DNA of 64,000 bases from Emcibacter nanhaiensis (GTDB lineage Bacteria; Pseudomonadota; Alphaproteobacteria; Sphingomonadales; Emcibacteraceae): NCBI RefSeq assembly GCF_006385175.1, contig NZ_VFIY01000005.1, positions 193,501 through 257,500 on the forward strand, written 5' to 3'. Position numbers and translations under genes: made by a program. The notes under the pieces were generated by a model. That model made no database searches. It was not told the origin of the DNA and saw only the letters and a program-made list of their open reading frames with translations. Shown one piece after another: positions 1-64,000 of this stretch. The first letter of the stretch is position 1, and each line of letters begins with the position of its first letter.

Positions 1-1368
1 TTCCAGCGGGACTCTCATGTTGCAAGTGTAGGCATTTCCGCGGGATACCGGATCGGTTTTGTCTATCCCGAAAACGGCAATCGTGTTGTGATCGGCCTGA
101 ATTATTTTGACTTGCCGGATCAGCTTTCTTCCATAGAAAAGGCCCGTAAAACCGGAGAAATTCAGCTGGATGGTCCCAGCCTGTCGATTCAGGGCAATGT
201 TGTGCTGTTTCTCAGGGGACCTGTTTATGGGCCCCAGCCCGAAGGTAAGGAAGGACAAGCGGAATTTCTGGGCTTTGTGTCCCTGCTGCTCGACGTGGAC
301 CGTCTTTTTGCAGAAACGGCGCTTGCGATGTCGTCGCCGACCTATACAGACTTCGAGTATACTGTCAGGACCAGGGATAAGAATGGCAGCGGCTATATTA
401 CAGTTCATGGAGAGGATATCCCGCCCGGCATGCCGGTCCTGACAACCGAGATGCAGGTGCCTGGGGGAATCTGGGAACTGGTGGCCAAACCGTCCCCCCT
501 CCCGACCACAATACAACCGGTGCAGTGGATAATCTGGGCCGGCGGATTGTTCCTGATCATTTTTGTGATTATTTTCACCGTTACCCGCGTCAAATATATT
601 GAGAACAGATTTGAAGCCCAGGCGAATCTCCGCAAGGCGCTGCTGCAGGCGGAAAAGGCGAACCGTGCCAAGTCGGAATTCCTGGCCAATATGTCCCATG
701 AACTGCGTACGCCGCTCAACGCCATTATCGGGTTTTCAGACATCCTTAAACAAAGCGCTGACCTGAATGTCAGTCGTGAAAAATTTACCGAGTATGCCCG
801 CGATATCAATGAAAGCGGCAGCCATCTGCTGGAAATTATCAATGACATTCTGGACCTGTCCAAAGTTGAAGCGGGAAAATATGTAGTTCATGAAGATGTT
901 GTCTGGCTGGAGGAAATTGCCGGACAGTGTGCGCGTCTGCTTGTGGACAATGCGAAGGTCAAGCGTATCCACTTATCCAGCCGGTTCCAGGAAGGGTTTC
1001 CCGCCCTGAAGGCGGATGACAGGCTGATGAAACAAATCCTGATCAACCTGCTGACCAATGCCATCAAATTCACACCGGAAAAAGGACGGGTGGATATTAT
1101 CGGCACCTTCCAGCCGGGTGACGGTGTCATGGTTACCGTGGCAGATACCGGGATCGGCATGTCGGAGAGTGATATCGAGCGGGCGATGGAGCCGTTCGGT
1201 CAGGTGGAATCCTATCTGACAAGATATCATCAGGGCACCGGCCTGGGCCTGCCGCTGGTCCGGGGGTTTGTGGAACTCCAGGGAGGCGAGGTGGAGATTG
1301 ACAGCACACCCGGCCAGGGGACCAACGTCCGGATAACTTTTCCAGAAAACCGGGTTGTAAAGCCGTAA
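1..1368 (+). CDS. Sensor histidine kinase with CHASE-type sensor, 5' truncated
   Basis: The reading frame is open from base 1, so the true start lies upstream of the window. The visible N-terminal part resembles the end of an extracytoplasmic CHASE sensor domain (an A/TG...GP...PVY-like pattern). One membrane helix follows ([17 protein letters not shown]), then a short coiled coil and a HisKA box, [14 protein letters not shown], with the phospho-accepting His codon at 697-699. The HATPase domain has an N-box (NLLTNAIKF), G1 box (DTGIGM) and G2 box (GTGLGL). No receiver domain is attached, and no response regulator is nearby, so the partner is unknown. It ends 6 bp from the convergent kinase gene. 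Confidence 0.85.
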
Positions 1369-1374
1369 GACTTG

Positions 1375-2469
1375 TTATGCCAGCCTGGGGAGCCGGACGA
1401 TGGCGGTTGTGCCGAAATGTTTTTCCGACCTCAGTTCAACCTGCCCGTTCAGGAGGCAGGCAAACCGACTGACCAGAGTCAGGCCAAGTCCTGTGCCCTC
1501 GCGGGACCGGCTGTAGCTGTTATCGACCTGAACAAACGGTTCCATGACTTTTTTGAGTTCTTCGGGGGACATGCCGAGGCCATTGTCCTTGACGAATATT
1601 TCCAGTGTATCGCCGTCGACTTTCGCCGCGGCCTGCACCCTGCCGCCTTGAATGTTATATTTTACGGCATTTGATAACAGGTTGATGACGATCTGCCGGA
1701 GCAGCCTCATGTCTGTCCGGAATTCACAATCAGTTATTTCGATCTCCAGCTTGATATTTTCTTTTTGTGCCAGTGTGGCGATAAAATCACGGCATTCCTC
1801 CATCATGCCGCCGACGTGGAAGTCACCCACAGAAAGTTCGATCTTCCCGGCCTCCACCTTCGCCAGGTCTAGGATGTCGTTGATCAGGTCAAGCAGATGC
1901 AGGCCGCTTTTGCGGATCGCCTGGATATAGTTTCTTTGCCGTTGTTCATCCAGCGGGATGTCATGGAGCAGCATGAATTCCGCGTAGCCGATCACCGCAT
2001 TGAGCGGGGTGCGCAGTTCATGGGACATGGTGGCGAGGAATTCCGATTTGGCCTGGTTGGCTTCCTCGGCCTTGATAGCAAGCTGTTCTGAATGTTTGTG
2101 GAGGTGGCGCAATTCCTCCTCGACATTTTTGCGACGTTCAATTTCGTTTGCGATTTCGTTGATGGCGGGCAGCCAGTTGAAAAGGCCGAAGGCGATCAGA
2201 AATATACCCGGTATGTACAGGGTATAGGTGACGAGCGGGCTGGCATGCCACTCCGTGCCGGTCAGATGGATGAAGAGCTGCTGGCCCGGGGAGATTTTTT
2301 CGAGATAAAGGACCAAGGCAACCAGTGCACAGTAGACGCTGCCGGTCATGAAAAACATATGTCCCCGGTTCAGGCCGGGAAGCAGGGAGCGCCGGAACAT
2401 AATCGCGAGCGGAACCGACGTGACAGTCAGAAACAAAATTAGATAAGGATGCCAGAATTGCTGCAGCAC
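1375..2469 (-). CDS. Membrane-bound sensor histidine kinase
   Basis: 364 aa. Three hydrophobic helices (about residues 9-24, 37-56 and 79-103) are followed by a coiled coil and a HisKA box with the phospho-acceptor at His150 ([14 protein letters not shown]). The HATPase domain has N-box NLLSNAVKY, G1 DNGLGM and G2 GTGLGL. No periplasmic sensor domain is present, so it may sense through the membrane helices. A GTG start is chosen because a TGA stop lies immediately upstream in frame. The kinase core resembles that of the convergent neighbour, suggesting related kinases, but the sensor parts differ. The cognate response regulator is not in the window. Confidence 0.85.
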   Translation of the reverse strand: MLQQFWHPYLILFLTVTSVPLAIMFRRSLLPGLNRGHMFFMTGSVYCALVALVLYLEKISPGQQLFIHLTGTEWHASPLVTYTLYIPGIFLIAFGLFNWLPAINEIANEIERRKNVEEELRHLHKHSEQLAIKAEEANQAKSEFLATMSHELRTPLNAVIGYAEFMLLHDIPLDEQRQRNYIQAIRKSGLHLLDLINDILDLAKVEAGKIELSVGDFHVGGMMEECRDFIATLAQKENIKLEIEITDCEFRTDMRLLRQIVINLLSNAVKYNIQGGRVQAAAKVDGDTLEIFVKDNGLGMSPEELKKVMEPFVQVDNSYSRSREGTGLGLTLVSRFACLLNGQVELRSEKHFGTTAIVRLPRLA

Positions 2470-2581
2470 TCATTAGACCTCGAAAAATTTCCGCCGGAAC
2501 TGGGCCGGGGGCTCCAAGGTATAATCATAAATTGCTAATATTAGATTAAGTGGAATCGATGTGACCGGGGGGGGGGTGAAA

Positions 2582-2658
2582 TGGTCGGAGAGAGAGGATT
2601 CGAACCTCCGGCCCCTACGTCCCGAACGTAGTGCTCTACCAGGCTGAGCTACTCTCCG
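2582..2658 (-). tRNA. tRNA-Pro (anticodon CGG)
   Basis: 77 nt including an encoded CCA. The acceptor arms CGGAGAG and CTCTCCG pair. The anticodon stem CTACG/CGTAG closes loop TTCGGGA, giving anticodon CGG. The T-arm carries GGTTCGAATCC, and the D-arm AGCTCAGCCTGGTAGAGC. A run of ten G on the plus strand (2567-2576) lies just beyond its 3' end. Confidence 0.97.
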
Positions 2659-2695
2659 ACTGCGGACCCTGATTTATACGTTAAATTCACGGCGG

Positions 2696-3739
2696 TCAAG
2701 AGGAAGCATCATTTTTCTGCCAGTCCAGAATAACCTTGCCGGATTGGCCCGATCTCATCCTGTCAAAACCGGCCTGAAAATCGTCGACCGGGAAGTGATG
2801 GGTGAGAATCGGGTCCAGGTTCAGGCCGCTTTCCAGCATGGCGATCATCTTGTACCAGGTTTCAAACATTTTGCGGCCGTAGATGCCGTGAATCTCCAGC
2901 CCCTTGAAGATCACATGGTTCCAGTCCACGCCGGTTTCCGCCGGCAACAGGCCGAGCAGCGCCACCTTGCCGCCATGGTTCAGGGTGTCGAGCATGTCGG
3001 CGAAGGCGGTCGGCACGCCGGACATTTCCAGCCCCACATCGAATCCCTCGTGCATATGCAGCTCATCCATGACGTCGCGCAACTTTTCCCGGCTGACATT
3101 GACCGCCCGGGTCGCGCCCATCTGCCGGGCCAGTTCCAGGCGATAGTCATTGACATCGGTGATGACCACATTGCGGGCGCCCACATGGCGGGCGATGGCC
3201 ACGGCCATGATGCCGATCGGGCCGGCGCCGGTGATCAGAACATCTTCCCCCACCAGGTCAAAACTGAGCGCCGTATGGGTGGCGTTGCCGAGCGGGTCGA
3301 GAATGGCGCCCATATCGTCGCTGATTCCGTCCGGCAGCGGGCAGATATTGACCGCCGGCACCGACAGATATTCGGCGAAGGCGCCGGGGCGGTTGACGCC
3401 GATGCCCAGGGTGTTGCGGCACAGATGGCGTTTGCCGGCCCGGCAGTTGCGGCAATGGCCGCAGGTGATATGCCCTTCGGCGGACACCCGCTGGCCGAGG
3501 GCGAGGCCCTGGACCTCCGAACCCAGTTCGACGATCTCGCCGACGAATTCATGGCCCACCTGCATGCCGACCGGGATGGTCTTTTGCGCCCAGTTGTCCC
3601 AGTTATAGATATGGATGTCGGTGCCGCAGATCGCGGTTTTCCTGATTTTGACCAGCACATCGTTGGGGCCGATTTCCGGCTCCGGGATGTCCTGCATCCA
3701 GATGCCTACTTCCGCCTTGCTTTTGACCAGGGCTTTCAT
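2696..3739 (-). CDS. tdh: L-threonine 3-dehydrogenase
   Basis: 347 aa, zinc-dependent medium-chain dehydrogenase that oxidises L-threonine to 2-amino-3-ketobutyrate with NAD+. Catalytic zinc ligands are seen at Cys38 and His63-Glu64 (GHE). The structural zinc site is Cys93, Cys96, Cys99 and Cys107, the same positions as in the E. coli enzyme. The nucleotide-binding motif GAGPIG follows. It lies 12 bp downstream of kbl, whose product takes the unstable ketoacid, so the two form the threonine-to-glycine plus acetyl-CoA route. It is the last gene of this operon, before tRNA-Pro. Confidence 0.96.
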
Positions 3740-3751
3740 GGAGGTGCTCCT

Positions 3752-4945
3752 TTAAATAACGCCCAGCTCGCGGCCGATGCGGCTGAAGGCGTTGACGGCA
3801 CGGTCGATCTGTTCGGTGGTGTGGGCCGCGGACATCTGGGTGCGGATCCGGGCCTTGCCTTCGGGCACTACCGGATAGGAGAAGCCGATCACAAAGATCC
3901 CTTCCTCCAAAAGACGGTCGGCCATCTCCCCGGCCAGGCGCGCATCGCCCAGCATGACCGGCACAATGGGATGTCCGGCCCCGCCCAGACTGAACCCGGC
4001 CTGTTCCATCTTTTCCCGGAAACGGGCGGCGTTGGCATGGACTTTTGCCCTCAGGTCACCGCTTTCCTTCAGCATGTCGATGACGGTGCAGCTGGTGGCG
4101 GCAATGACCGGCGCCAGGGTATTGGAAAAGAGATAGGGGCGCGAGCGCTGCCGCAGCCAGTCGACAATCACCGCATCGGCGGCGGTATAGCCGCCGGAGG
4201 CGCCGCCCATGGCCTTGCCCAGGGTGCCGGTGAGGATGTCAACCCGGTCGGACAGGCCGAAATATTCCGGGGTGCCGGCGCCGCTCTCGCCCATGAAGCC
4301 GACCGCGTGACTGTCATCCACCATGACCATGGCGTCATATTTTTCCGCCAGGTCGCAGATGGCCGGCAGGTTGGCAAGAATGCCGTCCATGGAAAAGACG
4401 CCGTCGGTGGCAATCAGCCGGAAGCGGCAGTCCTGCGCCTGTTTCAGGCAGTCTTCCAGGGCCTGCATGTCGTTGTTGGCATAGCGGAACCGCTTCGCCT
4501 TGCACAGCCGGATGCCGTCGATGATGCTGGCATGGTTGAGAGCGTCGGAGATGATGGCGTCCTCTTCCGTGAGCAGGGTTTCGAACAGGCCGGCATTGGC
4601 GTCGAAACAGCTCGGATAGAGGATCACATCCTCGGTGCCGAGAAAGGCCGCCAGCTTGTGTTCCAGCTCCTTGTGGATATCCTGGGTGCCGCAGATGAAG
4701 CGCACCGACGACATGCCGTAGCCATATTTGTCGAGCGCCGTCTTGGCCGCTTCGACCAGCTGCGGATCATTGGCCAGGCCCAGGTAATTGTTGGCGCAGA
4801 AATTGATGAAATCCTGGTCGCCCTTTTGCGCCACATGCACCACGGCCTGCTGCGGGCTGGTAATGGTGCGTTCGGACTTGTAAAGCCCGGCTTCTTTCAG
4901 GGCGGCGATTTCGGAAGTGAGATGGTCGATATAGCGTCGGGACAT
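3752..4945 (-). CDS. kbl: Glycine C-acetyltransferase (2-amino-3-ketobutyrate CoA ligase)
   Basis: 397 aa, fold-type I PLP enzyme of the alpha-oxoamine synthase family. It cleaves 2-amino-3-ketobutyrate with CoA to glycine and acetyl-CoA. The PLP lysine is Lys244 in [14 protein letters not shown], the position known for E. coli Kbl, and the conserved DDSHAVG motif precedes it. Paired with tdh downstream (12 bp gap). The roughly 110-bp AT-rich gap upstream separates it from the XRE-cupin regulator gene on the same strand and is the likely promoter region. Confidence 0.95.
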
Positions 4946-5053
4946 TTGGCCAGCATCCTGTAACGATGTTTGAGAAGAAGCCGGTAATATATCATGATAA
5001 TGGAAAATTCAATATATTAAATATTAAGTATAATATATAGGATTTAAAAAGCA

Positions 5054-5626
5054 CTAGCCTGCGATGACCACCAGCATCGCCCGGGCTTTTGATTTTCCAA
5101 TATTTTCAATGGCATGGGGGATGTCCGCTTCATATCGGGCGGTATCTCCGGCCGCCAGGTCCTGCTGGTGCAGGCCGTTGCTGATGCGGAGCGCGCCTTC
5201 CAGCACGGTGATATGCTCCCGCGTGCCGGCGGAATGGGGCTCCGACTCGAGAATGCCGCCGGGTTCAATCTGCATGTCGTACCATTCCATCTGTGAGACA
5301 AGGTCGATGGGGCCGAGAATGCGCAGGCTGCATTTGCCGTCGGCGCTCTGGATGGCCGGGCACTGGTGGCTTGGCAGCACCGAGATTTCATGGCGGGTGG
5401 CCTGGTCCTCGCCCTTGCTGTCCAGCAGGTCGGCGAGGTCGATGCCCAGCGGAGCGGTCAGGCTCCACAGGGTGGCGACCGTCGGATTGGTGCGCCCGCG
5501 CTCGATCTGCGACAGCATGGATTTTGACACGCCGGACGCCCGGGCCAGCTGTTCCAGCGTCATTTGCCGGGCGCTGCGCAGTTCCTTGATCTTGCTGCCG
5601 ACATCAGGGGGGGAATGTCTTGACAT
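5054..5626 (-). CDS. XRE-family regulator with C-terminal cupin domain
   Basis: 190 aa. Residues about 10-65 form a helix-turn-helix of the XRE type (MTLEQLARASGVSKSMLSQIERG). The C-terminal half (about 110-185) is a small cupin with a proline/glycine-rich strand pattern, the usual small-molecule sensor of this family. It is encoded directly upstream of kbl-tdh on the same strand. Members of this architecture often control amino-acid or amine catabolism, so regulation of kbl-tdh by threonine or glycine is a reasonable guess, not shown by the sequence. Confidence 0.88.
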   Translation of the reverse strand: MSRHSPPDVGSKIKELRSARQMTLEQLARASGVSKSMLSQIERGRTNPTVATLWSLTAPLGIDLADLLDSKGEDQATRHEISVLPSHQCPAIQSADGKCSLRILGPIDLVSQMEWYDMQIEPGGILESEPHSAGTREHITVLEGALRISNGLHQQDLAAGDTARYEADIPHAIENIGKSKARAMLVVIAG

Positions 5627-5689
5627 TTGGGTGGCTCCTCTGTTTTTCCACTATATTGAACAAGGTTGCCGGTGGAAAGAGGAATTTGC

Positions 5690-6421
5690 TCAGTCTTGAC
5701 GGGGGTGTTTCAGGTTCATGAGCTCTTCACTGCGGTGGATGATGGCATCGGTCAACTTTTTCATGAAGGCGTCTTTTTCCAGATCTCCGGGCAGGGCCGG
5801 ATGGAATTCGGCGACCACGGTGCCGGGGATTTTGCGGAAGTCGTGCTTTTTCCAGTGCTGGCCTGAATTGCTGGCCAGGGTGATGACCGGGATGTCCCGC
5901 TCCGCCTGGATATGATAGGCGCCGCTTTTCAGCTTGCGCCGTTCCCCCACCAGGGTGCGGGTCCCCTCCGGATAGACCAGCAGCGGCAGCTTCTGGTGAT
6001 AGATAATGTCGGCCACCACCGGGGTGACTTTATGGGCGGTGCCGGACTGGCGATCGATGGAGATAATATTGAGCTTGCTCAGCACCTGGCCGAGGAACGG
6101 CACCCGGAACAGTTCCTTCTTGCCCAGTGCCGTCAGGGTCGGGGCTTCACGGAAAGCAAGAAAAGCGTCCAGGTTGCTCATATGCTTGGCACACAGGATG
6201 AAGCCCCGGTCTTTCGGGATATTTTCCCGTCCCCGGATTTCAACCTTGATCCGCGCCACATGTTCCAGCATCCAGACCACCACATTGGCCCACCACAGGA
6301 TCACCCGCCGCATGGGACGGTCGGTCTTGCACAGCATCAGCGGCGTGAGGATCAGCAGAATGACAAGAGGGGTTCCCACCCAGAAGAAGGTGTTGAAAAG
6401 GATCGAACGTAAATACAGCAT
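5690..6421 (-). CDS. plsC: 1-acyl-sn-glycerol-3-phosphate acyltransferase (PlsC family)
   Basis: 243 aa from the ATG at 6421. A TTG 63 bp further upstream would add 21 polar residues. It should convert lysophosphatidic acid to phosphatidic acid at the inner membrane. An N-terminal hydrophobic helix is followed by the catalytic HX4D motif (KHMSNLDAF) and the glycerol-phosphate motif PEGTR. Length is normal for PlsC. It sits between the MATE gene and the XRE regulator on the same strand. Paralogues exist in many alphaproteobacteria, so it may not be the only PlsC. Confidence 0.88.
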   Translation of the reverse strand: MLYLRSILFNTFFWVGTPLVILLILTPLMLCKTDRPMRRVILWWANVVVWMLEHVARIKVEIRGRENIPKDRGFILCAKHMSNLDAFLAFREAPTLTALGKKELFRVPFLGQVLSKLNIISIDRQSGTAHKVTPVVADIIYHQKLPLLVYPEGTRTLVGERRKLKSGAYHIQAERDIPVITLASNSGQHWKKHDFRKIPGTVVAEFHPALPGDLEKDAFMKKLTDAIIHRSEELMNLKHPRQD

Positions 6422-6511
6422 TTCCCGGATGTGCCTACTTATTATGTTTTGCCGCAGTGTAGTCCTTTTTCCCGCCGATTGCAAAAGCTCTCGCGCCCGG
6501 AAACCGTCCCG

Positions 6512-7906
6512 TCAGGCGGGAGCTTTCTGCTGCGCCGCCTGCCAGTCATCATAGGCAAGATAATAGAATCTGCCCGCCGCCAGGGCCAGGGCCAGGATGC
6601 TGGTCAGGATCACTGCCTCAACAAGGCCCTCCGCCTTGCGGTCGAGCGCAAAGGCCATATACCAGGACAGGGGAATCATGACGATATTGAAGGCAAATAT
6701 ATAAATGATCGTCGGCATCCATACATCCTGTCGCCCCCGGAGCGCATTGCCCATGATGGCCTGGGAGGTGTCAAACACCAGCAGGAAGCCGGACAGGCTG
6801 ATCAGCGGCGTGGTTAGCGCCACCAGCACTTCTGCCGAGGTGAAGAACAGGGTGAGGTTTTCCGCATAAAGCACCATCAACACCGCCAGCGGCAGCATGG
6901 TCAGGATATTAAACCCGAGGCCGGCGCTGCCTGCCAGCATCAGGTCGGCAGGATCCCGCCGGCCGAGGGCAATGCCCACCCGGACAGAGGTCGCGCCGCC
7001 CAGGCCGATGGCGATCATGAACGGCAGGCCGAACAGCTTGAAGGTGATGGTGGTGGCGGCCAGGGTTTCGGCGCTGATCCAGCCGGCAAACACCATCAGT
7101 CCGGCAAAACCGAGATGCTCGGCGCCGTTGGTGATCCCGGCAGCATAGCCGATATGGCGCTGGCGTCGCCAGCCCTTCCAGGACAGGTCCGCTTTGTCGC
7201 GAATGCCGAACCTCTCACCATCCTTCAGGACCAGGATGAAGAGCAGCAGGGCGAAAAAGATAAAGACCCGGATCAATGTTGTCGACCAGGCCGATCCGAC
7301 CGCGCCCATGGGCTCAAAGCCGAAATGCCCGAATACCAGCACCCAGTTCAGGAAGATATTGAGGACATTGGCAAAAATCATGACGATCAGGCCGGGCAGC
7401 GGGCGGCTGATGCTTTCCAGGAAAAAGGTGCAGGCCAGCAGCAACGTCATGAACGGCATGCCATAGCCCAGCACCTGCGCCACTTCGCCGCCGCCCCGGG
7501 CAATATCGGCATCCTGTCCCAGCGCCAGCAGGATTTCTTCCCCGAACATGCAGATCATCAACCATAGCAGGCCCAGGCCCAGGGCATAGACCATGCCCCG
7601 TTTCCAGATGGCACCGGACTCCCGGGGGTTGCCGGCGCCGACGGCGTTGGAGCTGAGCACGATGATGCCGGTCAGCAGTCCGATGGTCAGGACGATCAGG
7701 GTGATGACCGGGATGTCGCCGGCGCTCTGGTAGGCCAGGTCCCGGGCGCTGTAGTGGCCGACCATCAGGGTATCCACCAGCCCCATGGCCATGGTGCCGA
7801 TCCGTTGCAGGACAATAGGAAACGACAGGCGCAGCAGTTCTGACATTTGCCGTGTCAGTCGCTCGCGCAGCCAGTTCTCCGTCGCTGTATTTTGTTTGTC
7901 ATGCAT
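6512..7906 (-). CDS. MATE-family multidrug/sodium antiporter
   Basis: 464 aa with about twelve predicted membrane helices and the typical N-terminal MATE region (LSFPIVLQRIGTMAMGLVDT, then MVGHYS). MATE proteins export drugs, organic cations or metabolites using Na+ or H+ gradients. The substrate cannot be read here. The start is uncertain. A GTG 24 bp upstream has a better placed AAAGAGG ribosome site, while the ATG used here matches the usual family N-terminus. It is first in a same-strand run with plsC. Confidence 0.9.
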   Translation of the reverse strand: MHDKQNTATENWLRERLTRQMSELLRLSFPIVLQRIGTMAMGLVDTLMVGHYSARDLAYQSAGDIPVITLIVLTIGLLTGIIVLSSNAVGAGNPRESGAIWKRGMVYALGLGLLWLMICMFGEEILLALGQDADIARGGGEVAQVLGYGMPFMTLLLACTFFLESISRPLPGLIVMIFANVLNIFLNWVLVFGHFGFEPMGAVGSAWSTTLIRVFIFFALLLFILVLKDGERFGIRDKADLSWKGWRRQRHIGYAAGITNGAEHLGFAGLMVFAGWISAETLAATTITFKLFGLPFMIAIGLGGATSVRVGIALGRRDPADLMLAGSAGLGFNILTMLPLAVLMVLYAENLTLFFTSAEVLVALTTPLISLSGFLLVFDTSQAIMGNALRGRQDVWMPTIIYIFAFNIVMIPLSWYMAFALDRKAEGLVEAVILTSILALALAAGRFYYLAYDDWQAAQQKAPA

Positions 7907-8022
7907 CCTGTTTTTCCGAAAAAAGGGCACAACCCATACGCCTCTTTCCCGGGGCTGTCATTAAAAAAGAAACCGGAAAGCCATTATTTTCCGGTGCCCC
8001 AGCGCAGGGCGATAAGGTTTCA

Positions 8023-8030
8023 TTAACCAT
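8023..8030 (+). promoter_or_regulatory. CtrA-like half-site upstream of the unknown 227-aa gene
   Basis: TTAACCAT is an exact match to the half-site recognised by CtrA in Caulobacter-type alphaproteobacteria. It lies 82 bp upstream of the next start codon. A near match, TTAACGAT, lies at 11599-11606 upstream of the flagellin-like gene. Eight-base matches occur by chance, so this is suggestive only. Confidence 0.3.
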
Positions 8031-8112
8031 TAGATGGGAAAATTGTCGGACAAATGCAGAAATGCAGGGCTGTAAAACTGCGCCCCAAGCAAGATATCAG
8101 AAGGATATTGTT

Positions 8113-8796
8113 ATGTCAGGCTATTCACTGGCGGGATTGTTTTCCGCCTTTTCCGGCACCGATACGGGGACCGGATATAAATCACTTTCATTTGATCATT
8201 TCCGTTCCCGGGCGACCGACGGGCACCGCCAGGGTCATTCCCGTCACGGCCATTCCGTCCATGACGGGCGCGAAAAGCCGGCGGCGGAGAATAGTTTCCA
8301 GATCAGCCTCAGCAAGGTGGGCCGCAGCTATCTGCAGTCGAACGTTGCGGGCACCGAACAGACCACGGAAGAGACGCCGGCAGAGGAACAGGAATTCGCC
8401 CTGTTCCGCAATCATGGCCAGCAGCGCCGGGCCCAGGCCTTTCTTGACAACCTGTTGCGCAAGCTGGTGAGCGTCTTCGCCATCAAGATCCTCGGCGATT
8501 TCCTCGGGGCCCTGAAGGACGGCGCCAGCCTTGACCAGCTGGCCCTGGATGAAAGCCAGACCGATATTGGCGAGGCAACGGAAAATGAACAGTCTGTGGT
8601 GACAGTGGAGGAGCCGGCCGAACAGGAGGACACTCCCGCAGCGCCTTCGCTGGCAACCTTGTCCATTTCTGTCGGCCTGCAGATCGATATCACCATCGGC
8701 CAGCTGTCACAGGACGGCGGGGTGCTGTCGTCCCAGACCGTTGAGGCGGACAATCCGCTGGTCAGCGACCAGACGGCGACCAACCTGGTGGCCTGA
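8113..8796 (+). CDS. Hypothetical protein, possibly motility-associated
   Basis: 227 aa. Start chosen at the ATG preceded by AGAAGGATATTGTT, a good ribosome site. The N-terminus (MSGYSLAGLFSAFSGTDTG) is followed by a His/Arg-rich stretch (about residues 38-56). A helical central segment follows (RRAQAFLDNLLRKLVSVFAI, about 112-131), then an acidic stretch and a Ser/Thr/Val-rich C-terminus predicted as beta. No signal peptide or membrane helix is evident. I do not recognise the family. The upstream CtrA-like site and the nearby flagellin-like gene hint at cell-cycle or motility control. Confidence 0.7.
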   Translation: MSGYSLAGLFSAFSGTDTGTGYKSLSFDHFRSRATDGHRQGHSRHGHSVHDGREKPAAENSFQISLSKVGRSYLQSNVAGTEQTTEETPAEEQEFALFRNHGQQRRAQAFLDNLLRKLVSVFAIKILGDFLGALKDGASLDQLALDESQTDIGEATENEQSVVTVEEPAEQEDTPAAPSLATLSISVGLQIDITIGQLSQDGGVLSSQTVEADNPLVSDQTATNLVA

Positions 8797-8809
8797 TCCG
8801 GTCCCGATC

Positions 8810-8839
8810 GAAAAAAAGCCCGGCTGTGTGAGCCGGGCT
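8810..8839 (-). terminator. Rho-independent terminator, minus strand
   Basis: Perfect 9-bp stem AGCCCGGCT/AGCCGGGCT around a 5-nt loop. The A-run at 8811-8817 becomes a U-run only for minus-strand RNA. The plus strand has no U-run after the stem, so it mainly ends transcription coming from the small minus-strand gene at 8922-9047. Confidence 0.75.
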
Positions 8840-8921
8840 GTCAGGTTCTCAGGCAATTATGACGTCCGGGATAGAGGTCACGGGTGGTAATTTCTCCCCA
8901 TAATTTCTCTTGGCGCCTGTC

Positions 8922-9047
8922 TCAGGCGAAAGTCAGGGACGCGCGACGCTGGCGACGCAGCCGGCGGCCGTGGCTTTTTTTCAGGGGCAGCGTTTTCAGA
9001 AGCGGGTTGCCGCATTTGCTGTTTTTGATCAGGGTCCAGATTTCCAT
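8922..9047 (-). CDS. Candidate 41-aa basic small protein
   Basis: ATG to TGA, 41 residues, beginning MEIWTLIKNSKCGNPLLK and ending in a strongly basic tract (GRRLRRQRRAS). A GGAGAG ribosome site lies 5-10 nt before the ATG. A minus-strand terminator follows 83 bp after the stop, and no other minus-strand gene explains that terminator. Codons are GC-rich at third positions like the neighbours, unlike the AT-rich DNA upstream. Function unknown. The basic tail could bind nucleic acid or a membrane. It could alternatively be part of a non-coding RNA. Confidence 0.45.
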   Translation of the reverse strand: MEIWTLIKNSKCGNPLLKTLPLKKSHGRRLRRQRRASLTFA

Positions 9048-9281
9048 TTTCACTCTCCGTTCAGATACGATTTCAATCATTTTGATTTCGGTTTTGAACT
9101 CGTATTTGCAGGAAGCGTGCCAGTTTTTTCAAAAATAACCAAGTCATTGAAATATAGGGAAAAAATAAATTTCGAGTCTCTGGCAGGAAAAGAAAGACTT
9201 CAAAAGTTAGCAAAAAACAAAATAATAATTATTGTTTTTCGCTAACTATTTAAAAAATACAAAATTTGGCGAAGGGTTGCG
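9048..9281. other. AT-rich intergenic stretch
   Basis: About 230 bp, strikingly AT-rich compared with the genes around it, with runs such as AAAAAACAAAATAATAATTATTG. It should carry the promoter of the 41-aa minus-strand gene. It also follows the 3' end of marC. I see no convincing protein-coding frame or RNA gene. Confidence 0.5.
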
Positions 9282-9923
9282 TCAGCCGCCGAGAAAAGTG
9301 ATCCGGATACCGTCGAACATATACTGGGTGGCGAGCGCGGCCAGGATCACGCCGAGAATCCGGGTAAAGGCATTGGCGGCAGTATGGCCGACCAGTTCCA
9401 TGATTTTTGTCGCCAACAGCAGGATCAGGGTGGTGGAGGCGATCACGGTCAGCAGGGCGGCCAGGATCAGTCCCTTTGCGCTCCAGTCTTCGCCCGCCTG
9501 ACCCATCAGCAACATAATGGTGGCGATGGCGCCGGGGCCTGACATGAACGGTATGGCGATGGGAAAGACCGAGATATCTTCCGGCTCCTCATGCAGTGGA
9601 TCATAAAACTCATCGTGCTCGGCTTTTTTCTCGCGCCGTTCAGTGCGCTTTTCAAATACCATTTCCATGGCGATCAGGAACAGCATGAAACCGCCGGCGG
9701 TGCGGAAGGCCGCCATGCTGATGCCCAGTACCGAGAGGAAGCCTTTGCCGACAAAGGCGAAAAACACCAGGATGATGGTGGCGATCAGGGTCGCCCGGAA
9801 CACCATTTTCCGCTTATAGGCCGCCTCATGGCCCGAGGTCATCACCGCGAAAATGGGGGCGATCCCGGGCGGGTCGATCACGACAAACAGGGTCACGAAG
9901 CTGGTGATGAAAAGTTCAAGCAT
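9282..9923 (-). CDS. MarC-family integral membrane protein
   Basis: 213 aa with about six membrane helices. The N-terminal region contains the family pattern VIDPPGIAPIF, and later MSGPGAIATIMLL. Despite the name, MarC proteins are not proven antibiotic exporters and their role is unsettled. A charged cytoplasmic loop (EKRTERREKKAEHDEFYD) lies mid-protein. It is the last gene of a same-strand group with folD, DUF167 and yggT, 10 bp after folD. Confidence 0.9.
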   Translation of the reverse strand: MLELFITSFVTLFVVIDPPGIAPIFAVMTSGHEAAYKRKMVFRATLIATIILVFFAFVGKGFLSVLGISMAAFRTAGGFMLFLIAMEMVFEKRTERREKKAEHDEFYDPLHEEPEDISVFPIAIPFMSGPGAIATIMLLMGQAGEDWSAKGLILAALLTVIASTTLILLLATKIMELVGHTAANAFTRILGVILAALATQYMFDGIRITFLGG

Positions 9924-9933
9924 GAAACGCCCT

Positions 9934-10818
9934 TCAGGCCTGCGGCTCTTTCACACCGGCCTGGCGGCAGGTGGCGGTGACGGTATTCTTCAGCAGGCAG
10001 GCGATGGTCATGGGACCGACCCCGCCGGGTACCGGGGTGATGGCGCCGGCCCGCTCGGCCGCGGCGGCGAATTCCACATCGCCGACAATCCGGCTTTTGC
10101 CGTCGTCGGTGGCGATGCGGTTGATGCCCACATCGATGACGGTGGCGCCTTGCTTGATCCAGTCGCCCTTGACCAGTTCCGCACGTCCGACGGCGGCGAC
10201 CACGATATCGGCGCGGCCGACTACTCCCGGCAGGTCCCTGGTGCGGCTGTGGGCGATGGTCACGGTGCAGTTTTCATTGAGCAGCAGCTGGGCCATGGGT
10301 TTGCCGACAATATTGGAGCGGCCGACCACCACGGCATCCAGGCCGCTCATGTCGCCGAGCCGGTCCCGCAGCATCAGCAGGCAGCCGAGCGGCGTACAGG
10401 GGACGATGGCGTCGCCGCCGGTGGCCAGCAGGCCGGAGTTGATCACATGGAAACCGTCCACATCCTTGGCCGGGTTGATGGCGTCGATCACGGCGCTTTC
10501 ATTGATGTGCTTCGGCAGCGGCAACTGCACCAGGATGCCGTTGATCGCCGGATCATTATTGAGCTGCTCCACCAGCGCCAGCAGGTCAGCTTCGGAGGTG
10601 TCTTCGGGCAGAACATGTTCAAAACTGTTCATGCCGGCCTCAACGGTGGACTTGTTTTTGTTGCGCACATAAATCTGGCTGGCCGGATCCTCGCCGACGA
10701 TTACCACGGCAAGCCCGGGGGTGATGTTGTGCTTTTCCTTGAGGATCGCCACCTGTTTGGCAATGTCCTGTTTCAGGTTGGCTGCAAAGGCCTTACCGTC
10801 GATAATTTGCGCGCTCAT
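9934..10818 (-). CDS. folD: Methylenetetrahydrofolate dehydrogenase / methenyltetrahydrofolate cyclohydrolase
   Basis: 294 aa, usual length. This bifunctional enzyme interconverts 5,10-methylene-, methenyl- and 10-formyl-THF with NADP+. Visible signatures are the catalytic-lysine region YVRNKNKS, the loop VQLPLP, the cofactor segment [12 protein letters not shown] and the C-terminal [10 protein letters not shown]. Its ATG overlaps the DUF167 stop by 4 bp, so the two are translationally coupled. Confidence 0.97.
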
Positions 10819-11138
10819 GTGGACCGTCCCTTCATCCAGTCGGTTATCTGTGTGAACAAGTCATCGGGATCGCCCGATATTTCAATTTGTTTATTGCGGT
10901 TTGTCGCCCCGGATGCAACCGAAATCTGGCTTGCGGGAATGCCCAGTTCCTTTGACAGCAGTTTGACCAGGGCCTTGTTGGCCTTGCCCTTTTCCGGCAC
11001 CACGGTGACCCGCGCTTTCAGTACTTGCTGTCCGGCGGCATCCCGTTCGACATCCCCCAGTTCGTTTTTTGACGCGTTGGGGGTAAGCCGGACCGGCAGC
11101 AGGACCGAGGATTTTGTCTTGCGGATCAAGACCGTCAC
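10815..11138 (-). CDS. DUF167 (YggU-type) protein
   Basis: 107 aa, small alpha/beta protein of the DUF167/YggU family. Family signatures are [11 protein letters not shown] near the N-terminus and [19 protein letters not shown] in the middle. Function unknown. It begins at a GTG overlapping the yggT stop by 4 bp (GTGA). The order yggT-DUF167-folD is commonly conserved in alphaproteobacteria. Confidence 0.9.
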
Positions 11139-11425
11139 ATGAGCGGCAGGAGAATGTCCTGCAGGATGAAAACCTTGAGGACCTGCAGCAGGATAATCAG
11201 GATGATCGGTGAAATATCCACATTGCCCATATCGGGCAGGATTCGCCGGATCGGCCTGAGCGCCGGTTCGGTAATCTGGTACAGCATATGGGAGATGCTG
11301 TAGACGAACTGGTTGTGAGTATTGATCACGCCAAAGGCGATCAGCCAGCTGAAAATCACGGAAAGAATAAGGGCCCAGACATACAGGGTGAAGACGGTGT
11401 CTACCAGAAAATACAGCGCGGTCAT
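11135..11425 (-). CDS. YggT-family membrane protein
   Basis: 96 aa with two membrane segments (about residues 5-30 and 72-95). The YggT motif around ITEPALRPIRRILPDMGNVD is present, with DISPIILIILLQ after it. YggT proteins are implicated in membrane or osmotic functions and, in chloroplast relatives (CCB3), in cytochrome assembly. The role here is unknown. First gene of the yggT-DUF167-folD-marC operon, divergent from the flagellin-like gene with a 246-bp shared upstream region. Confidence 0.9.
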   Translation of the reverse strand: MTALYFLVDTVFTLYVWALILSVIFSWLIAFGVINTHNQFVYSISHMLYQITEPALRPIRRILPDMGNVDISPIILIILLQVLKVFILQDILLPLM

Positions 11426-11671
11426 TTTTTGTCCATTTTATCGGTTCTAATGCGATGTTTGTTAATAAATAGGTGCGTTGCCGGGACAGTGCAACTGTTT
11501 GTTCGGAAAAGCGTAGTTTTTCAGGGGGTTGCCACTAGGCAAATTCGCCCTATTGGCAGCATTTGGACCCTGTGCTACCGTCAAATCCTAACCGAATGTT
11601 AACGATTCGACTCTAGTATCGAAGGGTTGAGTCACGCCATGGTGGCGGGCACAGGAAAAGAATGGCCGGAT

Positions 11672-14455
11672 ATGTCGGATTTTTCGATTATCTCTTTTGA
11701 TACGTCATTGCTTGCGGGCTACTACAGCGCGAAGACCAATCTTCGTGTGACGTCCGCCCTGTCCTCCGGCACCGCCAGCACCACGACGACGGCGTCGGCC
11801 AGCGACATCACCACCCCGTGGGACACGGCGGATGACCGGTCGCTCGGCACCCGCTATAACGAGGTCAAGAATCTCCGCAAATTCATCAATATTGCCGATG
11901 AGGAAGTCCAGCTCGCAAATGGCGACAAGGATGTCCAGGCGCTCTTTGCCCTGTATACGGCGATCGAAGACCTGCGCACCATCGCAGAATATGCGTCGTC
12001 GGACACCACGTCTTCCTCCCTGCTCGAATCCCTGAGCGAACAATATAACAAGGGCATGACCGAGGTTCAGGATTATCTCCAGGGCCTCGACCTGGAACAA
12101 CTTACCCTGTTTAGCGGCGCAAAGGAAAGCAAGGTAACCACCGAAGTCGCCTTGGGCAAGAATACCTATGAACGTGTGGGCTCAGTTGTCGCTTACGGCA
12201 CTGAATATTCTGCCATCAGCGGGATCAACGGGGATGAGGTTTTCACCATAACCTTGGGGGACAGCGGCGGTACCGACGACATTGTGATCGACCTGTCCCA
12301 GATCTCCGGCACGGTCAGTATGACCAGTCTGAAAAATTATGTTAACACGCAGATCACCTCTGTCACCGAACTGGACGGCGAGGGCCAGGAAGTGCCCAAA
12401 TATAATACCCGGTTTGATTTCGAAGAAGTTGAGGACGGCAGGTTTGCGCTGGTGATTGATGCCGGGATCGGCGAAAGTGTTTCCCTGTCTGCGGCAGCGG
12501 CGGATCCGGCGGTCTATCTGGTGGGCGATACCCATGAAGGCAGCAGCGGCACGGAATCCGCGTCCATTACCAAGCTGGTTGATAACGGCACCTCCGGCAA
12601 TATCCTGTCGACGACGGAACATTATGCCACCGACCTGGAAAATCCCCTGCACGAGATCAAAGACGACGAAGGCGAATTGATTGACCAGGATCCAGTCGTC
12701 GAGCAAACGACGACGGCCGCTTCGGCGGTGGACGGCCAGGGTAACCTCTATGTCCTGGGCACGACCGTGGGCGACTTGGGGGCCAATATAAATGTGGCGG
12801 AAACATCCGATGTCTATCTGAGCAAGTTTGATGCGTCCGGAAATCTGCTCTGGTCCCGCCTGGTGGGGGCAACGGACACCGCAGAAGCCTTTGATATCGC
12901 CATTGACGGTGACGACAATGTCGTCATCGCCGGTCAGATCGACAGTGAACTGGAAGACCTGGATGTCTTTTCCGGCAAGGACAGTTTTATTATAAAATAT
13001 GATAATGCCGGCGAGGAGCTCTGGACCCAGCAGCTGGATACGGCCGGTACGGACTCTCCGGCAAGTCTCGCGATTGATGCCAGCGGCAATGTTTTTGTCA
13101 CCGGCCGGATCACCGGCGCCTTTGACGGCACGGTGACCGCGGGCGGCGGTCTTGATACCTATGTCGTGCAGCTGGATGCGGCGTCGGGCGGCGTGACCCA
13201 GAAAACCCAGTTTGGTGGCGCCGGGTCAGAAACCGGCCAGGCCATCGCCATCGATGCCGACGGCAACATCCTGGTCGCTTCCGAAGAAGACGACCAGGCC
13301 GTTATCCGGACTTTTGACGCCGCAGACCTGACGAACCAGCTGTCCAGTTTCACGGTTGGTGATCTTGCCGGCGGGGAGATTACGGATATTGCCGTCGACG
13401 GCAGCAATGTTTATCTGGCGGGAACATCGTCCGCGTCTTCCTTCAGCGGTGGCGGCTCGGTGGTGTCGGCCAGCAGCGGCGGCAAGGACGGATTTGTCAT
13501 TGCCCTGAACAACACTGCCGGCAACCTGTCCTCAAACTGGACGTCATTCCTGGGGACCGGTTCAACAGATTCCATTGAGGACCTGACGGCGGTTAACGGG
13601 TCTGTTTATGTGGCAGGCACCACTGCCGGCGCCTTGCCCGGGGACAGTAAATCCGGCTACAGCGATGCCTTTGCGGCAAAAATAGATGGCGCGACCGGTG
13701 CCACGGACTGGGTCCAGCAGGTGGGTTCATCGGGAAGCTTTTCCAGCGGGGCGGCCGTCGGGTTTTCCGAAGCGGGGTCTTCCATACTGACCAAGCTTGG
13801 GCTGCCGACCGGCGAACTGGTATTCCGGGAAAGCCGCGATCTCGAAACGCAGACAACTGCGACGGCAGGGGATTATTTCTATATTTCCGTCAATGGGCGC
13901 ACTCCTTACAAGATCAAGGTTCGCGAGGGTGATGATTTTTACGATATCGCCGATCGCATCAATGGTCAGTCTTTCAGCTATCTCAATGCGACTGTGACAA
14001 CTTCTGACGGCGGCCAGCGACTGAAGATTGCGACCAAAAACGGCGGTGAAGTGCAGCTGTTTGCCGGAGAAGGGGCGCAGGATGCGTTGCGCAAGTTTGG
14101 ACTTGAGCCCACCACGGTCCTGTCGGCGGATGAGCTGTTCGGTCTCGGGGACGATTCCATTGGAACTGACCCGGATAACCTTGGCGGTGCTTTCGGTCTC
14201 GAAATTGAAGATTTGACGCAGCTGCGGTCCAAAAAAGAGGCAGAGTATGTCTTCAACCAGCTTTCCAACACCCTGAGCACCATCAGTCGCGCTTATCGTT
14301 CCCTGTTCTATGATCCGATCAAGGCCCAGCTCCTGCAACAGAACCAGGTTAGCGGCGAAGCACCGGCCTATCTTTCCAAGCAGCTGGCAAATTATGAAGC
14401 GGGGCTCAGTCGCCTCCTTGCCGGATCATCTTCAGACGCGAGCATCCTGCTTTAG
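11672..14455 (+). CDS. Flagellin-like protein with central beta-propeller repeats (FlaEY-like)
   Basis: 927 aa from the ATG at 11672. Upstream ATG and TTG codons are possible starts. Residues about 55-145 are helical and flagellin-like (ALYTAIEDLRTIAEY, YNKGMTEVQDYLQGLDLEQL). The last 80 residues are again a helical arm. Between about 335 and 690 lie repeats of roughly 45-50 residues of the form AIDADGNILVA / DASGNVFVTG, matching SBBP-type propeller repeats. This arrangement recalls Caulobacter FlaEY, a protein affecting flagellin filament assembly. There is no signal peptide, as expected for a flagellar export substrate. The FliL-like and Hpt genes follow. Assignment is by architecture, not alignment. 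Confidence 0.6.
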   Translation: MSDFSIISFDTSLLAGYYSAKTNLRVTSALSSGTASTTTTASASDITTPWDTADDRSLGTRYNEVKNLRKFINIADEEVQLANGDKDVQALFALYTAIEDLRTIAEYASSDTTSSSLLESLSEQYNKGMTEVQDYLQGLDLEQLTLFSGAKESKVTTEVALGKNTYERVGSVVAYGTEYSAISGINGDEVFTITLGDSGGTDDIVIDLSQISGTVSMTSLKNYVNTQITSVTELDGEGQEVPKYNTRFDFEEVEDGRFALVIDAGIGESVSLSAAAADPAVYLVGDTHEGSSGTESASITKLVDNGTSGNILSTTEHYATDLENPLHEIKDDEGELIDQDPVVEQTTTAASAVDGQGNLYVLGTTVGDLGANINVAETSDVYLSKFDASGNLLWSRLVGATDTAEAFDIAIDGDDNVVIAGQIDSELEDLDVFSGKDSFIIKYDNAGEELWTQQLDTAGTDSPASLAIDASGNVFVTGRITGAFDGTVTAGGGLDTYVVQLDAASGGVTQKTQFGGAGSETGQAIAIDADGNILVASEEDDQAVIRTFDAADLTNQLSSFTVGDLAGGEITDIAVDGSNVYLAGTSSASSFSGGGSVVSASSGGKDGFVIALNNTAGNLSSNWTSFLGTGSTDSIEDLTAVNGSVYVAGTTAGALPGDSKSGYSDAFAAKIDGATGATDWVQQVGSSGSFSSGAAVGFSEAGSSILTKLGLPTGELVFRESRDLETQTTATAGDYFYISVNGRTPYKIKVREGDDFYDIADRINGQSFSYLNATVTTSDGGQRLKIATKNGGEVQLFAGEGAQDALRKFGLEPTTVLSADELFGLGDDSIGTDPDNLGGAFGLEIEDLTQLRSKKEAEYVFNQLSNTLSTISRAYRSLFYDPIKAQLLQQNQVSGEAPAYLSKQLANYEAGLSRLLAGSSSDASILL

Positions 14456-14476
14456 GTTTTCGTCCTGCCGGATCTG

Positions 14477-14504
14477 AAAAAAAGATGGCCCCGCGAGGGG
14501 CCAT
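14477..14504 (-). terminator. Minus-strand terminator with no clear minus-strand gene
   Basis: Perfect 8-bp stem ATGGCCCC/GGGGCCAT around a GCGA loop. The seven A at 14477-14483 form the U-run for minus-strand RNA only. It could still weakly end transcription of the plus-strand flagellin-like gene, but the polarity points to an RNA coming from the 14.5-14.75 kb region. Confidence 0.6.
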
Positions 14505-14846
14505 AAGAGATCAAATATTTAAGGCAGAGAGAGGCGGAAACAGTTGCTAGGTCCGTTGGGGGTCGGAAAATCTGCTGCTTCCGCCGCTGCTCCAGAGGCA
14601 TTAATTATATTAGCAAATGCCGTGCCAATTCTTGGAAAAGCCAGAAAACTGCTGTTTCGAAAGAGCGTCCTGTCACGGGAGAAGTAAAATATATGCAAAA
14701 TGCGTTGCAATATGCAAAAAATATATTTTGCACGTATATATTGCAAAAAGCTTATAAGGTGTTGTTAACGGCTTGCATACTATTCTGTCGCTATAGTCGG
14801 ATAACTGAATCAAGCGAATAAAACTCGGGTGCCGGATTATTATACA
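14505..14846. other. 342-bp intergenic region, possible minus-strand RNA
   Basis: No protein start with a ribosome site is visible on either strand. A minus-strand open frame ending at 14519 lacks an ATG and reads like chance coding, though its last 40 codons are compositionally protein-like. The distal part holds the TGCAAAA cluster and the upstream region of the FliL-like gene, including TTAACGGC at 14765. Confidence 0.4.
14694..14748. repeat. Cluster of five TTGCA-core motifs
   Basis: TGCAAAA at 14694 and 14713, TTGCAA at 14705, TTTTGCA at 14726 and TTGCAAAA at 14741, in both orientations, within 55 bp of AT-rich DNA. Spacing is about 10-14 bp, close to one helical turn, which would suit a cooperative DNA-binding protein. 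It lies about 100 bp before the FliL-like gene. A related perfect palindrome (GCAAAA-AC-TTTTGC) is found upstream of the chemotaxis receptor at 34270. Confidence 0.4.
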
Positions 14847-15251
14847 ATGCTCAGACCAGTTCTTTTAATATTCCTGATGCTGACACTTCCCTTGCCGGCC
14901 ATGGCCGAAGACAAGAAAGACCAGGGTGAACTCGGCGAGGAGATTTACCTCCCGGTTGCACCGGTCATAGTCACCATGTTTTCCCAGGGCCGCCCCGGCG
15001 GCGTTTTGACGGTGTCATCGCAGTTGAAAATTCTGGATCCCGGGAAACGGGCGGAGGCGCACAAGCTGATGCGTCGGCTGGTCAGCGCCTATACTGTAGA
15101 AACAAATCGACTGGCGTTGAAATATTTTGATATCAACCGGCCGATAAATATTGCATTATTAAGTAGGGTTTATCAGCGCGCCACCAACCGCGTGCTGAAA
15201 CATAAAGAGGCGCAAATTCTGATCTCCAATGTGGTGGTGCAAAAGCGCTGA
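14847..15251 (+). CDS. Exported protein, weakly FliL-like
   Basis: 134 aa from the ATG at 14847. A GTG 18 bp upstream would add six polar residues before the signal. A clear signal peptide (MLRPVLLIFLMLTLPLPAMA) is followed by a charged linker. The mature domain reads YLPVAPVIVTMFSQGRPGG, with RAEAHKLMRRLVSAYTVE and a C-terminal ILISNVVVQKR. The order of strands and helix resembles the periplasmic domain of FliL, which associates with the flagellar stator, but FliL normally has an uncleaved N-terminal helix. Its position after the flagellin-like gene supports a motility link. Tentative. Confidence 0.5.
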   Translation: MLRPVLLIFLMLTLPLPAMAEDKKDQGELGEEIYLPVAPVIVTMFSQGRPGGVLTVSSQLKILDPGKRAEAHKLMRRLVSAYTVETNRLALKYFDINRPINIALLSRVYQRATNRVLKHKEAQILISNVVVQKR

Positions 15252-15292
15252 CCGGAAGAATCAGAGATCCAAAAGACCGTGGGGGTCGAAAC

Positions 15293-15655
15293 ATGCATCA
15301 TAATTCAAAGAAGCTGGATACAGACCAGCTTGAACAAATGCTTGGCGGCGTCAACAAGACCCAGGTTGCACCAATTGTCGAGGAGCTTTTCAGGGATTTC
15401 TCGGAACGCAGGGCGATTCTTGCGGCCGCCATTCAGGACCGGGATTACAAGTCCTGCCGAATTCAGGCCCACAGCCTCAAGTCACTCAGCCAGACTTTCG
15501 GTTTCGAAGCGCTAAACCAGCTTGCCCGGAAACTCGAAGAGGCGTGCCGCAACAATGATGACCGCGACATCGAGCAAATTGCCCAGGGTGTCTTTGACCT
15601 GATGGGGGCTTCCAAGGAAGCCCTTACGCTCTATCTGGCTGAAAAAGGGCGATGA
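15293..15655 (+). CDS. Hpt (histidine phosphotransfer) domain protein
   Basis: 120 aa, a stand-alone four-helix Hpt domain. The phospho-accepting histidine lies in CRIQAHSLKSLSQTFGF (the HxLKS signature, about residue 63). The C-terminal helices (QLARKLEEACRNND) fit the fold. Hpt proteins relay phosphate between a hybrid kinase and a response regulator, as ChpT does for CtrA, although ChpT is a different, kinase-like protein. No hybrid kinase is encoded in the window. It is 41 bp from the FliL-like gene and probably co-transcribed. Confidence 0.82.
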   Translation: MHHNSKKLDTDQLEQMLGGVNKTQVAPIVEELFRDFSERRAILAAAIQDRDYKSCRIQAHSLKSLSQTFGFEALNQLARKLEEACRNNDDRDIEQIAQGVFDLMGASKEALTLYLAEKGR

Positions 15656-15979
15656 ACGGGGACAACCCGTCGGTTTCTCCGGGCGCGGGATTTCTGAAGC
15701 GCAATGTTCGTCTATGCCGGACGGCAACTCTCACCAAAAAAACAAACGACTGTTTTATAGTTGAAGGACAGATTATTTTTGTGTACCATCTTTCTAAAGC
15801 TGTGCAATTGATGGATATCTCCAAAGGTGATTTCTTTTCCAGTTTGGGATATATGAAAAGAATTGCCGGTTCCGCGATCTGGGAGTTGTGCGGAATCAGA
15901 TGGTATCGCGGGATGTCCGGCAGCCAGTTGCCTGCTTAAAACAATATAACGGGCCAACCTAACAATAATGGGAGGATTT
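15656..15979. other. 324-bp intergenic region before the TonB receptor
   Basis: An open frame of 95 codons starts at an ATG overlapping the Hpt stop by 4 bp and ends at 15939. It has no recognisable domain and AT-rich, unbiased codons in its second half, so I treat it as chance. The stretch probably holds the promoter and leader of the receptor gene. No terminator hairpin was seen after the Hpt gene. Confidence 0.4.
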
Positions 15980-18526
15980 ATGTCCTATCTTAAATATTTG
16001 AAAAATACCTCAGCTCTACTTTCCGTCTCGCTGCTGGCAACCAGTATCCAGATGGCACAGGCGCAGGAAGACGAGGCCGTCGTTCTGGAAGAGATCGTTG
16101 TGACATCCCAGTATCGGGAACAAAGTCTCAGCGACGTGCCGATTTCGGTGAATGTGGTCAGTGGCGCCAAGCTTGAAGAACAGTCCATCGAGCGTATGGC
16201 CGATCTGCAGTTCGCCGTACCCAACTTCACCATGGCGGAAAGCGGCATCGGCACCAATGTTTTCATGCGCGGTATCGGCTCCGGCAACAACCAGGGTTTT
16301 GAGCAGTCCGTGGGCGTTTATGTGGATGGCATCCACCATGGCCGCGCCCAGCAGACCCGCCAGCCGTTCCTTGACTTGGCGCGGGTGGAGGTCCTGCGCG
16401 GGCCGCAGTCCATCCTGTTCGGCAAGAACAGCGTGGCCGGTGCTCTTAATATGACGACGGCCAAGCCGACCGAGGAATTTGAAGGCTATATTACCGGCGC
16501 CTATGAATTTGTGGATACCGCCTATGAAGTGACCGGCGTCCTGTCAGGTCCCGTGTCCGACGACATGCGGGTCAGGGTTGCCGGCCGTTATCATGACTTC
16601 GACGGCTATATCGAAAACCTGACGCTCGACCGCAAGGAGCCGCAGCAGGAAGACTGGGCGGTGCGCGGTATCCTGGAATGGGATGTCTCCGACGACCTGA
16701 CCGCTACATTCAAGGTGGAGCGCAGCGCCTTTGATGTGGTCGGCCGTAACATTGAAATCGCCAACGAACTGCCCAACGGGGCCTTCCCGGCCGGTCACCC
16801 GCTGGCCGGTCTGACCTATAGCCAGATCATGGTCTATGGCTTTGGCCAGGACGCCTCCGTGCTGAACAATACACTGGACGGCAAGCGCAGTGCTAACGGC
16901 GACTGGAGCAACAACGACGCTACCGAAGCGGTGATGACCCTCAATTACGCCATCGGCGACCACGTGCTGGAAAGCATCACCGGTTATTCGAAATTCGAAT
17001 ATGATGAAGTCTGTGACTGTGACTTTACCGGCGCCAATGTGTTCCTGCTGCCGATCCAGGAAAAATACGAGCAGTTTTCCCAGGAAATCCGCCTGACGTC
17101 ACCGGGCGGCGAGACCATTGACTATATCCTGGGCGCTTACTTCCAGACCAGCAACCATGATTTCAGCGACGATTTTACGCTGGCTCAGAATTCTGTCCTG
17201 GTTCCGGCGTTGAATGCTAACAGCGCTCTGGATCCTTTCGCACCGTTATTCGGCGCCCTGGGCGTGGCGGGCGCAGGTGATCTCCTGTCCGATACCGTCA
17301 CCCAGCGTGAAGCCCATGTGGATGCGGATGTCTATTCTGCCTTTGCCCAGCTGACCTGGAACATCAATGAGCAATTCTCCCTGCAACTTGGCGGGCGTCT
17401 GACTCATGAGAAGAAGAGCGGCACTAAAGACATCTGGGTGACGAATATTGACGGTTCGGATCTGGAAGGCGCCAAACAATTGGCACCTGATTTCAGCGGT
17501 CTGGTTTTTGACCTTGCGGCCTCCAACGCGGTCGCCGGAAATCTGCAAGAGGTATTAACTCCCCTTGTGGGCGCGCCGACAGCCGCAGCTTTGGCCGCTG
17601 GTTATGATCCGGTGTTCCTTGGACAAGCGGCTTACCTGGGATACTATCCGGTGGCCAAAGATCGCAGCGAAACCAAATTCAACCCTGACATCAAACTGAT
17701 GTACCGTCCCAATGACGACGTCATGCTGTATGCCAGCTTTGCCACGGGCAGCAAATCCGGTGGTTTTGACTTCCGCTCCAACTTCAAATCATTCTATGAT
17801 GATATGGTAGATGCCTTTGAGTATGAGGATGAAAAAGCCACCAACTATGAAGTCGGCGGCAAGCTGACCCTGGCGGGCGGCGCGGCGGAGCTGAACTTTG
17901 CCGGCTTCTATACCGAATATGAAGACCTGCAGGTCTCCATTTTCGATGGCAAGCTCGGGTTTAACGTGGGCAACGCCGGTCAGGCCGAAGCCCTGGGCTT
18001 CGAGCTGGACGGTCGCTGGCAGGTGGCAGAAGGTCTCACTCTGTCCGGCTCCCTGGCGTACCTCGATTTCGAGTTCACGGATTATCCCAACGGTCAGTGT
18101 TACTTCGGACAGACGCCATTCGGTCCAGGCGCAGCTGACGGGTTGTGCGACTATACCGGCGAGACGAACCAGCTGGCCTCCAAGTGGCAGGGCTCCGTGG
18201 GCATCAACCACTCGAAGGATCTGACCGATGGTCTGGTGGTGCACACCAACCTCAATATGTTCTTCACCAGTAAGTATCATGCCTCTGCCAACCTGAACCC
18301 GAACCTGATTCAGGACGGTTTTGCCAAGTTGAACGCCCGCATCGCCCTGACTGATCAGGACGACATCTGGGAACTGGCGGTACTGGCTCAGAACCTGACC
18401 GACAAAAAGACCCTGCTGTTCGGGGGTGAATCACCTCTGGCCGGTAGCACATTTGCGGCCCAGTCCACCTACAACTTCCTGAGCCAGGGACGGACCATCA
18501 CCGTTCAGGGCAAATTCAAGTTCTAG
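15980..18526 (+). CDS. TonB-dependent outer-membrane receptor
   Basis: 848 aa. The ATG at 15980 follows a perfect GGGAGG ribosome site and is preferred to the ATG 12 bp upstream. The signal peptide ends near QMAQA. A TonB box-like segment (LEEIVVTSQ) leads into the plug domain (VPISVNVVSG, RVEVLRGPQSILFGKN), and the barrel ends in an aromatic C-terminus (GRTITVQGKFKF). These receptors import siderophores, vitamin B12, glycans or similar. No transport or utilisation genes are adjacent, so the ligand is unknown. The gene is monocistronic, bounded by a strong terminator. Confidence 0.95.
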   Translation: MSYLKYLKNTSALLSVSLLATSIQMAQAQEDEAVVLEEIVVTSQYREQSLSDVPISVNVVSGAKLEEQSIERMADLQFAVPNFTMAESGIGTNVFMRGIGSGNNQGFEQSVGVYVDGIHHGRAQQTRQPFLDLARVEVLRGPQSILFGKNSVAGALNMTTAKPTEEFEGYITGAYEFVDTAYEVTGVLSGPVSDDMRVRVAGRYHDFDGYIENLTLDRKEPQQEDWAVRGILEWDVSDDLTATFKVERSAFDVVGRNIEIANELPNGAFPAGHPLAGLTYSQIMVYGFGQDASVLNNTLDGKRSANGDWSNNDATEAVMTLNYAIGDHVLESITGYSKFEYDEVCDCDFTGANVFLLPIQEKYEQFSQEIRLTSPGGETIDYILGAYFQTSNHDFSDDFTLAQNSVLVPALNANSALDPFAPLFGALGVAGAGDLLSDTVTQREAHVDADVYSAFAQLTWNINEQFSLQLGGRLTHEKKSGTKDIWVTNIDGSDLEGAKQLAPDFSGLVFDLAASNAVAGNLQEVLTPLVGAPTAAALAAGYDPVFLGQAAYLGYYPVAKDRSETKFNPDIKLMYRPNDDVMLYASFATGSKSGGFDFRSNFKSFYDDMVDAFEYEDEKATNYEVGGKLTLAGGAAELNFAGFYTEYEDLQVSIFDGKLGFNVGNAGQAEALGFELDGRWQVAEGLTLSGSLAYLDFEFTDYPNGQCYFGQTPFGPGAADGLCDYTGETNQLASKWQGSVGINHSKDLTDGLVVHTNLNMFFTSKYHASANLNPNLIQDGFAKLNARIALTDQDDIWELAVLAQNLTDKKTLLFGGESPLAGSTFAAQSTYNFLSQGRTITVQGKFKF

Positions 18527-18547
18527 GGTTCCTGACATAGAATAGGG

Positions 18548-18576
18548 AAAGGCGGGAAAACTTCCCGCCTTTTTTA
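18548..18576. terminator. Terminator between the TonB receptor gene and polA
   Basis: Stem GGCGGGAA/TTCCCGCC with loop AAC, followed by seven T on the plus strand and preceded by AAA on the other side. It ends the receptor transcript and possibly also the convergent polA transcript. Confidence 0.9.
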
Positions 18577-18595
18577 TTGTCTGTGATGTCTTGTA

Positions 18596-21373
18596 TCAGT
18601 GGGCCTGGTCCCAGTTGTCGCCGACACCGCAGTCGACGATCAGCGGCACGGAAATCTCCACGGCCGGCAGGGCGGCCCCTTCCATGATCTTTCTGACCAC
18701 CGGGATGGTCTTCTCTACCTCGCCCTCAGGCACTTCAAACACCAGTTCGTCATGGACCTGCAAGAGCATTTTCGCCTGGAGGCCGGCCTCTTCCAGCGCC
18801 CCCGGCATGCGGATCATGGCTCGGCGGATGATGTCGGCGGCCGACCCCTGCAGCGGCGCATTGATGGCGGCCCGCTCGCCGAAGGCCCGACGGGCGCCGT
18901 TCTTGTCATTGATGCTGCTGATGTGACATTTGCGCCCGAACACGGTCTGCACATAGCCGTGTTTGCGGCAGAACTCCTTGGTCTCCTCCATATAATGGCG
19001 GATGCCGGGGAATTTCACAAAATAGGCGTCGATATAATCCTTGGCCTCACCTTTGGAAATACCCAGCTGGCGGGCGAGGCCGAAGGCGCTGATGCCATAG
19101 ATAATGCCGAAGTTGATGGCCTTGGCCCGGCGGCGGACAATGGGGTCCATGCCCTCGATCGGCACGCCGAACACTTCGCTGGCGGTGAGCGCATGAATGT
19201 CGATGCCGTCATTAAAGGCCTGTTTCAGGCTGTCCATTTCCGCCACATGGGCCAGCAGCCGAAGCTCGATCTGGCTATAGTCGGCGGCCAGGAACTTGTG
19301 CCCCTCTTTCGGCACAAAGGCCTGGCGGATCTTGCGCCCTTCCTCGGTGCGGATCGGGATATTCTGCAGGTTGGGGTCGTTGGAGCTGAGCCGCCCGGTG
19401 GTGGTGGCGGCCAGCGAGTAGCTGGTGTGAATGCGGCCGGTCACCGGGTCAATCTGTTCCTGCAGCGCGTCCGTATAGGTGCTTTTCAGCTTGGCCAGCT
19501 GGCGCCAGTCGAGCACCCGTTCCGGCAGTTCATGGCCGTCCATGGCCAGCTTTTCCAGCACATCGGCACCGGTGCCCCAGGCGCCGGTTTTGCTTTTCTT
19601 GCCGCCCTCGAGGCCCATTTCGTCAAACAGGATTTCGCCTAATTGTTTCGGGGACGCAATATTAAATTCCTTGCCGGCCAGTTTGTGGATGTCCTTTTCC
19701 AGCACCGCCAGCCGCTCGGCAAAATCATTGGACAGCCGGTTGAGTACCTGGCGGTCGGCGAGGATGCCCTCCTTCTCCATATTGGCCAGCACCGGCACCA
19801 TCGGCCGCTCCAGGGTTTCATAGACGGTGACCATATGTTCCTGCACCAGCCGCGGCTTGAGAATCCGCTGCAGCCGGCCGGTAATGTCCGCATCCTCGGC
19901 GGCATAGTCTGTGGCCTTGTCCAGCGGCACCTTGTCGAAGGTAATCTGTTTTTTGCCGGTGCCGCACACCTCCTTGAACGGAATGGGTTTATAGCCCAGG
20001 TGCAGTTCCGACAGTTCGTCCATGCCGTGGCCGTTGCGCCCGGCGTCCAGCGCATAGGACATCAGCATGGTGTCGTCCAGCGGATGAATGTGGATATCGT
20101 GCTTGGCGAGGATCAGATAGTCATATTTGATATTCTGGCCGATCTTCAGCACCGCCGGATTTTCCAGCAGCGGCTTCAGCAGGTCGAGCGCCTCCTTGAG
20201 GTCAATTTGTTCCGGAGCCGTACCATCCCCGAGATCAAGCTCCCCGTCGGTGTCGGAGACATGGCCGAGCGGGATATAACAGGCCTTGCCGCTTTCCACG
20301 CTCAGGGACACGCCGACCAGTTTCGCCCGCATGGCATCCAGCGAGGTTGTCTCGGTATCCACCGCCACCTGGCGGGATCGTTCCGCCATCGTAATCCATT
20401 TTTTCAGAGCCTTGATATCTGTTACGCATTCGTAACTTTCATCGCCTGGCCCCGGTTCTGCCGGTTGTGTGCTTGCCGTCGGATCGCTGTTGCCCATGAA
20501 GGACAGGATCTTGGTCTGTAGCGAGCGGAATTCCATCTCCTCCAGGAACGGCAGCGCGGTATCCGGGTCAATGTCCCTGACCTTGAAGCTGTCCAGGTCC
20601 GGCAGGTCCGGTACATCCCGCTTCAGCGTCACCAGATCGCGGCTGATCCGGGCGAGGTCGGCATTCTCCAGCAGCTTTTCCCGCCGTTTCGGCTGTTTGA
20701 TTTCCCCGGCCCGCTCGAGAAGTTCGTCCAGGGTGCCATATTCATCCAGCAACTGCGCCGCGGTCTTGACCCCGATGCCCGGCACACCCGGCACATTGTC
20801 GGCACTGTCGCCGGCCAGGGCCTGGATCTCGATCACCTTGTCGGGACCGTGGCCGAATTTCTCGATCACCTGCTCGACGCCGATTTCCTTGTTCTTCATG
20901 CTGTCATAGAGCGTGATATTGTCGGTGATCAGCTGCATCAGGTCCTTGTCCGAGGAGACGATGCTGACCTCGAAACCCTTTTTCTCGGCCTCGGTGGCAT
21001 AGGTGGCGATGATATCGTCCGCTTCATAGCCGTCGCTTTCGATCGCTTCCACATTGAAGGCCTTGACCGCGTCGCGGATCAGCGGGAACTGGGGCACCAG
21101 GTCTTCCGGCGCCGGCGGCCGGTGCGCCTTATAGTCGGGATAAATCTCGTTGCGGAAGGTCTTGCGGCCCGCATCGAAAATCACCGCCAGATGGGTCGGC
21201 CGTTCATTGTCATCCAGGTCGCGCAACAGCTTGAACAGCATGTTGCAAAAGCCCATGACCGCATTGACTGGCAGGCCGTCATGACGGGTCAGGGGCGGCA
21301 GGGCGTGATAGGCGCGAAAGATGAAACCCGATCCATCGACCAGATAAAGATGTTCGGGTTTTTTCTCTGCCAT
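18596..21373 (-). CDS. polA: DNA polymerase I
   Basis: 925 aa, full length. The 5'-nuclease domain is at residues about 8-290 (YLVDGSGFIFRAYHAL, SSDKDLMQL). The 3'-5' exonuclease domain, about 310-510, keeps its acidic motifs (DTETTSLD, GQNIKYD and YAAEDADIT), so proofreading looks intact, unlike Taq-type enzymes. The polymerase domain runs from about 545 to the end, with motif A DYSQIELRLLAH, motif B RRRAKAINFGIIYG and motif C VHDELVFE. It acts in repair and Okazaki-fragment processing. A zinc-finger gene lies 39 bp upstream on the same strand. Confidence 0.98.
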   Translation of the reverse strand: MAEKKPEHLYLVDGSGFIFRAYHALPPLTRHDGLPVNAVMGFCNMLFKLLRDLDDNERPTHLAVIFDAGRKTFRNEIYPDYKAHRPPAPEDLVPQFPLIRDAVKAFNVEAIESDGYEADDIIATYATEAEKKGFEVSIVSSDKDLMQLITDNITLYDSMKNKEIGVEQVIEKFGHGPDKVIEIQALAGDSADNVPGVPGIGVKTAAQLLDEYGTLDELLERAGEIKQPKRREKLLENADLARISRDLVTLKRDVPDLPDLDSFKVRDIDPDTALPFLEEMEFRSLQTKILSFMGNSDPTASTQPAEPGPGDESYECVTDIKALKKWITMAERSRQVAVDTETTSLDAMRAKLVGVSLSVESGKACYIPLGHVSDTDGELDLGDGTAPEQIDLKEALDLLKPLLENPAVLKIGQNIKYDYLILAKHDIHIHPLDDTMLMSYALDAGRNGHGMDELSELHLGYKPIPFKEVCGTGKKQITFDKVPLDKATDYAAEDADITGRLQRILKPRLVQEHMVTVYETLERPMVPVLANMEKEGILADRQVLNRLSNDFAERLAVLEKDIHKLAGKEFNIASPKQLGEILFDEMGLEGGKKSKTGAWGTGADVLEKLAMDGHELPERVLDWRQLAKLKSTYTDALQEQIDPVTGRIHTSYSLAATTTGRLSSNDPNLQNIPIRTEEGRKIRQAFVPKEGHKFLAADYSQIELRLLAHVAEMDSLKQAFNDGIDIHALTASEVFGVPIEGMDPIVRRRAKAINFGIIYGISAFGLARQLGISKGEAKDYIDAYFVKFPGIRHYMEETKEFCRKHGYVQTVFGRKCHISSINDKNGARRAFGERAAINAPLQGSAADIIRRAMIRMPGALEEAGLQAKMLLQVHDELVFEVPEGEVEKTIPVVRKIMEGAALPAVEISVPLIVDCGVGDNWDQAH

Positions 21374-21412
21374 AAAACGATCCCTGAGGGTGATTGAGGA
21401 TGGATAAGGGGG

Positions 21413-21604
21413 TTAGCTCTTCAGCACATATTCGCGGCTGCAGTAGGGGCAGAGCACGCTGGTCTTGCTGCCCATTTCCAGGAATACCTGGGGGTGGCCC
21501 AGGGGGCCGCCGCCGCCGTTGCAGGCAACGCGTTTCTTGTCTGTCTCAATGATTTCATGGGCAGGTGTCGGGCTGGTGGCAGCGACCTGTGTCTGTTCAG
21601 TCAT
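21413..21604 (-). CDS. Small zinc-finger (CHCC-type) protein
   Basis: 63 aa from the ATG at 21604, preceded by GGAG at a suitable distance. The family pattern CNGGGGPLGHPQVFLEMG followed by CPYCSREYVL places three Cys and one His for zinc. This resembles the NDUFS6-type accessory subunit of complex I and its many short alphaproteobacterial homologues. Function in bacteria is uncertain. Same strand as polA, 39 bp upstream of it. Confidence 0.85.
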   Translation of the reverse strand: MTEQTQVAATSPTPAHEIIETDKKRVACNGGGGPLGHPQVFLEMGSKTSVLCPYCSREYVLKS

Positions 21605-21834
21605 GAAATGGGCTCCGTCCATAAATTCTTTAATGTTGGCAACCGGTTCAGCCCGGGTTTTTCAGCGAGAGTCTGTAAGATTTCTCATTGACCGCAGGGG
21701 GGCCGGATGCTACCGATAACCGTTCGTATCAGAATTAACGTTCGGCGTTGCATTTAACAAGAGATTTTTGGCCTCCGGGCCCCTAATAGTCAGAGGCGAA
21801 TTTCTGCCACCGGTGAATTTCAGGATAGGAAGCT

Positions 21835-22791
21835 TTGTCAGACCAAAACACCCAGACAGATCCCGCTGCCGACGCAGCCATTGAGATCCGCGGCCTCGAA
21901 AAGACCTACAAGGGGGGCAAGCGGGCGCTCAAGGGCATTGACCTGACCATTCCCCGGGGCTCCATCTTCGGCCTGCTGGGCCCCAACGGCGCCGGCAAGT
22001 CGACGACGATCAATATCCTGGCCGGTCTGGTGAGGAAATCGGCGGGGACGGCGAAGATCTGGGGTTTTGACATTGATGAAAACCCCCGCAACGCCAAGGC
22101 CTCCATCGGTATCGTGCCCCAGGAAATCTTTTTTGACGTCTTTTTCACCCCCCGCGAGGTGCTGGAACTGCAGGCCGGCTATTACAATATTCCCAAGGAC
22201 CAGCGCCGCAGCGACGAAATTCTTGAAATCCTGCGCCTGTCCGACAAGGCCAATGTCTATTCCCGGACCCTGTCCGGCGGCATGAAACGCCGCCTGCTGG
22301 TGGGCAAGGCCATGGTCCATAATCCACCGATCCTGGTACTGGATGAGCCTACGGCCGGGGTGGATGTGGAGCTCCGGCAACAGCTGTGGCAATATGTGCG
22401 CGAACTGCACGGGCGCGGGGTCACCATCGTGCTGACCACCCATTATCTGGAAGAGGCGGAAGAGCTGTGCGACCAGATCGCCATCATCAACCAGGGCGAG
22501 CTGGTGACCTGCGACACCACGCCGAACCTGCTCAAGCAGCTGGACGAGAAACTTCTTATTATCCGGCCGACTGACCCATTGAAGGCGGTGCCGTCGTCAA
22601 TGACGGACCTGAATGCCTCGGTCAATGAGGACGGGGAACTGCTGATTCACTTCAGCCCCAGCACCGTCAATGTGGGCCAGCTTCTGGAACGGGTGCAGCG
22701 GGAAAATATCGGCATTAACGACCTGTCCACCCGGGAAAGTGACCTGGAGGATATCTTCCTGCAGCTGACCCGGGCCGGCGTGGCCGAATAA
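21835..22791 (+). CDS. ABC transporter ATP-binding protein (ABC-2 type)
   Basis: 318 aa from a TTG start preceded by AGGATAGGA. Walker A GPNGAGKST, signature LSGGMKRRLLVGKAM, Walker B ILVLDEPTAGVD and switch His in LTTHYLEEAEE are all present. The C-terminal extension (about 235-318) is typical of YadG/NodI-type exporters. Such ATPases need an ABC-2 membrane partner, usually the next gene, yet the next gene is nadB, 54 bp downstream, and no permease lies nearby. The substrate is therefore unknown. Confidence 0.92.
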   Translation: MSDQNTQTDPAADAAIEIRGLEKTYKGGKRALKGIDLTIPRGSIFGLLGPNGAGKSTTINILAGLVRKSAGTAKIWGFDIDENPRNAKASIGIVPQEIFFDVFFTPREVLELQAGYYNIPKDQRRSDEILEILRLSDKANVYSRTLSGGMKRRLLVGKAMVHNPPILVLDEPTAGVDVELRQQLWQYVRELHGRGVTIVLTTHYLEEAEELCDQIAIINQGELVTCDTTPNLLKQLDEKLLIIRPTDPLKAVPSSMTDLNASVNEDGELLIHFSPSTVNVGQLLERVQRENIGINDLSTRESDLEDIFLQLTRAGVAE

Positions 22792-22845
22792 AGCTTTGGA
22801 TGGCCGTAAGGCCCCCGGGAGGAAAAAGGGGCAAAGGACTGAACA

Positions 22846-24489
22846 ATGTCTAAGAAAAAATATGAATTTGATGTACTGGTAATCGGCAGCGGGGCCGCCG
22901 GCCTGACGCTGGCGCTCAAGGTGGCGGACAAGGCCAGGGTGGCGGTCCTGTCGAAGACCAAGCTGAGCGACGGCAGCACCAGCTGGGCCCAGGGTGGTAT
23001 TGCCGCGGTCCAGCACGACAAGGATACCCTTGAATCCCATATCGAGGATACCATGATCGCCGGGGCGGGACTTTGTCACCGGGATGCCGTGTCCTATATC
23101 GTCGAGCGCGGCCCGCAAGCCATCAACTGGCTGGTCGAGCAGGGCGTGGATTTCACCCGCCGCGAAGAAAACCACGGCCATGGCCGGGACAGCTTTTCGG
23201 AGCGGGAATTCCACCTGACCCAGGAAGGCGGCCATTCCCACCGGCGCATCCTGCATGCGGCGGACGCCACCGGCAAGGAAATCCAGATGTCGCTGGAGGA
23301 CCAGGCCCGCGCCCATCCCAATATCACCCTGTTTGAAAATCATGTGGCGGTGGACCTGGTCAGCGACAAGGACCCGGACCCGAAGCAGCGCAAATGTATC
23401 GGCGCCTATGTGCTGGATACCAAACGCGACCTGGTCGATGTCTACCAGGCCAAGATGACGGTGCTGGCCACCGGCGGCGCCAGCCGCGTTTATCTCTATA
23501 CCTCCAATCCGGACGGCTCCACAGGCGACGGCATTGCGCTCGCCTGGCGGTTCGGCTGCCGGGTGGCCAACATGGAATTCAACCAGTTCCATCCCACCTG
23601 CCTGTATCACCCGGAGGCCCGGACCTTCCTGCTGACCGAGGCGTTGCGCGGCGAGGGCGCCTATCTGCGGCTGTCCAACGGCGAACGCTTCATGCCCCGC
23701 TTCCACGAGCGGGCCGAGCTTGCGCCCCGTGACATTGTCGCCCGGGCCATCGACCATGAAATGAAGCGCCTCGGCGAGGCCTGTGTTTACCTGGATATCA
23801 CCCATAAGGACCCGGAATTCGTCAAAGGCCATTTCCCGACTATTTACCAGCGCTGCCTGAAGCTCGGCTACGACCTGACCAAACAGCCGATCCCGGTGGT
23901 GCCGGCAGCCCATTACACCTGCGGCGGGGTGATGACCGACCTGCACGGCCGGACCGACGTCAACAATCTGTATGCCATCGGCGAAGTGACCCACACCGGC
24001 CTGCACGGCGCCAACCGCATGGCCAGCAACAGCCTGCTGGAGTGCGTGGTCATGGCCGATGCCGCGGCCGAGGATATCCTGGGCAAGGTCGGCGCCATCA
24101 GGGAGACTATGGCGATCAGGGCGTGGGATGAATCCCGGGTCACGGATTCCGACGAGGAAGTGGTGGTGAGCCACAACTGGAACGAGCTCCGGCACTTCAT
24201 GTGGGACTATGTGGGCATTGTGCGCACCACGCGCCGGCTGCAGCGGGCCCAGCGCCGCATCGATATGCTGGCGTCGGAAATCCGCGAATATTACAGCTAT
24301 TTCCGGGTATCCTCGGACCTGTTGGAGCTGCGTAACCTGGTCACCGTGGCCAACCTGATCGTCCGCTCAGCCCTGCAGCGCACCGAAAGCCGCGGCCTGC
24401 ATTACACCCTGGACTATCCGGAGACTGATCCGGATATGGAAGGGATCGACACCATCCTCAAACCGCCGCGCCGACCGATCGCGCGCTAG
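22846..24489 (+). CDS. nadB: L-aspartate oxidase
   Basis: 547 aa flavoprotein of the succinate dehydrogenase/fumarate reductase superfamily. It oxidises L-aspartate to iminoaspartate, first step of de novo NAD synthesis. The FAD motif GSGAAG is at residues 12-17. [14 protein letters not shown], with the TGG and HPT segments, marks NadB. The active-site region YTCGGV and the C-terminal helical domain ([16 protein letters not shown]) are intact. nadA and nadC, often adjacent, are absent here. Its start lies 54 bp after the ABC ATPase gene. Confidence 0.95.
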
Positions 24490-24493
24490 ATAC

Positions 24494-24523
24494 AAAAAAG
24501 CCCTCCGGAATGGAGGGCTTTTT
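24494..24523. terminator. Bidirectional terminator after nadB
   Basis: AAAGCCCTCC/GGAGGGCTTT stem with a 5-nt loop, T-run on both strands. It serves nadB and the convergent outer-membrane protein gene. Confidence 0.92.
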
Positions 24524-24541
24524 CGTTTAAGGCTGCAACTC

Positions 24542-25105
24542 TCAGAAGTTATAGACCAGGCCGGTCAGGAGCTGGATGTTGCGCACATCATTTTCATAGT
24601 CGGTGTAGGCAAAGGTCGCGCGGAGGCTCAGGTTGTCAGCAAAGGCATATTCTCCGCCGACACCAAAACGAATGCCGTCCAGGTCGGATGAAGCTTTTTC
24701 GCCGGCATAGTGGGCGGTTGCACGAAGATTTTCATAACCAACAAAGGCGAAGGCAAGGATATCGTCCTGTTCACCGAAGGTGGTGCCGACGGTGGCGTCA
24801 ATGCCGAGCTGGCGGCCAAAATCGATGGTCACGGATGAACCGCCATCCACTGATGCGGTGGACTCGCCGATCCGGGCTTCTGCGCCGAGCAGGATGCTGC
24901 TGTCCAGCTGATAGCGATAACCGGCAAAGCCGCCGTAGGTGAAACCATCGGAGCTGGCGTCGACGGGGCCGGCATCATAGTTGAAATCATTGTAGCCGAT
25001 TTCCAGTCCGGCATAGGGGCCGGCAAAAACAGAGTCTTCTGCCTGGGCGGAAACGGTACCGGCCAGCACAGCAGCGGCGGCGAAGGAGATGAGTGTTTTT
25101 TTCAT
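24542..25105 (-). CDS. Small outer-membrane beta-barrel protein
   Basis: 187 aa. The signal peptide MKKTLISFAAAAVLAGTVSAQA is followed by alternating strand patterns typical of an 8-stranded OmpA/OmpW/OmpX-type barrel (FAGPYAGLEIGYNDF, GGEYAFADNLSLRATFAYTD). It ends in Tyr-Asn-Phe, the BAM recognition signature. It could be a porin-like or adhesion barrel, but the sequence does not tell. A long AT-rich upstream region separates it from DUF2794. Confidence 0.88.
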   Translation of the reverse strand: MKKTLISFAAAAVLAGTVSAQAEDSVFAGPYAGLEIGYNDFNYDAGPVDASSDGFTYGGFAGYRYQLDSSILLGAEARIGESTASVDGGSSVTIDFGRQLGIDATVGTTFGEQDDILAFAFVGYENLRATAHYAGEKASSDLDGIRFGVGGEYAFADNLSLRATFAYTDYENDVRNIQLLTGLVYNF

Positions 25106-25415
25106 AAGATTTCCTCTGAAATAGCGTTTATAACGAATATTATTCTGTATTTATCCAGCATGGCTGAAACTAATTATATAGCCCCGCTTTTCTGAATGGA
25201 AAATGAATGTATTGTTCATATTCTACCTTAAAAACAAATGGATAGGCGGCATACCAAAAAGCAGAGAGAATGTGCAGTTAGATCTGAATTATGGCGGAAT
25301 TATGTGCGATGAATATCACTTCATCGCAAGAATATGTGATTTCACCGAATTATATTCTGGAAACCGTATGCATATGGGAAGCAGCGGTTTTGAGAAGGCG
25401 GTTGTCGGGTGACAG
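25106..25415. other. 310-bp AT-rich intergenic region
   Basis: Upstream region of the small barrel gene. It contains TATTCTG- and ATTATATAG-like sequences that could be promoter elements. A plus-strand open frame of 69 codons starts at 25203, but it has no ribosome site and unbiased codons, so I regard it as chance. It ends next to the 3' end of the DUF2794 gene. Confidence 0.4.
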
Positions 25416-25772
25416 CTAGACCAGCTTGATCAGCTTGCGGTCGAAGAATTTCAGCAGATTGTTGAGGTCATGTCCCCGTTTCAACACCTTGCCCTGGGCG
25501 GACAGGATCGAGAAGGCCCCCTGTTTCTTGCGCAGGGCGGGATTTTTGACAATCTGGTAGATGGGCCGTTCGCTGGCATTGCGATAAAAGGCAAAGCTGG
25601 CGATTTCCCGGCCGGGACTCATGGCGTAATCCTTCCATTGCCCTGCGGCCACCATACGGCCATAGACATTGAGGATCGCCTGCATTTCCTGCATGGTGAA
25701 AAAGATCTGTGACGGGGCCTGCCCTGGACGGGCGCCCTGGAACGGAATGACGCTCGGGATTTGCTCGCTCAT
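25416..25772 (-). CDS. DUF2794 protein
   Basis: 118 aa with the characteristic alphaproteobacterial DUF2794 pattern: FTMQEMQAILNVYGRMVAAG, EWKDYA-like segment, FYRNASERPIYQIVKNP and a C-terminal HDLNNLLKFFDRKLIKLV. Cytosolic and of unknown function. This family is essentially confined to alphaproteobacteria and supports the taxonomic reading of the window. Confidence 0.9.
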   Translation of the reverse strand: MSEQIPSVIPFQGARPGQAPSQIFFTMQEMQAILNVYGRMVAAGQWKDYAMSPGREIASFAFYRNASERPIYQIVKNPALRKKQGAFSILSAQGKVLKRGHDLNNLLKFFDRKLIKLV

Positions 25773-26047
25773 ACCCTAAAGGATGGGGATTTTTCGCCCC
25801 GATTGCAAGCCTCACCTGCATGCAGTGAACTATTCGCGCAGAAATTGCCCCAAAATTGCCCAGATTCCATCTCACTCGCGCCCCAATCGGTGCTTACTCT
25901 TGGAAACTGCTAAATCCCCTCGGCCAGTTATCCGGATTGAACGACATCTTACTACCCCTTACACCCTGTTTCGGTCCGATAACTGGCTTCTTTTTTTCTC
26001 CCAACCTGTTATTGTTTTTGTCCGGCTAATCGTCACGGGAGAAGATT

Positions 26048-26737
26048 ATGAAACTTTTCGAACTGGTCGGCCGCGACCCTTCGCAGGGCTTCAGCCCCTA
26101 TGTCTGGCGGACGCGCATGGCGCTGGCGCACAAGGGCTTTGAGCCGGAGCTGGTGCCGCTCCGCTTTACGGAAATTGCCGACCGGCTGGCTTTTGCCGAA
26201 TCCAGGACGGTCCCCGTGCTGGTCGATGACGACAAGGTGGTGACCGACAGCTGGCATATCGCCTGTTATCTGGAGGAGGCCTATCCCGAGCGGCCGAGCC
26301 TGTTCGGCGGCGATGTCGGCCGGGTCCAGGCGCGGCATTTCAACAATTCCAGTTTCAATCATCTGGTCATGCCCCTGTTCAAGGCCATCGTCGGGGAAAT
26401 CTTCGAAATGCTGGAGGAAGAGGACCAGGCCTATTTCCGCGAAAGCCGCGAGAAACGCCTCGGCAAGGCGCTGGAAGAGATGGAGGAGCACCGCGAGGAA
26501 AACCTCGATCTGTTCCGGGCCAACCTCTGGCCCTATGAAATGACCCTCCGGGAATATGACTATTTCGGCGGCGAGACGCCGGCCTATTGCGACTATATCC
26601 TGTACGGGATTTTCCAGTGGGCGAAAGGCACGTCCCGGGCGCAGTTTCTGGAGGAAGACAGCCGCCTCCATGACTGGCGCAGCCGGATGGACAGCATGTT
26701 TGACGGCCTTGGCGGCCAGCTGCAGCAACGAAGCTAA
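26048..26737 (+). CDS. Glutathione S-transferase family protein
   Basis: 229 aa. The N-terminal thioredoxin-like domain has the GST pattern FSPYVWRTRMALAHKGFEPE and the glutathione-site motif RTVPVLVDDDKVVTDSWHIACYLEE (cis-Pro VPVL and the S residue of DSW). The C-terminal half is the all-helical domain with an internal charged helix (LEEMEEHREENLDLF). The substrate is not predictable. Upstream, GGGAGAAG gives a strong ribosome site. Confidence 0.92.
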   Translation: MKLFELVGRDPSQGFSPYVWRTRMALAHKGFEPELVPLRFTEIADRLAFAESRTVPVLVDDDKVVTDSWHIACYLEEAYPERPSLFGGDVGRVQARHFNNSSFNHLVMPLFKAIVGEIFEMLEEEDQAYFRESREKRLGKALEEMEEHREENLDLFRANLWPYEMTLREYDYFGGETPAYCDYILYGIFQWAKGTSRAQFLEEDSRLHDWRSRMDSMFDGLGGQLQQRS

Positions 26738-26767
26738 GGAAACGTTGGCATTTGTGGCGCGCCGGGG

Positions 26768-26797
26768 GTTGAAATCACCGGCCGCTTTTCCATATCT
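26768..26797 (+). promoter_or_regulatory. Candidate heat-shock (sigma-32) promoter of htpG
   Basis: GTTGAAA at 26768 and CCATATCT at 26790 are separated by 15 bp, resembling the heat-shock sigma pattern CTTGAAA - CCCATNT/CYTATNT. It lies 39 bp before the htpG ATG, where such a promoter is expected. One or two mismatches in each box. Confidence 0.4.
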
Positions 26798-26835
26798 GAA
26801 CCACGTAAAGACGATCTAAGTGAGGGAAAATACAA

Positions 26836-28731
26836 ATGACCAGCAAAACCGACCAAGAGGCGCCCAAGACCGAAAAACACGGTTTCCAGGCGGAAGTCTC
26901 CCGGCTTCTGCATATGATGGTTCATTCGGTCTATTCGGACCGGGAAATTTTTCTCCGGGAACTGATTTCCAATGCCTCCGACGCCTGTGACAAGGTGCGC
27001 TACGAAGCCCAGACCAACAAGGCCCTGCTGGAAGAGGATTCCGACTTTGCCATTACCGTCCGGGCTGACAAGGTGGCGCGCACCCTGAGCGTCTCCGACA
27101 ACGGCATCGGCATGAACCGGGACGATCTGATGTCTCACCTTGGCACCATTGCCCGCTCCGGCACCTCCGCCTTCATGGAGCAGCTGTCCGGCGACAAGAA
27201 ACAGGACATGAACCTGATCGGCCAGTTCGGGGTCGGCTTTTATTCCGTTTTCATGGTCGCTGACAAGGTGACGGTGACAAGCCGCCGCGCCGGTGAAGAG
27301 CAGGCCTGGTCCTGGGTTTCCGACGGGCTCGGCGAATATGAAATTGCCGAGGCGGCAAAGGCCGGCCGCGGCACCGATATTGTCCTGCATCTCAAGGAAG
27401 ATGCGGGCGAGTTCCTCGAGCCGCACCGGTTGCAGACGATCATCAAGACCTATTCCGACCATATCGCCATCCCCATCAACCTGGTGACGGAAGGTGAGGA
27501 AGGTGAAACTTCCGAGAAAGTCAACGAAGGCACGGCACTGTGGGTCCGCCCCAAGTCGGAAATCAGCGAAGACCAGTATAAGGAATTCTACCATCACGTG
27601 GCCCATGCCTTTGATGAGCCCTGGCTGACTTTGCATTACCGGGCCGAAGGCATGATTGAATATACCGTGCTGATGTTTGTGCCGACCCAGCAGCCCATGG
27701 ACCTGTTTGACCCGGCCCGCCGGCCCCGCACCAAGCTCTATGTCAAACGGGTGTTTATCACCGACGACTGCGAGGACCTGGTGCCCGGCTACCTGCGCTT
27801 CATGCGCGGCATTGTCGACAGCGAGGACCTGCCGCTTAACATCAGCCGCGAGATGCTGCAGAACAACCCGGTCATGAACAAGATCCGCAAGGCGGTAACC
27901 AATAAGATCCTTTCCGAGCTGGAGAAAAAAGCGACCAAGGAGCCGGAGGCCTATGCCGAGTTCTGGCAGAATTTCGGCCCGGTTCTCAAGGAAGGCATCT
28001 ATGAGGATTTCGAGCGCCGCGACCAGCTGCTGAAACTGGCCCGTTTCGAGAGCACCGGCGCGGAGGGGCTGACCAGCCTGGCCGATTATGTCTCGCGCAT
28101 GAAAGAGGGTCAGGAAACCATCTATTACATCACCGGCGACAGTCCGCAGCGGGTGCGGCGTTCGCCGCAGCTCGAGGGCTTCAAATCCAAAGGCATCGAA
28201 GTGTTGCTGCTGTCCGACCCGGTGGATGATTTCTGGCTGCAGATGGTGCCCGAGTTCGACGGTAAAAAGCTGCAGTCGGTGACCCGCGGCAGCGCCGATC
28301 TGGAAGACAAAAACAAGGAAGGTGATGAGGCCGAGGCAAAGCCGGAAACCCCGGAAATGGATGCCCTGATCGGGGCGCTGAAGGCCAACCTGGGCGAGGT
28401 GGTCAAGGACATCCGGCCCTCGAAACGGCTGACCGACAGCGCGGTGTGCCTGGTGGCCGATGAAGGTGATATGGACATGCACCTGCAGAAGATCCTCCAG
28501 GCCCACAACAAGCTCGACGCCATGTCCGCCCGGGTGCTGGAAATCAACCCGGACCATGACCTGATCAAGACCATGGCCGCCATCGCCACCGGCGATGGCT
28601 CGGTCGACAAGCTGAAGGATGCTTCCCTGCTGTTGCTGGACCAGGCCCTGATCATGGAGGGGGAAGCGCCGAAAGACCCGGTCGCCTTCGCCCAGCGCCT
28701 GGCGGGTATTATGAAGCTTGGCCTCAAGTAA
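26836..28731 (+). CDS. htpG: Molecular chaperone HtpG (Hsp90)
   Basis: 631 aa, normal length. The N-terminal GHKL ATPase has LRELISNASDACDKVR, SDNGIGMNRDDLM and GQFGVGFYSVFMVA, the ATP-lid glycines included. Middle domain motifs DSEDLPLNISREMLQ and RKAVTNKILSEL follow, then the C-terminal dimerisation domain. It is an ATP-driven homodimeric chaperone of the cytosol. It probably has its own heat-shock promoter in the 98-bp gap after the GST gene. Confidence 0.98.
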   Translation: MTSKTDQEAPKTEKHGFQAEVSRLLHMMVHSVYSDREIFLRELISNASDACDKVRYEAQTNKALLEEDSDFAITVRADKVARTLSVSDNGIGMNRDDLMSHLGTIARSGTSAFMEQLSGDKKQDMNLIGQFGVGFYSVFMVADKVTVTSRRAGEEQAWSWVSDGLGEYEIAEAAKAGRGTDIVLHLKEDAGEFLEPHRLQTIIKTYSDHIAIPINLVTEGEEGETSEKVNEGTALWVRPKSEISEDQYKEFYHHVAHAFDEPWLTLHYRAEGMIEYTVLMFVPTQQPMDLFDPARRPRTKLYVKRVFITDDCEDLVPGYLRFMRGIVDSEDLPLNISREMLQNNPVMNKIRKAVTNKILSELEKKATKEPEAYAEFWQNFGPVLKEGIYEDFERRDQLLKLARFESTGAEGLTSLADYVSRMKEGQETIYYITGDSPQRVRRSPQLEGFKSKGIEVLLLSDPVDDFWLQMVPEFDGKKLQSVTRGSADLEDKNKEGDEAEAKPETPEMDALIGALKANLGEVVKDIRPSKRLTDSAVCLVADEGDMDMHLQKILQAHNKLDAMSARVLEINPDHDLIKTMAAIATGDGSVDKLKDASLLLLDQALIMEGEAPKDPVAFAQRLAGIMKLGLK

Positions 28732-28762
28732 ATCACCAATCACGCTATTGCATTGTATATGC

Positions 28763-28799
28763 AAAAAAAGAGGGCTCTGCCGGTGAGGTGCAGAGCCCT
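28763..28799 (-). terminator. Terminator between htpG and the DUF1223 gene
   Basis: Perfect 10-bp stem AGGGCTCTGC/GCAGAGCCCT with a 9-nt loop. Seven A before it give a strong U-run for the minus strand, and TTTC after it a weak one for htpG. It lies between convergent genes. Confidence 0.88.
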
Positions 28800-28834
28800 T
28801 TCAGTTTGAGGGGGGGTAATATTCTGAATTGGCG

Positions 28835-29572
28835 TCAGGACGGAGATCCCAGTCTGACCCGCGCCGCCGACAGGATGGCGCCGGTATCCTTGTCCTGCAC
28901 CAGCACCGCATAATTGTCACATTTTTCCGCCGCGACCTTGGCCGGATCCAGGGACAGCATCACTTCCCGCCCGATCCAGCTGCCGATCTGTTTCAGGCTG
29001 CGCACCACATTGCTGTAGTCCCGGGTCTGGCCGGCCAGTTCGCCGCTTTTGATTTTGACGGACCGTTTGTCGTCATAGGCCACCAGCCAGATGGTCGCCG
29101 GTTCGTTTACCGACCCGTTGCCGATGGTCAGGTTGATCATGCCCTCCTGGAAAGCAAGGGAAATGTCGGGGCCGGCGACGGGGATTTCCCGTTGCGCGGC
29201 CAGATATTTGGCGACGAGGTCGCGGCGTGATCCGACCACAGCGCTGCGGCCGTTGATGATCATTTGCGGGGTGTAGACCCCGCCGTGACTGAGGGTCCGG
29301 CTATAGTCTTTCTGGCGCTGGGTAAATTCGGGTTTGGCAAAAATATCCTTCCAGCCCAGATAGTTCCAGTAGTCCACCGAAAAGCTCAGCGCCAGGATAT
29401 TTTCCTTCTCGCTCAGTTCGCGGAGCAGGTCATCCGCCGGCGGGCAGGAGCTGCAGCCCTGTGAGGTAAAAAGTTCGACCACGGAAAGCTTTGCGGCCCG
29501 GACCGGCAGGGCGACCAGGCTGACAAGGCACAAGACAGATAAAATTCTAACTATTGGTAATTGCTTTTTCAT
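28835..29572 (-). CDS. DUF1223 exported thioredoxin-fold protein
   Basis: 245 aa from the second ATG, where the signal peptide starts directly (MKKQLPIVRILSVLCLVSLV). The mature protein begins with VVELFTSQGCSSCPPADDLL, a CxxC redox-like motif in a thioredoxin fold, followed by DYWNYLGWKD and VYTPQMIINGR (cis-Pro region), the standard DUF1223 pattern. It is periplasmic. A disulphide or thiol redox role is suspected but unproven. Confidence 0.88.
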   Translation of the reverse strand: MKKQLPIVRILSVLCLVSLVALPVRAAKLSVVELFTSQGCSSCPPADDLLRELSEKENILALSFSVDYWNYLGWKDIFAKPEFTQRQKDYSRTLSHGGVYTPQMIINGRSAVVGSRRDLVAKYLAAQREIPVAGPDISLAFQEGMINLTIGNGSVNEPATIWLVAYDDKRSVKIKSGELAGQTRDYSNVVRSLKQIGSWIGREVMLSLDPAKVAAEKCDNYAVLVQDKDTGAILSAARVRLGSPS

Positions 29573-29656
29573 GCCTGTAAGATACATTTTTTGCTTATCA
29601 AGTACTAATCACACTATGGTGAATTTGCGTAAAATAGTTCTAGTCAGGGGCGGTCA

Positions 29657-30526
29657 TTGTCGAAGCGGGCATTCCAAGTAGGCTCATCCATAGCCGAGAG
29701 TTACAATTTTTTCCTCAACCATCTGCCGCATTTTTTCCGGCTGGTAACCGGACCGTTTATCCTGTGGATTTTTTTCAAGGGCCTGGAAAAGATCCTGATC
29801 CATGAATACGGCATCAAGTTTGACACCACCTATGTGGTCAGTCTGTTTACCGCCTCCTTTGCTCTGGTCTGGTATCGGCAGTTCCTGCTCGGCGCCCAGC
29901 ATGCCAGCTACACCCGCCTGGTGGCCCAGGGCTTCCAGGGCGGAAATTTTTCCCTGCTGCGGCTGGGGCGAAGTGTCCTGCGGATTGTGGTCATCGCAGC
30001 CGCCCTTGTCGTGCCCACCATTGTCCTGTCCATTATCGCGCTGCTGCTGTTTAACGGCGCCGGCGAGCCGATGACCAAGAAGGAACTGCATGAACTGGTG
30101 TTCAAATGCACCGTTGTGGTGATGGTCCTGGTGTCGCCGCTTCTGGTGCGCTTTTCGCTGCTGTCAGCAGCAACGGCGCTGGGACGGCGCAACATGAGAC
30201 TCAGGCACATCTGGCAGAAAACCAGCGGTTTCACCTTTGCCCTGTGGATGATGACCTTCCGGGCTTTCCTGCCCATCAGCCTCTATGCCTGGGTCCTGTC
30301 CTGGATGCTGAAGGAAATTGTCGCCAATGTGGAAATGCATTATCTGTGGGCGGTGCTGGTGGTCAATGTTCCCGCGTCCCTGATGACCTTCTTTATGCTG
30401 GCCATCGTGGTGGCGGCCAATGCGGAAGCCTTCCGGGTACTGATCGGCGTGCGCGAAGGCGATGCCCCCCATCGCGCAGATGCCGGCAAGCCGCGCACGG
30501 AAAATGTTGCCCGCGAGGCGCACTAG
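29657..30526 (+). CDS. Polytopic membrane protein of unknown function
   Basis: 289 aa from a TTG start preceded by AGGGG; no ATG exists near the N-terminus. About six hydrophobic segments are visible, including FRLVTGPFILWIFF, IVVIAAALVVPTIVLSIIAL and LWAVLVVNVPASLMTFFMLA. The N-terminus (GSSIAESYNFFLNHL) precedes the first helix. The C-terminal 30 residues are polar. The layout resembles glycerophosphoryl-diesterase-type or YciC-like membrane domains, but I cannot assign a family. It ends 7 bp from the next, convergent gene. Confidence 0.75.
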   Translation: MSKRAFQVGSSIAESYNFFLNHLPHFFRLVTGPFILWIFFKGLEKILIHEYGIKFDTTYVVSLFTASFALVWYRQFLLGAQHASYTRLVAQGFQGGNFSLLRLGRSVLRIVVIAAALVVPTIVLSIIALLLFNGAGEPMTKKELHELVFKCTVVVMVLVSPLLVRFSLLSAATALGRRNMRLRHIWQKTSGFTFALWMMTFRAFLPISLYAWVLSWMLKEIVANVEMHYLWAVLVVNVPASLMTFFMLAIVVAANAEAFRVLIGVREGDAPHRADAGKPRTENVAREAH

Positions 30527-30532
30527 AGCCCA

Positions 30533-31219
30533 CTATGTCTGGCGGCACAGTTGCAGTAATTCCCCAACCGACCTGATTCCCAGCTTGCGGCAGCTGTCCT
30601 GCCACAGCGCGTCATCCTCCGGCGTGAAATCATCGCTCTTTTCCCGGACCGCCCGTTTGATTACCGTCTCGCAAAATTCCCGGTTCGGCCCCGGCAGGAA
30701 GGAGACCGGATCGATCACCAGCCCCGGATCCGCATGGCGGATATGGCTCAGCAGCATGGAGCCGACCATGGCCGGCAGGCCGGAACTGCCAATCCCCGCC
30801 TGATCGTTTTCGTTGCGGCAATAGAGGATGAAATAATAGATCGTCCGCCCGTCGCGCCGGATCAGGGAGACCCGGTCATACCGACCGTCACTCAGTTCCC
30901 GGAACGGCAGCACCTGCCAGTGGTCGGCCGGGGCCGTTTCCAGCAGGGCCAGGTTCTTGTCCTGCTGCAGGGTGCCCGCAAGATAGGCGCTGGCCAGGGC
31001 CGGGGGTCCCTGCTCCCGGCTGAAATTGAGTGACAGCAGGCATTTGAGCGCTGCCGGATCATCAAGCCGGTCCTGCGGCAGGGCAAACAGCAGGCATTGC
31101 TCTACCCCCAGGCCTTCCTCCAGCAGGCTGGAGAAATTATCGCCGAAAGCCGTGCTGCCTGCATTTCTGCTGCAGTTCTCCAGGGCCTCGAACGGATATT
31201 GTATCGGCGTTGTGTTCAT
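30533..31219 (-). CDS. Conserved-looking hypothetical protein
   Basis: 228 aa from the ATG at 31219, behind a GGGG ribosome site. Soluble, no signal peptide. Strands and helices in the middle (LLFALPQDR, WQVLPFRELSDGRYDRVSLI, RDGRTIYYFILYC) give a PAS/GAF-like impression, but no diagnostic motif is present. The C-terminal part (EDDALWQDSCRKLGIRSVGE) is helical. Third-position GC bias is normal, so it is probably a real gene. Function unknown. Confidence 0.65.
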   Translation of the reverse strand: MNTTPIQYPFEALENCSRNAGSTAFGDNFSSLLEEGLGVEQCLLFALPQDRLDDPAALKCLLSLNFSREQGPPALASAYLAGTLQQDKNLALLETAPADHWQVLPFRELSDGRYDRVSLIRRDGRTIYYFILYCRNENDQAGIGSSGLPAMVGSMLLSHIRHADPGLVIDPVSFLPGPNREFCETVIKRAVREKSDDFTPEDDALWQDSCRKLGIRSVGELLQLCRQT

Positions 31220-31256
31220 ACTGCCCCGGATAGCACAAGTGTAACGTGCCATAAAC

Positions 31257-31283
31257 AAAAAAGGCCGGGACGAACCCGGCCTT
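31257..31283 (-). terminator. acnA terminator
   Basis: AAGGCCGGG/CCCGGCCTT stem with a 5-nt loop. The A-run at 31257-31262 is the U-run for minus-strand RNA. It lies 26 bp beyond the acnA stop. Confidence 0.93.
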
Positions 31284-31308
31284 TCGAGTTTCGGTGGTGT
31301 AACCCGGC

Positions 31309-33999
31309 TTAGGAGTTGGCCAGGTTGCGCAGTACGTAATGCAGGATGCCGCCGTTGGCGTAATATTCAACTTCGTTGGCGGTGTCGATCCGGCACAGCA
31401 CCTTGATGTCCTTGGTGCTGCCGTCTTCATAGGTGATTTTCACGTCAACGTCCTGGCGCGGGGTGATGCCGTTGCCGATGCCGGTGATGTCGAAAGTTTC
31501 CTTGCCGGTCAGGCCCAGGGTTTCGCGGGTTTCGCCGTCCTTGAACTGCAGCGGCAGAACGCCCATGCCGACCAGGTTGGAGCGGTGGATACGCTCGAAG
31601 CTTTCCACGATCACGGCTTTGACGCCCAGCAGGTTGGTGCCTTTGGCGGCCCAGTCACGGCTGGAGCCGGTACCATATTCCTTGCCGCCGACCACGACCA
31701 GCGGCACACCGTCGGCCTGATACTGCATGGAGGCATCATAGATGCTGGTCACGTCGCCGGACGGATAATGGGTGGTCCAGCCGCCTTCGGTGCCCGGCGC
31801 CATCAGGTTGCGCAGGCGGATGTTGGCGAAGGTACCGCGCATCATCACTTCATGGTTACCGCGACGGGAACCGTAAGAGTTGAAGTCCTTGCGCTCCACG
31901 CCGTGCTCCTGCAGGTATTTACCGGCCGGGCTGTCGGCTTTGATGGCGCCAGCCGGGGAGATATGGTCGGTGGTGATGCTGTCACCGAGCAGGGCCAGCA
32001 GGCGGGCGCTCCTGATGTCGGCAAAGCCGCCCTCGGCGGTTTTGGACATGCCCTGGAAGTAAGGCGGGTGCTGCACGTAAGTGGACTTGTCGTCCCAGGC
32101 GTAGGTTTCGCCCTCGGCCACCTTGATGGCCTGCCATTCCGGCGTGCCGGCGAAAACGTCGCTGTAGCGTTCGATGAACATTTCGCGGCTCAGGGAGTGG
32201 GCGATAGCTTCATGCACTTCGGCATTGCTCGGCCAGATGTCTTTCAGGAACACGTCATTGCCGTCCTTGTCCTGGCCGATCGCATCCTTGGTGATGTCGA
32301 TGGTCATGGAACCGGCGATGGCATAGGCCACGACCAGCGGCGGTGACGCCAGATAGTTGGCTTTCACATCCTGGGACACGCGGCCTTCAAAGTTACGGTT
32401 ACCGGACAGCACAGAGGTGCAGACCAGGTCGTTTTCGTTGATGGACTTGGAAATCGGCGCGGCCAGCGGACCGGAGTTGCCGATACAGGTTGTACAACCG
32501 TAGCCCACCAGGTTGAAGCCCAGCGCGTCGAGATGAGACTGCAGGCCGGCTTTTTCCAGATAGTCGGTCACCACCTGGGATCCCGGCGCCAGCGAAGCTT
32601 TCACCCACGGCTTTTTGGTGAGGCCCAGTTCGTGGGCTTTCTTGGCCACCAGGCCGGCAGCCATCAGCACGCCCGGGTTGGAGGTGTTGGTACAGGAGGT
32701 GATGGCGGCAATCACCACGTCGCCGTGGCGGATGCCGTTTTCGTCACCTTCCACCTCGAAGGTTTTGCCTTTTTCAGCAAGCTTGCCGAAGCCGTCGAGC
32801 ACGCCGTCAAATGCAGAGGCGGCAGTGTCGAGGGCAACGCGGTCCTGCGGGCGTTTCGGGCCGGCCAGGTTCGGCACGACGGTGGAGATGTCCAGTTCCA
32901 GGGTGGTGGTGTAAACCGGCTCCGGGGAGTTGGCGTCACGCCACATGCCCTGTTCCTTGGCATAGGATTCGACCAAGGCGACAGTGTCGTCGTCACGGCC
33001 GGTAAAGCGCAGGTAATCAAGGGTCTGGGCGGACACCGGGAAGAAGCCGCAGGTGGCCCCATATTCCGGGGCCATGTTGGCGATGGTGGCCTGGTCGGCC
33101 AGGGTCAGGTGATCGAGGCCGTCGCCGTAGAATTCAACGAATTTGCCGACCACGCCCAGTTCACGCAGCATTTCCACAACGCGCAGCACCAGGTCGGTGG
33201 CGGTGATGCCTTCCTGCATTTCACCGGTCAGCTTGAAGCCGACCACTTCCGGGATCAGCATGGAGACCGGCTGGCCGAGCATGGCGGCCTCGGCTTCGAT
33301 GCCGCCCACGCCCCAGCCGAGAACGGCGAGGCCGTTGACCATAGTGGTATGGGAGTCGGTGCCGACACAGGTGTCGGGGTAGGCCACGGTGCGGCCGGCC
33401 ACGTCGGCGGTCCAGACGGTCTTGGCGATATATTCCAGGTTCACCTGGTGACAGATGCCGGTGCCCGGCGGCACGGCGGAGAAGTTATCGAAGCTTTTCT
33501 GGCCCCATTTCAGAAACTGGTAACGCTCGGCATTGCGTTCCATTTCCAGGTCCACATTTTCCTTAAACGCGGTCGGCGTGCCGGCCTTGTCAACCATCAC
33601 GGAGTGGTCGATGACCAGGTCCACCGGGCTGAGCGGGTTAATTTTCTGCGGGTCGCCGCCCAGGTCAACCATGGCGTTGCGCATCGCGGCCAGGTCGACA
33701 ACGGCGGGTACGCCGGTGAAATCCTGCATCAGCACGCGGGCCGGGCGATACTGGATTTCGCGGCTGTCCTTGCCGCGGTTTTTCTGCCAGTCAGCCAGGG
33801 CCTGAACGTCTTCTGTGGAGACCGTCACGCCGTCTTCGTAGCGCAGCAGGTTTTCCAGCAGCACTTTCAGCGTATAGGGAAGACGGGATACGTCACCGAT
33901 TTTTTCGGAAGCTGCGGAAAGTGAAAAATAATCATATTCCTTGCCGCCGACATTGAGCGTGCGGCGGGTGTTCAGGCTGTCTTGACCAACAGATGCCAC
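31309..33999 (-). CDS. acnA: Aconitate hydratase A
   Basis: 896 aa, cytosolic [4Fe-4S] enzyme isomerising citrate to isocitrate in the TCA cycle. Iron-sulphur cysteines are visible in [11 protein letters not shown] and [12 protein letters not shown]. Substrate-site segments [20 protein letters not shown] and [12 protein letters not shown] are present. Length is standard for the AcnA/IRP1 type. Start at an ATG preceded by AGGAGA. Monocistronic and divergent from the chemotaxis receptor gene. Confidence 0.98.
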
Positions 34000-34373
34000 G
34001 ATTGTTCTCCTTTGTTTAGTAAGGCCGTTGTGGCAAGCGTTCTGGGCCCGGGTGGACGGGCACCGGTAGTGCTTGCGGGGAATACAGCCGTTTTCTGCAC
34101 CAAAACCGTGGATTTCTCAAGGGAAAATATGCTTTTGAGAGCCGTTCTTAACTACTTCAGCGCTGATCAGTGGAGGAGATTCCGGCATGAGGGCAAAGGG
34201 CCTGGGGATTTTAAGGATTTTGTCACAAAAGCTTCACCTCTAAATTGACGAACTATTAAGTATTTCAGTGCAAAAACTTTTGCGTCTAATGAATGGAATT
34301 TCTTTTATAAGTAATTGTTATTTCTAGTATTTCTAATATATTGCTATGCAGCAAAAAGCTTCAGGGGTAAAGG
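34000..34373. other. 374-bp divergent intergenic region
   Basis: Separates acnA from the chemotaxis receptor. The acnA-proximal part is GC-rich with no convincing gene; an 88-codon plus frame ending at 34248 lacks features. The receptor-proximal 120 bp is AT-rich. At 34270-34283 it has a palindrome GCAAAA-AC-TTTTGC, related to the motif cluster at 14694-14748. Confidence 0.45.
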
Positions 34374-36452
34374 ATGTTTAACTGGCTTTTTTCGCTTACC
34401 GATAATTTATTGAGTAAATTTACCATTTCCCGCCGGATCTTTCTTCTGGCCGGGCTGACGATCCTGTCGATGGTCATGCTGACGATCGGGTTTGTCTGGA
34501 ATTACGGCAAAATCAACAGCGAGTTCCATAGTTACCAGGATTATGAACGCCAGGGTCGACTGGGCTCCGAACTCTTCAGTCTTGGCCGGGAAATCCGCCA
34601 GGATGAAAAAAGCTTTTTGCTGCACCCTGAGGACGATCTGCTGGCCCAGCACGGAAAAACAAGCCGGCGACTGACATCTATCCTGGACGACTATGCGCAA
34701 CAGGCGGAGAACGGGGAGGTCAAATCGGCCCTCAAGTCCCTGCAGGATAAATCAAAAACATATCAGGACCGGTTTTCCAGCCTGGCGTCAGGCCTCAGGC
34801 AGCTCGGCTATACCGAGGAAGACGGCCTGCGCGGCAAACTGAAACAGTCGGGACAAAAGGCCGAGGAAGCCCTGGATGAAACCAACCTGCCGGAAATCCA
34901 GGTTGCCCTGCTCAAAACGCGCAAAGCCGAACAGGATTATATCCGCCTGGGGGACAAGGCCAGCCAGCGCTGGTACAAGATCCATCTTCGCACGGTCAAG
35001 AAAGGTATCCCGCAGACTAATATTTCCAGGGAACGGAAGGACCTGTTGCTGGGATACATCGCCGCCTATGAAAAAAGCTTCGCCGATTTTGTCCAGCATA
35101 ATGAAGAGGTGAAGGAAGCATCGACCCGCCTCGATGAGATTTATAGCTCAATGGTGCCCGATTTTAAATCCGTGATGGATCTTGCGCGGACCGGCCGGGA
35201 AAATGCAGAGCGGACCTATGACGAGGCAAAAAGCCGGTTTGTCGTGACCATGGCGCTGGTGGCGGTGATCGCCCTGGTTGCCTACCTGTTGCTGTCCCTG
35301 CCCCTGACCCGCAGCCTGACCCGCCCGATCCGCAAGATTACCGAAGCCATGCGGGCGTTGTCGGACGGCGAGGATGATGTGCAGATCGATCTTCCTGCCC
35401 AGAACAATGAAATCGGCAAGATGGTCTCGGCCATCGAACGGTTCCGGGAAAACCTGGGACAAATGGAGCAGGCCCGGCTTGAGCAGGCCCGGGAGAAGGA
35501 GCAGCGCCTGGCGGCGGAGAAACGGGCAGCCGAGCAGGAGCGCCAGCTGGCCATGGAAAAAATGGAACGGGAAGAGGAGGACAAACGACGGAGCGCCGAA
35601 AAACAGGCCCGTCTTGAACAGGTCTGCCTCGAGTTTGAGGCGACCATGCGTGATGTGCTGCGCCAGGTCCGCAGTGCCTCGGTTGAGATGGAAGGGTCCG
35701 CCCGCGAAATGTTCTCGCTCGCTGATTCCACTAGTGCCCGTACGGAAGCCCTGGCCGCCGCCTCGGAGCAGTCGAACCAGAATATGAGCGCCGTGTCTGT
35801 GTCCGCCGGTGACCTGGAGGCCACCGTCGACCAGATTTCCGGCCGGGTCCGGGAATCAGCCCAGGGGACAAGCGGTGCGGTCGAGGAAATCGAACAGGCA
35901 AATATCCACATCCAGCACCTGGAAGACGCCAGTCAGAAAATCGGCGCCGTCGTCAGCCTGATCAATGATATCGCCGAACAGACCAACCTGCTGGCGCTCA
36001 ATGCCACCATCGAGGCGGCCCGGGCCGGGGATGCCGGGCGCGGCTTTGCCGTGGTGGCCTCGGAAGTGAAGAACCTGGCCGGCCAGACCGCAGAAGCAAC
36101 CAGCGAGATTGCCGCCCAGGTCAGCGGCATGCGGGACGCCACCATGGAGGCCGTCCGGACCATGCGCCTGATCGGGGACACCATCAGGAGCATATCCGGT
36201 ACATCGGAGGATATTGCGTCTTCCGTCCATGACCAGGAGGAAGCCACCCGGGAAATCGTGCGCAGCGTGAAAGAAGTGTCCGGTGGCATGGGCGGCATCC
36301 TGGAAAATGTCGTATCGGTCAGCCATGACGCCCAGAACACGTCACGGGTTGCCAATGATGTGCTGTCCAATGCCAACAGGCTCAATGCCGAATCTGAAAA
36401 ACTGAACCAGAAGTTCGAGCAGTTTCTGAGAGATATCAAGTCGGCGTCCTAG
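34374..36452 (+). CDS. Methyl-accepting chemotaxis protein
   Basis: 692 aa. The first membrane helix is at about 21-44 and the second at 289-311. The periplasmic sensor between them (about 240 residues) is largely helical, resembling a helical-bundle (HBM/4HB-like) ligand domain. HAMP spans about 312-362. A long, highly charged coiled coil (about 365-425, rich in Glu/Arg/Gln) links to the signalling domain with the hairpin tip [20 protein letters not shown], which contacts CheA/CheW. No C-terminal CheR-tethering pentapeptide is present. The ligand is unknown. A ribosome site GGGGTAAAGG precedes the ATG. Confidence 0.95.
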
Positions 36453-36480
36453 TCGCCAAATCTGAATATCCTCTCCATTG

Positions 36481-36526
36481 TCGGGCAGAATGTGACCAGA
36501 TGGCCATATTCTGCCCGATTTTTTTC
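36481..36526 (+). terminator. Terminator after the chemotaxis receptor gene
   Basis: TCGGGCAGAAT/ATTCTGCCCGA long stem with an inner TGG/CCA pairing, followed by seven T. It lies 29 bp after the stop. Confidence 0.9.
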
Positions 36527-36608
36527 CCAATGTGGTCTCATTGAAACCCCATTGCCGGTCTAACGTTGCAAACATAGAGATGTGTCGGAGAGAAAACTGG
36601 AGAGAAAA

Positions 36609-36845
36609 ATGAAAACAAGAATCGTTGCCCGCCCTTCAAAAAAGAAGATTTCCTGGTCGCGTCTGTTTTTGCCCGTCGCCACGATCGTCACATTTGCGAT
36701 TTTTGCCGCCGATCTTTTCGCGACCGGCCCGCTCTCGGCCGACGGACCGTCTATCACGAATATTCTGGTCGGGACCGCCCTGTTTTCGCTGTCGACCGCA
36801 TTTATCCTCTGGGCCGGGGATCTGTACCAGCGCGTTCTGAGATAG
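36609..36845 (+). CDS. Small two-helix membrane protein
   Basis: 78 aa from the ATG at 36609, preceded by GGAGAGAAAA; a GTG 27 bp upstream is an alternative. The basic N-terminus (MKTRIVARPSKKK) is followed by two hydrophobic helices (about 20-38 and 54-72) and a short basic end, suggesting cytoplasmic termini. No family recognised. It has its own downstream terminator and is separate from ccmA. Confidence 0.65.
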   Translation: MKTRIVARPSKKKISWSRLFLPVATIVTFAIFAADLFATGPLSADGPSITNILVGTALFSLSTAFILWAGDLYQRVLR

Positions 36846-36912
36846 GCCTCACCAACAGTTTTATCGAGTGGCGGGCACACTCCAACCTGTCCTCTAAAAT
36901 GCCCGCCCCGGG

Positions 36913-36957
36913 GTGCCTGCTTCCTGTCCTGTCCGGGTACAGGAGCAGGCACTTTTA
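36913..36957 (+). terminator. Terminator upstream of ccmA
   Basis: GTGCCTGCT..CCTGT pairs with ACAGG-AGCAGGCAC, about 14 bp with one bulge, followed by TTTT. It isolates ccmA from the small membrane-protein gene. Confidence 0.85.
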
Positions 36958-37044
36958 TCAGGCATACCCCAATTTTTCTTCTGTCTTTGATGTCAAAATG
37001 CTATAGCTCTCAGGACGTTATGTGAATGTGAGGAGGACCGGACC

Positions 37045-37707
37045 ATTCTCGAGGCAAACGGCCTGTGCTGTGTGAGGGGCGATTTTACCGTTTTTACCGA
37101 CCTTGGGTTTTCCCTGCCACGGGGAAAGGCGCTGGTGCTTCGTGGTCCCAACGGATCCGGGAAATCGACCCTGATCAAGGCCATTGCCGGCCTGTTGCCG
37201 GTCCGGGCCGGATTCCTTGCCTGGGAAGGCGAGGCGTTTACCGGTGATGGCGACTGGATCGCCGAAAATATCTGTTATCTGGCCCACAAAAACGCCCTGA
37301 AGCCGGAACTGACCGTGCGCGAAAATATCGCCTTCTGGGCCCGCCTGCACGGGGTGGAGGACGGCATCGACGGGGCCATGGCCGCTCTGGGAATCGATCA
37401 TCTTGGGGATCAGCCGGCCCGCTACCTGTCCTCGGGTCAGGGCCGCCGGACGGCGCTGGCCCGGATGGTCTGCCACCGGGGGGCGATCTGGCTGCTTGAT
37501 GAACCGACCGTGGGACTGGATCAGGACAGCGTTCAGCGGCTGTCCGCGGTCATGACGTCGCATCTGGACCGGGGCGGGCTGATTGTCACCGCGACCCATA
37601 TCGACCTGGGACTGGCCCGCGATCGCAGTATCGTTCTCGATCTTGGTCAATTTTCCGGAAAAGGTGCGGTGGCGGACGACTGGTCCCTGTCGGAGGTCTG
37701 GTCATGA
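37045..37707 (+). CDS. ccmA: Haem ABC exporter ATP-binding subunit CcmA, apparent ATT start
   Basis: About 220 aa. ATPase of the CcmABCD complex that releases holo-CcmE during cytochrome c maturation. Walker A GPNGSGKST, signature LSSGQGRRTALAR and Walker B LLDEPTVGLD are intact. Family members begin M-LEAxxLxCxRG. Here the frame reads ATT-CTC-GAG-GCA and gives (M)LEANGLCCVRGDF, with AGGAGG 8 bp before the ATT. No ATG, GTG or TTG exists there in frame. The first conventional codon, GTG at 37072, would delete the first strand. It overlaps ccmB by 4 bp. Confidence 0.9.
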   Translation: MLEANGLCCVRGDFTVFTDLGFSLPRGKALVLRGPNGSGKSTLIKAIAGLLPVRAGFLAWEGEAFTGDGDWIAENICYLAHKNALKPELTVRENIAFWARLHGVEDGIDGAMAALGIDHLGDQPARYLSSGQGRRTALARMVCHRGAIWLLDEPTVGLDQDSVQRLSAVMTSHLDRGGLIVTATHIDLGLARDRSIVLDLGQFSGKGAVADDWSLSEVWS

Positions 37708-38372
37708 GCGCGTTGTTTTTCCAGATCATCGGCCGGGATGTGAAACTGTCCTGGCGCCAAGGCAGCACCGGCCTGATGGTGGTGTTCTTTTTCGCCATTG
37801 TCGTGTCGCTGTTCCCCTTCGCGGTGGGGCCGGACCCGGACATGCTGTCGCGCATTTCCGTGGCTGTGATCTGGGTCGCCGTGCTGTTGTCCTCGCTGCT
37901 GTCGCTGGACCGGATTTTCCAGGCCGACTTTGAAGACGGCTCGCTGGACCAGTTTGTCCTGCTGCCCCTGCCGCTGGAACTGGTGGTGCTGGCCAAGTCG
38001 CTGGCCCACTGGCTGACCACGGCGCTGCCGCTGATTATCCTGTCGCCGGTACTGGGAATTATGATGCATCTGCCGGCGAACGGTTATCTGCCGATGATGG
38101 TGGTGATGGTGCTGGCCTCACCGACGCTCAGTTTTGTGGGGGCGGTCGGGGCGGCGCTGACCGTGAACCTGCGCCGCGGCGGGGTCCTGCTGTCCCTGTT
38201 GGTGCTGCCGCTTTATATCCCGAGCCTGATTTTCAGCGTGCTGGCGGTCAATGGCGCCCTCGACGGCCAGGATATTCGCCTGCCGCTGATGATTCTGGCC
38301 GGCTTCACCCTGGGCAGCGCCGTGCTGGCACCCTGGGCGGCCGCGGCGGCGATCAGGTCCGGCCTTGACTAG
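37704..38372 (+). CDS. ccmB: Haem exporter membrane subunit CcmB
   Basis: 222 aa with about six membrane helices. The conserved CcmB segments FEDGSLDQFVLLPLPLE and SLDRIFQADFEDG are present, as is the C-terminal ILAGFTLGSAVLAPWAAAAA. It forms the ABC membrane subunit with CcmA. In most genomes ccmC follows directly, but here the next 4.1 kb holds other genes before ccmC. Start ATG overlaps the ccmA stop (ATGA). Confidence 0.95.
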   Translation: MSALFFQIIGRDVKLSWRQGSTGLMVVFFFAIVVSLFPFAVGPDPDMLSRISVAVIWVAVLLSSLLSLDRIFQADFEDGSLDQFVLLPLPLELVVLAKSLAHWLTTALPLIILSPVLGIMMHLPANGYLPMMVVMVLASPTLSFVGAVGAALTVNLRRGGVLLSLLVLPLYIPSLIFSVLAVNGALDGQDIRLPLMILAGFTLGSAVLAPWAAAAAIRSGLD

Positions 38373-38384
38373 GCGATCCCGGCC

Positions 38385-38684
38385 CTAGACATGTTTCGAG
38401 TTCTTGTTCAGGTGAACAGGATCGGTCCGTTCAATCAGTATTTTCAGAAAACCGGGCAGGTGCGGTTTGGCTTTGGTCAGCTGGCGGCACAGCCCCGGGA
38501 TGCGTCGGCGCAGCTTCTGGACCCAGACCCTGACTTTTTCACTTTCGGACACCAGCAGGCTTAAGCCGACCAGGGCTGTGATCTGGCCGATGGGGATCGG
38601 CATTGGCGCAATGATGACTCCGGCAATGAACAGGATCCAGCCGATAATCAGTTTTACGGGTCTTTTTACGGTCTTCCAGGACAT
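38385..38684 (-). CDS. Small membrane protein, PGPGW-like
   Basis: 99 aa from the ATG at 38684. A hydrophobic hairpin (about 12-46: LIIGWILFIAGVIIAPMPIP, then GQITALVGLSLLV) is followed by a basic C-terminus (VWVQKLRRRIPG). The proline-rich turn and following SLLVSE resemble the PGPGW family of small putative membrane proteins. Convergent with ccmB, 12 bp apart. Function unknown. Confidence 0.7.
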   Translation of the reverse strand: MSWKTVKRPVKLIIGWILFIAGVIIAPMPIPIGQITALVGLSLLVSESEKVRVWVQKLRRRIPGLCRQLTKAKPHLPGFLKILIERTDPVHLNKNSKHV

Positions 38685-38818
38685 GGTCACTATTCAGCCA
38701 GAAACAACTTAACATTTGGTGACAGACGACGGGTCTGTAGCAGGATTTATTTTAACCATGGATTCGCGGCGGAACTATGGCCATTCGATGAAAGATTGGT
38801 GACATGCGACAAACAGAC

Positions 38819-39442
38819 TCAAGGGGCCGGCCGAAGGGGCCGTCGGCGGCCCAGGGGATAGTTGCGGAACTCGGCCAGCAGTGTGGCATAAAGGTCCTGG
38901 TCACGATTGTTATAGCGCCACTCACATTCCTTCAGGTGCAGCAGGAAAGTGGATTTGTGCATGCCCCGGAATTTGGCCAGGCGCAGATGGGCAAAATCCC
39001 AGAAACCGGCAATGCCGGTGGCGCGAAGCCGGATGCGCCGGTCATGGCTGACGTCTATCAGTTCGTCATACCCGGGCCAGTGCCGATGACGGACGACATC
39101 CTTGATGCCGGGCTTTTGCGACAACAGTTCGGCTAACGGCTCATGGAGGTCGGCGGTGATGATTTCCGCACAGGCCTGTTCCCGTTTCTCCAGGACTCCG
39201 ATCAGGATATGGTCTGCTTTTTGGGGATAGCTATCCTGTAGCAGGTCATTTTGCGAGACATTTGTGCCGGTCAGCAGGACCACTCGTTCCCGGAATAATC
39301 TGAAGTAGCGGTCGATACTGTTGATATTCATATTGGTCTCGTCAGCCGTCTGCTGGGCTGTTCTGTCGCCGATGTAGCTTTTCAGGAGTTGCCTGAATTT
39401 ATCCTCGGAAATGCGGGAACGAATGCAGTATTTGTTTTTCAT
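38819..39442 (-). CDS. IS1595-type transposase relative with all DDE residues lost
   Basis: 207 aa. The start region (RSRISEDKFRQLL, INSIDRYFRLFRER) is the helix-turn-helix of IS1595/ISXO2 transposases, and FRGMHKSTFLLHLKECEWRY is their conserved C-terminal block. From my knowledge of the family, the catalytic positions are replaced: the D of DESYF is Gln69 (QDSYP), the D of SDGW is Arg120 (RHW), and the E of GIESFW is Ala145 (GIAGFW). About 15 residues before the last motif are deleted. The frame is uninterrupted, suggesting selection for a DNA-binding role, or recent decay. I saw no terminal inverted repeats. Confidence 0.75.
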   Translation of the reverse strand: MKNKYCIRSRISEDKFRQLLKSYIGDRTAQQTADETNMNINSIDRYFRLFRERVVLLTGTNVSQNDLLQDSYPQKADHILIGVLEKREQACAEIITADLHEPLAELLSQKPGIKDVVRHRHWPGYDELIDVSHDRRIRLRATGIAGFWDFAHLRLAKFRGMHKSTFLLHLKECEWRYNNRDQDLYATLLAEFRNYPLGRRRPLRPAP

Positions 39443-39524
39443 TGTATAACAATAGCTTAATCGCGGTTTTATTCCCTGAACTGGGGATGTTCCCATCATT
39501 CATATATTTACTTATAATTTCAAT

Positions 39525-39548
39525 AGGTTATAGTTTTTCCTATAACTT
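39525..39548. repeat. Inverted repeat between divergent genes
   Basis: GTTATAG (39527-39533) and CTATAAC (39540-39546) form a perfect 7-bp inverted repeat with a 6-bp centre, extendable by a GT pair and an AT pair. It lies 85 bp before the transposase-like start on one side and 77 bp before the peroxidase start on the other. It could be an operator for either gene or a remnant of an element end. Confidence 0.4.
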
Positions 39549-39622
39549 GTCTAATTATAGTGTGGATTGTGGAAGACTACAGGGGAGACAGGTTGGTCTT
39601 CACTGACAAATATGGGAGACGG

Positions 39623-40759
39623 ATGATGAAAAGGACCATTCTTGCAGCCGGCGCCTTCTGTACCGTGCTGTTTGCGCCATTGTCAGCGTTGGCGGAAACG
39701 CCGCTTGGATTGCCGCCGGTGCCGGTGCCGGCAGATAACCCGATGACCGCGGAAAAGGTGGCGCTCGGCAAAAAGCTTTTCAACGACAAGAGATTCAGTA
39801 CCACCGGCGAGGTAAATTGCGCCACCTGCCATGACGGCGGCAAGGCCTTCACCGACAGTCCTCTTCGGGTCTCCGAGGGAATCAACAAGCTGACCGGGAC
39901 CCGCAATGCGCCGACCGTGATCAATGCGGCTTATATGAAGACGCAATTCTGGGACGGCCGCGAACCGGACCTGGAACATCAGTCCAAGGGGCCGATTGTC
40001 AATCCGGTGGAAATGGGACAACCAAACCATGACCCGGTGGTTAAACTTGTCCAGGGCGACAAGGAATATCAGAAGATGTTCAAGGCCGCCTTCGGCATTT
40101 CCCCGAAAAAGATTACTATCGACCATGTGGCCAAGGCCATCGCTTCCTTCGAGCGCACGATCCTGGCCGGAGACAGCCCCTTCGACCGTTATATGTACGG
40201 CGGGGACAAGACGGCCATGTCGGAATCTGCCATCCGCGGCATGCGGGTATTCCGGTTCGAGGGCCGCTGCGTGTCCTGTCACACCACCAGCGAAACCTAT
40301 GCCCTGTTCTCGGACAGCAAATTTCATAACCTCAACGTGAATTTCGACAAGATTTCCGGCAGCATCGATTCGGTGACCGAGGCGTTCAAGCGTGACAAGG
40401 CAGGCGGCATGGATCTCGATGTTACGGTCCTGACCGATGCCGAGGCCTCCGAGCTTGGCCGTTTCGTGGTCAGCACCCATGCGGCCGACATCGGCGCCTT
40501 CAAGACGCCGACCCTGCGCAACGTTGCGCTGACCGCGCCCTATATGCATGACGGCAGCCTGAAAACCCTGGAAGAGGTCGTTGACTTCTATAACAACGGC
40601 GGCCGGGTAAACCCGGACGACCCGATCAATGATTTCCAGAGTGGCGGCATTCGCCCGCTGAACCTGACCGATCAGCAGAAAGCCGATCTTGTGGAATTCC
40701 TCAAGGCGCTGACCAGCCCCCGGGAATCCCTCAATAAACTCGCCGAACTGACCAAATAG
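39623..40759 (+). CDS. Di-haem cytochrome c peroxidase (CcpA/MauG family)
   Basis: 378 aa from the first of two tandem ATGs, behind GGGAGACGG. A signal peptide ends near SALA-ET. Two haem c motifs: CATCH at 66-70 (peroxidatic domain) and CVSCH at 216-220 (electron-transferring domain), with Met308 in YMHDGSLKTLEEVV as the likely distal ligand of the second haem. It reduces H2O2 in the periplasm using cytochrome c, or oxidises a protein or metabolite as in MauG. First gene of a three-gene cassette (10-16 bp gaps). The Ccm system next door would attach the haems. Confidence 0.93.
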   Translation: MMKRTILAAGAFCTVLFAPLSALAETPLGLPPVPVPADNPMTAEKVALGKKLFNDKRFSTTGEVNCATCHDGGKAFTDSPLRVSEGINKLTGTRNAPTVINAAYMKTQFWDGREPDLEHQSKGPIVNPVEMGQPNHDPVVKLVQGDKEYQKMFKAAFGISPKKITIDHVAKAIASFERTILAGDSPFDRYMYGGDKTAMSESAIRGMRVFRFEGRCVSCHTTSETYALFSDSKFHNLNVNFDKISGSIDSVTEAFKRDKAGGMDLDVTVLTDAEASELGRFVVSTHAADIGAFKTPTLRNVALTAPYMHDGSLKTLEEVVDFYNNGGRVNPDDPINDFQSGGIRPLNLTDQQKADLVEFLKALTSPRESLNKLAELTK

Positions 40760-40768
40760 GAGGCTTCA

Positions 40769-41899
40769 ATGAAACATATTGACGATGTGAATCTGACCAC
40801 GGCACAGCTTCTTGAAGATACTCCTGTGGCTGAAAATACCACCCGGCGGACGGTGTTGCGCAACGGCGTGGCCCTTGTGGCCGGCGCCTGCCTGCCGATC
40901 ACCAGCGTGAAACTGGCGTTTGGCGGCGAACGTGAAGACTTTACCTTCGCCTATATCTCCGACAGCCATATCCAGCATATCCGCGGCAACAAATTCGTCC
41001 GCAACTGGGATCGCGGTCTGATCCGCGCAGTGGCCGAATGTAATCTGATGAACCCGCGTCCGGACTTCGTCATCTACGGCGGCGACCTGGCGCAGCTGGG
41101 TAAAAAGTCCGAGCTTGATCACGGCTTTGAAATGATGGCCGGGCTGAATAACTTCGATGTTCACTATGTCATGGGTGAGCACGACTATTATCTGGATCTT
41201 GGCGAATACTGGTCCGAACATAACGGTCCCCAGTATTACAGCTTCGACCACAAGGGCGTGCATTTCGTGGTGCTGAACAGCATCATTGTGGATGACGACT
41301 GGACCCATAATACCTGGAAGGACGGCACCGAGCGCATGGGCGTGATGGCCGGCCTGGACGATCCGCGCGGCTCTCCCTTCATGATCGGCAAGAAACAGCT
41401 GAAATGGCTGAAAAACGATCTGAAGAAGGTGAGCAAGGATACACCGGTGGTGGTCTGCTCCCACTCGCCGATCCAGAAAATCTTCAAAAACTGGAACTTC
41501 TGGACCGAGGAAGCCGAGGACATCCAGAAACTGCTGAAGAAATTCGACAAGGCGACAGTGCTGTATGGTCACGTCCATCAGATCCAGTATAACCAGATCG
41601 ACAATATCAGTTTCCATGCGGTGATGGCGACGGCCTGGCCCTGGCCTTATCCGCAGTCATACGTGCAGGCGGAAAGCCACCTGCCGCAGCTGACCATTCC
41701 CATGAACCGGGCCAATCCGTTCTTTGAACGGGATGCCACCGGCTGGCAGTATATTGACATCAACAGCGGCAGGGCCTCTGTGAACTACAGCCTGCCCCAG
41801 AATAAATCCCGGACCGTTGCCTACGATCCGGACAAGGGTCATCCTGTGGACACGACTTATCAGGAAGCAGGTCTGACTTTGCCGCAGAAACGTTATTGA
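40769..41899 (+). CDS. Exported calcineurin-like metallophosphoesterase (Tat-type signal)
   Basis: 376 aa. A twin-arginine-like leader, TTRRTVLRNGVALVAGACLP, lies at 24-43 after an unusually long polar N-region. Metal-site motifs in order are D65-x-H67 (ISDSH), GGD106, GEHD at 136-139 (usually GNHD, so a Glu replaces the metal-ligand Asn), SHSP with H232, and GHVH at 267-270. Substrate unknown: a phosphomono- or diester in the periplasm. A Tat route fits cytoplasmic metal loading. It sits 9 bp after the peroxidase and 15 bp before a cytochrome c gene, an uncommon combination. Confidence 0.88.
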   Translation: MKHIDDVNLTTAQLLEDTPVAENTTRRTVLRNGVALVAGACLPITSVKLAFGGEREDFTFAYISDSHIQHIRGNKFVRNWDRGLIRAVAECNLMNPRPDFVIYGGDLAQLGKKSELDHGFEMMAGLNNFDVHYVMGEHDYYLDLGEYWSEHNGPQYYSFDHKGVHFVVLNSIIVDDDWTHNTWKDGTERMGVMAGLDDPRGSPFMIGKKQLKWLKNDLKKVSKDTPVVVCSHSPIQKIFKNWNFWTEEAEDIQKLLKKFDKATVLYGHVHQIQYNQIDNISFHAVMATAWPWPYPQSYVQAESHLPQLTIPMNRANPFFERDATGWQYIDINSGRASVNYSLPQNKSRTVAYDPDKGHPVDTTYQEAGLTLPQKRY

Positions 41900-41914
41900 G
41901 GATGGGAGACAAAC

Positions 41915-42322
41915 ATGAAAAAGACGCTTAGGAATTTTGCTCTTGTCCTGGGGGGGATGATGATTCTGTCACCCGTTGCCCAGGCGGATGAGTTTAACAA
42001 ACAGGATGTGGAAACCTGGACCAGGGAATTCATGGCCGCAGTGGAAAAAGGCCGTGCCGCCTGGGTGGATGGTAATCTCGGCACCAACGGCGTGGCCTGC
42101 GCCCAGTGTCACCCCAATGCCGCCGACACCCACCCGGAAACCTATCCCAAATACCAGCAGCAGATCGGCCGGGTGGTTGTGTTTGGCGAAATGATCAACT
42201 GGTGCATCATCAACCCGCTGGAAGGCAAGGCCCTGGCGCTGGATGATGAAACTCTGATCGCCATGCAGGCCTATGCCCGCTATGAGCGCCGCGGCGTTGC
42301 CCTCGATCCGGGCAAGCACTAA
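41915..42322 (+). CDS. Small mono-haem cytochrome c
   Basis: 135 aa. Signal peptide MKKTLRNFALVLGGMMILSP, cleaved near AQA. A single haem motif CAQCH is at 62-66. Candidate sixth ligand is Met93 in GEMINWCIINPLEG, close to a free Cys97. The C-terminal helix (LIAMQAYARYERRG) is typical of class I-like cytochromes. It is a likely electron donor or acceptor for the peroxidase encoded two genes upstream. Last gene of the cassette, 150 bp before ccmC. Confidence 0.88.
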   Translation: MKKTLRNFALVLGGMMILSPVAQADEFNKQDVETWTREFMAAVEKGRAAWVDGNLGTNGVACAQCHPNAADTHPETYPKYQQQIGRVVVFGEMINWCIINPLEGKALALDDETLIAMQAYARYERRGVALDPGKH

Positions 42323-42335
42323 ATCTATTCCAAGT

Positions 42336-42387
42336 TCCGGACAGCCTTTTACTTAATAGTGGAAGATATCAGGGGAGGCTGTCCGGA
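42336..42387. repeat. 12-bp perfect inverted repeat with 28-bp spacer
   Basis: TCCGGACAGCCT (42336-42347) and AGGCTGTCCGGA (42376-42387). It lies just after the cytochrome c gene and 85 bp before ccmC. No T-run follows on the plus strand, so it is a poor intrinsic terminator. It may be an RNA stem protecting the cassette mRNA, a regulatory hairpin, or the two ends of a tiny mobile remnant. Confidence 0.5.
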
Positions 42388-42471
42388 TACCGGCGGGGGC
42401 GTTTGTGAATTTATCGGGGAATATGCCCAAATAACTTGATTAAAACATAAGTTGGCGATAGACCTCAGATC

Positions 42472-43203
42472 ATGCATAAGTTCGCAAATCCCGCCCGCTT
42501 CATGCGGTTGAGTAAACTGATCCAGCCCTGGGCGATCGCGCTTGCTGTCGTCCTCCTCACCATTGGCACCTATATGTCCCTTTTTGTCGCTCCTGAAGAC
42601 TACCAGATGGGGGCGACTTTCCGAATCATGTACGTCCATGTGCCGTCGGCCTATATGTCCATGTTCGGCTATGTGCTGATGGCGGTGGCCAGCATTGTCG
42701 GCATCATCTGGAAACATCCGCTGGCGGACTATACCGCCCGGGCGACGGCGCCGATCGGCGCGGCCTTCACCCTGCTGGCCCTGATCACCGGCAGCCTGTG
42801 GGGCGAACCCATGTGGGGCACCTACTGGGACTGGTATGATGCGCGGATGACGTCGGTACTGATTCTGTTTTTTCTCTACCTCGGCTACATGTCGGTATGG
42901 CAGGCCATTGACGACCAGGTGCGGGCCGCCCGCATTGCCGCCATTGTCGCCATTGTCGGGGTGGTCAATATCCCGATCATCAAATTTTCCGTGGAATGGT
43001 GGGCGACCCTGCACCAGCCGGCCAGCCTGATCCGCATGGACGGCCCGAGCATCGCCCCGTCGATGCTGTGGCCGCTGCTGATCATGATTGCAGCCTTTAA
43101 CGCCTATTTCGTGGTGGTGCTGATCTGGCGCCTGCAGCGTCTGATCCTGGGGCGCCGGATCCGGACCCTGCGCCAGCAGCTGACGGCAAGGAGTGGTGAC
43201 TGA
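42472..43203 (+). CDS. ccmC: Haem transporter CcmC
   Basis: 243 aa with six membrane helices. The tryptophan-rich periplasmic motif WGEPMWGTYWDWYDARMTS, which binds haem for transfer to CcmE, is intact, and the histidines before and after it are present (MYVHVPSAYMSMF; ATLHQPASL). Start of the second ccm block, ccmCDEFGHI, with its own upstream region. The stop overlaps the ccmD start by one base (TGATG). Confidence 0.97.
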   Translation: MHKFANPARFMRLSKLIQPWAIALAVVLLTIGTYMSLFVAPEDYQMGATFRIMYVHVPSAYMSMFGYVLMAVASIVGIIWKHPLADYTARATAPIGAAFTLLALITGSLWGEPMWGTYWDWYDARMTSVLILFFLYLGYMSVWQAIDDQVRAARIAAIVAIVGVVNIPIIKFSVEWWATLHQPASLIRMDGPSIAPSMLWPLLIMIAAFNAYFVVVLIWRLQRLILGRRIRTLRQQLTARSGD

Positions 43204-43388
43204 TGGGACCCTATGCAGCCTTTGTCTGGTCAAGCTTCGGCATTGTGGCGGCGGTAATGATCCTGCTGGCCCTGCAGAGCTGGCTCGGCCGCCAGCGGGA
43301 TATCAGACAGTTGCGCCAGCTGGAAGAGCTGATGGGCGGCGGCGAAAAAACACCTCAGGCGGATCAAGGTAACGGACAAGAGGGATGA
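43203..43388 (+). CDS. ccmD: Haem exporter protein CcmD
   Basis: 61 aa. One membrane helix (FVWSSFGIVAAVMILLAL) followed by a basic, helical cytoplasmic tail (RQRDIRQLRQLEELM). CcmD is needed to release holo-CcmE from the CcmABC complex. Size and position between ccmC and ccmE identify it. Overlaps ccmE by 4 bp. Confidence 0.92.
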   Translation: MGPYAAFVWSSFGIVAAVMILLALQSWLGRQRDIRQLRQLEELMGGGEKTPQADQGNGQEG

Positions 43389-43882
43389 CAACACAGCAAA
43401 CCGGAACAGTTCAGAGCCCGCGCAGCCGGGCGGCTTCCCGCAAGCGCCGCCGCATGTATCTGGTGCTCAGCAGCCTGGCGGTGCTCGGCTTGGCGGTGGC
43501 GCTGGTCCTGACCGCGCTGGGCGACAGTATCCGTATGTTTTACGATCCCACCGAGGTGGTGGAACGGCAGATCCCGGCCGGCGAGACTTTCCGGCTCGGC
43601 GGCCTGGTGGAAAAAGGCAGCCTGGAGCGGGGCGGCGATAAGTTACTCTATAAGTTCCGCGTCACCGACGGCAATGAAACCATGCAGGTGATCTATCATG
43701 GCCAGGTGCCGGACCTGTTCCGGGAAGGACAGGGCGTGGTGGCCGAGGGTCACCTGGACGAAAACGGCATCTTTGTCGCCAATGAAGTGCTGGCCAAGCA
43801 TGACGAAAACTACATGCCCAAGGAAGTGGCCGAAAGCCTGAAGGAACGCGGGCTGTGGCAGCATGAAGGGGCGCCTCAATGA
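43385..43882 (+). CDS. ccmE: Cytochrome c-type biogenesis haem chaperone CcmE
   Basis: 165 aa. Membrane-anchored periplasmic OB-fold protein that carries haem covalently on a histidine. The haem ligand is His139 in LAKHDENYMPKEV, with the conserved Tyr143. An N-terminal helix (about 25-45) anchors it. This is the canonical H-type, not the Cys-type found in some archaea and sulphate reducers. Overlaps ccmF by 4 bp. Confidence 0.97.
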   Translation: MTTQQTGTVQSPRSRAASRKRRRMYLVLSSLAVLGLAVALVLTALGDSIRMFYDPTEVVERQIPAGETFRLGGLVEKGSLERGGDKLLYKFRVTDGNETMQVIYHGQVPDLFREGQGVVAEGHLDENGIFVANEVLAKHDENYMPKEVAESLKERGLWQHEGAPQ

Positions 43883-45912
43883 TTGTCGAGACCGGTCATT
43901 TCGCCCTGGTGCTGGCCTTTGCCCTTGCGGTGGTGCAGGGCGTCTTTCCGCTGATTGGCGCCTCCCGGCGCGATGACCGGCTGATGGCGGTGGCCGCCCC
44001 GGCGGCCTACGGCCAGTTCCTGCTGGTGCTGCTGGCGTTTCTCGCCCTGATGCACGCCTACATCACGTCGGATTTTTCCGTAAAAAATGTGGCCATCAAC
44101 AGCCATACCCTGAAGCCCATGCTGTACAAGGTTGCCGGGGTGTGGGGCAACCACGAGGGTTCGATCCTGTTCTGGGCCCTGATCCTGGCCCTGTTTGGGG
44201 GGCTGGTGGCCTTGTTCGGCCGCAATCTGCCCAAGAGTCTGCATGTGCGGGTGCTGGCGGTGCAGGGACTGATTTCGGTGGGCTTTTACCTGTTCCTGCT
44301 GTTGACCTCCAATCCGTTTGAGCGGGTGTTTCCAGTGCCGCTAGAGGGCAACGGCCTCAACCCGCTGCTGCAGGACCCGGGACTGGCCTTCCATCCGCCG
44401 TTCCTGTACCTCGGCTATGTGGGCCTCAGTGTGGCTTTCTCCTTTGCCGTGGCGGCCCTGCTGGAAGGCCGGGTCGATCCGGCCTGGGCCCGTTGGGTCC
44501 GGCCCTGGACCCTGATTGCCTGGTGTTTCCTCACCATCGGCATCACGCTCGGCAGCTGGTGGGCCTATTATGAGCTCGGCTGGGGTGGTTGGTGGTTCTG
44601 GGACCCGGTGGAAAATGCCTCCTTCATGCCCTGGCTGGTGGCGACGGCGCTGCTGCACTCCGCCATTGTGGTGGAAAAACGCGACACGCTGAAAAGCTGG
44701 ACTATCCTGCTCGCCATCATCGCCTTTTCCTTCAGTCTGCTCGGCACCTTCCTGACCCGCTCCGGGGTGATTACCTCGGTCCATGCCTTTGCCACCGATC
44801 CGGAGCGCGGCGTCTTCATCCTGATCTTCCTGCTGATCGTGATCGGCGGCAGCCTGCTGCTCTATGCCCTGCGCTATGACCGGCTGCAGCCCGGCGGCCT
44901 GTTCGCGCCGATCAGCCGCGAAGGCGCGCTGGTGATGAACAATATGCTGCTGACCGTGGGCGCGGCCACGGTGCTGTTCGGCACCTTGTATCCGTTGCTC
45001 CTGGATGCGCTGACCGGCGACAAAATCTCTGTTGGCGCCCCCTATTTCGAAATCACTCTCGGCTCGCTGATGATCCCGCTGGTGCTGATCATGGCCGCCG
45101 GGCCGTTTCTGCGCTGGAAGCGGGCCGATCTGTTCGGTGTCGTGCACCGCATGCGCCTGGTCCTGTTTGTGTCGCTGGCGGTGATGGTGGCGGGCTATTT
45201 CATCGCCCACCATGACGCCGGGCACCGGCCGTTGCTGACCGCCCTGTGGCTGGGGCTCGGCATCTGGCTGATGCTCGGCACGCTGGCCGAGCTTGGGGAA
45301 CGGATCAAACTGTTCAAGGTGCCGGTCATGGACAGCGTCAGGCGCCTTGGCCGCCAGACCCGGGCCAGCTGGGGCATGACTCTCGGCCATTTCGGCCTGT
45401 CGGTCATGATCCTCGGTATCGCCGTGACCTCAAGCTGGCAGAGCGAACATCTGGATGTGCTGGTGGCCGGGGAGAAGATCGAGATCGGCGGCTATGAACT
45501 CACCTTCAACGGCGTCAGGCCGCTGGCCGGCCCCAACTATACCTCGCTGGCCGGGGAGTTCACCGTCCGGGACAAAAACGGTGATGAAGTGACCCAGCTG
45601 CTGCCGGAAAGCCGGACCTATGCCAGCCCGCCCATGACCACCACCGAAGCGGCCATCTACGCCCGCTTTTTCGGCGACCTGTTTGTCGCCATCGGCGAGG
45701 GACAGGGCCAGAATGCGGCCGGTCAGGACCGCTGGTCGGTCCGGGCTTATTACAAGCCGCTGCAGTTCTGGTTGTGGGGCGGGGCCATGATCATGGTGAT
45801 TGGCGGCCTGGTGTCGCTCAGTGATCGCCGCTTCCGCATCGGGGTGCCGGCCGGACGCAAAAGGACAGCCGCGACCGGGAAATCAGAAGGGGGAACAGCC
45901 CATGCAACTTAA
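43879..45912 (+). CDS. ccmF: Cytochrome c haem lyase subunit CcmF
   Basis: 677 aa with many membrane helices. The WWD motif (GWGGWWFWDPVENASFMPW) and the flanking histidines (YKVAGVWGNHEGS; TRSGVITSVHAF) mark the haem-handling protein superfamily. It ligates haem from CcmE to apocytochromes together with CcmH and CcmI. It overlaps the ccmG start by 11 bp. Confidence 0.97.
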   Translation: MIVETGHFALVLAFALAVVQGVFPLIGASRRDDRLMAVAAPAAYGQFLLVLLAFLALMHAYITSDFSVKNVAINSHTLKPMLYKVAGVWGNHEGSILFWALILALFGGLVALFGRNLPKSLHVRVLAVQGLISVGFYLFLLLTSNPFERVFPVPLEGNGLNPLLQDPGLAFHPPFLYLGYVGLSVAFSFAVAALLEGRVDPAWARWVRPWTLIAWCFLTIGITLGSWWAYYELGWGGWWFWDPVENASFMPWLVATALLHSAIVVEKRDTLKSWTILLAIIAFSFSLLGTFLTRSGVITSVHAFATDPERGVFILIFLLIVIGGSLLLYALRYDRLQPGGLFAPISREGALVMNNMLLTVGAATVLFGTLYPLLLDALTGDKISVGAPYFEITLGSLMIPLVLIMAAGPFLRWKRADLFGVVHRMRLVLFVSLAVMVAGYFIAHHDAGHRPLLTALWLGLGIWLMLGTLAELGERIKLFKVPVMDSVRRLGRQTRASWGMTLGHFGLSVMILGIAVTSSWQSEHLDVLVAGEKIEIGGYELTFNGVRPLAGPNYTSLAGEFTVRDKNGDEVTQLLPESRTYASPPMTTTEAAIYARFFGDLFVAIGEGQGQNAAGQDRWSVRAYYKPLQFWLWGGAMIMVIGGLVSLSDRRFRIGVPAGRKRTAATGKSEGGTAHAT

Positions 45913-46444
45913 GGCGATCCTGCCACTGGCCATCTTTGCGCTGCTGGCCGTCGCGCTGGGAGTAGGGCTGACGCTCAACCCGCGGGATATTCCCTCTGCC
46001 CTGATCGATCATCCGGTACCGGAATTCAGCCTGCCCAACCTGGAAGGCAATGATGACGGTTTTGCCGCCGCGGACCTGATCGCCGCGGGGGATGAAGTTG
46101 TCCTGGTCAATTTCTTTGCCTCCTGGTGCGCGCCCTGCCGGATCGAGCACCCGCAGCTGGAAAAGCTGGCCTCGGATTACGGGATTAAAATTTACGGCAT
46201 TGCCTATAAGGACAAGCCGGAGAATTCCCGGTCTTTCCTGAATAATCTCGGCAATCCCTATGCCCGGGTGGCGGCCGATTTCAACGGCCGGGTCGGAATC
46301 GACTGGGGTGTGTATGGCGTGCCGGAGACCTATTTCATCAAAAACGGCCGCATTGTGCATAAACATCTGGGTCCGATCCATGAAATGGATATCGAGGACA
46401 AGATTATTCCGGTTCTGAAACAAATACAGGAAAAGGACCAGTGA
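45902..46444 (+). CDS. ccmG: Thiol:disulfide interchange protein CcmG (DsbE)
   Basis: 180 aa. N-terminal membrane anchor (LPLAIFALLAVALGVGLTL), then a thioredoxin fold with the redox motif WCAPC, Cys76 and Cys79, and the cis-Pro in YGVPETYFI. It reduces apocytochrome cysteines before haem attachment. The start lies inside the end of ccmF, and the stop overlaps the ccmH GTG by 4 bp. Confidence 0.96.
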   Translation: MQLKAILPLAIFALLAVALGVGLTLNPRDIPSALIDHPVPEFSLPNLEGNDDGFAAADLIAAGDEVVLVNFFASWCAPCRIEHPQLEKLASDYGIKIYGIAYKDKPENSRSFLNNLGNPYARVAADFNGRVGIDWGVYGVPETYFIKNGRIVHKHLGPIHEMDIEDKIIPVLKQIQEKDQ

Positions 46445-46911
46445 GAGCAGTAGTCCTGTCAGTGTTGTTGATCTTCTTCACCCAGTCCGCCTTTGCCCTT
46501 GGCGTCGATGACGGCCGCCTCAAGGACCCGATCCAGGAAGCCCGGGCCCAGGAACTGATGAAACAACTGCGCTGTCTGGTGTGCCAGAATCAGTCCATTG
46601 TCGACAGCAATGCCGACCTGGCCCAGGATCTGCGTATGGTGGTGCGGGAACGCATCCTTGCCGGCGATACGGATGAAGAGGTGCTGCATTATATGACCGA
46701 CCGCTATGGCGACTGGGTATTGTTGAAGCCGCCGCTCAAAAGCGAAACCATGATGCTGTGGTTCTCGCCGCTGATTCTCCTGGTGATCGGCGCAATCTTT
46801 GCCGTGCTGTACCTGCGACGGCGCTCCTCCGCGGTCCAGCCGGCCGCCCCGCTCAGCCACGAGGAAGAGGCCCGGCTGGAAAAACTCCTGCATGACGGGG
46901 AGGAGAAATGA
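46441..46911 (+). CDS. ccmH: Cytochrome c-type biogenesis protein CcmH
   Basis: 156 aa from a GTG start. Signal peptide, then the redox motif RCLVCQNQSIVDSNADLA (Cys45, Cys48), and a C-terminal membrane helix (LWFSPLILLVIGAIFAVLYL). It presents reduced apocytochrome to the lyase. It is the short CcmH form, the TPR part being a separate gene (ccmI). Confidence 0.96.
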   Translation: MRAVVLSVLLIFFTQSAFALGVDDGRLKDPIQEARAQELMKQLRCLVCQNQSIVDSNADLAQDLRMVVRERILAGDTDEEVLHYMTDRYGDWVLLKPPLKSETMMLWFSPLILLVIGAIFAVLYLRRRSSAVQPAAPLSHEEEARLEKLLHDGEEK

Positions 46912-48041
46912 TGTACTGGGCGATCATGGCTGTTCTGCTGTTTCTGGCCCTGGCGGTCGTGCTGGTGCCGCTGCTGCGGTCCGGCAAGCGTCAACGGGAC
47001 GAGCATCCGGATGTGGCGGTCTACAAGGCCCAGCTCGCGGAACTGGAAGAGGATATCGCCCAGGGCCGCCTGTCGGCAGAGGAAGCGGAGACCGCCCGGC
47101 TGGAGATCCAGCGTCGCCTGCTGAAAGCGGCCGACCGGCAGGAGGTCGGCACCGCGCCCGTCACGTCGCTGACCGGAAAACTGATCATGATCGCCGGCCT
47201 GGTGCTGGCCTGCTCCGCCCTGTATCTCGAGACTGGTACACCCGGCATGCCCGATTTTCCGAAGGAGCTGGAACAGGCGGCCGGCGAGGATGAAGACCGG
47301 CAGAAGCTGCTGGAATTCGTCGACAGGATCAAGGCCCGGCTCAAGGAAGATCCCGACTCCAAGGTCGGCTGGATGGCGCTTGGCCAGTTTGAAAACCGGC
47401 TTGGCCATTTTCCCCAGTCCGCGGCCGCCTTCGAGCGGGCCTGGGAGCTGGATCCGGACAATTTCGAACTGATGATCATGTATATGGAAAGCCTGATCGT
47501 CCTGTCCGACGGCAAGATGAGCCCGGCGGCGCTGTTGATGCTGGAAAAGGCGCTGGCCAAGAATCCAGACCATCCCGGGGTGCAATATTATGTGGCTTTG
47601 CTGGATTATCAGTCCGGCAAGAAGAAAGAGGCGCTTGCCCGCTGGCAGGCGATTGTCGACCAGTCGCCGCCCGATGCGCCCTGGACCCGGCAGATTAACC
47701 AGGTGATTGCCATGACCCGGCAGGAACTGGGTCTGGAAGCGAACGGGGAGCAGGCGGCGCCGGTGGCTCCGAATGTGGACCAGGAACAGATGCAGGTGGT
47801 GCAGGATATGTCGCCCGAAGAGCAGCAGCAGATGATCCGCAGCATGGTCCAGCGTCTGGCGGACCGGCTCGAGGAGAATCCCGAAAATGGCCCCGGCTGG
47901 CAGCGGTTGGCAAAGGCCTACCAGGTGCTGGGAGAGCGCGAGCAGGCTATTGACGCCTACAAAAAAGCGCTTATATATTCACCGGAAAGTGATAAACCGG
48001 CCCTTGAAAAAGAGCTGGAAAAGCTGGAAAATTCCAAATAG
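46908..48041 (+). CDS. ccmI: Cytochrome c-type biogenesis protein CcmI (TPR)
   Basis: 377 aa. The N-terminal membrane helix (WAIMAVLLFLALAVVLVPLL) and the conserved loop VYKAQLAELEEDIAQGRLS are followed by a second helix at about 88-105. A periplasmic TPR domain follows (PDSKVGWMALGQFENRLGHF; a second set near NGPGWQRLAKAYQVLGERE). TPRs hold the C-terminal tail of apocytochromes. Last gene of the ccmCDEFGHI operon. Confidence 0.93.
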   Translation: MMYWAIMAVLLFLALAVVLVPLLRSGKRQRDEHPDVAVYKAQLAELEEDIAQGRLSAEEAETARLEIQRRLLKAADRQEVGTAPVTSLTGKLIMIAGLVLACSALYLETGTPGMPDFPKELEQAAGEDEDRQKLLEFVDRIKARLKEDPDSKVGWMALGQFENRLGHFPQSAAAFERAWELDPDNFELMIMYMESLIVLSDGKMSPAALLMLEKALAKNPDHPGVQYYVALLDYQSGKKKEALARWQAIVDQSPPDAPWTRQINQVIAMTRQELGLEANGEQAAPVAPNVDQEQMQVVQDMSPEEQQQMIRSMVQRLADRLEENPENGPGWQRLAKAYQVLGEREQAIDAYKKALIYSPESDKPALEKELEKLENSK

Positions 48042-48169
48042 AATACGGATCAGTCGCAGAAGTCGACGTATTCCCTTCAGAAAGAGCGGTCTTGTAAAAT
48101 TAAGAGTCCGATAATATATCGGACTTATGATGATGAACTGTGGCCCCAACGTGGCATGACTGAAGACGA

Positions 48170-48535
48170 ATGAAGATTACCTCGAACTCACAATTGTTGG
48201 CATCCCTGGGATCCCTGGTTGATACAAACCAGCGGGAGGCCCAGCAGCAGCTTGTGGATCAGCAGCAGCTCAAGGAGCAGCAGGCCCAGGCCCGGCAACA
48301 GGTGCGCGAATCCGACCGCCAGGAACAGATTCGCCAGAACCGGGAAGCGCTGAAGAAATCCCAAGAAGAACTCAGGGCCCGCAATCTGGACAAGCTGAGG
48401 CAAAGCCTTCCCGCTGAAGGCGAGGCGCAGGGGGGCCGATCTTCGGTTAACCTGAACCTGCGCGAGAGTGTCGGCGGTAGCAGCGGCCAGCCGGCCTTTG
48501 AACGCCTCGGCCAGATTGTTGATATCAAAATCTGA
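48170..48535 (+). CDS. Glutamine-rich coiled-coil hypothetical protein
   Basis: 121 aa. Residues about 20-80 are an almost uninterrupted charged/Gln-rich helix ([20 protein letters not shown]), strongly predicted as coiled coil. It ends with a Gly/Ser-rich segment and [12 protein letters not shown]. There is no signal peptide or membrane helix. No family recognised. The preceding 130 bp contains AATATATCGGACTTATG-like DNA that may be a promoter. It is 17 bp before the NUDIX gene and probably co-transcribed. Confidence 0.65.
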
Positions 48536-48552
48536 GCCTGATATCCTGTGGC

Positions 48553-49122
48553 ATGCCCTTTGAAAACCAGCCATCGCAGAATCATTCCTTCACCCTGAAG
48601 GTCCCTGACGGGGACAATCGGGAACGGCATGTCTGCGACAATTGTGAATTCGTCTATTACATCAATCCCAAAATTGTGGTTGGCTCGGTGGTAACCTGGC
48701 GGGAGACGCCGGATGCCGAAGAGCAATTTCTGCTGTGCAAGCGCGCCATTGAACCGCGCAAGGGCTACTGGACCATCCCGGCCGGCTTCATGGAACAGAA
48801 TGAAACCACCGAAGAAGGCGCTGCGCGGGAGGCCCGTGAGGAAGCCTGCGCCGAGATTGAGATTCGGGCACTGCTGGCGGTTTATAATATTCCGCGCATT
48901 TCCCAGGTGCAGATGATGCATGTGGCCCGGCTCCGGGAGAAGAAATTCGCCGCCGGTGAGGAAAGCCTGGAGGTGAAACTGTTCAAATGGGATGACATTC
49001 CCTGGGACGAGATCGCTTTTCCCAGCGTCCACTGGGCGCTCAATCAGTATCGGGAAATCCATGACAGGCAAGTGTTTGCCCCGTTCGGCAATCCGCCCGG
49101 AACCGAAAAACTAGTCCGCTGA
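48553..49122 (+). CDS. NUDIX hydrolase
   Basis: 189 aa. The Nudix box [20 protein letters not shown] continues with ACAEI. It fits GX5EX7REUXEEXGU except for Cys in place of the second Gly. An N-terminal half zinc-ribbon ([13 protein letters not shown]) is present, as in NudC-like and ADP-ribose pyrophosphatase relatives, but only one CxxC pair. It hydrolyses a nucleoside diphosphate derivative that I cannot specify. Its 3' end overlaps the convergent septation protein gene by 12 bp. Confidence 0.88.
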
Positions 49123-49692
49123 ATTCTGGTCGGTTTCGGCGTCCGCTTCCGGTTCGCCCATCTGGTATTTCATGATCAGCGGCAGCTGGGCCAGGGCGAA
49201 AACGAAGCTCAGCGGCATGAACAGCCACAGCTTGGCGGCGATCCAGGTATCGGTGTCGTAATTGCGCCAGACATATTCGTTGAGCAGGGCGCAGAAGACA
49301 AAGAACAGGCCCCAGCGGAAATTCATCTTGTGCCAGGCGATATCTTCCATCGGCGGAAAGCCGGCCTCCATCACATTGCGGATGAAGGGTTTTTTGAGGG
49401 CCGTGCCAAGAAGCAGGGTCACGGCAAACATGCTGTAGAGGATGGTCGGCTTGAGCTTGATAAACGTTTCGTCTTCGAAATAAATAGTCGCGCTGCCGAA
49501 GATCACCACCAGACCGACGGAAATCCACATCATCAGGGAAATTTCCTTGAGCAGGACCTTGGCGGCGATCATGGCAATGATCATCACCACCATGAAAATA
49601 GCAGTGGCGTTGAATATGCCCACTTGGGCGTTGGCGACGAAAAAGATCACCAATGGCCCGGCTTCGATCAGCAACTTATAGAGTTGATTCAT
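49111..49692 (-). CDS. yciB: Septation protein A (YciB/IspZ)
   Basis: 193 aa with five or six membrane helices. The YciB signature [20 protein letters not shown] opens the protein, and later [20 protein letters not shown] and YVWRNY are conserved. YciB influences septation and envelope integrity and interacts with division and elongation proteins. It is the last gene in the dapF-mtaB-ftsY-yciB run. Confidence 0.93.
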
Positions 49693-49707
49693 GCTTTTCT
49701 TCCCAGA

Positions 49708-50646
49708 CTAGCTTTCAAGCCCGACCAGCATACGGGAAAATTCATCCGCGTTGAAGGGCTGAAGGTCATCGATGCTCTCGCCGACGCCGATCGCATGAAT
49801 CGGCAGGGCGAACTTCTCGGCACAGGCGACCAGCACGCCGCCGCGGGCGGTGCCGTCCAGCTTGGTCATGACCAGGCCGGTGACGTTGGCCACTTTCTGG
49901 AACACCTCCGCCTGCATGATGGCGTTCTGGCCGGTGGTGGCGTCCAGCACCAGGATGGTGTCATGGGGCGCAGTTTCGTCATGTTTCTTGATCACCCGGA
50001 CGATCTTGGCCAGTTCCTCCATCAGGTAATCCTTGTTCTGCAACCGCCCGGCCGTGTCGATCAGCAGCACATCTATATTCTGTTCCTTGGCCTGTTTGAC
50101 GGCGTCAAAGGCAAGCCCGGCGGCATCGCCGCCCACCTTGCCGGAGATGACCGGCACATTGTTGCGCTCGCCCCAGACCTGCAGCTGCTCGATGGCGGCG
50201 GCGCGGAAAGTGTCGCCGGCGGCCAGCATCACGCTCTTGCCGTCATTCTGGAACTGCTTGGCCATTTTACCGATGGTAGTGGTCTTGCCGGAGCCGTTGA
50301 CTCCCACCATCAGGATCACATGAGGGTGATTGCCGGGATTGATTTCCAGGGGTTTGGCGACGGCTTCGAGGATGCCGGACACTTCTTCGGCCAGCGCGGC
50401 CTGCACTTCCTCGGCGCTGATTTCCTTGTCATATTTCTGGGCGCTCAGGCGGTCGCAGACCCGGCGGCTCACTTCCACGCCGAGGTCGGACATGATCAGC
50501 AGGTCTTCCAGTTCCTCGAGCGTGGTGGCGTCCAGCCGTTTTTTGTTGAAAATGCTGGAGATGCCGCCGCTGAGGGCGGAGGTGCTGCGTTTCAGGCCGT
50601 CTTTCAGGCGGCTGAACCAGCCTTTTTTCGGTTGTTCTTCGCTCAT
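49708..50646 (-). CDS. ftsY: Signal recognition particle receptor FtsY
   Basis: 312 aa. NG domain SRP GTPase: G1 GVNGSGKTTTIGKMA, G3 DTAGRLQNK, G4 TKLDGTARGG and closing GVGESIDDLQPF. The acidic N-terminal A domain is very short (about 15 residues), as in many alphaproteobacteria. It docks Ffh-ribosome complexes at the membrane, and ffh is encoded 4.6 kb away on the other strand. ATG at 50646 preferred to a GTG 9 bp upstream. Confidence 0.97.
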   Translation of the reverse strand: MSEEQPKKGWFSRLKDGLKRSTSALSGGISSIFNKKRLDATTLEELEDLLIMSDLGVEVSRRVCDRLSAQKYDKEISAEEVQAALAEEVSGILEAVAKPLEINPGNHPHVILMVGVNGSGKTTTIGKMAKQFQNDGKSVMLAAGDTFRAAAIEQLQVWGERNNVPVISGKVGGDAAGLAFDAVKQAKEQNIDVLLIDTAGRLQNKDYLMEELAKIVRVIKKHDETAPHDTILVLDATTGQNAIMQAEVFQKVANVTGLVMTKLDGTARGGVLVACAEKFALPIHAIGVGESIDDLQPFNADEFSRMLVGLES

Positions 50647-50655
50647 GGACCCCAC

Positions 50656-51948
50656 TTAAATCGGTTCGCAGATCAGGACCCCATCCTGATAGCCGGTTAC
50701 ACGCGCCTTGGCAAGGGTGCCGGACGGCAGGTCGCCCAGTAATCGGGCAGGGGCGAAATGGGCGGTATGGCCGATAACAGAGGCACCGCCGTCGAGGCTT
50801 TTTTCCACCAGGATTTCCACTTCCTGGCCGACCTGGCCGGATAGGAAGGCGTCCAATTTCTCCTGGCCCAGCGCGCGCAGCCGTTCGGCCCTCTCCTTGC
50901 GCACGGATTTGGGCAGCTGCGGCATTTTCGCTGCCGGGGTGCCTTCGCGCTCCGAATAGGGAAAGACATGCAGGAAAGTGAGGTCGCAATCATTAACCAG
51001 ACGTAATGAATTTTCGAACATTTCTTCCGTCTCCGTCGGGAAACCGGCGATAATGTCGGCGCCGAAGATGACATCAGGTCGGGCGGCGCGCACCCGCTGG
51101 CAGAATTCAATGCTGTCTTCCCGGCTGTGGCGGCGCTTCATGCGCTTCAGAATCATATTGTCGCCGGCCTGCAGGCTCAGGTGCAGGTGCGGCATCATCC
51201 GTTCTTCTTCGGTAATCACCTGGAACAGCGCTTCATCGGTCTCGATGCTGTCGATGCTGCTCAGTCTTAACCGTTTCAGATCCGGAACATGTTTCAGGAT
51301 CTGCTGGCACAGTTTGCCGAGGGTCGGTTTGCCCGGCAGGTCGGGACCATAGGAGGTGATGTCTACCCCGGTGATGATCACTTCCTGGTAGCCGTTTTCC
51401 ACCAATCGTTTCACCTGCGCAATAACCTCGCCGGCGGGCACCGAGCGGCTGTTGCCGCGGCCATAAGGGATGATGCAGAAGGTGCAGCGATGGTCGCAGC
51501 CGTTCTGGACCTGGACAAAGGCCCGGGTGCGTTCCTCGAAGCCGTCGATCAGCTGCGGCGCGGTCTCCTTGACCGCCATAATGTCGTTGACCAGCACCTT
51601 TTCGCTGTTGCCGGTGCCGAAATCCATCGCCTGCCAGCTTTTGGCCTGCAGTTTTTCCTGGTTGCCGATCACCCGGTTGACCTCGGCCATGTCGGCGAAT
51701 TCGGCCGGATTGACCTGGGCGGCGCAACCGGTAACCACGATATTGGCGTCGGGGTTTTCACGCCGGGTGCGGCGGATCGCCTGGCGCGCCTGCCGGGTTG
51801 CCTCGGCGGTGACGGCACAGGTGTTGAAGATGAAGGTATTCTCCAGCCCGGCGGATTCGGCATGGCTTTTCATCACTTCCGACTCATAGGTATTGAGCCG
51901 GCAGCCAAAGGTGACAATCTGCGGGGTGCGGGAAGAGGTGTCAGCCAT
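50656..51948 (-). CDS. mtaB: tRNA t6A37 methylthiotransferase MtaB
   Basis: 430 aa radical-SAM methylthiotransferase that converts t6A37 to ms2t6A37 in tRNAs reading ANN codons. The N-terminal UPF0004 domain has its three cysteines (FGCRLNTYES, NTCAVTAEA, VTGCAAQ). The radical SAM cluster motif is CDHRCTFC in NGCDHRCTFCIIPYGRG. A C-terminal TRAM-like domain follows. It overlaps dapF by one base and precedes ftsY by 9 bp. Confidence 0.95.
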   Translation of the reverse strand: MADTSSRTPQIVTFGCRLNTYESEVMKSHAESAGLENTFIFNTCAVTAEATRQARQAIRRTRRENPDANIVVTGCAAQVNPAEFADMAEVNRVIGNQEKLQAKSWQAMDFGTGNSEKVLVNDIMAVKETAPQLIDGFEERTRAFVQVQNGCDHRCTFCIIPYGRGNSRSVPAGEVIAQVKRLVENGYQEVIITGVDITSYGPDLPGKPTLGKLCQQILKHVPDLKRLRLSSIDSIETDEALFQVITEEERMMPHLHLSLQAGDNMILKRMKRRHSREDSIEFCQRVRAARPDVIFGADIIAGFPTETEEMFENSLRLVNDCDLTFLHVFPYSEREGTPAAKMPQLPKSVRKERAERLRALGQEKLDAFLSGQVGQEVEILVEKSLDGGASVIGHTAHFAPARLLGDLPSGTLAKARVTGYQDGVLICEPI

Positions 51949-52823
51949 CAGCGCCTCTCCCGGTCGTCATGTCCTTCAAGGTTAAAGGGGGCGAAGACAT
52001 GGCCGGCAAACACATAGGCCACGTCGCCGGTCATCATCACATGGTTGTCCTCGGCCCAGGCCATAACCAGGGTGCCGCCGTCGAGCTCAATGGCGGCAGC
52101 GCGCTCCACCAGGCCGCGCCGGCTGGCGGCAACCACGGCGGCGCAGGCGGCGGAGCCGCAGGCCTGGGTGATGCCGGCGCCGCGTTCCCACACCCGGAGG
52201 CGCAGGTCGCCGGGACCGCGTTTTTCGACAATGCTGACATTGGCCCGCTCCGGGAACAGTTCGTGAGTTTCGATCTGCGGACCCAGTTCCTCCAGGTCGA
52301 TCCCGTCGACGCTGTCGACAAAGAAAATGGCATGGGGATTGCCCATGTTGACGGCGACCGGATTGCCGAGGCCGCCAACCACCAGCTCCACAGACTCGGT
52401 GTCCATTTCCCGGGCCAGCGGAATCTGGTCCCAGTCCAGGCGCGGTTCGCCCATGTCGACCCGCACCTGCTGGCCATTGCGTTCGGCGTGCAGCAGCCCG
52501 GCCAGGGTTTCGATGGTGATCTTGTCGGCGCCGAACTCCTGCAGCATCATGTGGGCGACACAGCGGGTGGCATTGCCGCAGGCGCCGACTTCGCTGCCGT
52601 CCGCATTCTGGATGCGCATGAAGACATCGCCGACGTTTGACGGCCACAGGGTAATGACCTGGTCGCAGCCCACCCCCCGATGGCGGTCGGCGACAAAGCG
52701 CGCGCCGTCCGGGCTCAGGTCAAAACGGTCCTCGCGGCCGTCGAAGATGACAAAGTCATTGCCGAGGCCGTGCATTTTGACGAAGGGACGCGGGTCCTGT
52801 GTGATCTGATTCTGCTGGTTCAT
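51948..52823 (-). CDS. dapF: Diaminopimelate epimerase
   Basis: 291 aa. It interconverts LL- and meso-diaminopimelate for lysine and peptidoglycan synthesis, using two cysteines as acid and base. These are Cys82 in GACGNATRC and Cys221 in QACGSAAC. The opening motif KMHGLGNDFVIFDGR is standard. First gene of the dapF-mtaB-ftsY-yciB operon. The asd gene of the same pathway is in this window too. Confidence 0.97.
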   Translation of the reverse strand: MNQQNQITQDPRPFVKMHGLGNDFVIFDGREDRFDLSPDGARFVADRHRGVGCDQVITLWPSNVGDVFMRIQNADGSEVGACGNATRCVAHMMLQEFGADKITIETLAGLLHAERNGQQVRVDMGEPRLDWDQIPLAREMDTESVELVVGGLGNPVAVNMGNPHAIFFVDSVDGIDLEELGPQIETHELFPERANVSIVEKRGPGDLRLRVWERGAGITQACGSAACAAVVAASRRGLVERAAAIELDGGTLVMAWAEDNHVMMTGDVAYVFAGHVFAPFNLEGHDDRERR

Positions 52824-52875
52824 ACCGCCTTATATGGGGGGGATGGTGAAAAAGTCCACCAAAATCAGCCCCAAA

Positions 52876-54312
52876 TCAGCCAAAGATTATGGGAACCAGC
52901 AGGTAACACAGCGGGGAGAGGACCATGATGCCGACCAGGTTGAGGCGGAAGCCGGCGTTGACCATTTCCGGGATCCGCACCTTGCCGGTGGAATAGACCA
53001 CAGCATTGGGGGCGGTGGCGACCGGCAGCATGAAGGCGCAGCTGCCGGCCAGCGCCGCCGGAACAAACAGCATCATGGGATCGAAATTGCCGGCTGCAGC
53101 CAAGGCGCCGAGCACCGGCAGCAGGGTCGCGACGGTGGCGGTGTTGCTGGTCAGTTCGGTGAGGAAAATCACCATGCTGATCAGAACTGCAATCATCAGA
53201 AACAGATGCAGGGTCGTCAGGCCGGACATGCTGTTGCCGAGCCACAGGGCGAGGCCGGAGCTGCTGACGGCCGCGGCCAGGCTCAGCCCGCCGCCGAACA
53301 GCAACAGCACACCCCAGGGAATCTTGATGGCGGTGTCCCAGTCCAAGAGGGCGGTGCCCTTTTCCGTGCGGCAGCCGGACGGGATCACAAACATGAGGAC
53401 GGCGCCGATCACGGCGATCAGGCTGTCGTTGAGCCAGGGCAGGATTCCCAGCTCATCCTGCAGGAATTTGCGGCTGACCCAGAAGAATGCCACCAGGGCA
53501 AAGGTGAAGGACAGGCGTTTTTCCGGTGTGCTGAGCGGTCCCATGCTGGCCAGTTCCTGGCGGAAAATATCCTCGGCCGCCGGCAGGTCCTGCAGGTCGA
53601 AGGGATAGGCCCACTTGGTCAGCACCAGCCACACCACCGGCACCATGACAATCACAGTGGGGATGCCGAACATCATCCATTTCAGGAAACTGATTTCCAC
53701 GCCGTAATTCTGCGACATGAAGCTCACCACAAACAGGTTGGGCGGGGTGCCGATCATGGTGCCCAATCCGCCGACGCTGGCGGAATAGGCAATGCCCAGG
53801 ATCAGGCACAGGACAAAACCGCGGTGGTGCCGGGTTGTATCGTGAATCAGTTCGGAGGACAGCGACAGGGCGATCGGGATCATCATGATGGCGCTGGCGG
53901 TATTGCTGATCCACATGCTGATCAGCGCCGTGGCGGCCATGAAACCGGCAATGATGGCGCCGGGGTGGCTGCCGGCCCGGATCAGGATATGCAGTGCCAG
54001 CCGGCGATGCAGGTTCCAGCGCGCGAGCCCGGTGGCGATGATAAATCCGCCCATCAGCAGGAAAATGGTCGGTCTTGCGTAGGGCGCCGCGGCCTCGGAC
54101 ATGCCGGCCACGCCCAGTGCCGGCATCAGCACCAGCGGCATCAGCGAGGTAATGGGCACCGGCAGGGCTTCGGTCGCCCACCAGGTGGCCATCAGGGCGG
54201 CGATGCCGACCATCTTCCAGGCCAGGTCGGGCATGCTTTCGGGCGCCGGCACGATCAGCACCAGCGCCAGGAAGGCGACGCCAAGCAGCAGATTGAAAAC
54301 CCTGATGGTCAA
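52876..54312 (-). CDS. DASS/SLC13-type anion:sodium symporter
   Basis: 478 aa with about 11-12 membrane segments. Two SNT motifs, the substrate/Na+ signature of the divalent anion sodium symporters, are present as ISNTASAIMMIPIALSL and LTSNTATVATLLPVLG. Typical substrates are succinate, malate, citrate or sulphate. The late motif SCAFMLPVATAPNAVVYSTG supports a carboxylate-type member. It stands between dapF and an outer-membrane barrel gene on the same strand. Confidence 0.93.
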   Translation of the reverse strand: MTIRVFNLLLGVAFLALVLIVPAPESMPDLAWKMVGIAALMATWWATEALPVPITSLMPLVLMPALGVAGMSEAAAPYARPTIFLLMGGFIIATGLARWNLHRRLALHILIRAGSHPGAIIAGFMAATALISMWISNTASAIMMIPIALSLSSELIHDTTRHHRGFVLCLILGIAYSASVGGLGTMIGTPPNLFVVSFMSQNYGVEISFLKWMMFGIPTVIVMVPVVWLVLTKWAYPFDLQDLPAAEDIFRQELASMGPLSTPEKRLSFTFALVAFFWVSRKFLQDELGILPWLNDSLIAVIGAVLMFVIPSGCRTEKGTALLDWDTAIKIPWGVLLLFGGGLSLAAAVSSSGLALWLGNSMSGLTTLHLFLMIAVLISMVIFLTELTSNTATVATLLPVLGALAAAGNFDPMMLFVPAALAGSCAFMLPVATAPNAVVYSTGKVRIPEMVNAGFRLNLVGIMVLSPLCYLLVPIIFG

Positions 54313-54323
54313 GGATCAGTCCG

Positions 54324-54992
54324 TCAGTTCATATGCAGGACGATGCCGACGGAAATCCTCTGCTCGGACGGGTCGAAGGTGAACTGGTCGACGCCTTGGG
54401 TAATGGTCAGACTGCCATATTCCGCGCGGGTATATTCAACGCGCAGGGCGATATCCTCGATGAGGCCGATTTCCAGGCCGCCGCCGTAACGGAATCCGTT
54501 CAGGCGGTCACCTTCGGCGCTGTCAAAACCGCGGGGATTGAATTTGGTTGCCGCATAGCCGCCCAGGCCGTAAATCAGGAAGCGCTCACCAACCGGGAAG
54601 CCGACCCGGCCGTTGATATCGAAGCTGTTGGAGGCCTTGACCCCAAAGGAACTGGTGCCGTCAGTGGCGTCAGAAGCGCCGCCGGAAATACCCCAGCCGG
54701 CTTCCAGACTGGTATAGACCGGACCGAAGCTGAGGCCGTATCCGCCATAAAAGCCGCCGGCAAAGCCATTGCCGGAGTCCTCGCCGGTTACGCCGTTGAA
54801 GGTACTGTCGTCATCACCGGTGATCTGCTCATACGCCGTGTTGGCGGTTTCCTTGTAATAATCTGCCCGCAGGCCGATGAAGAAGCCGTCGAACGGCGTG
54901 CCGTCCATACCGGCCTGTGCGGGGGAGGACAGCAGCGGGGTTGTCGCGGCAATACCGGCAATGACGAGAAGCTTTTTGAAAAAGTCAGACAT
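54324..54992 (-). CDS. Outer-membrane beta-barrel protein
   Basis: 222 aa. The signal peptide (MSDFFKKLLVIAGIAATTPL) ends at AQA. The mature barrel has aromatic-bounded strands (GGFYGGYGLSFGPVYTSLEA, RFLIYGLGGYAATKF, DIALRVEYTRAEYGSLTI), as in the OmpA/opacity-like group. The C-terminus is Met-Asn rather than the usual Phe. An in-frame ATG 12 bp upstream is an alternative start. It may be co-transcribed with the DASS gene, 11 bp downstream. Confidence 0.85.
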   Translation of the reverse strand: MSDFFKKLLVIAGIAATTPLLSSPAQAGMDGTPFDGFFIGLRADYYKETANTAYEQITGDDDSTFNGVTGEDSGNGFAGGFYGGYGLSFGPVYTSLEAGWGISGGASDATDGTSSFGVKASNSFDINGRVGFPVGERFLIYGLGGYAATKFNPRGFDSAEGDRLNGFRYGGGLEIGLIEDIALRVEYTRAEYGSLTITQGVDQFTFDPSEQRISVGIVLHMN

Positions 54993-55127
54993 ACTTAATT
55001 CCATTTCCCTCTGTTTCTTTATACGTGCAGGATCACAGTCAGACAGCCCCCTGCGGCGGAATTGTGTCCATATTACATTTTTTTGCCGATCATGAAACAG
55101 GAAGTTGCGCGATCCGGCAGTTAAGAC

Positions 55128-55156
55128 TTGACTCTTGCGATCAAAGCCCATAGTTT
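55128..55156 (+). promoter_or_regulatory. Candidate sigma-70 promoter of ffh
   Basis: TTGACT (55128-55133) and TAGTTT (55151-55156) are separated by exactly 17 bp. Transcription would start near 55163, leaving an approximately 108-nt leader before the ffh ATG. Confidence 0.55.
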
Positions 55157-55162
55157 CCGCCC

Positions 55163-55270
55163 ATTCCGAAAGGATGAAAGATAAATAGTGTCCCCCCGAC
55201 GGACGTGCGGGATACCCACCAGTCAGCGAGGTTTCGCCCACTGGTGCGATTTTACTTTGTGGAAAAGGTT
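55163..55270 (+). ncRNA. Structured 5' leader of ffh
   Basis: The leader contains CACCAGT (55217-55223) pairing perfectly with ACTGGTG (55240-55246) around a 16-nt loop, plus an adjacent CCCCCCGAC/GTGCGGG segment. A conserved RNA motif in front of ffh has been described in alphaproteobacteria ('ffh' motif). I believe this may be an example but could not compare it with the model. It may regulate ffh expression. Confidence 0.4.
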
Positions 55271-56641
55271 ATGTTTGACAGCTTAAGCGACAAGCTCGGC
55301 GGCATATTTGACAAGCTGAAAAGAAGCGGTGCCCTCAAGGAGGCGGACGTCAGTGCCGCCCTGCGTGAAGTGCGCATCGCCCTGCTCGAAGCTGACGTGG
55401 CCCTGCCGGTGGTCAAGGACTTTGTGGAAAAGGTCCGGGAAAAAGCTGTCGGCCAGGAAGTTCTGAAATCGGTCACCCCCGGCCAGATGGTCATCAAGAT
55501 TGTCAATGACAACCTGGTGGAAATGCTGGGCGGCGAGGGCAAGACCATCGACCTGGCGGCCGCTGCCCCGGTGCCGATCCTGATGGTCGGCCTGCAGGGC
55601 TCCGGTAAAACCACCTCCACAGCCAAGATCGCGAAACGGCTGCAGGAAAAGGAAAAGAAAAAAGTCCTGATGGCGTCGCTTGACGTGCGTCGTCCGGCGG
55701 CCATGGAACAGCTGCAGATCCTCGGCGAACAGACCGGTGTGGCGACCCTGCCGATCATTGCCGGCCAGATGCCGGTGGATATCGCCAAGCGGGCCATGAC
55801 CGCGGCCAAGCTGCAGGGCTTTGATGTGGTCATGCTGGATACCGCCGGCCGCCTGCATGTGGACCAGAGCCTGATGGCCGAGGTGGTCGCTATCCGCAAT
55901 GCGGTGAATCCCCATGAAACCCTGCTGGTTGCCGATGCGCTGACCGGCCAGGATGCGGTCAATGTGGCCCAGCAGTTCAGCGACCAGGTCGGCCTGACCG
56001 GCGTGGTGCTGACCCGTATGGACGGTGACGGCCGCGGCGGGGCGGCGCTCAGCATGCGGGCCGTAACCGGCAAACCGATCAAGCTGGTCGGTGTCGGGGA
56101 AAAGATCGACGATCTGGAAGAATTCCATCCGGAACGCGTCGCCTCCCGAATCCTCGGCATGGGCGATGTGGTGTCCCTGGTGGAAAAAGCAGCCGAGACC
56201 ATCGAGGCGGAAGAAGCCGAGAAGATGGTCCGCAAGATGAAAAAGGGCCAGTTTGACTTCGACGACCTGCGCTCCCAGCTGCGCCAGATGAAAAAACTGG
56301 GCGGCATGTCCGGGGTGCTCGGCATGCTGCCGGGCCTCGGCAAAATGCAGAAGCAGATGGCCAGTGCCAATATCGATGACAAGCTGCTGGCGCGCCAGGA
56401 AGCCATCATCAACAGCATGACGCCGAAGGAGCGGGCCGAGCCGCGCCTGCTGAATGCGTCGCGCAAGAAAAGAATTGCCGCCGGTGCCGGCGTTTCCGTG
56501 CAGGAGATCAACAAGCTGGTCAAAATGCAGAAACAGATGGCCACGGTAATGAAGAAAATGGGCAAGATGGGCAAAAAAGGCGGGGGCCTGCCCCTGCCCG
56601 GCCAGCTTCCCCCGGGTATGGAGAATCTGCTTCCGAAGTAG
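55271..56641 (+). CDS. ffh: Signal recognition particle protein Ffh
   Basis: 456 aa from the ATG following GGAAAAGGTT. N domain, then G domain with GLQGSGKTTSTAKIA, DTAGRLHVDQ, TRMDGDGRGGAAL and GVGEKIDDLEEF. The C-terminal M domain is rich in methionines (MKKLGGMSGVLGMLPGLGKM) and binds 4.5S RNA and signal peptides. It starts the ffh-rpsP-rimM-trmD-rplS run. Confidence 0.98.
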   Translation: MFDSLSDKLGGIFDKLKRSGALKEADVSAALREVRIALLEADVALPVVKDFVEKVREKAVGQEVLKSVTPGQMVIKIVNDNLVEMLGGEGKTIDLAAAAPVPILMVGLQGSGKTTSTAKIAKRLQEKEKKKVLMASLDVRRPAAMEQLQILGEQTGVATLPIIAGQMPVDIAKRAMTAAKLQGFDVVMLDTAGRLHVDQSLMAEVVAIRNAVNPHETLLVADALTGQDAVNVAQQFSDQVGLTGVVLTRMDGDGRGGAALSMRAVTGKPIKLVGVGEKIDDLEEFHPERVASRILGMGDVVSLVEKAAETIEAEEAEKMVRKMKKGQFDFDDLRSQLRQMKKLGGMSGVLGMLPGLGKMQKQMASANIDDKLLARQEAIINSMTPKERAEPRLLNASRKKRIAAGAGVSVQEINKLVKMQKQMATVMKKMGKMGKKGGGLPLPGQLPPGMENLLPK

Positions 56642-56724
56642 GTCTCTGGCCAAAGTAAAAAACAAGCGGCCCGGCCGCTGAAACGTAATTTTTGAATTGA
56701 AGTAAATAAGAAAGGAAGACATCA

Positions 56725-57216
56725 ATGTCTTTGAAAATTCGCCTGGCACGCGGTGGTGCCAAAAAACGTCCTTACTACCGTATCGTGGTTGCGGATTCCC
56801 GCTCTCCCCGTGATGGTAAATTCATCGAAAAAGTCGGCACCTACAACCCGCTGCTGCCGAAAGACAGCGATCAGCGCGTGTCTCTGGTGACCGAGCGCGT
56901 GACCTACTGGCTGGGCCAGGGCGCACAGCCGACTGACCGTGTGCTCCGTTTCCTGGATGCCGAAGGTCTTATGAAGCGCGAAGCCCGTAACAACCCGAAC
57001 AAAGCGAAACCGGGCCAGAAAGCTCTGGATCGCATCGAAGAGAAAAAAGAGAAAGAGGAAGCTGCAGCTGCTGCTGCCGCTGAGGCCGCTGAAGCAGAAG
57101 CTGCTGCCGCCGCTGAAGCTGAAGAAGCTCCCGCCGAGGAAGCTGCTGCAGAGGAAGCTCCGGCTGAAGAGGCTGCCGCTGAAGAAGCTGCAGAGGAAGA
57201 AGCCAAGTCTGAATAA
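56725..57216 (+). CDS. rpsP: 30S ribosomal protein S16 with long Ala/Glu tail
   Basis: 163 aa. Residues 1 to about 110 are a normal S16 ([29 protein letters not shown]). Residues about 111-163 are a low-complexity tail made almost only of Ala and Glu with a few Pro, including a repeated EEAPAEEAA unit. S16 is usually 80-120 aa. Tails of this sort occur in several alphaproteobacterial ribosomal proteins, and this one is long. Preceded by a strong AGGAAG site. Confidence 0.97.
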
Positions 57217-57233
57217 GGCCTGGCGGGTAAGGC

Positions 57234-57827
57234 ATGTCTGACCGGTCTTCCCATAAACCTTCCCGGGGCGCCGAGGCGGCCATCGGACCTGAATGGGTCT
57301 GTATTGCCGCCATCACCGGGGCCCAGGGGGTGCGCGGAAATGTCCGGCTCAAGGTCTTTACCGAGGATCTGGCTTCCGTTGCCGATTATGGCCCGGTGAC
57401 CCTTTTCACCGAGGAACATCCCCGGGGCGAAAAGCATAAGATCCAGCTTCTGCACAGCATCAAGGGCGGCATTGCCGCCCGGCTGGAGGGGGTGAAGGAC
57501 CGGGACCGGGCCCTCGCCCTCAAAGGGCAGAAGATCTATGTGGAGAAAGGCTCTCTGCCGGATCTGGAAGAGGACGACAGTTTCTATTATGAGGATCTGG
57601 TCGGCCTCACGGCCCGGGATGAAACCGGCGCGCCTTTCGGCACCGTGAAAGCGGTGTTTAACTTCGGCGCCGGCGACCTGCTGGAAGTGGCGCTGGATCC
57701 GGCGGTGAACGACGGCAGAAAGGACAAGGTCCTTTATCCCTTTTCCGGGGAATTTGTGCCGGAAGTGAATGTTGAAGAAGGCTATGTGGTGGTCGACCGC
57801 GAGGCCTTCGGCGACCGGGAAGAGTGA
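57234..57827 (+). CDS. rimM: Ribosome maturation factor RimM
   Basis: 197 aa. The N-terminal domain opens with WVCIAAITGAQGVRGNVRLK, and the PRC-barrel follows (SFYYEDLVGLTARDE; VLYPFSGEFVPEVNVEEG). RimM binds S19 and assists 30S head assembly. It lies 17 bp after rpsP and 31 bp before trmD in the conserved order. Confidence 0.96.
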   Translation: MSDRSSHKPSRGAEAAIGPEWVCIAAITGAQGVRGNVRLKVFTEDLASVADYGPVTLFTEEHPRGEKHKIQLLHSIKGGIAARLEGVKDRDRALALKGQKIYVEKGSLPDLEEDDSFYYEDLVGLTARDETGAPFGTVKAVFNFGAGDLLEVALDPAVNDGRKDKVLYPFSGEFVPEVNVEEGYVVVDREAFGDREE

Positions 57828-57858
57828 CCGGTCCCAAGTGGAAAGAGAGAGGTGAGGC

Positions 57859-58617
57859 ATGACAGAGCCCCTGTGGCAGGCGCAGATCCTGACCCTCTAT
57901 CCGGAAATGTTTCCGGGACCGCTTGGCCATTCGCTGGCGGGCAAGGCGCTGGATCAGGGACTGTGGCGCCTGGATGTCTCGCAGATCCGCGACCATGCCC
58001 ATGACAAGCACCATACGGTGGACGATACGCCGGCAGGCGGCGGTCCGGGCATGGTGATGCGGGCCGATGTGCTGGGCGAGGCGGTAGATGCCGCGCTGGC
58101 CGACCGGCCGAAGGATATCAGAGAGGAAGACTGGCCGCTGGTCTATCTTTCTCCCCGCGGGCGGGTGCTGGACCAGGAGCTGGTGCAGGAGTTCGCCGGC
58201 AAAAAGGGAATCACCCTGCTGTGTGGCCGCTTTGAAGGCATTGACGAGCGGGTGCTGGAGGCACGCAATATCATGGAGGTGAGCCTCGGTGATTTTGTGC
58301 TGTCCGGCGGCGAAGTGGCGGCGCTGGCGTTGATGGATGCCGTGGTTCGCCTGATTCCCGGGGTGATCGGGCAGCCGGATACTCTGGCGGAAGAGAGCTT
58401 TGAGGCCGGATTGCTTGAATATCCGCACTATACCAGGCCCCGGGTCTGGGAAGGGCGGGAGATCCCGGAAGTATTGCAATCCGGGCATCATGGACGGATC
58501 AAGGCCTGGCGCCAGGAACAGTCAGAACGGCTGACCCGGGAAAGAAGGCCAGATCTTTGGAAAGAATATTTGCACCGCAGCGGAAAGAATGATATGGACC
58601 CTGCGGAAGACGATTGA
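57859..58617 (+). CDS. trmD: tRNA (guanine-N1-)-methyltransferase TrmD
   Basis: 252 aa SPOUT enzyme forming m1G37. Visible motifs are the N-terminal [38 protein letters not shown] and the SAM knot [20 protein letters not shown]. The C-terminus ([20 protein letters not shown]) positions tRNA. Note that the window also encodes tRNA-Pro(CGG), one of its natural substrates. Confidence 0.97.
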
Positions 58618-58708
58618 TCGGGATTCTTGATCCCACTTAAATGATCTCCGAATGTTCCGAATGAAAAGTGTCTCGGAACCTCTGGGGGGCAAGTTTTGGA
58701 AGAAGAAA

Positions 58709-59098
58709 ATGAATATCGTAGAAAAGTTCGAAAAAGACCAGATCGCCAAGCTGACCGAAGGCAAGCAGGTGCCGGAATTTGCACCGGGCGATACCGTGAA
58801 AGTGAACGTGAAAGTGGTTGAAGGCAACCGCGAGCGTATCCAGGCCTATGAAGGCGTCTGCATCGCCCGTTCCAACCGCGGCCTGAACTCCTCCTTTACC
58901 GTACGTAAAATTTCCTACGGCGAAGGTGTTGAGCGTATTTTCCCGCTGTATTCCCCCAATGTGGACAGCATCGAAGTTGTGCGTCGTGGTAAAGTTCGTC
59001 GTGCGAAGCTTTATTACCTGCGCGGCCTGCGTGGTAAGAAAGCCCGTATTGCCGAGAAAAAAGACTGGCTTTCCAAGAAGCCGGGCGCCGACGCGTAA
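58709..59098 (+). CDS. rplS: 50S ribosomal protein L19
   Basis: 129 aa from the ATG after GGAAGAAG. Typical L19: [20 protein letters not shown], the segment [19 protein letters not shown] and the basic [20 protein letters not shown]. It sits at the 30S-50S interface. The 91-bp gap after trmD may carry an internal leader. It closes the ribosomal operon, with two hairpins after it. Confidence 0.97.
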
Positions 59099-59121
59099 CC
59101 AGATCATCTGAATATGATTTC

Positions 59122-59180
59122 GGGGCTGCGTCAAAAGAGCCCCAGACAAGCGGGGTTCGATTTTCGGACCCCGCTTTTTA
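59122..59180 (+). terminator. Tandem hairpins and terminator after rplS
   Basis: A first hairpin GGGGCT/AGCCCC (59122-59143) is followed by the terminator proper, AAGCGGGGT/ACCCCGCTT with an 11-nt loop and a five-T run (59148-59179). Confidence 0.9.
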
Positions 59181-59256
59181 ATTGCCCGATTTTATACAAT
59201 ATTGCCGCCGGACAGCTGAATTGGGCCCGGAACCAAATTCTGGAGAACAGGTAAAA

Positions 59257-60654
59257 ATGGCCAAGACACTTTATGACAAGCTTTGGGAAAGCCATCTGGT
59301 AGATCAGCAGGAAGACGGAAACTGCCTGGTCTATATCGATCGCCAGATCATCCACGAGGTGACCAGCCCGCAGGCCTTTGAAGGGCTGCGTATGGCTGGC
59401 CGCAAGCTGCGTCGACCCGACGCCATGATTGCCGTGCCGGACCATAACGTGCCGACAACCGCCGACCGGGCCACTGCGAAAAATGAAGAACAGTCAGCGA
59501 TCCAGCTGGCAGCGCTTGAGAAAAACTGTGCCGAGTTCGGGGTCAACTATATCCCGATGACCGATATCCGCCAGGGCATCGTCCATGTGATCGGCCCGGA
59601 ACAGGGCTTTACCCTGCCGGGCACCACCGTGGTCTGCGGCGACAGCCATACCGCGACCCACGGGGCGTTCGGGGCGCTGGCGTTCGGCATCGGCACCAGT
59701 GAAGTTGAACATGTGATGGCAACCCAGACGCTGATCCTGCGCAAGTCGAAAAACCTGCGCATCGATGTGTCCGGCAAACTGGGCGCCGGGGTCACCGCCA
59801 AGGATGTGGCGCTGGCCGTGATTGGTAAAATCGGCACTGCCGGCGGTACCGGCCATGTGATCGAGTTCACCGGGTCCGTGATCGAGAACCTGACCATGGA
59901 AGGGCGCATGACCCTGTGCAACATGGCCATTGAGGCCGGGGCCCGTTCCGGCCTGGTGGCGCCGGATGAGAAAACTTTCGACTATGTCAAGGGCCGGACC
60001 TATGCCCCCAAGGGCGCCGCGTTCGAGCAGGCGGTGGCCTACTGGAAAACCCTCAAGACCGACGACGGCGCGACCTATGACAAGGAAGTTTTCCTGAACG
60101 GTGAAGAGATCGAACCGCAGGTCACCTGGGGCACCAGCCCGCAGGATGAGTTGCCGATCAGCGGCGTGGTCCCCAACCCCGCCGATGCGGAAGGCGAGCG
60201 CAAGGCGGCCATGGAGCGGGCACTGGAGTATATGGGTCTTGAACCGGGTACGCCGCTGGAAGACATCAAGGTGGACCGGGTCTTTATCGGCTCCTGCACC
60301 AACAGCCGGATCGAGGACATCCGCGCGGCCGCTGAAATCGTCAAGGGCCACAAGGTGGCTGACAGTGTGAGCGCGATGGTGGTGCCGGGCTCCGGCCTGG
60401 TCAAGCACCAGGCGGAAGAAGAAGGCCTGGACCGGATCTTCATTGACGCCGGCTTTGAATGGCGCGAACCGGGCTGTTCCATGTGTCTCGGCATGAATGC
60501 CGATCATCTGGAGCCCTATGAACGTTGTGCGTCCACCTCCAACCGGAACTTTGAGGGCCGCCAGGGCTACAAGGGCCGCACCCATCTGCTGAGCCCGGCC
60601 ATGGCGGCGGCGGCCGCGATCACCGGCCATCTGACCGATGTACGGAAATTGTAA
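59257..60654 (+). CDS. leuC: 3-isopropylmalate dehydratase large subunit
   Basis: 465 aa, aconitase-family [4Fe-4S] subunit isomerising 2- to 3-isopropylmalate in leucine synthesis. It opens [15 protein letters not shown]. Substrate and cluster motifs are [33 protein letters not shown] and CSMCLGMN (the three cluster cysteines). Ribosome site GGAGAACAGG. leuA is not in the window. It starts the leuCDB-asd run. Confidence 0.97.
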
Positions 60655-60668
60655 GAGGAGCGAGGACA

Positions 60669-61283
60669 ATGGATAAATTTACCAAAATCACCAGCGTTGC
60701 GGCTCCCCTGCCGATGATCAATGTGGATACGGACATGATTGTCCCCAAGCAGTATCTGAAAACCATCAAGCGCACCGGGCTTGGCAAGATTGCCTTTGCC
60801 GAAATGCGCTATAATGAAGACGGCAGCGAAAACCCGGACTTTGTGCTCAACAAGCCGGCCTACCGCAACGCCCAGATCCTGATCGCCGGGGACAATTTCG
60901 GGTGCGGCTCCAGCCGCGAGCATGCCCCCTGGGCGCTGTTGGACCAGGGCATCCGTGTGATCATTGCGCCGAGCTTTGCCGATATTTTTTACGGCAACTG
61001 CTTCAAGAACGGCATCCTGCCCATCAAGCTGCCGCAGGAAATTGTCGATAAGCTGATGGAGGACGCAGAGCGCGGCGCCAACGCCATTGTCACGGTTGAT
61101 CTGGAAACCCAGGAAATTACCGGACCTGATGGCGGTACGGTAAAGTTCGAGGTGGATGCCTTCCGGCGTCATTGCCTGCTGAACGGCCTGGATGATATCG
61201 GCCTGACCCTTGAAAAATCAGACAAGATCGACAAGTTTGAAGCACAGCAAAAAGCCTCCCAGCCGTGGCTTTACAGCGCGTAA
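60669..61283 (+). CDS. leuD: 3-isopropylmalate dehydratase small subunit
   Basis: 204 aa partner of LeuC. Family motifs are [20 protein letters not shown] and [17 protein letters not shown], then [18 protein letters not shown]. It is the long, single-chain bacterial type. It follows leuC by 14 bp with a GAGGAGCGAGG ribosome site. Confidence 0.97.
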
Positions 61284-61310
61284 GCGGAAACCGAGGAAAG
61301 TATAAACGTT

Positions 61311-62408
61311 ATGAGCAAAACCCACTCCCTTCTTATTCTGCCCGGTGACGGTATCGGCCCGGAAATCATGGCGCAGGCCCGCAGGATTATCGACTGGCTG
61401 GCGGATAACCGTGGCCTGGAGTTTGATATTTCCGAAGACCTGGTGGGTGGCTGCGCCTATGACGCCCACGGGGTGCCGCTGGCCGATGAGACGCTGGCCA
61501 AAGCCAGGGAAGTGGATGCGGTTCTGCTGGGCGCCGTCGGCGGCCCCAAATGGACCGGCGTCGATTACGACAGGCGTCCGGAAGCCGGCCTGTTGAAAAT
61601 CCGCAAGGAACTTGAGCTGTTTGCCAATCTGCGTCCGGCCATGTGTTTCGAGCCGCTGGTGGATGCGTCCAGCCTCAAGCCGGAACTGGTCAGCGGCCTG
61701 GATATCATGATTGTCCGCGAACTGGTCGGCGGGATCTACTTTGGCGAGCCGCGCGGCATTGAAACCCTGCCCAGCGGCGAACGCCGCGGGGTCAACACCC
61801 AGGTGTATACCACCAGCGAAATTCACCGCATCGCCCATGTGGCCTTTGACCTGGCGGGCAAGCGGCGCGGCAAGGTGACCAGTGCGGAAAAATGCAACGT
61901 GATGGAAAGCGGCCTGCTGTGGCGCGAAGAAGTTGAAGTGGTGTCCAAAGACTATCCCAATGTGGAACTGGAACATATGCTGGCCGATAACTGCGGTATG
62001 CAGCTGGTGCGCGCGCCCAAGCAGTTTGACGTGATCGTCACGGACAACCTGTTCGGCGACCTGCTCAGCGACGTCGCCGCCATGCTGACCGGTTCGCTCG
62101 GCATGCTGCCCTCGGCCTCTCTCGGGGTCAAGGGCGGCGGCGCCATGTATGAACCGGTGCACGGTTCTGCCCCGGATATTGCCGGCCAGGGGATCGCCAA
62201 TCCCATTGCCACCATTCTCAGCCTGGCCATGGCCCTGCGCTATACCTTTGAGCTCGGCGAGGAAGCCGATCTTGTGGAAAATGCCGTGAACGCCGTCCTG
62301 GAAGGCGGCATGCGCACGGCAGATATCATGCAGCCGGGCAAGGCCAAGGTGTCCACCAGTGTGATGGGGGACGCCATTCTGCGTGAAATGGAAAAACTCA
62401 ACGGTTAA
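61311..62408 (+). CDS. leuB: 3-isopropylmalate dehydrogenase
   Basis: 365 aa, NAD-dependent beta-decarboxylating dehydrogenase giving 2-oxoisocaproate. It opens [13 protein letters not shown]. Substrate/metal segments are [14 protein letters not shown] and [20 protein letters not shown], and the cofactor loop is [15 protein letters not shown]. All are as expected for LeuB rather than isocitrate or tartrate dehydrogenase. Confidence 0.97.
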
Positions 62409-62453
62409 GTGCCGACCGAAAAAGAAATTATTGTAAACTCAGGAGAAACTTAA

Positions 62454-63473
62454 ATGTCCTATAAAGTCGCTGTCGTAGGTGCGACAGGTAATGTCGGCCG
62501 GGAGATGCTCAATATTCTGCATGAGCGCCAGTTCCCGGTTTCTGAAGTGGTCCCGCTGGCGTCACGCCGGTCCATTGGCCAGGAAGTGACATTCGGGGAC
62601 ACCACCATTAAGACCAAATGTCTGGATGACTATGATTTCTCCGACACGGATATCGCCCTGATGTCTGCCGGTGGAAGTGTTTCCAAGGCCTTTGGCGAAA
62701 AAATCGGCCAGCAGGGCTGTGTCGTGATCGACAACAGCTCCCATTTCCGTATGGACCCGGATGTGCCGCTGGTGGTGCCGGAAGTCAATGCGGACGCCAT
62801 TGCCGGCTATACCAAGAAAAACATCATCGCCAACCCCAACTGCTCCACGGCCCAGCTGATGGTGGCCCTGAAGCCGTTGCATGACCGCGCCAAAATCAAA
62901 CGCGTGGTGGTCTCCACTTACCAGTCCGTATCCGGCAGCGGCAAGGCGGCCATGGATGAACTGTGGAGCCAGACCCGGGCGATCTTTGTCAATGACCCGA
63001 TCGAACCGGAAGTCTATCCCAAGCAGATCGCCTTCAACGTGATCCCGCATATCGATGTATTCATGGACAACGGCGATACCAAGGAAGAATGGAAAATGGT
63101 TGTCGAAACCATGAAAATCCTGGATCCGGACATCAAGCTCACCGCCACCTGCGTGCGGGTGCCGGTGTTCCTGGGCCACAGTGAGTCCGTGAACATTGAA
63201 TTCGAAAATCCGCTCAGCGCCGACGAGGCCCGCGAAATCCTGCGTACGGCCCCCGGCCTGATGGTGGTCGACAAGCGCGAGGACGGCGGCTATATCACCC
63301 CGATCGAAGCGGCCGGTGAATTCGCCACCTATGTCAGCCGGATCCGCGAGGACGAGACTCAGCCCAACACGCTGAATCTGTGGTGCGTGGCTGACAACCT
63401 GCTGAAAGGCGCGGCGCTGAACGCGGTGCAGATCGCGGAAAGCCTCTGCAATAACTATCTCAAGAAAGCATAA
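62454..63473 (+). CDS. asd: Aspartate-semialdehyde dehydrogenase
   Basis: 339 aa. It reduces aspartyl phosphate to the semialdehyde, branch point to lysine/DAP, methionine and threonine. NADP motif VGATGNVGREML is at residues 8-19. The catalytic Cys130 lies in NPNCSTAQ, with the conserved VVSTYQSVSGSGKAA after it. It follows leuB by 45 bp and ends at a strong terminator. With dapF it covers two steps of lysine synthesis in this window. Confidence 0.97.
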   Translation: MSYKVAVVGATGNVGREMLNILHERQFPVSEVVPLASRRSIGQEVTFGDTTIKTKCLDDYDFSDTDIALMSAGGSVSKAFGEKIGQQGCVVIDNSSHFRMDPDVPLVVPEVNADAIAGYTKKNIIANPNCSTAQLMVALKPLHDRAKIKRVVVSTYQSVSGSGKAAMDELWSQTRAIFVNDPIEPEVYPKQIAFNVIPHIDVFMDNGDTKEEWKMVVETMKILDPDIKLTATCVRVPVFLGHSESVNIEFENPLSADEAREILRTAPGLMVVDKREDGGYITPIEAAGEFATYVSRIREDETQPNTLNLWCVADNLLKGAALNAVQIAESLCNNYLKKA

Positions 63474-63515
63474 TGTAAGGCAAATATACGCTTTCCTGAA
63501 ATTTTATGCTGGAAG

Positions 63516-63548
63516 AGGACGAGTGAAATTTCACTCGTCCTTTTTTTT
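63516..63548 (+). terminator. Strong terminator after asd
   Basis: A 13-bp near-perfect palindrome, AGGACGAGTGAAA/TTTCACTCGTCCT, followed by eight T. It closes the leuCDB-asd transcript. Confidence 0.93.
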
Positions 63549-63658
63549 ATACAATCCGTCGTTTTTTGGTTCTGGGCGGTAGCATAGCCTGCTAGGGTCG
63601 GTCGATTAAAATTCATCGCATATGACTCTTTGTATTTTGACCAGGGGACGTAACGAAC

Positions 63659-64000
63659 ATGACCATAAAAAGAACCAGCCTACGGAAGACATTTGTTATC
63701 GGCGTCATCGGCTCGCTGATGACTGCTGCCTCCGCCTTTGCCATGGAGAAGGCGCCGGAAAATATTGACGATTTCTTCGCCCAGTATTTCGACGAAGCCA
63801 TCATGGAAACGCCGGAGGGCCTGACCTATACCCGCTATATGGAAACCCAGGGCAAGCCCTGGCGCCATGACAAACTGGACGATGTGTCCCAGGCCCATCG
63901 GGACAAGATGTTCAAGACGGAGATGGAAAATTTTGAACTTCTGAAGTCCTATGATGACAGCACACTGACCGATGCCCAGGAACTGTCCAAGGAGCTTCTG
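63659..64000 (+). CDS. Exported DUF885-type protein, 3' truncated
   Basis: 114 codons are visible before the window ends, with no stop. The signal peptide runs from MTIKRTSLRKTFVIGVIGSL to SAFA. The mature part, IDDFFAQYFDEAIMETPEGL, followed by WRHDKLDDVSQAHRDKM and YDDSTLTDAQELSKELL, follows the opening pattern of DUF885 proteins. These are long exported or lipoprotein hydrolase-like proteins related to metallopeptidases, with the HExxH-like site far downstream. The assignment rests on the N-terminus only. Confidence 0.6.
   Translation, partial: MTIKRTSLRKTFVIGVIGSLMTAASAFAMEKAPENIDDFFAQYFDEAIMETPEGLTYTRYMETQGKPWRHDKLDDVSQAHRDKMFKTEMENFELLKSYDDSTLTDAQELSKELL

Follow-up and report, generated by a model that had tools for sequence, protein, structure and literature searches.

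Introduction

Several described systems resemble parts of the locus analysed here, in which a di-haem enzyme, a metallophosphoesterase (MPE) and a mono-haem cytochrome c are encoded side by side. The pairs MauG/preMADH and MbnH/MbnP share with it the CCP_MauG fold, the Tyr that aligns with that of MauG and dedicated neighbour genes, but here the di-haem enzyme, which scores below the MbnH and MauG cut-offs, is accompanied by a phosphoesterase and a Cys-haem cytochrome. The bacterial di-haem cytochrome c peroxidase (CCP) CcpA belongs to the same family, and has the two haem motifs, an adjacent small cytochrome and, in part of the loci, a context of peroxide regulators in common with the cassette, but its Met ligand is a Tyr in the cassette enzyme. 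The haem domains of SoxA and TsdA share with the cassette cytochrome the PF21342 family, the fold and a Cys at the axial position, whereas that cytochrome has one haem only, and both arginines that the available text on TsdA names as important for activity are replaced in it. SoxB is a hydrolase of the MPE kind. In Erythrobacter flavus, as far as the accessible part of the source goes, it works with the Cys-haem cytochrome TsdA (PMC7608252); unlike that system, the cassette has an MPE that does not match the SoxB model, an extra di-haem enzyme, and a genome in which neither SoxB nor another SoxA/TsdA gene was found. Finally, GpdQ, Rv0805 and the purple acid phosphatases have the fold and the metal-site motifs of the cassette MPE, which differs from them by a Glu for the Asn of GNHD, by its cytochrome neighbour and by its Tat signal.

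We know of no previous work linking these three protein types. The original prediction, made from this DNA alone, had noted no known system of this composition, and the papers listed in the literature searches, where alternative protein names may have escaped, did not contradict it; a term search of the available text of a paper on MauG/CCP neighbourhoods (PMC6405878) gave no match either. The cassette, which is compact and widely spread among bacteria, looks like an apparently undescribed periplasmic redox module, and its cultured hosts make such a module testable.

Composition and setting of the cassette

The window, i.e., the whole stretch of 64,000 nucleotides of Emcibacter nanhaiensis that was analysed, carries the three genes in the order di-haem enzyme, MPE, cytochrome, all on the + strand, within a cytochrome c maturation (ccm) cluster that surrounds them on both sides:

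37072..38372, + strand: ccmA and ccmB of the flanking cluster (TIGR01189 and TIGR01190, above cut-off)
39623..40759, + strand: di-haem enzyme, CCP_MauG family, MauG/MbnH-like, 378 aa (PF03150; alternative start at 39626)
40769..41899, + strand: Tat-signal MPE, 376 aa, with a GpdQ/Rv0805/purple-acid-phosphatase-like fold (PF00149)
41915..42322, + strand: mono-haem cytochrome c, SoxA/TsdA family, 135 aa (PF21342)
42472..48041, + strand: ccmC, ccmE, ccmF-type, dsbE-type, NrfF/CcmH-like (below cut-off) and ccmI genes of the flanking cluster (profile matches)

The open reading frames are separated by gaps of 9 bp (di-haem enzyme/MPE) and 15 bp (MPE/cytochrome), in agreement with the tight spacing that had been proposed, and the three Pfam matches bear out that two haem proteins flank a calcineurin-like MPE. 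Export of all three products, also proposed before, is consistent with the twin arginines of the MPE (R26 and R27, conserved in at least 98% of 81 MPEs) and with the N-termini of the di-haem enzyme and the cytochrome, both Sec-like as judged by eye.

The cassette also lies between ccmB and ccmC in three relatives of the same family (assigned by sequence similarity). Directly upstream of it in the window is a transposase-like gene (38819-39499, - strand), which is absent from that site in these three relatives. Both the ccm setting and the transposase-like gene are additional to the original prediction. A search of 36500-46000 against Rfam gave no match, and 38300-43300 contained 3 promoter-like and 3 terminator-like sites, against 3.1 and 4.2, respectively, in shuffled sequences. 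The host genome is 98.74% complete.

The three proteins

The di-haem protein carries the CCP_MauG domain (PF03150, 194 bits, E 2.8e-57) together with two CXXCH motifs:

39818..39832, + strand: haem motif CATCH, residues 66-70 (C66, C69 and H70 in 75 of 79 rows, 4 gapped)
40268..40282, + strand: haem motif CVSCH, residues 216-220 (C216, C219 and H220 in 78 of 79 rows, 1 gapped)
40589..40591, + strand: Tyr323 (placed by ungapped alignments; Tyr in 79 of 79 rows)

Its top NCBIfam model was TIGR04039 ('MbnH family', 279.7 bits, cut-off 362.85), and it scored 200.4 bits with the MauG model TIGR03791 (cut-off 443.85). Because it falls below both curated cut-offs, we term it MauG/MbnH-like and do not file it as MbnH or MauG. 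The closest PDB relative was 6e1c. In ungapped alignments, Tyr323 pairs with the Tyr at index 294 of MauG 3l4m, which we take to be MauG Tyr294, and with a Met at index 275 of the Pseudomonas aeruginosa CCP 1eb7 and index 258 of 1iqc, presumably the ligand of the electron-transfer haem in classical bacterial CCPs. The enzyme lacks this Met, which marks a classical CCP, all 79 proteins having Tyr instead. The Trp at position 110 is substituted in 4 of 75 proteins.

The MPE matches Metallophos (PF00149) with 47 bits (E 5.2e-12), and its predicted structure (pLDDT 66.7) resembles GpdQ, Rv0805 and the purple acid phosphatases (Z 15.0-17.7 in the top rows), with GpdQ 3d03 as the best match (Z 17.7, 212 residues aligned, rmsd 3.3). 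Two of its features stand out:

40844..40849, + strand: Tat-signal arginine pair, R26 R27
41174..41185, + strand: GEHD motif, with Glu137 where GNHD has Asn (at least 98% of the 81 MPEs, and 16 of 16 loci from related subfamilies)

In the alignment, GpdQ carries GNHD at this position. The canonical GNH(D/E) motif is missing from the MPE, while the other metal-site residues (D65, H67, D106, H138, H232, H268 and H270) are retained. Since the calcineurin-like superfamily is defined by its fold, the protein is still filed there by its PF00149 match and fold, with a variant motif, and hydrolysis of a phosphoester is a predicted activity. All 10 Trp residues of the window MPE are at least 98% conserved in the 81 proteins, and the twelve commonest C-termini (68 of the 81) all end in Tyr or Phe. 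The SoxB model TIGR04486 was not among the matches of the window MPE at E up to 1.

The cytochrome matches SoxA-TsdA_cyt-c (PF21342) with 43.5 bits, above the cut-off of 27, and its predicted structure (pLDDT 83.9) is closest to TsdA 4wq8 (Z 10.2, 103 residues aligned, rmsd 3.9), with a Z of 9.8 to SoxA 1h31:

42098..42112, + strand: haem motif CAQCH, residues 62-66 (C62, C65 and H66 in at least 98% of 80)
42203..42205, + strand: Cys97, presumed axial haem ligand (aligned with TsdA Cys96; at least 98% of 80)

The available text on TsdA gives Cys96 as the axial haem ligand and two arginines (82 and 92 in mature numbering) as important for activity (PMC6879331). In the cassette cytochrome the Trp96-Cys97 pair is at least 98% conserved, and so are Gln83 and Met93 at the positions of the two arginines; judged by these arginines, as that text describes them, the cytochrome was rejected as a TsdA. 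The SoxA/TsdA family of the third gene, the Tyr of the di-haem enzyme and the GEHD of the MPE are all new relative to the original prediction.

Conservation of the cassette and changes of partner

In total, 576 relatives were confirmed, and gene order was counted in the best 80 of them, which are the nearest relatives. The di-haem gene lies directly upstream of the MPE gene in 78 of these 80 loci and the cytochrome gene directly downstream in 79, so that the arrangement is not due to chance; as the 80 loci are the nearest relatives, these counts overstate the conservation of the order in the wider family. Strain assemblies among the hosts represent Methylocystis, Methylobacter, Steroidobacter, Povalibacter, Tahibacter, Thiohalobacter and Pacificimonas; 72 records are MAGs. 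Pairwise protein distances correlate among the three proteins (r 0.74, 0.73 and 0.61 over 75 loci; shared ancestry contributes), four loci with partial di-haem frames (L018, L054, L055 and L058), L090 and L089 being left out; the MPE tree was rooted on one distant MPE (L016). At L089 the MPE stands alone, with neither partner. In the merged 721-aa frame of L090 the end of the di-haem protein is missing and so is the start of the MPE, which looks like the outcome of a deletion or of an error in MAG assembly; the frame was rejected as evidence for a fusion, and the locus was placed among those without a di-haem gene. The original prediction had made its functional link depend on the gene order being conserved outside this strain; it is, and the order and the correlated distances uphold the claim that the three genes act as a unit.

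A different picture of the third partner was obtained with 16 further loci from related subfamilies (14 of 15 weaker matches and 2 of 16 strong gammaproteobacterial matches). The MPE and cytochrome genes were together in all 16, next to a MauG-like enzyme, an Lcl_C protein, a cbb3-type oxidase or no third partner, and no MauG-like gene lay in the stretch retrieved for 12 of them, nor was there one at two rhizobial loci (L011 and L012) that carry the pair. The MPE with a GEHD site and the Cys cytochrome form a nearly inseparable gene pair, which in the branch containing the window is joined by a di-haem enzyme of the MauG/MbnH-like (Tyr) type.

Peroxide regulators and promoter boxes

Peroxide regulators and iron-storage genes recur as close neighbours of the cassette. 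A divergent OxyR-type gene with a C-x8-C pair was present at 13 of the 80 loci, within 295 bp in 12 of them and at 763 bp in L025, and none was found nearby at the other 67. By their record titles the 13 are all gammaproteobacterial MAGs, labels that may err, and several are closely related. Two of these 13 neighbours were scanned, as were four Fur-type neighbours; the top models were OxyR and PerR, respectively, all below cut-off, with Fur models close behind PerR. Dps-like genes at three loci and a bacterioferritin-like gene at one were named by eye, and antisense ORF clusters among the neighbour clusters were set aside, also by eye, as spurious. In the genome of the window, the OxyR model matched 25 LysR-type genes, one of them near the cut-off.

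OxyR-type boxes were detected in 18 of 71 upstream regions, compared with 35 of 3500 random windows, mostly coding, and 147 of 7100 shuffles, which preserve base composition only; the pattern was picked after inspecting the data, and the count of 18 ignores kinship among the loci. Cultured hosts that carry the box upstream of the cassette are Thiohalobacter thiocyanaticus (L075), Steroidobacter gossypii (L039) and Povalibacter uvarum (L043). A full OxyR operator (at least 12 of 16 positions) was present at 7 of the 13 OxyR loci and at 4 of 59 others; where oxyR adjoins, such a box might act on oxyR only. The window carries a degenerate form:

39540..39554, + strand: degenerate LysR/OxyR-type box CTATAACTTGTCTAA (two relatives carry TTAGAACTTGTCTAA)

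No exact box was found in the window and no regulator adjoins its cassette, and the best match to the full operator in its promoter covered 10 of 16 positions, which is not significant (p 0.48).

Possible functions of the cassette

Tentatively, we favour a peroxide-linked periplasmic redox module, a reading that is plausible and falls short of probable, in which the MPE–cytochrome pair would be the core and H2O2, via the MauG-like enzyme, the electron acceptor. The di-haem enzyme would activate H2O2 and receive electrons from the Cys-ligated cytochrome, which in turn may be reduced by a reaction taking place at the metal site or the surface of the MPE; H2O2 reduction would in this way be coupled to oxidation of whatever substrate the pair handles. 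The conserved gene order, Cys97 of the cytochrome, Tyr323 of the di-haem enzyme, the constancy of the pair in the 16 further loci, the OxyR- or PerR/Fur-like regulators that adjoin the genes in part of the window's branch, the Dps-like and bacterioferritin-like neighbours and the OxyR-type promoter boxes support this peroxide module. Against it stand the low potential of a Cys-ligated haem, which is not necessarily an electron carrier, the 12 further loci without a MauG-like gene, the window itself with neither adjacent regulator nor exact box, the 67 loci without OxyR nearby, and the substitutions of Trp110. If true, the peroxide module would link periplasmic H2O2 to another reaction in a novel manner, would give MauG-like enzymes a set of partners not seen before, and would show a phosphoesterase fold acting together with haem. 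A wider proposal, possible if rather doubtful, is that the MPE and the Cys-ligated cytochrome together form a periplasmic oxidoreductase of a new class, whose GEHD phosphoesterase fold would perform or assist redox chemistry and acceptors would have been swapped in evolution (H2O2 via the MauG-like enzyme, or O2 via a cbb3-type oxidase).

The genes of MauG and MbnH sit beside those of their protein substrates, and the di-haem enzyme might likewise modify, with the help of H2O2, a Trp or Tyr of a neighbour (the MPE, or the cytochrome at Trp96 beside the haem Cys), with the cytochrome as oxidant or reductant of the step. The MauG-type Tyr in all 79 proteins, the MbnH model as top match (below cut-off), the conserved Trp residues and aromatic C-termini of the MPE and the conserved Trp96-Cys97 are in its favour, but the pair occurs without a MauG-like gene at 12 of the 16 further loci and in L011 and L012, six of the ten MPE Trp residues are invariant in an alignment that includes these two, and a comparison that was not systematic identified no site peculiar to the di-haem branch; we consider such maturation unlikely.

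Plain peroxide scavenging, with the di-haem enzyme as peroxidase, the cytochrome as electron donor and the MPE as a stress enzyme in its own right that shares their transcript, would fit the peroxide regulators at part of the loci and the donation of electrons by small cytochromes c to classical bacterial CCPs. It is made improbable by the Tyr in place of the Met of those enzymes and by the 16 further loci, where MPE and cytochrome are tied to each other more closely than either is to the di-haem gene, so that the MPE is unlikely to be a passenger.

A role in sulfur chemistry, where the cytochrome and the MPE would act on an inorganic sulfur compound and the di-haem enzyme would be an electron sink, appears very unlikely. 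SoxB is likewise a metallophosphoesterase, and we take the SoxB of the TsdA + SoxB pathway to have this fold; the cytochrome has the SoxA/TsdA fold and Cys position, two Sinorhizobium loci with the pair have soxYZ on the opposite strand at a distance of about 2 kb, and SoxB was above cut-off in 14 of the 50 cassette genomes scanned (a raw count; 50 of 80 genomes). The available part of the Erythrobacter flavus study places TsdA and SoxB in one thiosulfate pathway (PMC7608252). On the other hand, the activity arginines, as given in the available TsdA text, are replaced, the SoxB model was not matched by the MPE, the genome of the window gave no match to SoxB and no further SoxA/TsdA-family gene, and 36 of the 50 genomes, many of them incomplete MAGs, had no SoxB above cut-off.

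An organophosphate pathway, in which a hydrolysed product is then oxidised, as first suggested for this locus, has the GpdQ-like fold (GpdQ being a glycerophosphodiesterase) on its side. So it has four Methylocystis-type loci with a gene, named by eye, that resembles phospholipase C/acid phosphatase and lies about 4.2 kb upstream, but inspection by eye of the 45 neighbour clusters listed showed no other cluster of a phosphate type, and the recurring regulators point to peroxide and the other recurring neighbours to iron storage, which makes it highly improbable. Of the original interpretation, the functional unit is retained and the organophosphate pathway is not, while redox control of the metal centre of the MPE, its other suggestion, is possible.

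The cassette lies within a cytochrome c maturation cluster

The three genes that the original prediction had placed at 39623-42322 were borne out, spaced 9 and 15 bp apart, and they belong, in order, to the Pfam families CCP_MauG, Metallophos and SoxA-TsdA_cyt-c:

39623-40759, +, di-haem enzyme
40769-41899, +, metallophosphoesterase (MPE)
41915-42322, +, mono-haem cytochrome c

The cassette sits within a cytochrome c maturation cluster. Upstream of it are ccmA and ccmB; downstream, the cluster continues with ccmC, ccmE, genes of ccmF and dsbE type, an NrfF/CcmH-like gene that scored below cut-off, and ccmI. As judged by sequence similarity, it occupies the identical site between ccmB and ccmC in three genomes of the same family (G010, G026 and G028). 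In the window, a gene that is absent from these three genomes separates a small PGPGW gene from the cassette:

38819-39499, -, transposase-like gene, with 14.2 bits for IS1595 (weak, under the cut-off)

This gene, found as a single copy in the window's genome, adjoins the promoter side of the cassette. A perfect 12-bp inverted repeat with 28 nt between its arms (42336-42387) lies between the cytochrome gene and ccmC, and by eye no T-run follows it. The genome carries two more CCP_MauG matches (G000:C5:191675-192133 and G000:C14:58906-59355), one of them ~1.4 kb before the window start.

The three-gene unit is conserved and patchily distributed

GTDB contigs were searched with six MPEs, which gave at least 576 confirmed relatives from at least 593 pattern matches, and the best 80 loci were analysed. 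The gene order, on which a functional link had been predicted, extends beyond this strain: in 78 of these best 80 loci the gene immediately before the MPE, on its strand, was a di-haem homologue, and in 79 the gene immediately after it was a cytochrome homologue. The exceptions were L089, with neither partner, and L090, where a merged frame holds part of the di-haem gene. An exported unit of MauG-like, GEHD-phosphoesterase and Cys-haem components is conserved across many genomes. Most of the 80 records (72) were titled as MAGs, with provisional taxon labels, and 8 were strain assemblies; 12 of the 80 carried labels of phyla outside Proteobacteria in the old sense.

The distribution is patchy. 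In an even sample of Alphaproteobacteria only the window's own genome had a match (1/387). The set of the window's 60 nearest genomes, counting its own, yielded 5 with any match, 4 of them strong. MPE matches were present in 31 of 276 gammaproteobacterial genomes, and in 15 of 81 from the family to which a Methylobacter strain belongs. The literature search found no description of the cassette among the papers listed, and no paper with both 'metallophosphoesterase' and 'cytochrome c peroxidase'; PMC6405878 had no match for the terms sought.

The MPE-cytochrome pair is the core of a wider family

The 31 gammaproteobacterial matches split into two groups: 16 strong ones with E no higher than 3.1e-175, and 15 weaker ones with E from 4.0e-106 to 7.5e-73. 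Sixteen further loci, 14 of the 15 weaker and 2 of the 16 strong matches, were fetched, and in all of them a cytochrome of the cassette family adjoined an MPE with the GEHD motif. The third gene varied: it was MauG-like in four loci (L102, L103, L116 and L117), an Lcl_C-domain protein in eight (ORFs by eye, two Pfam-confirmed) and cbb3-type oxidase genes in two (by eye, one subunit confirmed each), and none was recognised by eye in two. L110 also carries a separate Met-type CCP. On rhizobial plasmids the pair is preceded by a carboxypeptidase-regulatory-like protein, and in Phyllobacterium it is followed by cbb3-type oxidase genes. Since the pair is kept in these loci while the third gene changes, the MPE-cytochrome pair is the core and the di-haem enzyme an exchangeable partner. 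In the MPE tree, two clades had support 1.0: the eight Lcl_C loci, and a group of 4 made up of the cbb3 loci plus a Sinorhizobium relative of theirs.

In the Lcl_C clade (L106-L113) the pair is followed by the Lcl_C-type exported protein in 8/8 by eye, two being Pfam-confirmed. A lone cassette-type MPE (L009:7935-9011), beside which neither cytochrome nor di-haem gene was found, is located near siderophore genes on a Methylocystis bryophila plasmid. At the Methylocystis-type loci L073, L082, L085, L087, L093 and L096 another di-haem CCP_MauG-like gene lies ~2.6 kb upstream on the other strand, and by eye L073, L085, L093 and L096 have a phospholipase C/acid-phosphatase-like gene ~4.2 kb upstream.

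Conserved residues of the three proteins

In ungapped alignments, Tyr323 of the di-haem enzyme matched Met index 275 of Pseudomonas aeruginosa CCP and Tyr index 294 of MauG. Tyr was present at position 323 in 79/79 di-haem proteins and Trp at position 110 in 71/75. The enzyme scored below the cut-offs of both the MbnH and MauG models, and is therefore named MauG/MbnH-like only. In the MPE, whose model (pLDDT 66.7) was nearest to GpdQ (Z 17.7), Glu137 takes the place of the metal-site Asn, as it does in 98% or more of 81 proteins, and all ten Trp of the window's MPE are at least 98% conserved.

The cytochrome model (pLDDT 83.9) was nearest to TsdA (Z 10.2) and then SoxA (Z 9.8). Cys97 aligned with TsdA Cys96, the distal haem ligand according to PMC6879331, and Cys97, Trp96 and a C-terminal His are each at least 98% conserved. 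The two arginines that matter for TsdA activity, numbered 109 and 119 in that source and mapped to 82 and 92 via the 27-residue offset seen for 4v2k, are replaced in the cassette cytochrome by Gln83 and Met93, both of them conserved at 98% or more. In the proposed scheme, H2O2 reduction would be coupled to a reaction of the MPE-cytochrome pair.

Peroxide regulators adjoin part of the loci

Some loci have peroxide regulators beside the cassette. In 13/80 there was a divergent LysR-type gene whose GHC motif has the C-x8-C spacing of OxyR, at no more than 295 bp from the cassette frame in 12 and at 763 bp in L025; two such neighbours were profile-scanned, and the top model was OxyR, below its cut-off. 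Genes of the Fur family lie next to the cassette at L022, L027, L072, L031, L042 and L058, and a partial one probably does so at L088; for the four scanned, PerR was the top model, below cut-off, closely followed by Fur models. Also next to the cassette, as named by eye, are Dps-like genes at three loci (L066, L070, L076) and, at L027, a bacterioferritin-like gene.

At least 1.2 kb of upstream sequence was available in 68/80 loci. The full OxyR operator was matched at 12/16 or better in 7 of the 13 OxyR loci (each p ≤0.005 vs dinucleotide shuffles). Of 59 loci without an OxyR neighbour, 4 reached this level. The box WTAG-N7-CTAW, a post hoc pattern because it was tested after the operator matches were known, was observed in 18 of 71 upstream regions, some from close relatives, and in 8 of the 13 with an OxyR neighbour, against 35/3500 random windows of the same loci and 147/7100 mononucleotide shuffles. 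The narrower TTAGAC-N3-GTCTAA, with up to two mismatches, was found in 12/71 upstream regions vs 9/1400. Stand-alone LysR DNA-binding domains without a sensor domain, possibly truncated OxyR-like regulators, lie upstream of the cassette or pair at five loci:

L039:8373-8687
L043:8429-8758
L048:8382-8813
L095:8449-8724
L107:4352-4684

The first four are directly upstream, with the box in three of them. The window, counted among the 71, has neither an adjoining regulator gene nor an exact WTAG-N7-CTAW box; at the corresponding site it reads only CTATAACTTGTCTAA, against TTAGAACTTGTCTAA in L017 and L019, two of its relatives. An OxyR-like gene (322.5 bits vs a cut-off of 329) is located elsewhere in its genome.

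Relation to sulfur oxidation genes

As a raw count, 14 of the 50 cassette genomes scanned had SoxB above its cut-off. SoxB gave no match in the window's genome, where the cassette cytochrome is the sole SoxA/TsdA-family match; therefore, the cassette is independent of a Sox pathway in this genome. On two Sinorhizobium meliloti plasmids (L012:9805-12246 and L100:9808-11995), soxY, soxZ, a cytochrome c gene and an FAD oxidoreductase gene lie beside the pair on the other strand.
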